Shown here in pieces: positions 1 through 35,883 of a stretch of 35,883 bases of DNA; within the stretch, counting starts at the first letter, position 1; every line of letters starts with the position of its first letter. The position numbers and the translations under genes were made by a program. A model generated the notes under the pieces. The model did no database searches. It saw only the letters and a program-made list of their open reading frames with translations, and was not told the origin of the DNA. Source of the stretch: Gammaproteobacteria bacterium (lineage in GTDB: Bacteria > Pseudomonadota > Gammaproteobacteria > Arenicellales > Poriferihabitantaceae); NCBI GenBank assembly GCA_011523765.1, contig WTGA01000130.1, positions 1-35,883 of the forward strand. The letters are read 5' to 3'.

Positions 1-6
1 CGGCCC

Positions 7-909
7 GTGAACCTGAAGAATAACGGAAACCCCGGGAATTCCCGTCTCGGTATTGCGCTGGTGGTTGTCGGCTTGTGTACGGCGTCCTTGAGTGGTGCAC
101 TGATGAAACTGTTGTCTGAGGACTTGAATGTCTATCAGATTGCCTGGTTCCGCTTCATGTTTTCCTTTCTTTCCCTGCTGCCCGTCGCGGCAGTGATGCT
201 GGGGCCCGCAACGCTGAGACCGGGACGCCTGGGCATGCACCTTTTCAGGGGCCTGACCATGTCCGGGGCAACGGTTTGTTTTGTCATTGGTGCGCGAACC
301 ATCGAGTTTTCCGATGCGATTGCCATTCTGTACGCCTACCCGTTTTTGCTCACGGTCCTTGCGGTGCTGTTTTTGGGTGAACAGGCGCGCTGGAGCGGCT
401 GGGCCGGATTGGTTGGAGGGTTTGCCGGAGTCTTGCTGGTGATGCGCCCGGAATTCGACAATGTCAATACCGGGGTCTACTTTGTCTTTCTGTGTGCAGT
501 CATCATCAGCATACAAATGGTCATCAACCGGAAACTGGGCTCTGTTTCCCACCCGCTGGTGACGGCATTGTGGGGTTCTTTTTCCGCGGCGGCTTCGTTG
601 TCTGTGGTTTTGCCATACTACTGGGAACCCGTCGACGGGCAGCAGTTCTGGTTGCTGTGCCTGATCGCTCTCACCGGGACCGTCACCCAGACCTGCCTGG
701 TTTATGGTTTTTCCAAGGCCGAAGCATCGGCCATTGCCCCGTTCACTTACTTGGAAATCGTTGCCGCCATACTGATCGGCTATCTTTTTTTCGGAACCCT
801 GCCGAACTGGATTTCCTGGTCCGGCATCGGACTGATCGTGGTAAGCGGAATCATCGTTGCCCGCTCTCTGGGCGGACCGAGTACGGCGCGCCAAAATCCC
901 AAATACTGA
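7..909 (+). CDS. DMT-superfamily (EamA) transporter
   Basis: This is an inner-membrane protein of about 300 residues built almost entirely of hydrophobic helices, with the two-fold repeated layout of the 10-helix EamA drug/metabolite transporters. The first repeat begins near residue 14 (RLGIALVVVG) and contains the typical WFRF segment. The second repeat begins near residue 155, and FTYLEIVAAILIGYLFFG near residue 245 is the usual penultimate helix. The substrate cannot be told from sequence. The start is a GTG at base 7. Only six bases lie upstream, so a longer reading frame cannot be excluded, but the protein looks complete at its N-terminus. It converges on serA with a 76-base gap in which I see no clear terminator. 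Confidence 0.88.
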   Translation: MNLKNNGNPGNSRLGIALVVVGLCTASLSGALMKLLSEDLNVYQIAWFRFMFSFLSLLPVAAVMLGPATLRPGRLGMHLFRGLTMSGATVCFVIGARTIEFSDAIAILYAYPFLLTVLAVLFLGEQARWSGWAGLVGGFAGVLLVMRPEFDNVNTGVYFVFLCAVIISIQMVINRKLGSVSHPLVTALWGSFSAAASLSVVLPYYWEPVDGQQFWLLCLIALTGTVTQTCLVYGFSKAEASAIAPFTYLEIVAAILIGYLFFGTLPNWISWSGIGLIVVSGIIVARSLGGPSTARQNPKY

Positions 910-985
910 CCGGTATGGCGGGTCGTTCGCCTGGAGTGGGGGAACGGACATGAACGGCCCCCGGGCCTCCGCCGGAAAACAGCGT

Positions 986-2569
986 CTAATCCAGTATAAC
1001 CTGCCTGACCCACTGGATATTTGGCAACTCGGCAATCCGCGTGATGATCTCATGGCTGAGTGTTTCATCGATTGCCACCAAACCCAGTGACGATCCCCTG
1101 GGTTGTTGCCGGCCCACACTGAAGTGTTTGACGTTGATATCATATCTGCCAAGAATGGAACCCACGGAGCCCATTACGCCGGGCAGGTCAAGCGTTGAAA
1201 AGACCAGCAGTACGCCCATCAGAAACAAATCAACCGGAAAGCCTTCAATTTCCACCAGCCGGGGCGCGTTATCGGCAAACGTTGTTCCGGCAAACGCGTG
1301 GGTCCGGCCATCCCCCCGCGTTTGCAGTTTCACCAGTGACCGATAGTTGCCAGGTCTTCCGCTTTCGGTATAGGACAAGGAAATTCCCCGTTCCTGGGCG
1401 AGAACCGATGCGTTTACGGCATTGACCGACATGCTGACGACCGGTTGCAGCATGCCTTTGAGCAACGCGGCGTTGATGGCCGGGATTTCATCGTATTCCT
1501 CTCCACAGTATTCGACCTCAACCTCAGAGATGCCGCCCTGGGTATACTGCTGGGCGAGACAGCCCAGCCGTTCGACCAGGTCCAGCGTTGGTCTGGTGCG
1601 GCCAAAGGCATGCCAGTCTTTCACCGGTATGTTTACCGCTTCCCGAAACACCCCTGTCTGCAGGGCATCGGCAACGCTTTCGGCAATCTGCAGGCCCACA
1701 TTCCGCTGGCTTTCGACGGTGCTTGCCCCCAGATGAGGGGTCGCCACAAGATTGGGTGCGCTCAGCAACGGTGAACCAGTCGGAGGTTCATTTTCAAAAA
1801 CATCCAGTGCCGCCCCGGCGACGTGATGGCTCCTTAGTGCCTGGGCAAGGGCCTTTTCATCAATCAGCCCCCCCCGGGCACAGTTGATGATACGGACACC
1901 GGGTTTGCAGCGGCCCAGCCGTTCTGTATCGATCAGCTTTCTGGTGCTCTTAGTGTTGGGCAGATGAAGTGAAAGGAAATCGCATTTTCCCAGCAACTCG
2001 TCCAGGTCAGCGGCCAGCTCGACATTCATGGACTTCGCTTGCTCGACCGACAGAAAGGGATCGTAACCAAGCACGGTCATTTCCATTGCCGTGCACCGCA
2101 TTGCCACCCGGCTGCCAATCTTGCCCAGACCAAGCACGCCGATGGTTTTCCCGTAGAGCTCAACCCCCGTAAATTTTGCCCGTTCCCACTTCCCGTCAAG
2201 GACCAGGGATTGGTGGGCAGCCGGGATATGGCGGGCCAGGGCCAGCAGCATGGCCATGCTGTGCTCTACCGCGGCCATGGTGTTGCCGGTTGGAGTATTG
2301 ATGACCGCGATTCCACGGCGTGTCGCGCTGTCAATGTCAATATTGTCAACGCCGACCCCCGCGCGCCCGATCACCTTCAATGCCTCTGCGCTTTCCAGCA
2401 GTTTTTCCGTGATGGTTGTGCCACTGCGGATGATCCATCCCTCCGCGTTTCGGGCCGCTTCGGCAAGAGTCTCCGCATCCACCTTGATTTGCAGGTCGAT
2501 GTCGAATCCACGGTTGTCCAACAGGTCAAGCGCGGCATCATCTAGTTTGTCGCTGATCAGAATTTTCAT
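986..2569 (-). CDS. serA: D-3-phosphoglycerate dehydrogenase (long form)
   Basis: It oxidises 3-phosphoglycerate to 3-phosphohydroxypyruvate with NAD, the first step of serine synthesis, in the cytoplasm. The 527-residue length is that of long-form enzymes, which carry an intervening domain and a C-terminal ACT domain after the catalytic core. Visible signatures are the nucleotide-binding loop GLGKIG (147-152), the arginine in NCARGG (232), the acidic ENE near 259-261 and the catalytic histidine in TPHLGAS (279). The ACT region is the last 80 or so residues (LPGVMGSVGSILGRYDINV). The start is an ATG with a weak ribosome site. It lies 39 bases downstream of an SDR gene on the same strand, so the two are probably cotranscribed. 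ACT-domain serine feedback is known for the family but not shown here. Confidence 0.96.
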   Translation of the reverse strand: MKILISDKLDDAALDLLDNRGFDIDLQIKVDAETLAEAARNAEGWIIRSGTTITEKLLESAEALKVIGRAGVGVDNIDIDSATRRGIAVINTPTGNTMAAVEHSMAMLLALARHIPAAHQSLVLDGKWERAKFTGVELYGKTIGVLGLGKIGSRVAMRCTAMEMTVLGYDPFLSVEQAKSMNVELAADLDELLGKCDFLSLHLPNTKSTRKLIDTERLGRCKPGVRIINCARGGLIDEKALAQALRSHHVAGAALDVFENEPPTGSPLLSAPNLVATPHLGASTVESQRNVGLQIAESVADALQTGVFREAVNIPVKDWHAFGRTRPTLDLVERLGCLAQQYTQGGISEVEVEYCGEEYDEIPAINAALLKGMLQPVVSMSVNAVNASVLAQERGISLSYTESGRPGNYRSLVKLQTRGDGRTHAFAGTTFADNAPRLVEIEGFPVDLFLMGVLLVFSTLDLPGVMGSVGSILGRYDINVKHFSVGRQQPRGSSLGLVAIDETLSHEIITRIAELPNIQWVRQVILD

Positions 2570-2608
2570 TGGTCTTGATGGGTAGCCAGTACAGGGGTTG
2601 GTAACTCA

Positions 2609-3391
2609 TTATACCGAAGCGTACCCGCCATCGACCATGTAAACGCCGCCAGTGCAGTAAGAAGAAGCATCGGAAGCCAGATAAACGGCCAGTCCTGCAA
2701 TTTCTTTCGGTTCCCCGATGGTCCTGAGGGGAATTTTCTGCATAAACCGGTTGAGTATACGATCATCGCTCCACAGCGCTTCGCTGAATTTTGTTTTGAC
2801 CAGGCCGGGGCAGATCACATTTACACGAATGTTGTCTGCCCCCCAGTCCTGAGCCATGGCCTTGGTCATGCTGATCATGGCCGCCTTGCTCATGCTGTAG
2901 ACACCGATGCCCGGTTCCGGTGTCAGGCCCCCGATGGAGCCGATATTGATGATCGAGCCGCCACCCCGCTGTTTAAGGATCGGGTATGCTTTTTTGGACA
3001 GATCAAACGGGCCCTTGAGATTGACATCCATGATTTTGTTGTAGGCACGCTCGTCAGTATCCTGTATCGGCCCGAATACCGGATTGGCCGCCGCATTGTT
3101 GACCAGGATGTCCACGCCACCATAGGCTTCGACCGCTTTATCCAACAAAGCCGATATTTCATCCGGATTCCCCATGTTCGCGGCAATGCCGGTGGAGTCC
3201 AGCCCTTCTGCATTCAACCGGTCCGCGATTTCATCCACAGCATCCTGGTTGCGGCTGCTCAGAACCACCTTGGCACCAAATTCGGCGAGCGCGCAGGCCA
3301 TGGCTTCGCCGATACCCTTGCTGGCACCGGTCACCAGGGCAACTTTTCCTTTCAGCTGGAACAACGGAGCGATGTGGGGTTCAGTTGTCAT
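2609..3391 (-). CDS. SDR-family oxidoreductase
   Basis: This is a 260-residue classical short-chain dehydrogenase. The NAD(P)-binding loop TGASKGIG lies at 21-28, the NNA motif at 98-100 reads NNAAAN, and the catalytic Ser-Tyr-Lys are S152, Y165 and K169 (YSMSK). The C-terminus ends in the usual CTGGVYMVDGGYASV. The substrate is not identifiable. The ATG is preceded by a good ribosome site (AGGAAA). It sits upstream of serA on the same strand, with 209 bases separating it from rarA. That gap is the likely promoter region, though I see no convincing promoter in it. A role linked to serine metabolism is only suggested by adjacency. Confidence 0.9.
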   Translation of the reverse strand: MTTEPHIAPLFQLKGKVALVTGASKGIGEAMACALAEFGAKVVLSSRNQDAVDEIADRLNAEGLDSTGIAANMGNPDEISALLDKAVEAYGGVDILVNNAAANPVFGPIQDTDERAYNKIMDVNLKGPFDLSKKAYPILKQRGGGSIINIGSIGGLTPEPGIGVYSMSKAAMISMTKAMAQDWGADNIRVNVICPGLVKTKFSEALWSDDRILNRFMQKIPLRTIGEPKEIAGLAVYLASDASSYCTGGVYMVDGGYASV

Positions 3392-3600
3392 TGGGTTTTC
3401 CTGAAATTGATGAGAGGTGGTGTCGTGGCAAGAGGGTTTGCCTGCGGATTGTCATCACCATGACGCCCGCGGGACCCCGTGCCGTTTTCTGGCCGGGCTT
3501 TCCGGCCGTGTCACCGGGCCGGGAGAACCAATGCGGGTTGTCTGGCCCGGAACCAGATATCCGCCTCATTGGATGCGAGCGCCTGGATGATTGCAATGCA

Positions 3601-4917
3601 TCATTGTTCACCCTTTCCGCGAGGGTCCGCCTGCCGGTCCAGCAGTCGCAGTTTGGCCAGTTTTTCCCGTATCTTTATTTCCAGGCCCCGGTCCACGGGA
3701 TGATAAAACGACGGGCTGCCGAGTTCGCCGGGAAAATAATTTTCTCCTGCCGCGTACGCCCCGGTTTCGTCATGTGCATACCGGTATTCCTTTCCATGCC
3801 TGAGTGCTTTCATCAGCCGGGTGGGCGCATTCTTCAGGTGCAGCGGCACCTCCAGGGAGCCCGATTGCTTGGCGGCGGCCATGGCCTGGTTGAATGCCGT
3901 ATAAACCGCGTTGCTTTTTGCGGCGACACTCAGGTAGACAATGGCCTGGGCGATGGCCAATTCCCCTTCGGGGCTGCCAAGACGTTGCTGTACCTGCCAG
4001 GCATCGAGCGATATCTGCAGGGCGCGCGGGTCGGCATTGCCGATGTCCTCGGATGCCATCCGGACGACCCGCCGGGCAATATAAACCGGGTCGCAGCCTC
4101 CATCCACCATCCGGCAAAACCAGTACAGGGCGGCATCCGGGTCCGACCCGCGAACCGACTTGTGCAAAGCGGAGATCTGGTCATAGAAAGCATCGCCGCC
4201 TTTGTCGAATCGCCGGACCGCACCACCGGCGACCACTTCACTGATGAGTTCCCGGGTGATCCGGCCATCTTCCGCAAGGTCTGCAGCGATTTCAAGAAAA
4301 GTGAGAGCCCGTCTTGCATCTCCATCTGCCATGTCGGCCAGGAACTCAATATCGTCCACCTGCATTTCCAGATTCAATTTTCCCAGCCCGTTGATGGCAT
4401 CCTTCAGGGCCCGGGCAATTAGTCCGGCAATGTCATCCACGGACAGGGGCTGCAATACATAAACCCTCAGGCGTGATAACAGCGCATTGTTTAACTCGAA
4501 GGAAGGGTTTTCCGTGGTGGCTCCCACAAATATCACCGTGCCGTCTTCGATATGGGGAAGGAAGGCATCTTGCTGTGCTTTGTTAAAACGATGGACTTCG
4601 TCTACGAACAGAACGGTTTTGCCCTGGTTTGCAGCCTGTCGCACCTTCGCGGTTTCCACGGCCCGGCGAATATCCTTCACCCCGGACAGCACGGCGGACA
4701 GCGATATGAAGGCGGCATCGCAATAATCCGCGAGAAGCTTGGCCAGTGTGGTTTTTCCGGTGCCGGGCGGCCCCCAGAAAACCATGGAATGGATCTGCCC
4801 GCAGTCAATGGCGATGTAAAGCGGCTTCTGATTTCCGAGGATGTGTCGCTGGCCCGCCACCTCATCCAGGGTGGCGGGCCGGATTCTCTCAGCAAGTGGT
4901 TGGTACGAATCTTTCAT
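3601..4917 (-). CDS. rarA: Replication-associated recombination protein A
   Basis: This AAA+ ATPase of the clamp-loader-like MgsA/RarA/WRNIP1 family acts at stalled replication forks. From the chosen start the protein has 438 residues, close to the family norm. Walker A is GPPGTGKTT (49-57), Walker B is LFVDEVHR (103-110), and GATTENPSFELN is the sensor 1 region. The C-terminal half carries the tetramerisation-type sequence with YHPVDRGLEIKI near the end. The ORF track extends 46 residues further upstream, but those residues are low-complexity and unlike the family. The ATG at 4917 (MKDSYQPLAERIRP) matches the usual beginning. It is divergent from moaC across a 262-base gap. Confidence 0.96.
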   Translation of the reverse strand: MKDSYQPLAERIRPATLDEVAGQRHILGNQKPLYIAIDCGQIHSMVFWGPPGTGKTTLAKLLADYCDAAFISLSAVLSGVKDIRRAVETAKVRQAANQGKTVLFVDEVHRFNKAQQDAFLPHIEDGTVIFVGATTENPSFELNNALLSRLRVYVLQPLSVDDIAGLIARALKDAINGLGKLNLEMQVDDIEFLADMADGDARRALTFLEIAADLAEDGRITRELISEVVAGGAVRRFDKGGDAFYDQISALHKSVRGSDPDAALYWFCRMVDGGCDPVYIARRVVRMASEDIGNADPRALQISLDAWQVQQRLGSPEGELAIAQAIVYLSVAAKSNAVYTAFNQAMAAAKQSGSLEVPLHLKNAPTRLMKALRHGKEYRYAHDETGAYAAGENYFPGELGSPSFYHPVDRGLEIKIREKLAKLRLLDRQADPRGKGEQ

Positions 4918-5179
4918 TGGCCAGAGATTGTACGCCTGCGGAAGTGTTTTTGCCGGAACCGCTTGGGCGGCAACCGGTTTCGTCCGGGCAGGAAGTGAAG
5001 CAAGATCATACCAGATCGGAAAATGCCCCGGATGCAGAACAGGACCAGTTGGCACGTGGTCCGGCTTGCAAGCCCAAAACAGGGACCCGATTCACCGGCA
5101 GGAAGGATCAATGCGGTTTCAATGCCCGGCCACCCACACTACAATATCACTTTCATCCCAGCACAAGTGAAAATGACCG

Positions 5180-5665
5180 ATGCCCAGCAAGCCAGATTTA
5201 ACACATTTCAACGATCGCGGTGAAGCCCATATGGTCAATGTTGGAAACAAGGCCGTCACGGACCGCAAAGCCGTTGCCGAGGGCAGGATCGTCATGGCCG
5301 ATGAAACATTGGAAATGATCCGAAGCGGTGGACACAAAAAGGGAGATGTATTGGGGATTGCCCGGACCGCCGGGATTATGGCGGCAAAGAAAACTTCTGA
5401 ACTGATTCCGCTTTGTCATTCGTTAATGCTCACAAGGGTCCATATTGACCTCGAACTGGACCCCGCGCGCTCCAGCGTTGTTTGCATCGCCGCCACCCGG
5501 ACGACCGAGCGCACCGGTGTGGAGATGGAAGCGTTGACGGCCGTGCTGGTGACGCTGCTGACCATCTACGACATGTGTAAAGCGGTGGACCGCAGCATGC
5601 AGATGCAGGAGGTCCGGCTGGTTCACAAATCCGGCGGCCGGTCAGGAACCTGGAATCGTGAATAG
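5180..5665 (+). CDS. moaC: Cyclic pyranopterin monophosphate synthase
   Basis: MoaC converts the MoaA product (3',8-cyclo-GTP) to cyclic pyranopterin monophosphate in molybdenum cofactor synthesis. The 161-residue protein has the usual opening ([15 protein letters not shown]), the PLCHSLML active-site loop at 77-84, and the catalytic Asp and Lys in YDMCKAVD (131 and 134). MoaA is not in this window. The stop overlaps the moeA start by 8 bases, so the two are probably translated together. No strong Shine-Dalgarno is visible before the ATG. The N-terminal ten residues are slightly longer than in E. coli, but the alignment of the conserved region is unambiguous. Confidence 0.97.
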
Positions 5666-6950
5666 CGGGCAAGGGAACGGACAGGATGCGAGACCGGTTA
5701 TGAAACCAGAGCCTGAACCCGTCTCCTGCGACTTCGACCCCGCATCCATCACGGTGAGCCAGGCCATGGCGCATATCGCGCGCACCGTTGTCCCGGTGGC
5801 GGATACCGAAACCCTCGACCTGCATTCAGCACTTGGCCGGGTTGCCGCACAGGAGGTGGTCAGCACCTCCGACGTGCCAAATCACACGAACTCGGCGATG
5901 GACGGGTATGCGGTATGTGGCGAGGAGCTCCCGGACCAGGGTTCTGCGACCTTCAGGATGATAGGCGAATCGTTCGCCGGGTCGGCATTCCAGGGCACGG
6001 TGGGAAGCGGCCAATGCGTTCGCATCATGACCGGTGCCGTGATGCCTGCGGGTACCGATAGTGTGGTGATGCAGGAAAGAGTGGACAGGGCGGGGAACAC
6101 GATTACGATCCATGCCGGGGAACAAAAGGCTGCCAATGTGCGCTATGCGGGGGAAGATATCCAGGTGGGCGATGTGGTCATTCCCGCCGGCACCCGTCTC
6201 GGGGCCTCCCACCTTGGACTGCTGGCATCGCTGGGACGCCCGGAAGTCACAGTTTACAGAAAGCCGCGTATTGCCTTTTTTTCAAATGGCGATGAACTGC
6301 GCTCAATGGGCGCGCCGCTGGCACTGGGCGAAGTGTATGATTCAAATCGCTATACCCTGTACGCAATGTTGCACGACCTGGGTGTTGAACAAGTGGACCT
6401 TGGGATTGTCAGGGACGACCGGGATGCCATTGCGAAAGCCATTCAATCGGCGGCGGGCCAGGCCGACCTCGTGATTACCACGGCGGGTGCCTCGGTGGGG
6501 GATGCGGACTACATCAGGGAAATTCTGACCCGGCTCGGCCAGGTCAGCTTCTGGAAAGTGGCCATCAAGCCCGGCCGGCCGCTGTCATTCGGCAGGTTGG
6601 GCAACAGCCTGTTTTTCGGTTTGCCCGGCAACCCGGTTTCGGTAATGGTTACCTTTCAGGTTTTTTTGGAACCCGCCATCAAGCAATTGTCAGGAGAGAG
6701 ATTTGATGTGCCAACGGTGCTGAAAATGCGTACGCTGACCGCCCTGAAAAAACGGTCGGGAAGAATGGAGTACCAGCGAGGAGTCATGTCCCTGAATGAA
6801 AACGGGGAAACCGTGGTGCGCTCCTCCGGGGAGCAGGGATCGGGGATTCTGCGTTCGATGAGCCAGGCAAACTGTTTCATTATCCTGCCGGACGAGTCAG
6901 AAGGGGTCAGTGCAGGGGAGTGGGTCGAGGTGCAGCCGTTTACACAGTAA
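5658..6950 (+). CDS. moeA: Molybdopterin molybdenumtransferase
   Basis: MoeA inserts molybdate into adenylated molybdopterin to form active cofactor. Family marks are NSAMDGYAV (D82), the [12 protein letters not shown] segment, the SNGDEL loop, [13 protein letters not shown] (the counterpart of the TSGGVSVGD motif in other members) and [12 protein letters not shown]. The C-terminal subdomain IV is complete. The GTG start at 5658 lies inside moaC; an ATG at 5700 (MKPEPEPV) would also leave every conserved domain intact. The next gene, a methyltransferase, begins 5 bases after the stop, which suggests a three-gene transcription unit. Confidence 0.95.
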
Positions 6951-6955
6951 CCGTG

Positions 6956-7678
6956 ATGAGTTTCCTCCGGCCGAATCCGGATATTGAACGCTGGAACCGC
7001 AAATACCAGGACACGGCCGGCCAAGGCAGGGGTGTCGGGGTTCGGGCTGAACCTGAACTGGTTGCCCATGAATCCATGTTGTCAAAGCGCGGACTGGCGG
7101 TGGACCTCGCCTGCGGGAAAGGGGAAAATGCCATGCATCTGGCTGCCATGGGGTATGAGGTCGTGGCCTGCGACTTCGCCTTGTCGGGGCTGGTTCAATG
7201 CCTGCCAGCGATTCGAAAACAGGAACTGCCGGTGTACCCGCTGTTGTGTGATATCACTCGCTATCCCTTTTTACCCCATACCTTTGATCTGGTCTGCGTG
7301 GTGCGGTACCTGGAACGGGCGTTGTTTGACCAGATAAAGAGATGGTTGAAGCCCGGCGGGATGCTCTTCTACAAGACATTTAACCGGCAGTTCCTGTCCA
7401 TCCATCCCGGGTTTAATCCCGCGTACGTGATCGAACCCGGAGAGCTCAATGAGCGATTTTCCGATTTCGAAATCCTGGCCTCGGATTGGGGCGGTTCCGA
7501 GGCCCTTTGCCAGACCAGCCCCGGCATCAGCTTCATTCTTGGAAGAAAACCAGGCTTGAAGATACCGGTCCGGGCCTCTGCATCGTCCTATCGCGGTGGG
7601 TGGCGGTTGTCCATGCGGCCGCCTGGTTGGTCAGGGAGGTGCCGTCTTTCCCCACAGCAAACCGCTTATGATACATAG
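6956..7678 (+). CDS. Class I SAM-dependent methyltransferase
   Basis: This protein of about 240 residues has a Rossmann methyltransferase fold. Motif I is VDLACGKGENA (49-59), followed by the acidic ACDFA at the end of strand 2 and LKPGGMLFYKTFNRQF near the middle. It resembles TehB-like small-molecule methyltransferases, but the substrate is unknown. I prefer the ATG at 6956 (MSFLRPNPD); the track's earlier start would overlap moeA by about 30 bases. The last 40 residues are arginine-rich and do not look like part of the fold, so the natural stop may have been lost. Its place directly after moeA suggests cotranscription, not necessarily a cofactor role. Confidence 0.82.
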   Translation: MSFLRPNPDIERWNRKYQDTAGQGRGVGVRAEPELVAHESMLSKRGLAVDLACGKGENAMHLAAMGYEVVACDFALSGLVQCLPAIRKQELPVYPLLCDITRYPFLPHTFDLVCVVRYLERALFDQIKRWLKPGGMLFYKTFNRQFLSIHPGFNPAYVIEPGELNERFSDFEILASDWGGSEALCQTSPGISFILGRKPGLKIPVRASASSYRGGWRLSMRPPGWSGRCRLSPQQTAYDT

Positions 7679-7808
7679 CAGGACATGGATTGGAGAATGA
7701 AATCCGTCGCAGCTCTCGCCCGGTCCTGCAGGCACTGTTTTTGCCGGGCTGCCGAACAGGAACCCCTGTTTTGGGGAACTATAAAGATAAAATGACGGGG
7801 GGGTTATA

Positions 7809-8168
7809 TCACGTCCCATTTCCGCCGAGCGCCACTGATGCAGCATGTGCCGCAGGTGGAACTTTGACTTCGTTAGACTTTTTGAATGACGCTAATAGAA
7901 CAAATACCACTATTGTTGTGATGGATACCATTGGCGCTATTGCCAAAAACACAATGTAATGGCCTAAACTGTTATTCCATTGGGTCAAATTGCAGAAAAT
8001 GTAATACTCTAGTATTGCGGCCAAAACTAATACAATAACCGCTGCGCCTATTGATACACGCCGAAGATTAATATGATGTTTTTCAATTTCGCCAATTCTC
8101 TCAGCCCCTTCATTATCAAGAGAATCAATATCAATATCAATATCAGGATCATGAACGGGTTTATCCAT
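7809..8168 (-). CDS. Two-helix membrane protein, possible toxin partner of Panacea gene
   Basis: I do not recognise a named family. The 119-residue product has an acidic N-terminus with an Ile-Asp dipeptide repeat (residues 8-15), a short charged linker (EKHHINLRR), a hydrophobic helix at about 39-59, a second at about 70-94, and a KK-bearing tail. It should lie in the inner membrane. Its ATG sits inside the 3' end of the upstream Panacea gene (8-base overlap) and is preceded by a consensus TAGGAGGT ribosome site, so it should be translated efficiently and coupled to that gene. Panacea proteins are known antitoxins paired with varied small toxins, some membrane-active. The toxin role here is an inference from context. 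The codons are AT-richer than those of neighbouring genes. Confidence 0.75.
   Translation of the reverse strand: MDKPVHDPDIDIDIDSLDNEGAERIGEIEKHHINLRRVSIGAAVIVLVLAAILEYYIFCNLTQWNNSLGHYIVFLAIAPMVSITTIVVFVLLASFKKSNEVKVPPAAHAASVALGGNGT
8124..8145. repeat. Hexanucleotide tandem repeat in membrane-protein gene
   Basis: The unit atcaat is repeated 3.7 times. Read on the minus strand in frame it encodes alternating Ile and Asp near the N-terminus of the two-helix membrane protein. Because the unit is six bases, gain or loss of a copy would keep the frame and only change the length of the acidic stretch. Confidence 0.9.
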
Positions 8169-8634
8169 TTTGAGACCTCCTAAGTTTATCCTTGAAGTGT
8201 TCGGCTATTATTTTATTAGGAATAATCAGGTGTCGTACGTTTGGTTTGTATGTCCTGTGCCAAGGACCGCCTTTAATATGGGTTAAGGCCGTCAACCGAT
8301 TCGTTGATACATCTTTATACAAATCACAAACAGCTTCCAATACGCCGTCTGTTTCCTCATCTATTTCAGCATTTCCAACTACCGGGATGGGACCCATATT
8401 GTAAGCCCCATATGGCCGAAACGAGTAATATATGCTGGGAATAACCGGCCCATATCTCCATGCCTGGACGTTCTCATTTACAAGAGGCGCATCAATTATT
8501 GCCAGCGTCCATCCATGCGCCATATATGCGAGTTTCAGCAACCGCATGATGGACATGGGTTCGCCATGTTGACCGGAAATTTCAATCAACCTATTGGCTG
8601 TTAACCGGGTGTCGTATGGGGGGGGGTATTTCAT
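8161..8634 (-). CDS. Panacea-domain (DUF4065) protein, putative antitoxin
   Basis: The 157-residue protein shows the Panacea/DUF4065 pattern: TANRLIEIS, then RLLKLAYMAHGW (31-42), AWRYGPVIPS (58-67), and LTHIKGGPWH (117-126). Family members include the SocA proteolytic adaptor and the PanA antitoxins, which neutralise many unrelated toxins. I chose the ATG at 8634 because the domain begins just after it. The track starts 11 codons earlier at a TTG (8667), which would place the start next to the palindrome. Immediately after the ATG lies a run of nine C residues encoding Pro-Pro-Pro. The gene overlaps the downstream membrane-protein gene by 8 bases, a typical toxin-antitoxin arrangement. The divergent neighbour is an IS1595 transposase, and base composition suggests horizontal acquisition. 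Confidence 0.85.
   Translation of the reverse strand: MKYPPPYDTRLTANRLIEISGQHGEPMSIMRLLKLAYMAHGWTLAIIDAPLVNENVQAWRYGPVIPSIYYSFRPYGAYNMGPIPVVGNAEIDEETDGVLEAVCDLYKDVSTNRLTALTHIKGGPWHRTYKPNVRHLIIPNKIIAEHFKDKLRRSQNG
8618..8626. repeat. Nine-base G/C homopolymer at start of Panacea gene
   Basis: There are nine consecutive G on the plus strand (nine C on the coding strand), six bases after the start codon of the Panacea gene. Such tracts are slippage-prone. A change of one or two bases would shift the reading frame of the putative antitoxin. Confidence 0.9.
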
Positions 8635-8681
8635 CAGACAAACCCGAAATGGAACATTAGTTGACAAAAACCCGCATAGCC

Positions 8682-8699
8682 AGTACCCTGCAGGGTACT
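8682..8699. promoter_or_regulatory. Perfect 18-base palindrome between divergent genes
   Basis: The sequence agtaccctgcagggtact is a perfect palindrome. It lies between the Panacea gene and the transposase gene, flanked on both sides by TTGACA hexamers (8661 and 8704). It could be an operator for an autoregulating antitoxin, or part of the insertion-sequence end. I cannot decide which from sequence. Confidence 0.45.
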
Positions 8700-8725
8700 A
8701 CTATTGACATTGGGGGTCATGATAT

Positions 8726-9640
8726 ATGCCAAAACGTCATGCCAAGACTATCAGCTTGTTTGACTTCATGCAACAATACCCCGCTGAACAGGACGCTATC
8801 GGGTACTTCGAGAAAACCCGATGGGGGGACGAGCCGTTCTGTACCAAATGCGGGTGTGCAGGGCGCATCACCCCCCAGAAGAACTACAAGAAGGGGTACT
8901 GGTGCGGGGATTGCCGCAGTTACTTCAATGCCTTCACCAACACTCCATTGGAACACAGCCGGGTGGATGCCCGTAAATGGATGTTTGCAGCGTATCTGTT
9001 AATGACGGCCAGAAAAGGTATCTCGGCCATGCAGTTGTCCAAGGAACTGGATGTCAGCTACCCCACGGCTTGGTATATGCTTCACCGCTTGCGGGTGGCT
9101 TGTGGAAGTGATCAGGAAGCCCTGAGCGGTGACGTTGAGATTGATGCCGGTTATTTGGGTGGCAAGGAGTCCAACAAACACGCCAACAAGAAGTTGAAGG
9201 CCGGGCGCGGGACCGTAGGCAAGCAGCCCGTGCTGGGGATGAGACAACGCAAGGGGAAGGTCAAGGCCATGGTGGTGAAGGGAGAGGACAAGAAAACCGT
9301 GTACAATGCCATTCATGCCCACGTTGAGACCCGTTCCCCGATTTATGCCGATGATCACAAGGGGTATCGAGGGACCGGGGAACTCTTCTATCACCATGAA
9401 AGCGTCAATCATTCAACCAGGGAGCACGTGAACGGTATGGCCCATACGAACGGCATCGAATCCGTTTGGGCCTTGCTCAAGCGCGGCTTCAATGGTATCT
9501 ACCACAATTGGAGCCGGAAGCACTGCCAGAAGTATGTCAATGAGTTCACCTTCCGGCTGAACGAGGGAAATTGTTCACGTGATACCCAGGACCGTCTGGA
9601 CAGCCTGTTCGGGGCGATGCCGGGCAAGAATCACCTATGA
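8726..9640 (+). CDS. IS1595-family (ISXO2-like) transposase
   Basis: The 304-residue protein has the order expected of the family. An N-terminal zinc ribbon uses C39/C42 and C60/C63 (FCTKC, WCGDC). A helix-turn-helix-like segment follows near 100-122 (LSKELDVSYPTAWYML). The ISXO2-type catalytic domain then has D140 in VEIDAGYLGGKE, the aspartates of YADDHKGY (209-210), and HTNGIESVWALLKRG supplying N242/E245 and a downstream lysine. The reading frame is intact, so the element may be active. The ATG at 8726 is in frame and the protein is of usual length. It is divergent from the Panacea gene. Confidence 0.93.
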   Translation: MPKRHAKTISLFDFMQQYPAEQDAIGYFEKTRWGDEPFCTKCGCAGRITPQKNYKKGYWCGDCRSYFNAFTNTPLEHSRVDARKWMFAAYLLMTARKGISAMQLSKELDVSYPTAWYMLHRLRVACGSDQEALSGDVEIDAGYLGGKESNKHANKKLKAGRGTVGKQPVLGMRQRKGKVKAMVVKGEDKKTVYNAIHAHVETRSPIYADDHKGYRGTGELFYHHESVNHSTREHVNGMAHTNGIESVWALLKRGFNGIYHNWSRKHCQKYVNEFTFRLNEGNCSRDTQDRLDSLFGAMPGKNHL

Positions 9641-9655
9641 GATACTGACCTCACC

Positions 9656-9829
9656 ATGAATCAAACGAAACTGGACCAGGCCATTGAGGGAATCATGAGG
9701 ATGCGCTCCATCCCTCACAAACGACCAAAGAAACCGACCAGGAAAGACCTGGAGCGACGATTCAAACTGAAGATAGATGACAAGGGAAAGCCGGTTATGC
9801 AGGAGGTGGAGCTCGATGAAAACGTATAA
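9656..9829 (+). CDS. Small basic protein downstream of IS1595 transposase
   Basis: This 57-codon ORF, too short for the ORF track, begins 15 bases after the transposase stop. It encodes a highly charged protein: an N-terminal amphipathic segment (TKLDQAIEGIMRM), a Pro/Lys/Arg-rich middle (HKRPKKPTRKDLERR) and an acidic tail. No known domain is recognised. Its close spacing and lysine-rich character suggest it is a passenger or accessory gene of the insertion sequence, translated with the transposase. The track's antisense ORF over the same bases has a less protein-like composition. Confidence 0.5.
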   Translation: MNQTKLDQAIEGIMRMRSIPHKRPKKPTRKDLERRFKLKIDDKGKPVMQEVELDENV

Positions 9830-9943
9830 ATATTTGGTATGATCTTTGGCCTTGATGGCTTCTTCCATTGCTAATGCAGCTGGTTATAGAAGAAATAGAG
9901 CAGGAAGTCATCGACCCTTGTTTCCGTACAATAATCCGCTGTT

Positions 9944-10705
9944 TTGAGCCGGCCTGATTCGAGCAAGGTCTTGCTGGTGACCGGGGCAGGAAGGGGCATC
10001 GGCGCTGCCACGGCGGTTTTGGCCGCGGGCCAGGGATGGCGGGTGGTGGTCAATTATTTCAGGGATGAATCCTCGGCAACCCGGATAGTCCGCACCATAC
10101 GGCAAAACGGCGGAGCCGCCCTCTGCTCCCAGGCGGACATTTCCGATGAAGATTCCGTGATCAACCTCTTCGAAACCGTGGATTCTGAGTTTGGCCGGCT
10201 GGATGGCCTGGTCAACAATGCAGGGATCCTGGAGACCCAAATGCGACTGGAGTCCATGGATGGCGACCGGCTGGACCGGGTGTTCGCCACCAATGTGCGG
10301 GGCAGTTTTCTGTGTGCCCGTGAAGCCGTGAAGAGAATGTCCGTCCGGCATGGCGGGCACGGAGGGTCCATCGTCAATGTGTCTTCGGCCGCCTCCAGGC
10401 TGGGGTCGGCGAATGAGTATATTGATTACGCGGCCTCAAAGGGCGCCCTCGACACCATGACCATTGGCCTTGCCCGGGAAGTGGCGGCCGACGGCATTCG
10501 GGTCAATGCGGTTCGTCCCGGTTTGATCGAAACAGACATTCATGCCCGGGGCGGCGAACCGGGACGTCCTGAACGCCTTCAAAAGCACATCCCGATGAAA
10601 CGTCCGGGCCGGGCCGGGGAGGTGGCGGAAGCCATCGTGTGGCTGCTGTCTGAGCAGGCATCCTACTGTACGGGCGCATTCCTGGAGTGCGCTGGCGGAC
10701 GATAG
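9944..10705 (+). CDS. YgfF-like SDR-family oxidoreductase
   Basis: This is a 253-residue classical short-chain dehydrogenase. The NADP loop TGAGRGIG is at 13-20, NNAG at 91-94, and the active-site Ser and Tyr/Lys are in NVSSAASRLGS (147-148) and YAASK (Y162, K166). The stretches SRLGS.EY.DYAASKGA and RVNAVRPGLIETDIHA.GGEPGR are strongly reminiscent of E. coli YgfF, which is an uncharacterised oxidoreductase. The only suitable start is a TTG at 9944 immediately before the fold; no good ribosome site is visible. The insertion sequence ends close upstream and may have displaced the original promoter. The next gene begins 32 bases downstream. Confidence 0.88.
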   Translation: MSRPDSSKVLLVTGAGRGIGAATAVLAAGQGWRVVVNYFRDESSATRIVRTIRQNGGAALCSQADISDEDSVINLFETVDSEFGRLDGLVNNAGILETQMRLESMDGDRLDRVFATNVRGSFLCAREAVKRMSVRHGGHGGSIVNVSSAASRLGSANEYIDYAASKGALDTMTIGLAREVAADGIRVNAVRPGLIETDIHARGGEPGRPERLQKHIPMKRPGRAGEVAEAIVWLLSEQASYCTGAFLECAGGR

Positions 10706-10737
10706 GGTGCCAGGATGCCGGACCCGGGTGACCGGTC

Positions 10738-11388
10738 ATGAAGAACTGGCTGTTTAACCAAAACCCGACGCTGGTCTATGTGCATGACCCCATGTGCAGC
10801 TGGTGTTGGGGGTTCCGGCCTGCATGGCAGGCACTGAGGTCCGGCCTGCCGGATGAGATCACGGTCGTTCGGCTGCTGGGCGGGCTGGCCCCGGACTCGG
10901 AGGTTCCCATGTCCGGGGAAATGTGCGGATATTTGAAAAGCGTCTGGGAGAAAATCGAGGACTGTATTCCCGGAACCGAATTCAATTATGATTTCTGGAC
11001 CCGGTGCACTCCCAGGAGGTCCACCTATCCTGCCTGTCGGGGGGTCATTGCCGCCCGGGAACAGGGTGCCGAGCATGATGAGGGCATGACCCACGCGATT
11101 CAACGGGCTTACTATCTGCAGGCGGAAAACCCGTCCGACCATTCCACCCTGACGAAGCTGGCGGGCTCCCTTGGGCTGGACAGTGAACGCTTTGCCGCAG
11201 TACTGGGTTCAGAAGAAACCAGCCAAACCCTCCTTGGCGAGATCAGCCGGTCCCGGCAAATCGGGATTCAGGGGTTTCCCGGCCTGGTATTCGCTGCGGA
11301 CAACCGGATTACACCGATACGCATCGACTACCATCGTCCCGGTCGCATGCTGCAGGAGATCCGCTCCCGTCTGAAAACACGAAAATGA
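10738..11388 (+). CDS. DsbA-family thioredoxin-like protein
   Basis: The 216-residue protein has a thioredoxin fold with a CxxC active site, MCSWCWGF (C20, C23), followed by an inserted helical domain and a C-terminal thioredoxin half with the cis-proline loop IQGFPGLVF. This is the pattern of the DsbA/FrnE-like protein-disulfide isomerase relatives. There is no signal peptide, so it is probably cytoplasmic and not a periplasmic DsbA. The start is an ATG at 10738. It follows the YgfF-like gene on the same strand and converges on an MDR dehydrogenase. The physiological substrate is unknown. Confidence 0.85.
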   Translation: MKNWLFNQNPTLVYVHDPMCSWCWGFRPAWQALRSGLPDEITVVRLLGGLAPDSEVPMSGEMCGYLKSVWEKIEDCIPGTEFNYDFWTRCTPRRSTYPACRGVIAAREQGAEHDEGMTHAIQRAYYLQAENPSDHSTLTKLAGSLGLDSERFAAVLGSEETSQTLLGEISRSRQIGIQGFPGLVFAADNRITPIRIDYHRPGRMLQEIRSRLKTRK

Positions 11389-11407
11389 TGGAGCACGGCA
11401 CCCGGTT

Positions 11408-12517
11408 TCAGGGGATGCCATCGCGCTGGCCGGCAGCCTGCCATTTCGCATCCGGCTGCATGACGAGGTTCCCGAAATGCGCCTTCCGCATAAAGGCTTT
11501 CTGGGCTTCGTGGAATCGTGAAAGCGGGTAGGTGCCGGCCAGCAGCGGCCTCAATTTGCCGGTTTCGATCAGGTCGACAAGCTTCCGGAAACAGGCCCGC
11601 GTGCCCTGTGATGAACCATGCATCTCAAGGTGTTTCAGGTATAGAGTCCTCAAATCCAGCTGGACAGCGGGTCCTGCTATGGCACCGCTGGTCGCATAGC
11701 GCCCCTCGGCCTTGAGCAGATTGATAACGTCGCGGAAAAGGGGGCCGGCGACGACATCGAGCACGACATCGATCGGCCGCCCGCCCGCTGCGGACCGGAC
11801 GGCCCGGAACAGGCTTCCGTCATCCCGGGTGATGACCGCTTCAGGGTCGAGTGTTGAGACAGCCTCGGCCTTCGGTTGTGATGTGACCGCGATGGGATGG
11901 GCGCCCCGGGCCTTGCAAAGCTGCACCAGGGCGGACCCGACCCCCCCGGACGCGCCGGTTACGAGAACCAGCTCGCCCTCCGCAACCCGTGCCCGGTCGA
12001 TCATCTGTTCGGCGGTCATGTAGGCGCAGCAGAAGGTTGCCAGTTCCGCGTCGGTCATCCCGGATTGAATCGGATGGGCATTCTCCGCGGGGACGGCGGC
12101 ATACTCGGCATATCCGCCATCGCGTCCGTGCCCGATGTAATCAATGTCCGCCAGGCTGTCAGTTTCCGCATTGTAGATCGAGAAATCGACGAGAACCCGT
12201 TCGCCGATGCGCCGGCGGCCCACATCCGCTCCGACCGCGACGATACGTCCGACGGTATCGGTGCCCTGGACCCGGGGAAACTCGAGCGTCGACTCATGGC
12301 CCCGACGCCAACTGGCCGTTGCATCGGGGTCCTCGTCCGTGCCGTAAGCCCCTTCGCGCACCCAGACATCCGTATTGTTCATGCCGCAGGCCGCGACTTC
12401 GATCAGCACTTCTGTGGAGGCCGGAACCGGAACCGGGTGGTCGTCGACAACCGCCAGTTTCTCCAGCCCGCCATGTCCGGTGAGAAGAACGGCTTGCATG
12501 GTTTCAGGGACGGGCAC
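11408..12517 (-). CDS. MDR-family alcohol dehydrogenase / quinone oxidoreductase
   Basis: This is a medium-chain dehydrogenase of about 369 residues. The GroES-like N-terminal half contains AACGMNNTDVW, and the Rossmann half carries VTGASGGVGSALVQLCKARGA. The catalytic zinc cysteine cluster of classical alcohol dehydrogenases is not obvious, so quinone-oxidoreductase-type chemistry is possible. I keep the GTG start at 12517 because GGAG lies 7 bases upstream; an ATG at 12499 (MQAVLLTGHGG) is the alternative. It lies 54 bases downstream of a flavin reductase on the same strand, so the two may form a small redox operon. Confidence 0.88.
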   Translation of the reverse strand: MPVPETMQAVLLTGHGGLEKLAVVDDHPVPVPASTEVLIEVAACGMNNTDVWVREGAYGTDEDPDATASWRRGHESTLEFPRVQGTDTVGRIVAVGADVGRRRIGERVLVDFSIYNAETDSLADIDYIGHGRDGGYAEYAAVPAENAHPIQSGMTDAELATFCCAYMTAEQMIDRARVAEGELVLVTGASGGVGSALVQLCKARGAHPIAVTSQPKAEAVSTLDPEAVITRDDGSLFRAVRSAAGGRPIDVVLDVVAGPLFRDVINLLKAEGRYATSGAIAGPAVQLDLRTLYLKHLEMHGSSQGTRACFRKLVDLIETGKLRPLLAGTYPLSRFHEAQKAFMRKAHFGNLVMQPDAKWQAAGQRDGIP

Positions 12518-12571
12518 GGTTCAACTCCATGGGCTGGTCATGAAAAGAGTGGCCGGGCAGCAATCCGGTGG

Positions 12572-13186
12572 TCACGCCGGTCGTTTGGCAAACAACACCT
12601 CGCCAAACGTAGAGTACTGGTTTGCGCCCAATCGGGACAGCGGGTGGATTTTGTCCGGCAGTATTTCGAGGCGGCCCTTTGCGTTCACCCGGGTACAGGC
12701 GTCCTGGACATAGATATTTCGGATTCTGCCGAATAACAGCGTTTGAGAATCGTTGCCGATTTCCTGGACCGCATAGACCGTGCACATCAATGCGATCTTT
12801 GCCGCCTTGAGTCTTGGCAGAGCATAGCCTTCGAAAGCTTCGGTCTCCAGGTTGCCTCGGGTGACTTCGGATTCGCCGGGGGGCAGGGTGGCCGATGAAA
12901 GATTCAGGGCAGGCAAATGCTCACAGCTGGCAATGTGTACGACGAACTCCGGACGCTCCATCACATTGGCCAAAGTGTCTTTTTTCGTGCCATCGTCCTG
13001 CCGGCCAATGGAGACCATCACCAACGGCGGGTCGCTGGAAACGGCATTGAAATACGAAAAAGGCGCCAGGTTATAATCACCGTTCTTGTTTTCGCTCAAA
13101 ATCCAGGCGATGGGCCGTGGCAATATGGTTTGGGTCATGGTGAAGTACACCTGGGGGGTGGAGAGCTCTTCAAGATTGATGAACAT
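12572..13186 (-). CDS. Flavin reductase family (FMN-binding split barrel)
   Basis: The product, about 204 residues, has the split-barrel flavin-binding pattern. LPRPIAWILSENKNGDYNLAPFSYFNAVSSDPP covers the FMN site (quoted in part: RPIAWILS, NLAPFSYF, SSDPPLVMVS), and FVVHIAS follows. Such proteins reduce flavin with NAD(P)H or bind flavin for a partner oxygenase. The partner is not evident, though an orphan Rieske oxygenase occurs 13 kb away. The ATG at 13186 (MFINLEEL) is preceded by AGGA at good spacing, so I prefer it to the track's start at 13213. The divergent tRNA-binding gene begins close upstream. Confidence 0.87.
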   Translation of the reverse strand: MFINLEELSTPQVYFTMTQTILPRPIAWILSENKNGDYNLAPFSYFNAVSSDPPLVMVSIGRQDDGTKKDTLANVMERPEFVVHIASCEHLPALNLSSATLPPGESEVTRGNLETEAFEGYALPRLKAAKIALMCTVYAVQEIGNDSQTLLFGRIRNIYVQDACTRVNAKGRLEILPDKIHPLSRLGANQYSTFGEVLFAKRPA

Positions 13187-13260
13187 GGGCAGTCCTGGTA
13201 GTGGCTGTACCATTCAAGAAACGGGGTTTCTCAAACAGCAATGGTTACGAATGGTTTGTC

Positions 13261-13599
13261 GTGAGCAATAGTAATGAATCCAATGATTTCCTGAAAGTGG
13301 AAATTCATGCGGGGACGGTATTGTCTGCCCGGGTGCATGGCAAGGCACGGAAACCCGCGTACGTGATGGAAATTGATTTTGGTGCCGGTCTTGGGACACG
13401 GATTTCTTCTGCCCAGATCACGGATTTTTACGGAACAGATGCCTTGGTTGGCAGGCAGGTCGTGGCCGTCACCAGTTTGCCGCCCTTGCGCGTGGCAGGG
13501 GTCAAATCGGAAGTTCTGGTGCTGGGGGCCGTTACCCCTGAAGGGGTGGTCCTGCTCGCCCCGGACCAAAAGGTGCCCAATGGATCCAGGGTAGCCTGA
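13261..13599 (+). CDS. csaA: CsaA-like tRNA-binding domain protein
   Basis: This is a single EMAP-II/OB-fold tRNA-binding domain. FLKVEIHAGTVLSA opens the domain, followed by AYVMEIDFG, SSAQITDFY and the C-terminal LAPDQKVPNGSRVA. Starting at the GTG at 13261 gives 112 residues, the normal CsaA length. The track start at 13201 would add 20 residues not typical of the family and overlap the divergent promoter region. CsaA homologues are proposed export chaperones or tRNA binders. The gene converges on proS, with a hairpin between them. Confidence 0.85.
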   Translation: MSNSNESNDFLKVEIHAGTVLSARVHGKARKPAYVMEIDFGAGLGTRISSAQITDFYGTDALVGRQVVAVTSLPPLRVAGVKSEVLVLGAVTPEGVVLLAPDQKVPNGSRVA

Positions 13600-13610
13600 G
13601 GCACGGGCAT

Positions 13611-13633
13611 CCGGTCCCCCATAGGCGGACCGG
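13611..13633. terminator. Hairpin between convergent csaA and proS
   Basis: The inverted repeat ccggtcc / ggaccgg forms a 7-base stem with a 9-base loop, between two convergent genes. It has no U-tract, so it is only a possible bidirectional terminator or pause site. Confidence 0.35.
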
Positions 13634-13655
13634 TGCGGGCGTTCGCCGGGGACGA

Positions 13656-15386
13656 TTATCCTGTGCCGGGGTTGTCCAGGCGTTGTCGGAGCGTCTCGAT
13701 GAGCGAGTGGAGCGGGATCTCTTCGCTTTTGCCGGCCGAGCGGTGACGGTATTCCGCCACTCCTTTCTCAAGGCCGCGGCCGCCGATGGCCAGCCGGTGG
13801 GGAATCCCGACAAGCTCCATATCGGCAAACATCACCCCCGGGCGTTCGTTGCGGTCATCCAGCAGCACCTCATAGCCACATTGTTGCAACCGGGCATAGA
13901 TTTCCATGGTTTTCTCCTTCACCCGCCCTGATTTGTGCAGGCCAATGGGCACCAGGGCGATGTCGAACGGTGAGAGGGAGGCTGGCCAGAGAATGCCCCG
14001 GTCATCATGGTTTTGTTCAATGGCCGCTGCGACCACCCGGGTGACGCCAATGCCATAGCATCCCATTTCCATATGGACCGTCTGGCCATTTTCGTCCAGC
14101 ACGGTGGCGTTCATGGCCTCGCTGTACTTTTTGCCCAACTGGAAGATGTGGCCGACTTCCACGCCACGGGCAATGCGGATGGTGCCCAGGCCGTCCGGGC
14201 TGGGGTCGCCTTCCTCTGCGTTTCGAAGGTCCTCAATGTGTTCCAGAGGAACATCCCGGTCCCAGTTAATGCCGAAGTAATGCTTGTCCTCGATATTGGC
14301 CCCGGCACTGAAGTCCGACATTTCCGCGACCGCCCTGTCCGCGATGAACGGAATCGGCAGATTGACGGGCCCGAGGGAGCCGGGCCCCGCACCAATGGTG
14401 GCCCGAATCTCGTGTTCTTCGGCCATGCGCAGCGGTGAAGCCACCATTGGCAGCCTGCCTGCTTTCAGCGGATTGAGCTGGTGGTCCCCCCGTACCAGCA
14501 GGGCGACAACGGGTTGCTCACAGTCTCCAGAGGCCCTGACCACCAGTGTCTTGATGGTTTTTTCGATGGGCAGATTGAATTTTTCTGTCAGGGCGGCGAT
14601 CGTCTTGGTGTCGGGGGTATTGACCAATTCCATTTTCTGTCCGGGTGCCGCGCGTGTGTGAGCCGGCGCAACCGCTTCAGCCAGGTCAATGTTGGCGGCA
14701 TAGTCGCTGCCACTGGAAAACGCAATGGCATCTTCCCCGGAATCCGCAAGCACATGAAATTCGTGGGAGGTGTCCCCGCCGATGCTGCCAGAGTCGGCAG
14801 CCACAGCGCGGTATTCCAGGCCCAGCCGATCAAAGATGGCGCAATAGGCCTGGTACATCACATCATAGGTTTCCTGCAAGGATTTACGGTCAGCATGAAA
14901 GGAATAAGCGTCCTTCATAATGAACTCCCGGCCCCGCATCACCCCAAAGCGGGGACGGATTTCATCGCGGAATTTTGTCTGGATCTGGTAGAAGTTTTGT
15001 GGCAGCTGGCGGTAGCTGCGAATTTCATTGTTGACGACCTGGGTAATGACCTCTTCATGGGTCGGCCCGAGGCAGAAATCCCGTTTGTGCCGGTCCTTCA
15101 GCCGCAAAAGCTCCAGGCCGTACGCTTCCCATCGGCCCGATTCGCGCCACAGCTCCGCGGGCTGGACACCCGGCAACAAGACTTCCTGGGCCCCGGAGCG
15201 GTTCATTTCCTCCCGGATGACATTCTTTACCTTGTTCAGGACACGCATGCCCATGGGCAGCCAATTGTAAATGCCGGCGGCAACCCGGCGGATTAATCCC
15301 GCACGCAGCATGAGCCGATGGGAAACGACCTCTGCATCAGCGGGGTTTTCTTTCAGTGTGGCCAGCAGTAATTGTGAGGTGCGCAT
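13656..15386 (-). CDS. proS: Prolyl-tRNA synthetase
   Basis: This class II aminoacyl-tRNA synthetase charges tRNA-Pro. The 576-residue length fits the bacterial type with an editing insertion. The catalytic core includes [24 protein letters not shown], motif 2 at 138-160 ([16 protein letters not shown]) and motif 3 [15 protein letters not shown]. The INS editing domain lies between motifs 2 and 3, at about 225-400, and the anticodon-binding domain occupies the C-terminus. The ATG at 15386 is at the expected place ([13 protein letters not shown]). A sigma70-like promoter lies 40 to 70 bases upstream. Confidence 0.97.
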
Positions 15387-15427
15387 AGTCTCGAACGTCG
15401 ATATTCTGGTCGTGAACCGGACGTTAC

Positions 15428-15456
15428 GTTATACGGTTTATCGCGTATAGATGCAA
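15428..15456 (-). promoter_or_regulatory. Possible sigma70 promoter of proS
   Basis: Read on the minus strand, TTGCAT and TATAAC are separated by exactly 17 bases, and TATAAC lies about 42 bases before the proS ATG. The -10 matches the consensus at five of six positions and the -35 at three of six. No experimental support is available. Confidence 0.4.
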
Positions 15457-15659
15457 TCATTGCCGTTTGATTTTGCCCGGCCACTCCGGCCGGTTCCCGT
15501 TCCCGGCGTATTGCGGAACACGGGCCCATGCCTGGACAGGTTCCTCACAAAGATTGTACAGTCGGCTATGGTTGCTGGCAGGTTGATCCTCATGTCTTGC
15601 GGGAAGAAATGGCCTTGTGGAGCGGCCGGCCAGGGAAATCATCGGGCGAAGAGCAATCG

Positions 15660-16709
15660 ATGAACCCGGTTCTGGTCGAGGTTCACCGAAAAAACCGGGT
15701 TGAGTCCTGTCATCGCGGCAGTGCCATCGCGGTCAGCTGTACGGGGGAACCGGTATTTTCAATCGGCAATACCGAACGGAACATCTATCCGCGTTCCGCT
15801 CTGAAGCTGTTTCAGGCAATTCCGCTGATCGAGACCGGTGCCGCGGACCACTATGGTTTGACCAAAGAGGAAATCGCGCTGGCTTGTGCGTCCCACAATG
15901 GCGAGAACCGGCATGCATCCGCGGTGGAAAAATGGCTGGCCCGGTTGGGCCTGTCAGCCGATGACCTCGAAAACGGACCTGCGTTTCCCATGTTTGATCC
16001 GGCAAGGTGCCGGATGATTTCCGACCGGTCAGGCCCTACCCGGTTGCACCACAATTGCTCGGGAAAGCATGCAGGCATGCTTGCGCTTTCGAAGTATATC
16101 CATGCCGGTACCAGTGGCTACAGTGAATACGACCATCCCAGCCAGGTCGCTTGGATGAATATCTTGTCCGAATTGGTGGATGTGGATATCCGGAGTCTGG
16201 AGTGGGAGCGGGACGGCTGCGGGTTGCCTGCAATCTGCATGCCCATGGAGCGGCTCGCCTATGGGTGCGCATTATTTGCCCGGCCGGACAGGGTGGGAGG
16301 AACCAGGGGGCAGGCCATGTTGAAAATCTTGCGGGCCATTGCTTCCCGGCCCGACATGGTGGCGGGTACGGACCGATGCGATACGGCCGTCCTGGTGGCC
16401 ACTTCAGGAAAAATCATCGTAAAAACCGGTGCCGAAGCGGTCTATGCGGGGATGGTTCCCGGGCAGGGAGTGGGATTTGCGCTCAAAATTGATGATGGGG
16501 CCTCCAGGGGAAGCGAAGTGGCCCTGGGGGCGCTGCTGAAACAGATTGGGGCACTGGACGGCCTCCCCTGCCGGGGTCTGGACAGGTATTTCCAGCCGGA
16601 AATCATGAACAGCCAGGGAAGATTGACAGGCCGGATTTTGCCTTCTGCTGCCTGGAGCACACGCCGGACCCCCTGCACTGCACCGGGATATTCAACGAAA
16701 AAACCCTGA
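15660..16709 (+). CDS. Asparaginase (asparaginase II family)
   Basis: The 349-residue protein belongs to the asparaginase family distinct from E. coli AnsA/AnsB. Marks are the RGS.IAVSC start, IYPRSALKLFQAIPLIE, LACASHNGE, LHHNCSGKHAGML, ERDGCGLPA and the C-terminal NSQGRLTGRI. It would hydrolyse L-asparagine to aspartate and ammonia. I chose the ATG at 15660 (MNPVLVEVHR) because conservation begins there; the track adds 44 unrelated residues. After LTGRI, the usual end of the family, about 24 unrelated residues follow. The ORF overlaps the convergent threonine aldolase by 18 bases, so the ancestral stop may have been lost. Confidence 0.88.
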   Translation: MNPVLVEVHRKNRVESCHRGSAIAVSCTGEPVFSIGNTERNIYPRSALKLFQAIPLIETGAADHYGLTKEEIALACASHNGENRHASAVEKWLARLGLSADDLENGPAFPMFDPARCRMISDRSGPTRLHHNCSGKHAGMLALSKYIHAGTSGYSEYDHPSQVAWMNILSELVDVDIRSLEWERDGCGLPAICMPMERLAYGCALFARPDRVGGTRGQAMLKILRAIASRPDMVAGTDRCDTAVLVATSGKIIVKTGAEAVYAGMVPGQGVGFALKIDDGASRGSEVALGALLKQIGALDGLPCRGLDRYFQPEIMNSQGRLTGRILPSAAWSTRRTPCTAPGYSTKKP

Positions 16710-17714
16710 AAGCCGGTCTGCCGCCATCTCGATATCTTCCCTGCCGAGGTCTTTGTGGGTCACCATGCGCAGGAGCTTGCGGCCACCAAACAGGACATTG
16801 TTGTCCCGGCCGAATTCCAGGAATGATTCATTCCGGCCGCTGTGAAGTTCCAGGAACAGAATATTGGTATGGGCGCTTTCATGGACAAAATGAATGTCCG
16901 GGAACCGCTTCAGCCTTTCCCACAAACAACGGGCCAGATCATGGTCTTCCTGCAAGCGGGCAACATTGTTTTCAAGGGCGAAAAGCCCTGCGGCTGCAAG
17001 CATTCCCGACTGCCGCATGCCGCCGCCCACGGTTTTTCGCCAACGAAGGGCCCTTCGGATGAAATCTTCCGACCCGCATAATACCGACCCGACCGGGGCG
17101 CCCAGGCCCTTGGAAAGGCAAACTGAAACCGTATCAAACAGGTGTGTGATCTCTGAAACATCAACGCCAAGCTGTACGGCCGCATTGAAGACTCTTGCAC
17201 CATCGAGGTGAAGGCCCAGATTATGTGCCCGGCAGAGGTCCGAGGCTTCCCGGATATAAGCGGTGGGGACCGCCCGTCCCTCGGTGGTCGTGTTTTCAAG
17301 TGCCAGGAGCCGTGTTTTGGCAAAATGGATGTCTTCTTCCTTGATCACCTGTTCAACCCGGGCGAGGTCAAGAATGCCGTCGGGCCGCCGTTCCAGGGGT
17401 TGGGGCTGAATGCCTCCCAGCACGGCCGCACCGCCGCCTTCGTATTGGTAGGTGTGTGCATTTTGGGCAACAATATATTCATCGCCCCGCTGGCAGTGGC
17501 TGAGCAAGGCAACCAGATTGCTTTGCGTCCCCGAAGGAAAGTACAGGGCCGCTTCATGCCCGGTCAAGTCGGCAAGATGTTTCTGAAGAGCGGTGACGGT
17601 CGGGTCTTCTCCGTATACATCATCGCCCAGTTCGGCTTCCAGCATGGCGCGTTTCATGCCCGCGCATGGCTGGGTTACAGTATCGCTTCTTAAATCAATT
17701 ACGGGATCAGTCAT
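16692..17714 (-). CDS. ltaE: Low-specificity L-threonine aldolase
   Basis: This PLP-dependent enzyme splits L-threonine and L-allo-threonine to glycine and acetaldehyde. The 340-residue product shows DLRSDTVTQP at 7-16, GDDVYGEDPT, YFPSGTQSN, LHLDGARVFNA and the PLP lysine in CLSKGLGAPVGS (K202). I use the ATG at 17714 (MTDPVIDLRSD) in place of the TTG in the track. It overlaps the end of the convergent asparaginase by 18 bases and is divergent from a membrane-protein gene. It could supply glycine alongside the serA route, but no shared regulation is visible. Confidence 0.95.
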   Translation of the reverse strand: MTDPVIDLRSDTVTQPCAGMKRAMLEAELGDDVYGEDPTVTALQKHLADLTGHEAALYFPSGTQSNLVALLSHCQRGDEYIVAQNAHTYQYEGGGAAVLGGIQPQPLERRPDGILDLARVEQVIKEEDIHFAKTRLLALENTTTEGRAVPTAYIREASDLCRAHNLGLHLDGARVFNAAVQLGVDVSEITHLFDTVSVCLSKGLGAPVGSVLCGSEDFIRRALRWRKTVGGGMRQSGMLAAAGLFALENNVARLQEDHDLARCLWERLKRFPDIHFVHESAHTNILFLELHSGRNESFLEFGRDNNVLFGGRKLLRMVTHKDLGREDIEMAADRLSGFFR

Positions 17715-17852
17715 GGACAAGTTTTCAGGGTCAATTGCAATGCCGGAAAGAACGGTGCTTCACTACACCTTGCAGCAGCCTATTCTAATCCACCGGGAGG
17801 ACAACGGGTATCCCTTTCAGCCGCAAGCCGACAGGCCGTCACCGGGATTGGC

Positions 17853-18449
17853 ATGAACACCCCGGCCCATGTGATTTACAGCCTGGTCCTGCTTGGCCGG
17901 GGGAATGCCGCAAAGTTTGCCGTGGCCATCGCAGCGGGAGCGGTATTGCCGGACCTGTTCATGATTCTGTTCTATGCCTATGAAAAGCTGCTGGGGACCC
18001 CGGAACCCGTGATCTGGCAGGACCATTATTACCGGCCATTCTGGCAAAACCTGTTTGACACCACGAACTCACTGCCGCTGCTGGGCATTGCCCTGGCCGT
18101 TGCCTGGTACAGGAAGCACCGGGGCTGGGCCCTGCTGTTTGCCAGCATGATGATTCATTGCCTGCTGGACCTCCCGGTTCACCATGATGATGGCCACCGG
18201 CATTTTTTCCCGTTTTCAGAGTTTCGGTTCCAGAGCCCGGTTTCCTACTGGGACCCCGGGCACTATGGCAACATCGTTGTGCTCGCAGAAATGGTGAGCT
18301 TCCTTTTCGGCGCTGTTTTTCTCTGGAGAGGCCAAAGAAACGGGGTCAAATTGGTAAAAACAACCCGCTTGAGAATTGTTATAATTTTCACCGCAACGGT
18401 ATATATAGGATTTATCGTTTTCGCCGTCACCACATGGATGGGCATGTAG
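17853..18449 (+). CDS. Membrane protein with His/Asp motif (YdjM/DUF457-like)
   Basis: The 198-residue integral membrane protein starts MNTPAHVIYSLVLLGRG. It has conserved-looking polar residues embedded in helices: LPDLFMI, MIHCLLDLPVHHDDGHRHF, and SPVSYWDPGHYG. The His/Asp arrangement resembles the membrane-bound metal-dependent hydrolase-like YdjM/DUF457 group, but I cannot assign a reaction. About five hydrophobic segments are visible, the last at the C-terminus. It is divergent from ltaE and is followed by a 346-base gap before the antiporter operon. Confidence 0.75.
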   Translation: MNTPAHVIYSLVLLGRGNAAKFAVAIAAGAVLPDLFMILFYAYEKLLGTPEPVIWQDHYYRPFWQNLFDTTNSLPLLGIALAVAWYRKHRGWALLFASMMIHCLLDLPVHHDDGHRHFFPFSEFRFQSPVSYWDPGHYGNIVVLAEMVSFLFGAVFLWRGQRNGVKLVKTTRLRIVIIFTATVYIGFIVFAVTTWMGM

Positions 18450-18795
18450 TGGCATTCACTGTGCCGGATTATTGAGCAAGGCACGCCATCGCAACGTCCC
18501 ATAGACTGGATAATGGTACAGGTTGAATCAAGGTGTTTTCTGTCGGGTGGAGCCGCGGGCCAATCCAGGTCCCCGGCCCTTCAGGACATGACCGGTGTTG
18601 CCGCAGCGGTCCGGAACCCTTTGCACGGAACGGGGGTCCGTGGAAGGCTTGCGACCGGATATCCTGAAACGGGCACCGTTCCCTGGCGAAAGAATGGCAC
18701 CTGCCTTGCGGTCGACCATCGGATTGGCAACGGTTATCCGGATAGGGAGGAAATGCAGGCGGACCAGGCCGGAAACCCAGGGCTGTAGACGTCTG
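18450..18795. other. Gap upstream of the antiporter operon
   Basis: These 346 bases hold no gene I can support. A 91-codon plus-strand ORF (18513-18788) exists, but it has no recognisable motif and an unremarkable composition. A small hairpin (cacgga / tccgtg, 18624-18642) is present. The operon promoter is presumably here, but I found no convincing -35/-10 pair. Confidence 0.5.
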
Positions 18796-19287
18796 ATGCA
18801 TCGTCAAACCGTTGTCCTGGTCGCTCTTGCAGGAGCCTGGTGTCTGTTGTCCGGGCACTATTCCGGCCTGCTGCTCTCGCTCGGTCTGGTGTCCTGCCTG
18901 GCCTGTTGCTGGATCTACCACAAAATATCCATCGATTCACAGAACCCGGAAATCAGGGTCCATCCAATCCGGCAACTGAATTATCTGGCCTGGTTGCTGG
19001 TGCAGATATTCAAATCGAATGTGCAGGTGATCGGCGCCGTGATTTCCCCGGGGAAAATTTCACCACAGTTCTTCAAGGTCAAGACGGGGTCCCTGGATGA
19101 AGCCGGCCGCGTGATTTATGCGAATTCCATCACCCTCACCCCCGGCACGGTGAGCACCCGTGTCAGCGAGGATGAAATCCAGGTTCACGCGCTGCTTGAA
19201 AGCTCCAGGCAAGGGCTGATGGACAACAAAATGCTGGGCAAGGTACAGCATTTAAGGCGAGAGACCCCGGACCGGTCGGAAGGGTGA
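18796..19287 (+). CDS. mrpE: Cation/proton antiporter subunit MrpE
   Basis: This 163-residue subunit E (MnhE/MbhA type) belongs to a multisubunit monovalent cation/proton antiporter. Two or three N-terminal helices are followed by a cytoplasmic domain. Typical features are NYLAWLLVQIFKSNVQV and ANSITLTPGTVSTRV near residues 105-120. The ATG at 18796 (MHRQTVVLVAL) begins the first helix; the track adds 67 residues with no membrane character. It is the first gene of a nine-gene operon in which nearly all junctions overlap or are within a few bases. Confidence 0.93.
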   Translation: MHRQTVVLVALAGAWCLLSGHYSGLLLSLGLVSCLACCWIYHKISIDSQNPEIRVHPIRQLNYLAWLLVQIFKSNVQVIGAVISPGKISPQFFKVKTGSLDEAGRVIYANSITLTPGTVSTRVSEDEIQVHALLESSRQGLMDNKMLGKVQHLRRETPDRSEG

Positions 19288-19289
19288 TC

Positions 19290-19562
19290 ATGGAAACGGT
19301 TTATCTCATCGTGTTGGGGCTGCTGCTGATTGCGGGCCTGCTCTCGATATGGCGCGCCGGCATTGGTCCGACACGGTTTGACCGCATTCTGGCGGTCAAC
19401 ACGTTCACTTCCAAAAGCATTCTTTTCATTTCGGTTTACCTGTTTGCCACGGGTCATCCGGAATATCTTGACATAGCACTGCTGTATGCGCTGGTGAACT
19501 ATGTCACATCACTGGCATTGGTCAATTACCTGAACCGAAACCCGGTGTCGGCCAATGACTGA
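19290..19562 (+). CDS. mrpF: Cation/proton antiporter subunit MrpF
   Basis: This is a small three-helix subunit of about 90 residues. The GIGPTRFDRILAVNTFTSK segment after the first helix is the family signature. The ATG at 19290 lies 2 bases after the mrpE stop; a GTG at 19284 overlapping that stop is an alternative. The 3' end overlaps mrpG by 8 bases, which favours coupled translation and fixed stoichiometry. Confidence 0.94.
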   Translation: METVYLIVLGLLLIAGLLSIWRAGIGPTRFDRILAVNTFTSKSILFISVYLFATGHPEYLDIALLYALVNYVTSLALVNYLNRNPVSAND

Positions 19563-19878
19563 GATTCTCGGCAGCCTATTGCTTCTTCTGGGCGTTCTGA
19601 CGGTGCTGGTGGGGGGGGTCGGCCTGTTCCGCTTCCCCGATTTTTTCTGCCGGTTGCACAGTGCCAGCATTGTGGACACGCTGGGGGCGGGCCTGGTGTT
19701 GCTTGGCATGCTGGTGCTGTCCGGGTCGGTGGTGATTGCGTTCAAGGTTGCAATGATTGGTGCGCTGATCTTCTTTCTGTCGCCGATGACCGCGCATGCA
19801 CTGGCGAGGGCCGCATTGCGCTCTGGAATGCACCGCGACAAGCCGGGCAGCGGCCCGTCCACAGGGGGCATGAAATGA
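19555..19878 (+). CDS. mrpG: Cation/proton antiporter subunit MrpG
   Basis: This 107-residue, three-helix subunit contains the signature GLFRFPDFFCRLHSAS followed by DTLGAGLVLLGM and FFLSPMTAHALARAAL, as in MnhG/MbhC proteins. A run of eight G occurs at 19611-19618, encoding part of VGGVG. The last four bases (ATGA) are shared with the start of the next gene. Confidence 0.94.
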   Translation: MTEILGSLLLLLGVLTVLVGGVGLFRFPDFFCRLHSASIVDTLGAGLVLLGMLVLSGSVVIAFKVAMIGALIFFLSPMTAHALARAALRSGMHRDKPGSGPSTGGMK

Positions 19879-20858
19879 TCAATGTCGTCGCGGATGTGGG
19901 GCTGCTTTGCCTGCTGCTGACGGTTGCCCTGGCCATTGTCTGCACCCGAAGCCCGTTATCACTGGTTCTTTTGTCCGGGATTTACAGCATCGCCCTTTGC
20001 ACCCTGTTTGTCATTCTCGATGCCGTGGACGTTGCGTTTACGGAAGCCGCGGTCGGTGCCGGAATCTCCGCCATATTGTTTTTTGCCGTGATCCGTCCCG
20101 AAGATGAGCCCGTGACCGCCTTTTCGTGGCCATCTTCCAGGGCAATCCTGCTCGGTCTTGGGGTCGGTGTGCTGTTGCTGGCCGGCACGCTGGACATGCC
20201 GATGTACGGGGACCACCTGGCACCGGCACACCAGCATCTTGCGCTTCGGTTTCTCGGACAATCCTTTGAAGAAATTGGAATCCCCAATGTGGTGACTTCC
20301 GTGCTGGCCAGCTATCGCGGGTATGACACGCTCGGCGAAGTTGTGGTCATTTTTACCGCGGGAGTGGCGGTTTTGATCTTGCAGCCGGACAACAAGAAAG
20401 GCCCTGCAAAACCGGGAGACCGGGACCGTTTCGCCCCGGAGCTGATGGGGAATCCGGTGCTGAAAACCGTTCTGCTTCGAATGATCCCCCTGGTGGTCCT
20501 GTTCGGTCTGTATGTGCAGTTCCATGGTGATTACGGGCCGGGCGGCGGGTTTCAGGCGGGGGTTATTTTGGGGGCCGGGGTGATTACCTACGGGTTGCTT
20601 TCCAGCGCGACCAGGCTGAAGCGGATCATTTCAGACAAGTGGGTCACGCTGGGCATGGCACTGGGTGTGCTGGTCTATGGCCTGGTCGGGGTTGCCGGGT
20701 TGTTTCTGGGGGCCAATTTCCTGGACTATTCGGTCCTCGGGCCTACCCAGACTGCCGGACAACACCTGGGGATCCTCCTGATTGAACTGGGGGTCGGCTT
20801 GACGGTTTCATGCACCATGGTGTCACTCTATTATTGTTTCAAGCAGGGGGAATCATGA
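19875..20858 (+). CDS. mrpB: Fused MbhD/MbhE-MnhB antiporter subunit
   Basis: The 327-residue protein joins parts that are often separate genes. Residues about 10-75 resemble MbhD, which equals the DUF4040 part of MrpA, with a conserved glutamate in AFTEAAVGAG (E57). Residues about 90-165 carry the MbhE signature NVVTSVLASYRGYDTLGE, and residues about 200-320 are an MnhB domain with FHGDYGPGGGFQAG (216-229). In Bacillus-type Mrp the first two parts form the C-terminus of MrpA. Here they are fused to MrpB, and the NuoL-like half of MrpA must be supplied by another gene of the operon. It overlaps mrpG and mrpC by four bases each. Confidence 0.92.
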   Translation: MINVVADVGLLCLLLTVALAIVCTRSPLSLVLLSGIYSIALCTLFVILDAVDVAFTEAAVGAGISAILFFAVIRPEDEPVTAFSWPSSRAILLGLGVGVLLLAGTLDMPMYGDHLAPAHQHLALRFLGQSFEEIGIPNVVTSVLASYRGYDTLGEVVVIFTAGVAVLILQPDNKKGPAKPGDRDRFAPELMGNPVLKTVLLRMIPLVVLFGLYVQFHGDYGPGGGFQAGVILGAGVITYGLLSSATRLKRIISDKWVTLGMALGVLVYGLVGVAGLFLGANFLDYSVLGPTQTAGQHLGILLIELGVGLTVSCTMVSLYYCFKQGES

Positions 20859-21223
20859 GCTTCCCCGGGTTATTGAATTACTGGGTTGCGCTCATACTGC
20901 TGGTATGCGGGCTGATCATTGTCATGGACAGCCGCAACCTGGTCAAGAAACTGGTCGGCCTGGGAATTTTCCAGTCCGCCGTGTTCCTGGTCTTTATCAC
21001 CCTGGGCAAGAAATCGGACGGCAGCGCACCCATTCTGGATGCGTCGGTTTCCGTTTACAGCAATCCCCTGCCCCATGTCCTGATTCTCACGGCGATCGTG
21101 GTCGGGGTTGCCACCACCGCGGTGGGGCTCGCGCTGGTGGCAAGAATCCGCCGGGCATACGGCACGATTGATGAAGATGAAATCGACGACCGGCCGGAAG
21201 TAGAGCCGGAGATCGTCCCCTGA
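20855..21223 (+). CDS. mrpC: Cation/proton antiporter subunit MrpC
   Basis: This 122-residue, three-helix subunit is homologous to NuoK of respiratory complex I. NLVKKLVGLGIFQSAVFLV and LPHVLILTAIVVGVATTAVG are the family segments, followed by an acidic C-terminal tail (DEDEIDDRPEVEPE). The ATG at 20855 overlaps the previous stop as ATGA; the track start 45 bases earlier would lie inside the previous gene. Its stop shares one base with the ATG of the next gene. Confidence 0.94.
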   Translation: MSFPGLLNYWVALILLVCGLIIVMDSRNLVKKLVGLGIFQSAVFLVFITLGKKSDGSAPILDASVSVYSNPLPHVLILTAIVVGVATTAVGLALVARIRRAYGTIDEDEIDDRPEVEPEIVP

Positions 21224-22725
21224 TGGATTCGCTCATCCCTGCGCTGGAGAATCACCTGCCCATCCTGCAGGTGATTGTTCCACTCCTGATCGCCCCGTTT
21301 TGCATGATTCTGGGCAGTCGCAGGCTGGCGCGCGGGATCATGGTACTGACCGCCGGGATCATGTTGGCGATTACCCTGGGACTGGCAAGCCTGACGCTGC
21401 AGCAGCCGGTCATCACCTATGACCTGGGGGGTTGGGCCGCCCCCTGGGGAATCGAATACAGGGTCGACATGCTGACCGTCTTCATCCTGTTTACGATCAA
21501 CCTGGTCCACATGCTGGCATCGGTATTTTGCCTGGGCAGGCAGGACGGCAACCTGGGGACGGCCGCCAGGCCGGCATTCTATACCGCCTGGCTGCTGTGC
21601 ATCGCCGGACTGAATGGCATGGTGGTCACCAACGACGCGTTCAATGTTTTTGTGTTTCTGGAAATCAGTTCTCTGGCCACCTATACACTCATCAGCTGTG
21701 GCCGGGAACCGCTCGCACTGCTGTCCGCATTTCGTTACCTGGTGGCGGGGGCCGTGGGAGCTACGTTCATCCTGCTGTCCATCGGGTTGCTCTACATGCA
21801 AACGGGAACGCTGAATATTTCAGACCTGTCCCGGGTGATTGCGGAAAGAGGTTCGGACAGAACCATCATCCTGGCGCTGGCTTTTTTCATCATTGGCGTG
21901 GGGGTGAAGTGCGCGGTATTTCCCCTGCACGACTGGCTGCCGAATGCCTATCGCTTTGCTCCCGATTCCGTGACGGTGCTGTTGTCGGGGACAGCCACCA
22001 AGGTCGCCCTGTACGTGCTGATCCGGTTCCTGCATGACCTGTTCGGGGCGGATTTCGGCTTTGCTGAAATGCCGCTGGACATGGTGTTGGTGGTTACCGC
22101 GATTTTCGGGTTGTTGCTGGTGCCGTTCATTGCCTTGCGGGAGTCCAACCTGAAAAGGATGTTTGCCTGGTCCAGCGTCGCCCAGGTTTCGTATATCGTG
22201 ATGGGAATTGGTCTGGGAACCCGGTTGGGGATCGAGGCGGCCTTGCTCCACCTGTTTAACCACGCCATTGTCAAGACGGCGATTTTCATGGCCGTGGGGA
22301 TAATCATCGCCCGGACCGGAACGGCCCGGATCAGGCATCTCGGCGGCATGGCGCACCGACACCGGTTTGCCAGCTGCATCATGCTTTTCGGCGGGCTCAG
22401 CCTGATTGGCCTGCCAGGCACGGTCGGTTTTGTCAGCAAATGGGTGCTCGTTACCGCCGTGGTGGACAAGGGCTGGTGGTGGCTTGCCATCCCCATACTG
22501 GCCGGGTCGCTGGCCAGTGCCGCCTATGTCTGGAGAATTGTCGAAATAATGTGGACAAAACCCGCGGTCCTCAAGCCGGAGGCCCCCGCCGCGCGGCTCC
22601 ATTGGGTGGAATGGCTGCCGCTGAGCGTTCTGGCCGGGTTAGCGCTTTGGTTCGGGCTGAATGCATCCCTGATTACGGGACTTGCGTCATCTGCGGCGCT
22701 GGGACTGTTGAATCCGGGCGGCTGA
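21223..22725 (+). CDS. mrpD: Antiporter subunit D (NuoN/M-type proton channel)
   Basis: This 500-residue integral membrane protein of the NuoL/M/N and MrpA/D superfamily has about 14 helices. The conserved residues of the proton path are visible: E147 in NVFVFLEISSLATYT, K229 and H236 in VKCAVFPLHDWLPNAY, and K260 in GTATKVALY. This is the first of three large channel-type subunits in the operon and the best MrpD counterpart by position directly after MrpC. It is separated from the next gene by two bases. Confidence 0.93.
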   Translation: MDSLIPALENHLPILQVIVPLLIAPFCMILGSRRLARGIMVLTAGIMLAITLGLASLTLQQPVITYDLGGWAAPWGIEYRVDMLTVFILFTINLVHMLASVFCLGRQDGNLGTAARPAFYTAWLLCIAGLNGMVVTNDAFNVFVFLEISSLATYTLISCGREPLALLSAFRYLVAGAVGATFILLSIGLLYMQTGTLNISDLSRVIAERGSDRTIILALAFFIIGVGVKCAVFPLHDWLPNAYRFAPDSVTVLLSGTATKVALYVLIRFLHDLFGADFGFAEMPLDMVLVVTAIFGLLLVPFIALRESNLKRMFAWSSVAQVSYIVMGIGLGTRLGIEAALLHLFNHAIVKTAIFMAVGIIIARTGTARIRHLGGMAHRHRFASCIMLFGGLSLIGLPGTVGFVSKWVLVTAVVDKGWWWLAIPILAGSLASAAYVWRIVEIMWTKPAVLKPEAPAARLHWVEWLPLSVLAGLALWFGLNASLITGLASSAALGLLNPGG

Positions 22726-22727
22726 CC

Positions 22728-24167
22728 ATGATCACGCCCGCAACCGCTGTTTTCATTCCATTTCTTGGCGCAATCCTGGTGGTTGCGGCAGGCAACCGGG
22801 CATCGCGGTTGCGCAATCATTCCCTGGTCGCCACCGGCTGTGTCAATCTGGCGGTATTGATCGTCATCGCGCTGGACCGGGGAAGCCATGCCGAAGCCCA
22901 GGTCCTCCTGGAAACCCTGCCGGGCCTTAGGATTGCCTTTCATGTCGAGCCCCTGGGCCTGATTTTCGCCCTGACTGCCGGGCTGCTGTGGCCGGTTACT
23001 TCGATGTATGCCATTGGTTACATGGAGGCGTGCAGGGACGAGCACCGGACCCGGTTTCATGCCCTGTTCTGTGTTGCGGTCGGCAGTGCGATGGGGGTGG
23101 CTTTCGCTGAAAACCTGTTTACCCTGTTCCTGTTTTATGAAATCCTGACTTTTTCCACTTGGCCGCTGGTGACGCATAACCGGACCCCCGAAGCCGTATC
23201 GGCGGGCCGGGTATATTTGGGGGTGTTGCTCACCACCTCGGTGCTGATGTTCCTTCTTGCCGTGGTCGTGGTCGGGAATTTTGGTGACACCCTGTCTTTC
23301 CGGCCAGGCGGGGTGCTCGGTTCCCTGGGCCCATCGGCAACGACCGTGCTCCTGCTCCTGTTTGTATTCGGCATTGGCAAGGCAGCGGTCATGCCCTTTC
23401 ACCGCTGGTTGCCCAATGCCATGGTGGCGCCGGCTCCCGTGAGCGCCCTGCTCCATGCTGTGGCCGTGGTAAAAGCCGGGGTGTTTTCCATCTTGAAGAT
23501 CAGCGTGTATACCTTTGGCTTCGACAGCCTGGAATCCGTGCTGCGGCATGAGCTCATCATGTGGATTCCCGCAGTCACCATCCTGCTGGCATCGACCATT
23601 GCCATGAAGCAGGATGATATCAAGGCCCGGCTCGCCTATTCGACAGTCAGCCAGCTCTCCTATATCGTTCTCGGGGCGTTGCTGGCCAACCAGTTGGCCA
23701 TGGTGGGCAGCACCCTGCACATCACCATGCATGCCTTCGGCAAGATCACCCTGTTTTTCTGTGCAGGGGCCATCATGGTCTTTGCGAACAAGAAATATGT
23801 TTCTGAAATGAATGGTCTGGGCAGGGCGATGCCGTGGACATTCGGGGCATTCCTGGTGGCGTCGTTGTCCATCTGCGGATTGCCGCCGACGGGGGGGCTG
23901 TGGAGCAAATGGTATCTGGCCATGGGAACGCTGGAACGGGGGCAGATGGGATTGCTGGCCGTGTTGATGGTGAGTTCGCTGCTGAACCTGTACTATCTCA
24001 CCGCCATCCCGTTCCGGGCCTTTTTCCTGGGCGGTGATGTGGACCGTGGTTTCCTGGAAAACCGGGCATCCATGGTTGCGGCATTGGTGACAACGGCCGC
24101 CATCAGTGTGCTGCTCTTCTTTTTTGCCAGCGACCTGGCCGGCCTGGTGACGGAGATCAAAACATGA
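22728..24167 (+). CDS. Second NuoL/MrpA-type proton-channel subunit
   Basis: The protein has 479 residues from the ATG at 22728; the track's longer version begins inside the previous gene. The NuoL/MrpA/MrpD pattern is clear: E138 in FTLFLFYEILTFS, GIGKAAVMPFHRWLPNAM with the transmembrane lysine, and LLHAVAVVKAGVF. MrpA itself is not present as one large protein. This subunit, with the MbhD/E part of the fused MrpB, could jointly replace MrpA. That split is an inference. The last four bases overlap the following small membrane-protein gene. Confidence 0.9.
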   Translation: MITPATAVFIPFLGAILVVAAGNRASRLRNHSLVATGCVNLAVLIVIALDRGSHAEAQVLLETLPGLRIAFHVEPLGLIFALTAGLLWPVTSMYAIGYMEACRDEHRTRFHALFCVAVGSAMGVAFAENLFTLFLFYEILTFSTWPLVTHNRTPEAVSAGRVYLGVLLTTSVLMFLLAVVVVGNFGDTLSFRPGGVLGSLGPSATTVLLLLFVFGIGKAAVMPFHRWLPNAMVAPAPVSALLHAVAVVKAGVFSILKISVYTFGFDSLESVLRHELIMWIPAVTILLASTIAMKQDDIKARLAYSTVSQLSYIVLGALLANQLAMVGSTLHITMHAFGKITLFFCAGAIMVFANKKYVSEMNGLGRAMPWTFGAFLVASLSICGLPPTGGLWSKWYLAMGTLERGQMGLLAVLMVSSLLNLYYLTAIPFRAFFLGGDVDRGFLENRASMVAALVTTAAISVLLFFFASDLAGLVTEIKT

Positions 24168-24403
24168 TTGAAAAATTCAGGTCTCTTTCTCCCCGTTTGC
24201 GCCGCGGGCTGCAGGTGTTTTTCGCTGTCTGTGCCCTGGTGACGCTGCTCGATATCTTTGTTCACAAGCATCACGGTGAGGAGCACTGGTGGGGGTTTTT
24301 GGGTTTCTTCAGCGCGTATGGTTTCATTGCCTGTGTTGTGCTGGTAGTGGTCGCCACCTGGATGCGGCGCGTCGTCATGCGCGATGAGGATTATTATGAC
24401 TAA
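24164..24403 (+). CDS. Small two-helix membrane protein within antiporter operon
   Basis: The 79-residue protein has one helix at about 15-33, a His/Glu-rich loop HKHHGEEH (34-41), a second helix at about 43-66 (WWGFLGFFSAYGFIACVVLV), and an acidic tail ending DEDYYD. I do not recognise it as an Mrp subunit. It overlaps the upstream gene by four bases and the downstream gene by eight, so it is almost certainly made with the complex. The histidine/glutamate loop might bind a metal or influence proton entry. This is a guess from composition. Confidence 0.8.
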   Translation: MIEKFRSLSPRLRRGLQVFFAVCALVTLLDIFVHKHHGEEHWWGFLGFFSAYGFIACVVLVVVATWMRRVVMRDEDYYD

Positions 24404-26093
24404 TGCCCCGTTCCTGATTTTCTTTGCCGGGGCCGCCATCGCAATGGCCGTGCCGCTGCGATGGCGAAACGGAGTGTTGCTGGCCGTGCCCGTGATCGGG
24501 CTGGCCAACCTGCTGGCAATGGACCCGTCGCAGCAATGGACCATTGAGTGGCTGGGGCTTCAGCTGGTGCCGTTTACCAGCGACCGCCTGAGTTTCATTT
24601 TTGGTGTGCTGTTTCACATTGCGGCCATCCTCGCGACGATTTTTGCCTGGCATGTGCAGGACCGGCCCCAGCAGGCGGCAGCCCTTCTGTATCCCGGCAG
24701 TGCCCTGGGTGCGGTCTTCGCCGGGGATTTGCTGACCCTGTTCGTGTTCTGGGAATGCCTGGCATTGTCCTCGGTGTTTTTCATCACCGCGCGCGGGACG
24801 CCCCTCGCCATCAAGGCAGCCATCCGCTACCTGGTCATCCAGGTCCTTTCTGGCGTGCTGCTGTTAAGCGGCACACTGGTCATGCTGGATCATTCCGGCC
24901 AGATTGCGGTCGGCCCCCTGGACATTTCCCAGCCGGGCGCCAAACTGTTGCTCCTGGCCTTTGGAATCAAGGCGGCATTCCCGATGCTGCATAACTGGCT
25001 GACCGATGCCTATCCGGAAGCCACCCCCAGCGGTACGGTCTTTCTCTGCGCATTCACCACCAAAGTGGCCGTCTACATCCTGGCGCGTACCTTTTCCGGC
25101 CTGGACCTGCTTATCTATGTCGGTGGCATCATGGCCTGTTTCCCGATTTTTTACGCGGTGATCGAAAACGACCTGAGGAGGGTGCTGGGTTACAGCATGA
25201 TCAACCAGATCGGCTTCATGGTGTGCGGGATCGGTATCGGCACTGAACTGGCCGTCAACGGTGCCGTGGCCCATGCCTTCAATGATGTCCTGTTCAAGGG
25301 CCTGCTGCTGATGAGCATGGGTGCCGTACTGTTTCGTACCGGTGAGATGCGGGGGTCGGAACTGGGGGGATTGGCCAGGACGATGCCGAAAACCACGGGG
25401 CTGTGCATTGTCGGTGCCGCATCGATATCCGCGTTCCCCCTTTTCAGCGGTTTCGTGAGCAAGTCCATGGTCATGGCAGCCCTGCTGATCGAGCACCATG
25501 AAATCCTCTGGCTGGCCATGCTTTTTGCCTCGGCCGGGGTGTTCCATCATGCCGGGATCAAAATACCGTACTTTGCGTTTTTTGCCCACGATTCCGGAAA
25601 GCGGCCGGACGAGGCACCCGCCCACATGCTGGTGGCCATGTCCCTGGCGGCGGTACTGTGTGTCTTTATCGGTTGCTATCCGTGGCTCCTGTACAGTCAT
25701 TTGCCCTTTGCCGTGGATTACCTGCCGTTCGACATTCCGCATGTGGTGGAGCAGCTCCAGATACTGTTTTTTTCGGCATTGGCGTTTGTCTGGCTGCAGT
25801 TGTCAGGGATCTACCCTCCCGAGCTCCGGTCCACCAACCTTGACAGCGAGTGGCTGTACCGGAAAGTGTGTCCCGCCGTGTACGCCGTATACTATCGGAG
25901 CGCGCAGCATGCCAGAAAGGGGTTTTATCATGCCGTTACGGGCCTAGCCGGCATGTTGACACCCATGGCCCGGCAGCACTCCTATCATTTGCTCATGCCC
26001 TGGTCTGTACGAGGCATCGTGATGATTACAATGGGCTTTCTGGGCATCATCCTGTTGTTGTTCTATCTGTATTCACGGCTGCCCGGGGGTTGA
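24396..26093 (+). CDS. Third NuoL/M/N-type proton-channel subunit
   Basis: This 565-residue protein starts from the ATG at 24396 (MTNAPFLIFF), which overlaps the small gene upstream. The channel-family residues are E120 in LTLFVFWECLALSS, the GIKAAFPMLHNWLTDAYPEA segment with its membrane lysine, and TKVAVYILAR. It is longer at the C-terminus than the other two, with extra helices and a long amphipathic stretch around residues 470-535, reminiscent of the lateral helix of NuoL. It is the last gene of the operon; 165 bases separate it from the Rieske gene. Confidence 0.9.
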   Translation: MTNAPFLIFFAGAAIAMAVPLRWRNGVLLAVPVIGLANLLAMDPSQQWTIEWLGLQLVPFTSDRLSFIFGVLFHIAAILATIFAWHVQDRPQQAAALLYPGSALGAVFAGDLLTLFVFWECLALSSVFFITARGTPLAIKAAIRYLVIQVLSGVLLLSGTLVMLDHSGQIAVGPLDISQPGAKLLLLAFGIKAAFPMLHNWLTDAYPEATPSGTVFLCAFTTKVAVYILARTFSGLDLLIYVGGIMACFPIFYAVIENDLRRVLGYSMINQIGFMVCGIGIGTELAVNGAVAHAFNDVLFKGLLLMSMGAVLFRTGEMRGSELGGLARTMPKTTGLCIVGAASISAFPLFSGFVSKSMVMAALLIEHHEILWLAMLFASAGVFHHAGIKIPYFAFFAHDSGKRPDEAPAHMLVAMSLAAVLCVFIGCYPWLLYSHLPFAVDYLPFDIPHVVEQLQILFFSALAFVWLQLSGIYPPELRSTNLDSEWLYRKVCPAVYAVYYRSAQHARKGFYHAVTGLAGMLTPMARQHSYHLLMPWSVRGIVMITMGFLGIILLLFYLYSRLPGG

Positions 26094-26115
26094 GGGGTCA
26101 GGCCGAATGCCCGTG

Positions 26116-26128
26116 ATTTTGTCAAAAT
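26116..26128. promoter_or_regulatory. Short palindrome upstream of Rieske gene
   Basis: The sequence attttgtcaaaat is a 13-base inverted repeat about 130 bases before the Rieske oxygenase ATG. A longer 9-base inverted repeat (gccgaatgc at 26102, gcattcggc at 26192) surrounds it. It could be an operator or part of a transcription end after the antiporter operon. Neither role is proven. Confidence 0.25.
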
Positions 26129-26258
26129 GGGATTGCTGGAAGGCATGGCCATCCTGGGGGAGACCGGGATGGGCGGGTCTTTGTGCCGGCAGCATTCGGC
26201 GGCCCATCTTCATCCCAGGGCAAAAGGCCAATACAACCGGGACGGCAACAATGGGTGA

Positions 26259-27416
26259 ATGAAATCGTGTAATCTTGAATTGACCGTGTCTGCAGAGTCT
26301 ATAAAACAAGCATTGAGGGCGGTGAGACATCCAGTTGCCTCCTCCAGCAGCCTGCCGCCGCCCTGTTATCACGAGGAGGACTGGTTCAGGCATGAAATGG
26401 AACGCGTATTCAGGCATGGCTGGTTGGGCATCGGTCATCGCGACCAGTGGAAGATGCCGGGGGATTACTCGGCGATCAATGTCGGAAACATCGCCATCGC
26501 GGTGGTCATGGACGAACACGGTACATTGCAGGCGATGTCGAATTCCTGCCTGCACCGGTCCAGCCGGATCCTGAGCGGAAAAGGGCGCTGCAGGGCCATG
26601 GTGTGCCCGTTTCATGGCTGGAGTTATGATTATTCCGGGCAACTGGTTTCCGCGTCCAGAATGGAGAACACACAGGGGTTTTCTGAAAAAGGGATGGCGC
26701 TGAAAAAATTTCATGTGGCCACACAGGATGGTTTTGTGTTCCTGAGCTTGGAGGAAAACCCGGACACTCTTGATCAGTGGCTGGGTGATTTTTCGGACAG
26801 GCATGCATGCTGGTCGTTGGATGACCTGGTAACGGGGCGCCAGCGGGTCCTGGATGTGGACTGCAACTGGAAGCTTTTTCTCGAGGTGTTCAATGAGTAT
26901 TATCACCTCCCTTACGTCCACCCGGACTCCATCAGCCGCTATTACCCGGAACCGGACCCGACGGATGATGTGATCGGTGAATACACGACCCAGTTTGGTT
27001 CAACGACCGCCAACCCCGCGCTCCTGGAAGAAAACCAGGGTTGTTCCCTGCCGCGGATCAAATCGTTGGGCGAGCGGGAAAAAACAGGGGCCCGGTATAC
27101 CTGGGTCTACCCGAATATGACGTTCGCGGCCGGTTCCGACTGTCTGTGGATGTATCATGTCTACCCCTTGACCGCGACCCGCACCCGGGCGGTCCAGACA
27201 GTCTGTTTCCCGTCACAGACGACCCGACTGCCGGAATTTGAGGCCACATCCGAGATTTACTACTCGCGATTTGATATTGCCATTCATGAAGATATCCCGG
27301 CACTTGAAAAGCAGCAGGCGGGGATGGAATCGCCCTTTGCCGTCCAGGGCCGGTTTTCCGCTTTGGAGCCCAGCGTGGGCAATTTTGCCTGCTGGTATGC
27401 GTCCGTTACCCGGTAA
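26259..27416 (+). CDS. Rieske non-heme iron oxygenase, alpha subunit
   Basis: The 385-residue protein has an N-terminal Rieske [2Fe-2S] domain with C97-x-H99 and C116-x2-H119 (CLHRSS, CPFHGW). A catalytic mononuclear iron domain follows, with the bridging region FNEYYHLPYVHP giving H216 and H221, and an acidic ligand in IAIHEDIP near the C-terminus. It belongs to the single-component-type ring-hydroxylating or demethylating oxygenases, which need a separate reductase. No reductase or beta subunit is adjacent, so the substrate and electron donor are unknown. The ATG at 26259 has no strong ribosome site. Confidence 0.92.
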   Translation: MKSCNLELTVSAESIKQALRAVRHPVASSSSLPPPCYHEEDWFRHEMERVFRHGWLGIGHRDQWKMPGDYSAINVGNIAIAVVMDEHGTLQAMSNSCLHRSSRILSGKGRCRAMVCPFHGWSYDYSGQLVSASRMENTQGFSEKGMALKKFHVATQDGFVFLSLEENPDTLDQWLGDFSDRHACWSLDDLVTGRQRVLDVDCNWKLFLEVFNEYYHLPYVHPDSISRYYPEPDPTDDVIGEYTTQFGSTTANPALLEENQGCSLPRIKSLGEREKTGARYTWVYPNMTFAAGSDCLWMYHVYPLTATRTRAVQTVCFPSQTTRLPEFEATSEIYYSRFDIAIHEDIPALEKQQAGMESPFAVQGRFSALEPSVGNFACWYASVTR

Positions 27417-27455
27417 CGCCATCGGCGGGGTTTCCAGGCCGGAAGCAGGGGCGGG

Positions 27456-28037
27456 TTATCCGTTCAGCAGCCCGGCCACTCTGTCCTGCAATTCCGGCAC
27501 GACCTCCTGTTCGAACCATGGATTCTTTTTCAGCCAGATATTGTTGCGTGGGCTCGGATGGGGCAAAGGCAGCAGGTTCTTGCCATAGCAGCGCCAGCAC
27601 TTGACCGTTTCGGTCAGGTTTTTCTTTCTTTGGCGGCCGAGATGATACCGATGGGCATACTGGCCGATGGCAAGAGTCAGCGTGATTGCGGGAAGAAAGC
27701 CGAGCAGTTTTGCCCGCCAGGTTTCCGCGCATTCCGGCCGGGGGGGCAGGTCGCCATGCTTGCCCGTTCCCGGATAACAGAACCCCATGGGGATGATGGC
27801 GATTTTGCCGGGATCGTAAAACGTGGCCCGGTCGACGTTCATCCACTGCCGCAACCGGTCGCCGCTGGGGTCGTTGAACGGGACCCCGGTGTTGTGGACA
27901 CGAATCCCCGGGGCCTGGCCAGCCACCAGAATTCTTGCGCCCGCCGCCGCAAGAAAAACCGGGTTGGCGCCTTCAGGGAGCGCCGGTTCACAAAGCCGGC
28001 ACCGCTTGATTTCTCCTGTCAGGGCGGTGAGCGACAT
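27456..28037 (-). CDS. Uracil-DNA glycosylase family protein
   Basis: The 193-residue protein of the UDG superfamily has the active-site loop GQAPGIRVHNTGVPFND near 40-56, the adjoining SGDRLRQWM, and the C-terminal motif LPLPHPSPRNNIWLKKN. These are the counterparts of the GEAPG and HPS motifs of family 4/5 enzymes. The N-terminal CRLCE could be half of an iron-sulfur site, but a full four-cysteine set is not evident. The start codon directly follows the dsbB stop (TAAATG), so the pair is cotranscribed. It converges on the Rieske gene. Activity on uracil-DNA is not certain for this subfamily. Confidence 0.82.
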   Translation of the reverse strand: MSLTALTGEIKRCRLCEPALPEGANPVFLAAAGARILVAGQAPGIRVHNTGVPFNDPSGDRLRQWMNVDRATFYDPGKIAIIPMGFCYPGTGKHGDLPPRPECAETWRAKLLGFLPAITLTLAIGQYAHRYHLGRQRKKNLTETVKCWRCYGKNLLPLPHPSPRNNIWLKKNPWFEQEVVPELQDRVAGLLNG

Positions 28038-28520
28038 TTATGGCCTGCGAAATGCTAGCCGGAGGGAAAGCAAGGCAAGCAGGATGAACCAGATCAGGCT
28101 CCATCCCGGCATGGAAATCGCCAATAAAGTCCAGGAAACTTCGGCACATTCCCCGGAACCTTTCAGCACGGTTTCCAGTACCTGGACAAGGGGAAAGGCG
28201 TCCAGCATGAATTCGAGACTGGGCCCGCATTCGGGAACCTGGTCTTCAGGCAGGTTCTGCAACCAGACATGCCGGCCTGCAATGGCGGCACCAGACAGTC
28301 CGCTGACGGCGGCGAGCAGGCCGTAGACGCGTTGCCCGAATCCCCGGGGGTTGTGCAAAAAGCAAACCAGAAAGACAACTCCCATCCCCATAAAGGCCAC
28401 CCGCTGGAAAATACACAGGGGGCAGGGATCGAGCCCCTCAACATGCTGGAAGTACAAGGCAACCGCGATAAGCGCAAAACAGGTGATAAATCCGGAAAAA
28501 GAGATGAAACGACTGGACAT
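28038..28520 (-). CDS. dsbB: Disulfide bond formation protein B
   Basis: DsbB is an inner-membrane quinone reductase that reoxidises periplasmic DsbA. From the ATG at 28520 (MSSRFISFSG) the protein has 160 residues with four helices. The first periplasmic loop carries the CPLC pair (C33, C36), and the second carries C98 (VPECGP) and C125 (GSGECAE). The track's earlier start adds 13 residues without family support. The gene precedes the UDG-like gene. No dedicated DsbA lies beside it; the DsbA-like protein at 10.7 kb has no signal peptide and is unlikely to be its partner. Confidence 0.95.
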   Translation of the reverse strand: MSSRFISFSGFITCFALIAVALYFQHVEGLDPCPLCIFQRVAFMGMGVVFLVCFLHNPRGFGQRVYGLLAAVSGLSGAAIAGRHVWLQNLPEDQVPECGPSLEFMLDAFPLVQVLETVLKGSGECAEVSWTLLAISMPGWSLIWFILLALLSLRLAFRRP

Positions 28521-28796
28521 GGACGGAGAAACACTCACTGGAAAACAGGTTGGTCCCATTTTACATGAGCAGGGAGCCCATGCCTTGGACTGTTGGGCAC
28601 ACCCGTATCATATTTTTGAGCGCAGGGAATTTGTCGACACCCGGTACGACGGCGAATGCAACGGTTTGCATCGCGGATGCTGCGGGTGCACGCCGTTGCC
28701 AATCGGGCCGATACGCAATACACTCGTGTGCCGGGACAAGCCAGGTCGGCCCCCGTTGTTTTGATTCAAATTGAAACCTGTCCAGAGGACTGATTT

Positions 28797-29771
28797 ATGA
28801 CCTATGCCATGCGCATTCACCAACCAGGCGGGCCGGAGCAATTAAGCTGGGATGAAATGGATGTGGGACCCCCCGGACCCGGTGAGGCATTGGTCCGCCA
28901 GTCTGCAGTGGGCCTGAATTTTATTGATGTGTACATGCGTACCGGTCTATATCCCGTAGCGGGGTTGCCGGCCGTGCTGGGCATGGAAGCCACGGGAGTC
29001 GTTGAATCACTTGGCGAGGGCATCGAAGGGCTGCAGGTCAACGACCGGGTTGCGTATGCCATGGTGCCGGGTGCCTATGCGGAAAGGCGGCGGATCGCAG
29101 CGGAAAAACTGCTCAGACTGCCGGACACCATTGATGACCGGACGGCAGCCGGGATGATGCTGAAAGGGTTGACTGCGCATTATCTCCTTTTTCGGACGTA
29201 CCCGGTAAAAGCCGGCGACACGGTGCTGGTGCTGGCGGCAGCGGGGGGTGTCGGGCTCATCCTTTGCCAGTGGGCCCGGCATCTTGGTGCCCGGGTCATC
29301 GGGTGTGTGGGTTCACAGGAAAAGGCGGAACTGGCCAAAGCCAACGGGGCGGATCATATTGTTCTTTATCGTCAAGAAAACATCGCTGAACGGGTCAGGG
29401 ATATTACCGGAGGGGAAGGGGTTGCGGTCTCCTATGACTCCATTGGCCAGGCCACTTTCGAAGCGTCCCTGGATTCCCTTCGCCCTTTTGGTGTGCTCGC
29501 CACGTACGGCAATGCATCCGGGCCGGTTGAACCGTTCAGCCCGGCGATACTGGCCCCCAAAGGGTCGCTGTATGTCACCCGGCCGACGCTGGCAAGCCAC
29601 ACGGCCACGCGCGATTTGCTGGAAGAGGGTGCCGGGCGCCTGTTTGAGGCGGTGGGCAGCGGCGCGGTCAGGGTGTCCGTGAACCAGACGTATGCGTTAT
29701 CGGAAACTGCTCAGGCCCACCGCGACCTGGAAGCACGGACGACCACGGGCTCCACGGTCCTTGTTCCCTGA
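28797..29771 (+). CDS. qor: NADPH:quinone oxidoreductase (QOR-type)
   Basis: This 324-residue zinc-less MDR enzyme reduces quinones with NADPH. The N-terminal half has RQSAVGLNFIDVYMRTGLYP (30s-50s) and LGMEATGVVESLG. The nucleotide loop is AAAGGVG at 147-153, followed by YDSIGQATFEASLDSL. The length is normal. The ATG at 28797 follows a ribosome-like AGAGGA. It is divergent from dsbB across 276 bases and is followed by a palindromic hairpin and a gene-poor region. Confidence 0.94.
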   Translation: MTYAMRIHQPGGPEQLSWDEMDVGPPGPGEALVRQSAVGLNFIDVYMRTGLYPVAGLPAVLGMEATGVVESLGEGIEGLQVNDRVAYAMVPGAYAERRRIAAEKLLRLPDTIDDRTAAGMMLKGLTAHYLLFRTYPVKAGDTVLVLAAAGGVGLILCQWARHLGARVIGCVGSQEKAELAKANGADHIVLYRQENIAERVRDITGGEGVAVSYDSIGQATFEASLDSLRPFGVLATYGNASGPVEPFSPAILAPKGSLYVTRPTLASHTATRDLLEEGAGRLFEAVGSGAVRVSVNQTYALSETAQAHRDLEARTTTGSTVLVP

Positions 29772-29785
29772 GCGCCCATGGGCGC
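29772..29785 (+). terminator. Possible terminator hairpin after qor
   Basis: The perfect palindrome gcgcccatgggcgc begins directly at the qor stop codon and is followed by attct. It is GC-rich and well placed, but the T-tract is weak. Confidence 0.35.
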
Positions 29786-29815
29786 ATTCTCCTGCTGAAA
29801 ACCGGTTCGGTACAC

Positions 29816-29835
29816 TAGCCCGACTTCCGCAACTC
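29816..29835 (+). repeat. Dispersed 20-base repeat, copy 1
   Basis: The sequence tagcccgacttccgcaactc occurs here and, identically, at 35745-35764. The bases just upstream (cggtacac against cggacca) are also similar. This copy is in non-coding DNA. Confidence 0.85.
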
Positions 29836-29877
29836 AACCCGGTTTTCAATCCCCGCCTCCACTCCGAAGTGCAACAC

Positions 29878-29927
29878 CCGCCCTTTTCCTTCATTCGGGC
29901 TTCGCCCTCATTCCGGAAAAGAGGCGG
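29878..29927. repeat. Nested hairpin element
   Basis: The outer arms ccgcccttttcc and ggaaaagaggcgg pair over 12 bases with a single bulged A. They enclose an inner gggc-ttc-gccc stem-loop, itself flanked by tcattc on both sides. Such structures are typical of REP-like or transposon-end sequences. No transposase is nearby. Confidence 0.6.
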
Positions 29928-30220
29928 TGCGGAAACATCAAGGCCTCCCGGCCCCCGAATCTGCCGGAAATGGCAACAATCTCAACGATCCAACATCCTG
30001 ACAGAGCGCGTCCTCCCATGCAAGCCCCAATGTGGCCTCTGCCAGCCGAGCGGGATCGTTCCCGCCGTCCAAACGGGAGGGTTCCGGGCCAGAGGTGGGA
30101 TCGCTGGATTCAGGAGGAGGATGGGAATGTCAAATAATGTCTTTTTCGAGGATTCCGGTGACAATGGTTTCTGTATTTGGTTGGGTTGAAACCCGCTGAA
30201 CCGAATGATTCGACAAAACC

Positions 30221-30964
30221 TCAGGGAACCGTAGTGCGCCCCCCGTCAATGTTGATGACCTGGCCGCTGATATACTGGGAGCCGGCAATGAGAAAATAGA
30301 TGGTTTCGGCGATGTCCTCCGGTTCGCCCGCGCGCTTCAGGGGGGTCCTGGAAATCATTCGCTGTTGCGAAATTTCATCTGTGGCATGTTCCGGCCAGAG
30401 AATGGCGCCGGGGGCCACGGCATTGACCCGGACATGCGGGCCAAGCTCCTGGGCCAGGGACTTGGTGAGCGAGACTAGGCCCGCTTTCGATGCGGCATAA
30501 ATGGAATGACCGGGCAAAGGGCGGTCTGCGTAAATATCCGCCATGTGTACGATGACCCCGTTGTTTTTCGCCAGGTAGGGGGCGGCCGCCTGGGAGATAA
30601 AATAGGGAGCCATCAGGTTGGTCTCCATGATCGCCCGCCACTGGTCTTCGGTAGTGGTGGCCAGGGGGGTCGGGTAAAAAACGGATGCATTGTGGACCAG
30701 GGCATCCAGCCTCCCCAGTTTGTGTGCCGATTCGCGGACCCGGTATTTCATTTCTGAAATCTTTTTCAGGTCTCCCTGTATCAGGGTTACCGAGTCAGGC
30801 CGGATATCACAGAGCTCGGCCTGCAGGTTTTCCGCATCCATGGCACTGCGGTGATGGTGAAGGATGATTCGCATGCCCCGGGAATGCAGGTACCTGGCTG
30901 TACAGGCCCCGATCCGGCGGGACCCCCCTGTGATCAGCGCCACCTTGTCTTCCAGTTTTTTCAT
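30221..30964 (-). CDS. Pteridine reductase (FolM/PTR1-type SDR)
   Basis: The 247-residue SDR reduces pterins or dihydrofolate with NADPH. The loop TGGSRRIG is at 12-19, and HHHRS follows strand 2 and fits NADP binding. At the usual catalytic serine position there is an aspartate (MADIYADRP, D143), then Y156 and K160 (YAASK). Asp-Tyr-Lys is the hallmark of pteridine reductases. The ATG at 30964 has GGAAAGG at good distance; the track's 36 additional residues are not family-like. The divergent neighbour is a MidA-like methyltransferase, an arrangement I recall as common in gammaproteobacteria. Confidence 0.92.
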   Translation of the reverse strand: MKKLEDKVALITGGSRRIGACTARYLHSRGMRIILHHHRSAMDAENLQAELCDIRPDSVTLIQGDLKKISEMKYRVRESAHKLGRLDALVHNASVFYPTPLATTTEDQWRAIMETNLMAPYFISQAAAPYLAKNNGVIVHMADIYADRPLPGHSIYAASKAGLVSLTKSLAQELGPHVRVNAVAPGAILWPEHATDEISQQRMISRTPLKRAGEPEDIAETIYFLIAGSQYISGQVINIDGGRTTVP

Positions 30965-31114
30965 GCCCTTTCCAGGTTGCCTGGCCCGGATTATACCTGC
31001 CGGGTTTCGGTTGCGACAAACGCAGATTGATTGACCGGGACGAATCCCGTAAGGTTTACGGGTTCCGTACACGGCGAGCGGTCGCCCATCCCGATATCAA
31101 GGTGCCGGTATTCC

Positions 31115-32278
31115 ATGTTCCATGAGCCCGACCAAGAGCAGGTCCAGCATTCGTCAATGCTGCGCGATGTCATCGCCGGCGAGATAAAAGCCAATGGAAA
31201 CTGGATGGGCTTTGACCGGTACATGGAACTGGCGCTCTACGCGCCCGGGCTGGGATACTACAGTGCCGGGCCAGTCAAATTCGGCCATGCCGGCGATTTT
31301 GTCACCGCCCCCCTGATGGGACCGCTTTTTGCCCGGTGCATGGCCCGGCAATGCGGTGAAATCCTCCGGACCATGAAACATGCCGATGGGCGGGTTATCG
31401 TGGAATATGGTGCCGGGACCGGGGAATTTTCCCGGGATTTTCTTCAGGCGGCTGAAGAGACCGGATCACTGCCCGACGAGTACTGGATCATCGAGCCGAG
31501 CCCGGACCTCCGGGCCAGGCAGCAAAGGACGATCGAGCAAGCAACCCCGGTTTGTGCGGACCGGGTTTTCTGGCGAACCGACCTCCCCGGGGACGGTGTG
31601 AGCGGCGTGATTATTGCCAATGAACTCCTGGATGCCATGCCGGTCACCCGGTTTGAGGTGGACCCGCAGGGGCAGCCCCGGGAGATCGGGGTGATGCACG
31701 GTGAAAACGGGTTTGAGTGGGCAGTGAGTGAAAACCGCTTGCCGGCATCCTGGTCGGACCGGTTATCCCGATATGCATTGCCGGCGGGTTACCGGAGCGA
31801 AATCGGATACTGTGCCGAAGCCTGGGTGCGGACCGTTGGAGAAAAACTCAATACAGGAGTTGTCCTGTTGTGTGATTATGGATTTCCCCAGCGCGAATAC
31901 TACCATCCGGACCGGAACGATGGCACACTGATGTGCCACTATCGGCATGTGGCACACCCCGATCCCTTTTTTTACCCGGGCATCCAGGATATTTCAGTGC
32001 ATATCGATTTCACGGCGATTCAGCAGGCCGGGCAGAGCGCCGCACTGGAAACGATCGGCTACACGACGCAAAGCAGCTTCCTGCTTTCATTGGGAGTGCT
32101 GGATGAACTGCAGCACGATGGCAATCCAACGCGGGAAACACTGGGGGTTGCCCAGGAAATAAAAAAACTGACCCTGCCCCACGAAATGGGGGAGTTGTTT
32201 AAAGTGATTGCTTTTGGTAAAAACCATGATCGGGATTTACGTGGATTTGCGATGCACAATCGGATAGGGCGGCTGTAG
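31115..32278 (+). CDS. MidA/NDUFAF7-like SAM-dependent methyltransferase
   Basis: The protein, about 387 residues, belongs to the family of mitochondrial NDUFAF7/MidA, an arginine methyltransferase of complex I. Conserved regions are FDRYMELALYAPGLGYYSAG, the motif I VEYGAGTGEFSRDFL, IANELLDAMPV and CDYGFPQREYYHPDR. Bacterial targets are unknown. The ATG at 31115 is chosen because family similarity begins a few residues later. The stop overlaps the uppP start by one base (TAGTG), so the two are translationally coupled. Confidence 0.9.
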   Translation: MFHEPDQEQVQHSSMLRDVIAGEIKANGNWMGFDRYMELALYAPGLGYYSAGPVKFGHAGDFVTAPLMGPLFARCMARQCGEILRTMKHADGRVIVEYGAGTGEFSRDFLQAAEETGSLPDEYWIIEPSPDLRARQQRTIEQATPVCADRVFWRTDLPGDGVSGVIIANELLDAMPVTRFEVDPQGQPREIGVMHGENGFEWAVSENRLPASWSDRLSRYALPAGYRSEIGYCAEAWVRTVGEKLNTGVVLLCDYGFPQREYYHPDRNDGTLMCHYRHVAHPDPFFYPGIQDISVHIDFTAIQQAGQSAALETIGYTTQSSFLLSLGVLDELQHDGNPTRETLGVAQEIKKLTLPHEMGELFKVIAFGKNHDRDLRGFAMHNRIGRL

Positions 32279-33075
32279 TGGACTGGTCACAGGCCTTCTG
32301 GCTTGCTTTGATCCAGGGTGTAACCGAGTTTCTCCCGATTTCCAGTTCCGGGCATCTGGTGCTGGTCCCTTCCCTGTTCGGGTGGACGGACCAGGGACTG
32401 GCATTCGATGTGGCCGTCCATGTGGGGACGCTGGTTGCGGTGATCGCCTATTTTCGAAAGGACATCGGTCTGATTCTGGGTCACTGGCTCCGGTCGCTGG
32501 CCGGTGGTCCGGCGACCGTGTACAGCCATCTTGCCTGGTGCATTGCTTTTGCCTCGGTGTGGGTCGGGCTGGCCGGGTTTGCGTTGGAGGATTTCGTCGA
32601 GTCGCGACTGAGAAATCCGGTATCGATCGCAGCGGCAACCATCCTCTTCGGAATTTTGTTGGGCCTGGCTGACCGGTACGGAACCAAAAAAAGACAGGTC
32701 GAATCCATTAACTGGAAAGACGTGCTGTTTATCAGCGGTGCACAGATACTGGCTCTGGTCCCCGGGACCTCCCGCTCTGGAATCACGATCTCCGCAGGGC
32801 TGATGATGGGCCTGGACCGGCAGGCATCGGCACGCTTTTCTTTTCTGCTCGCAATCCCGGTCATTGCCATGGCCGGTGCCTGGCAGGCAAAAGGCCTGGT
32901 CACCGAGCCTGGACCGGTCAACTGGCCAATCCTTGCATTCGCAACCGGGATTGCGGCACTGGTGGCCATGGTGTGTATCCATTATTTCATGCGCTACCTG
33001 GAAAAGTTCGGCCTGGTTCCGTTTGCCCTGTACCGGGTGGTGCTCGGTGTGATTTTGCTGGCGGTCTTCCTGTAG
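32278..33075 (+). CDS. uppP: Undecaprenyl-diphosphate phosphatase
   Basis: UppP (BacA) is an integral membrane enzyme that recycles undecaprenyl pyrophosphate for peptidoglycan synthesis and confers bacitracin tolerance. The 265-residue product carries both active-site repeats: GVTEFLPISSSGHL (14-27, with E17 and H26) and PGTSRSGITISAGL. The start is a GTG overlapping the previous stop. About eight helices are visible. It follows the MidA-like gene as usual in related genomes, and a P-loop ATPase gene begins 34 bases after it. Confidence 0.96.
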   Translation: MDWSQAFWLALIQGVTEFLPISSSGHLVLVPSLFGWTDQGLAFDVAVHVGTLVAVIAYFRKDIGLILGHWLRSLAGGPATVYSHLAWCIAFASVWVGLAGFALEDFVESRLRNPVSIAAATILFGILLGLADRYGTKKRQVESINWKDVLFISGAQILALVPGTSRSGITISAGLMMGLDRQASARFSFLLAIPVIAMAGAWQAKGLVTEPGPVNWPILAFATGIAALVAMVCIHYFMRYLEKFGLVPFALYRVVLGVILLAVFL

Positions 33076-33109
33076 AATCCTATCCCTTGTTTCCAACCCA
33101 GCAGTTTGC

Positions 33110-33946
33110 ATGAAAAAGACAGCCAAAGAATTCAGGCGGTGTCCCAACAAGGCGATTACCCTGCTGGGAATGTCGGGGGTCGGCAAGACGACCCTGTCGG
33201 CCAAGCTGCCCCGCAGCGCCTGGTTTCATTTTTCAGGGGACTACCGCATTGGCACCCAATACTTGGACGAGCCGATCCTGGACGATATCAAGGCGAAGGC
33301 AATGGAAAACCGCTATTTGCGCCATTTGCTGTTAACCGATTCCATCTATATCCGCAACAATATCACCATTGACCATTTGCACCCCATCTCCTGCTTTCTC
33401 GGCAAGATTGGAAACCAGGAGCTGGGAGGATTGACGGTGGAGGAGTTCAAACGGCGTCAGGGACTGTTTCGTGCTGCAGAAGTCCGTGCAATGGCCGATG
33501 TGCCGATGTTCATGGAAAAGGCTAGGAATATCTATGGCTATTCCCACTTTGTCAACGACGCCGGGGGCAGCATCTGCACCCTGTCCGACGAGGAATGCTG
33601 GTCGGCATTGTCCCGAAAAACCATTGTCCTGTACCTGCATGCCAGCGACGACATGGAACACACTCTGGTCCAGCGGGCCCAGCACAAGCCGAAACCAATT
33701 TTCTACGGAGAGCGATTTCTGGATAACCAGCTTGCGGTCTATCTGGAGGAAAATGCCCTGCGCTCTACCGATGAGATCGTGCCGGACGAGTTCGCACAGT
33801 GGATATTCCCGAGATTGATCGGGTATCGCAAGCCCCATTATGAATTGCTGGCGGAGCAATATGGCCATGTCATTGAAGCGGAAAGGATATTTGATATGCG
33901 CGACGAAAAAGATATTATTGACCTGGTTTGCGAAAGCATGGGTTGA
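33110..33946 (+). CDS. Conserved P-loop ATPase of unknown function
   Basis: The 278-residue protein has a Walker A motif GMSGVGKTT (20-28) near its start. Later come FHFSGDYRIGTQYLDEPI, a central DVPMFMEKARNIYGYSHFVNDAGGS segment, and KTIVLYLHASDDMEHTLVQRA (quoted in part: KTIVLYLHAS). The spacing suggests a nucleotide-kinase-like NTPase, not an AAA+ protein. No classical Walker B sequence is obvious. I do not recognise a named function. It lies between uppP and metA on the same strand and is probably cotranscribed with one or both. Confidence 0.72.
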   Translation: MKKTAKEFRRCPNKAITLLGMSGVGKTTLSAKLPRSAWFHFSGDYRIGTQYLDEPILDDIKAKAMENRYLRHLLLTDSIYIRNNITIDHLHPISCFLGKIGNQELGGLTVEEFKRRQGLFRAAEVRAMADVPMFMEKARNIYGYSHFVNDAGGSICTLSDEECWSALSRKTIVLYLHASDDMEHTLVQRAQHKPKPIFYGERFLDNQLAVYLEENALRSTDEIVPDEFAQWIFPRLIGYRKPHYELLAEQYGHVIEAERIFDMRDEKDIIDLVCESMG

Positions 33947-34017
33947 GAAGCCCGAAAAATCCGATCATGAGTTCATTTCAGTACAGCAGCATTGCCCGGC
34001 CGGAGCCCGTTTGAACC

Positions 34018-35103
34018 ATGCCCCTGGTTGCCAATACAGAGTTGCCCAATTTTGAAAGGCTGCGCAAGGAAGGACAGGAAGTCCTGTCTCCCGAGCGCGC
34101 GAGAAACCAGGACATCCGGGAGTTGCATATCGGCTTGCTCAATATGATGCCGGATGCGGCGGTCAAGGCCACAGAAAGACAGTTTCTGCGGTTGGTGGGG
34201 TCCTGCAACCGAATCGCCCAGTTTCATGTTCATCCGTTCACCTTTCCGCAAATTCCCCGCAGCGCCAGCGCCAGGGAACATATCGACCGGTATTACAGCA
34301 GCTTTGAGGAGCTTCGGGAGCAGGGGCTGGATGCATTGATCTTGTCCGGCGCGAACCCGGCTGAAAGCGAAATCACCGAGGAACCGTTCTGGGAGCCCCT
34401 GGCAGAAGTGGTGGAATGGGCGAAAGACAATGTGTGTTCGGTCATGTGTTCCTGTCTTGCGACCCACGCGATTGTGCAGCAGTTATGGGGAATTTGCCGG
34501 TATCCGTTGCCCCGGAAGAGGTGGGGGGTCTATTCGAACCGGGTGACCGGGCAACGCCACCCGCTGACGGCCAATATCGACACGCGGTTCGATGCGCCGC
34601 ATTCCCATGTGTATGAGGTGAATACGCAGCAATTCAGGGATGCGGGCCTCCTTGTCCTGGCCGAAAGCAAACAGTCGGACCTCCACCTGGCGGTCAGCCC
34701 GGACGGATTGCGATTTGTTTTTTTCCAGGGACATCCCGAATACGATGCAATCAGTTTGCTGAAAGAATACAAACGGGAAGTCTCCCGTTATCTGGGTGGG
34801 ACCAGAGATTTGCCGCCGACACCCGAAAATTATTTTTTCGATGAAGCCAATGAAATCATCCAGGCGTTCGAAAAAAGATTACAGGGGCATCCAGACGAGG
34901 CCGTGCAGTTGCAGGACTTTCCGGAATCCGAGCTGGAAAGACGGGTCGACAATACCTGGTCCGATACGGGCAAGGCCATCGTCAACAACTGGCTCGGGCT
35001 GGTCTACCAGACGGCGCACCGGGACCGGAGAAAAGTGTTTATGGACGGCATTGACCCGGATGATCCCCTGGGGTTGTCGGAACAGCAGGAGCGGTGCAGG
35101 TAA
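34018..35103 (+). CDS. metA: Homoserine O-acyltransferase MetA
   Basis: MetA activates homoserine by acylation, the entry step of methionine synthesis. The 361-residue protein has RELHIGLLNMMPDAAVKATE, the nucleophile region MCSCLATHA (C146 aligns best with the E. coli catalytic cysteine), and FQGHPEYDA with H238 and E240. The residue aligned with the site that separates succinyl from acetyl donors falls in SGANPAESE and is neither the expected Gly nor Glu, so the acyl donor is left open. The C-terminus is longer than in E. coli. A 15-codon ORF lies immediately upstream, and a strong terminator 87 bases after the stop closes the unit. Confidence 0.94.
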   Translation: MPLVANTELPNFERLRKEGQEVLSPERARNQDIRELHIGLLNMMPDAAVKATERQFLRLVGSCNRIAQFHVHPFTFPQIPRSASAREHIDRYYSSFEELREQGLDALILSGANPAESEITEEPFWEPLAEVVEWAKDNVCSVMCSCLATHAIVQQLWGICRYPLPRKRWGVYSNRVTGQRHPLTANIDTRFDAPHSHVYEVNTQQFRDAGLLVLAESKQSDLHLAVSPDGLRFVFFQGHPEYDAISLLKEYKREVSRYLGGTRDLPPTPENYFFDEANEIIQAFEKRLQGHPDEAVQLQDFPESELERRVDNTWSDTGKAIVNNWLGLVYQTAHRDRRKVFMDGIDPDDPLGLSEQQERCR

Positions 35104-35189
35104 AAAACCCTTATTTAAAATGACCCGAATGCTATAAAGTTACAAGTAGCTGCCCCCTTGTGAAGTTGGGTCAATGGATCTTGGGGAGG

Positions 35190-35220
35190 AAAAACCGCCG
35201 TTTGGCGGTTTTTTCGTTTT
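35190..35220 (+). terminator. Rho-independent terminator after metA
   Basis: The stem aaaaaccgcc / ggcggttttt has 10 perfect pairs with a four-base loop and a T-rich tail (ttttttcgtttt). The A-run on the other side means it could also work for minus-strand transcription. Confidence 0.85.
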
Positions 35221-35223
35221 AGG

Positions 35224-35791
35224 ATGGGTTTTTGGGTTGTCAAAATAAAAACAATTGCCTGCATAGATGGCTTCAACCTGTATTTTGGCAGTCTGAACGG
35301 AACGTCATACCGCTGGCTTGATCTTCCTGCACTGGTCAAGAAACTATGCCACGACCAAAACCAGAATTGTGAACTGATAGCGATCAAGTATTATACGGTG
35401 GACATTTCGGCTAAATTATCTGCTCACAGGGAAGCTTCCTGCAGAGCGCAACAGGACTATTTGCTGTCCCTCCAGAGCCATGGTGACGACCAGGATTCCA
35501 GGTTCGAGATCATCAAAGGCAAATATCATATTCAGCGCAAAAAGCCCTACGCATATCAAAAGCCAGTGGACTTTGACAATAAATTGGCTGTTTGGGTCGC
35601 GGAGGAAAAGCAAACCGATGTCGCGATTGCGGTTGACCTGCTTTGTGATGGATAGCGCTTGTACTCAAGCGGTCATTTTTTCCAATGACAGTGATTTGGC
35701 ACCCGCCTTGAGAAGGGTTAAGTTGCGGTGGCCGAACCGGACCATAGCCCGACTTCCGCAACTCGGCACCAAAAAAAATATAACTGATTGA
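35224..35791 (+). pseudogene. Frameshifted NYN-domain (LabA/DUF88-like) gene
   Basis: Two ORFs in adjacent frames together spell one NYN/PIN-like nuclease domain. The first gives IACIDGFNLYFGSL and EEKQTDVAIAVDLLCDG, then stops at 35655. The second supplies ACTQAVIFSNDSDLAPALRRVK and ends at 35791. All the expected acidic residues are present, but the reading frame changes near 35640-35655 (frame +1). Either the gene is inactivated, a programmed shift occurs, or the sequence has a one- or two-base error. The C-terminal ORF also contains the second copy of the 20-base repeat and ends soon after, so the 3' end may have been replaced. Confidence 0.75.
35745..35764 (+). repeat. Dispersed 20-base repeat, copy 2
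   Basis: This copy is identical to 29816-29835. It lies within the 3' part of the frameshifted NYN gene and its right half pairs with agttgcgg upstream (8-base stem with ccgcaact). Confidence 0.85.
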
Positions 35792-35801
35792 TTTAATTGG
35801 A

Positions 35802-35850
35802 CCGACCCCCCAAAGGTCGGCACTACAAGCGTAAGCATTCAGTTGTAGTG
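35802..35850. repeat. Two adjoining hairpins at the window end
   Basis: The first hairpin is ccgacc-cccaaa-ggtcgg type (35802-35820). The second is cactacaa / ttgtagtg with a 14-base loop (35821-35850), beginning at the very next base. Both stems are perfect. They may be the end of a mobile element or a transcription terminator; the window stops too soon to tell. Confidence 0.6.
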
Positions 35851-35883
35851 TGATTTGCCCGTATTGCCCCTTGTGTTGAAAAA

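Follow-up and report, generated by a model that had tools for sequence, protein, structure and literature searches.

The nine-gene operon at positions 18796-26093 of the window (the whole 35,883-nt stretch of DNA that was analyzed) very probably encodes an Mrp antiporter of group 3 (CPA3), a stand-alone exchanger of monovalent cations for protons that has three proton-channel subunits. Most likely, it is electrogenic, exchanges Na+ for H+, and has a longer proton-channel arm. The sequence itself gave the subunit set, the gene order, the channel residues of the three channel subunits (D1, D2, and D3), and the conserved landmarks on the sodium side, and it showed that no redox module lies nearby. 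Group 3 Mrp is a type that already has a name, and the operon is an ordinary example of it, common in marine proteobacteria. Its remaining interest lies in the cassette that it has in common with complex I (D2-X-D3) and in X, an unnamed subunit that is open to easy testing.

The genes are arranged on the + strand in the order E-F-G-(D/E-B)-C-D1-D2-X-D3 (Table 1). Most neighbors overlap by 1-20 bases, and D1 and D2 are separated by a 2-base gap. The ORFs and domains confirmed the original prediction of three large channel subunits (all full-length Proton_antipo_M proteins) and a small extra membrane protein, and the family E-values of the predicted proteins were far beyond chance. The fusion protein holds MbhD (residues 13-74), MbhE (residues 116-168), and MnhB (residues 195-316) domains and scored 338 bits against NF009161/PRK12507 (cut-off 272); as judged from its domain content, it is the equivalent of the MrpA C-terminal domain (MbhD and MbhE) joined to MnhB (MrpB). 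D3 scored 670 bits against NF009310/PRK12668 (cut-off 564), and NCBIfam already names both D3 and the fusion protein. The start of MrpC is likely the ATG at 20855, and D3 possibly starts at the ATG at 24396. A promoter and terminator scan returned sites no more numerous than in shuffles. Elsewhere in the window, an IS1595-type transposase gene (8726-9640) was found in a local low-GC stretch (49% vs. 55-62% elsewhere).

Table 1. Genes of the antiporter operon, with window coordinates and the matches that identify their products.
Feature	Coordinates	Strand	Evidence
MrpE	18796..19287	+	PF01899 E=3.5e-26; ATG at 18796
MrpF	19284..19562	+	PF04066 E=5.6e-15
MrpG	19555..19878	+	PF03334 E=1.3e-21; TIGR01300 over cut-off
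MbhD-MbhE-MnhB fusion	19875..20858	+	PF13244, PF20501, PF04039 in that order
MrpC/NuoK-like subunit	20810..21223	+	PF00420 E=1e-21; NF005624 over cut-off
D1 channel subunit	21223..22725	+	PF00361 E=5.2e-59
D2 channel subunit	ATG 22728..24167	+	PF00361 E=1.2e-51
X, 79-aa two-helix membrane protein	24164..24403	+	no family over cut-off
D3 channel subunit	24384..26093	+	PF00361 E=1.3e-36

The phylogeny that had been proposed for the channel subunits resolved D1, D2, and D3 as three distinct clades and ruled out a recent duplication of the channel genes. The trees were run under two models, with references for the archaeal and Bacillus chains that were aligned stretches taken from structure matches. 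D1 fell on the MrpD/MbhH/MbsH/NuoN side, and its nearest solved chains were MbsH, MrpD, and MbhH. D2 formed its own clade with 100% support, which included the D2 of green complex I, and D3 formed another separate clade, which included the green complex I D3. Both were placed outside the MrpA, MrpD, NuoL, NuoM, and NuoN clades, the deeper branching being weak. In the alignment, TM5 Glu, TM7 Lys, TM8 Lys, and TM12 Lys were all kept in D1, D2, and D3, and D2 also carries a TM8 His, a residue typical of MrpA and NuoL (PMC4938563). The AlphaFold model of D3 (28 sequences, pLDDT 82) had B. pseudofirmus MrpA as its best fold match and showed a 48-residue helix (489-536) followed by a terminal TM helix (542-564), with a confidence of 43 to 84 at the C-terminal lateral helix region. 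As modeled, D3 has a lateral helix and a terminal TM helix like those of NuoL and MrpA. Sister stand-alone Mrp clusters (L148, L149, L150, and L151) carry a different, HyfB-like third channel subunit in which the TM5 Glu is replaced by Ala, Ser, or Thr; a motif search in L148, L149, and L151 found no X-like small ORF.

The nine-gene order was surveyed in other genomes, as had been suggested, by scanning GTDB genomes with D3; among the at least 590 pattern matches listed, 584 encode a D3 relative. The 80 loci kept were picked by D3 similarity, a choice biased toward D3 and not toward the other eight genes. All nine genes were present in 57 of the 80, which were all of the loci long enough to hold them, and in every one of these complete loci (chosen by D3) the genes followed the same order on one strand. 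The order thus recurred in several phyla (Gamma-, Alpha-, and Betaproteobacteria, Desulfobulbia, and, going by the titles of their records, some other phyla), the D/E-B fusion being split into two ORFs in 30 of the 57 loci. Most of the other 23 loci ended early at contig or locus ends, and four (L043, L045, L073, and L074) held an X-D3 pair alone, unlinked from D1 and D2. These four were suspected to be contig-end artefacts, an explanation ruled out for two of them by single-chromosome assemblies with D1 and D2 hundreds of kilobases away. Thus, D3 is not necessarily produced along with D1 and D2 in every case. Of the 399 genomes examined in the phylum, 22 had D3 (NF009310), 20 had the D/E-B protein (NF009161), and 19 had both. 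The single genome with D/E-B only has a divergent D3; the three D3-only genomes belong to one genus, and the one examined carries nuoJ-nuoK-D2-X-D3-nuoM-nuoN.

As a three-channel antiporter, the complex would take protons inward through D1, D2, and D3, driven by the membrane potential, and these would drive Na+ (or K+) out at the E-F-G-MnhB-MbhD/E end. The subunits would be arranged as [E, F, G, MnhB] - [MbhD/E, C] - D1 - D2 - D3. D3 would be distal, and its lateral helix would follow D2 in the direction of D1, in the manner of NuoL and MrpA. X, a putative structural or coupling subunit, would be situated where D2 and D3 meet or close by. Bacillus Mrp has been modeled at 2 H+ per Na+ (PMC9568556). 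With more channels, more protons might pass per cycle, and a different ion stoichiometry is plausible; the longer arm may admit more than two protons per exported Na+ and may aid Na+ export or pH control under high sodium load. Nature offers a clean comparison among stand-alone Mrp systems, whose channels number one in P. furiosus, two in Bacillus, and three in this operon; it could test whether each channel adds one proton per cycle, a question that concerns both Mrp and complex I.

The original prediction had also raised a redox partner encoded elsewhere, to which we give hardly any credence. The resemblance of the gene order to Mbh favors such a partner, as does the fact that in rhizobia the D2-X-D3 block belongs to green complex I, a genuine redox complex. 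The claim that no catalytic genes follow the operon was borne out: the next gene downstream (26259-27416) encodes a Rieske ring-hydroxylating oxygenase, so that the operon is not followed by hydrogenase or complex I genes, and the scan of window genes to both sides of it found none either. The 3.09-Mb assembly is 96.5% complete, which makes a missing piece possible but unlikely. Its six Proton_antipo_M genes were divided between the antiporter operon (three) and one nuo operon on another contig (three). This nuo operon, the only one in the genome, runs from NuoA to NuoN in order with all 14 subunits, including its own NuoL, NuoM, and NuoN, and contains the sole NuoD homologue of the genome (one PF00346 match). 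The genome had no PF00374 match (NiFe hydrogenase), and its one MbhD domain is that of the D/E-B fusion protein. It is thus unlikely that the genome hides a redox partner. The operon itself did not have the composition of an Mbh-type membrane-bound hydrogenase, which would include catalytic NiFe and Fe-S subunits, or of complex I (green complex I included), because NuoB, C, D, H, and I and the NADH module were absent from it and from the flanks of its 57 homologues. No NuoH-like coupling subunit was found in the operon by family and domain searches, and the flanks of the 57 homologous operons held neither nuo/hyf homologues nor a generally conserved neighbor gene. With nothing found in these flanks or in the genome search for NuoD and hydrogenase families, the redox partner was rejected.

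The coupling ion was considered from landmark motifs placed by pattern and not by structure, with residue roles taken from PMC5703873 and PMC9568556. MrpE has SITLTPGT, the T113-P114 site, and GPTRFDR in MrpF keeps the D32 equivalent; in B. pseudofirmus, antiport is lost when either MrpE-T113 or MrpF-D32 is mutated (PMC5703873). The fusion protein has the MbhD Glu, the DTLGE of MbhE (E780 equivalent), and the GGGF of MnhB (Phe41 equivalent), and MrpC has the LTAIVVG landmark. The equivalent of MrpF D38, which has been proposed to act in sodium transfer in Bacillus (PMC5703873, PMC9568556), is an Asn, both in this MrpF and in the motifs most often seen in the family, and the MrpA-E687 site in the fusion protein follows the MbhD pattern; thus, the sodium route may differ from that of Bacillus Mrp. 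The Asn would also suit K+ or another ion in place of Na+, and Mrp systems for other ions exist (e.g., group 1 Mrp with Ca2+/H+ antiport; PMC5703873), but this is rather unlikely given that most sodium-side landmarks are kept and that Na+ is the coupling ion of a group 3 relative, the stand-alone mrpEFGBB'CD of P. furiosus (PMC8415708). Somewhat less probable still is that D1 alone works in antiport, D2 and D3 (together with X) serving to extend the structure or making up a second, separate transporter. Such a division would agree with the single channel subunit of the P. furiosus system (PMC8415708), with the four genomes in which X-D3 is unlinked, and with the loss of TM5 Glu from the third subunit of the sister clusters, whereas D2 and D3 keep all key residues in the aligned D3-bearing Mrp members (except one basal divergent D3) and both were present in every one of the 20 sampled genomes that carry the D/E-B gene.

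In each of the 57 complete clusters, X lies between D2 and D3, and it holds this position in the green complex I of rhizobia as well. The annotated plasmids of S. meliloti (pSymA) and Ensifer have the order nuoJ-nuoK-D2-X-D3-nuoM-nuoN-nuoA to G; D2-X-D3 (L158:10303-13770 and L144) stands where NuoL would be, and the S. meliloti "hypothetical protein" between D2 and D3 aligns with X over its length. Green complex I has been described, in the portions of PMC9040806 and PMC7415380 consulted, as having "two MrpD-like subunits replace NuoL," and no mention of X was found in the portions consulted of the green complex I literature, leaving aside the original description and most subscription papers. 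In the rhizobial "green" complex, NuoL gives way to D2-X-D3 as a whole, X included, which goes beyond what was found described. X could not be assigned to a known family: its DUF4267 match was below cut-off, and other weak matches looked like chance. No solved relative of X was found, and its structure model (pLDDT 69, pTM 0.42) was too weak to interpret. Tentatively, D2-X-D3 might be a portable distal cassette of proton channels, joined to stand-alone Mrp and (for NuoL) to complex I, in which X, as a dedicated and hitherto unrecognized subunit, couples or stabilizes D2 and D3 and by which the proton:sodium ratio is raised in Mrp. The shared block shows how membrane arms may lengthen by cassette transfer.

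Group 3 Mrp is defined by having mrpD but no mrpA, and mrpD may be present in several copies (PMC8415708); members with several mrpD-type genes have been described (PMC5703873, PMC8415708). Here, mrpE, F, G, B, C, and D are found in one operon with no channel-MbhD fusion (mrpA). An MrpA with an N-terminal channel and MbhD/E, and the A-B-C-D-E-F-G order, which would place the operon in group 1/2, were both absent. The archaeal, Mbh-like order that had been predicted was right, but it is not peculiar to Mbh, being found also in the stand-alone Mrp of P. furiosus (PMC8415708). The composition had been thought unusual, a view that did not hold: several-mrpD group 3 operons have been described, one with two extra channels (in the part of PMC7784846 consulted), and the nine-gene operon is widespread. 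Given the published group 3 operons and the NCBIfam equivalog models for D3 and the fusion protein, the operon therefore largely corresponds to an already described Mrp group.

Among known systems, green complex I (PMC9040806) has D2 and D3 of the same clades and, in the equivalent place, a homologue of X, whereas it is a redox complex without MrpE, F, G, and B, in which the block substitutes for NuoL and D3 has Asn at the TM7 Lys position. Group 1/2 Mrp (Bacillus, Dietzia) has all the module types E, F, G, B, C, and D and the MrpA C-terminal domain, but only two channels (the MrpA N-terminal domain and MrpD), and D2 and D3 lie outside those clades. The group 3 Mrp of "Ca. Nitrospira alkalitolerans," likened here by its description in the part of PMC7784846 consulted, is also stand-alone, with two NuoM/NuoL-like genes after mrpD that its authors read as further mrpA/mrpD-like subunits; it differs in its mrpA-G naming, and X is unmentioned in that part. 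The "MrpEFGBBCDD" of the Solemya velum symbiont, a marine gammaproteobacterium, shares the order E-F-G-B-B-C-D-D, but two D subunits are named and no third appears in the text (PMC4287430). The stand-alone Mrp of P. furiosus matches the operon in order and in having neither MrpA nor a redox module, but has one channel subunit, without D2, X, and D3 (PMC8415708).
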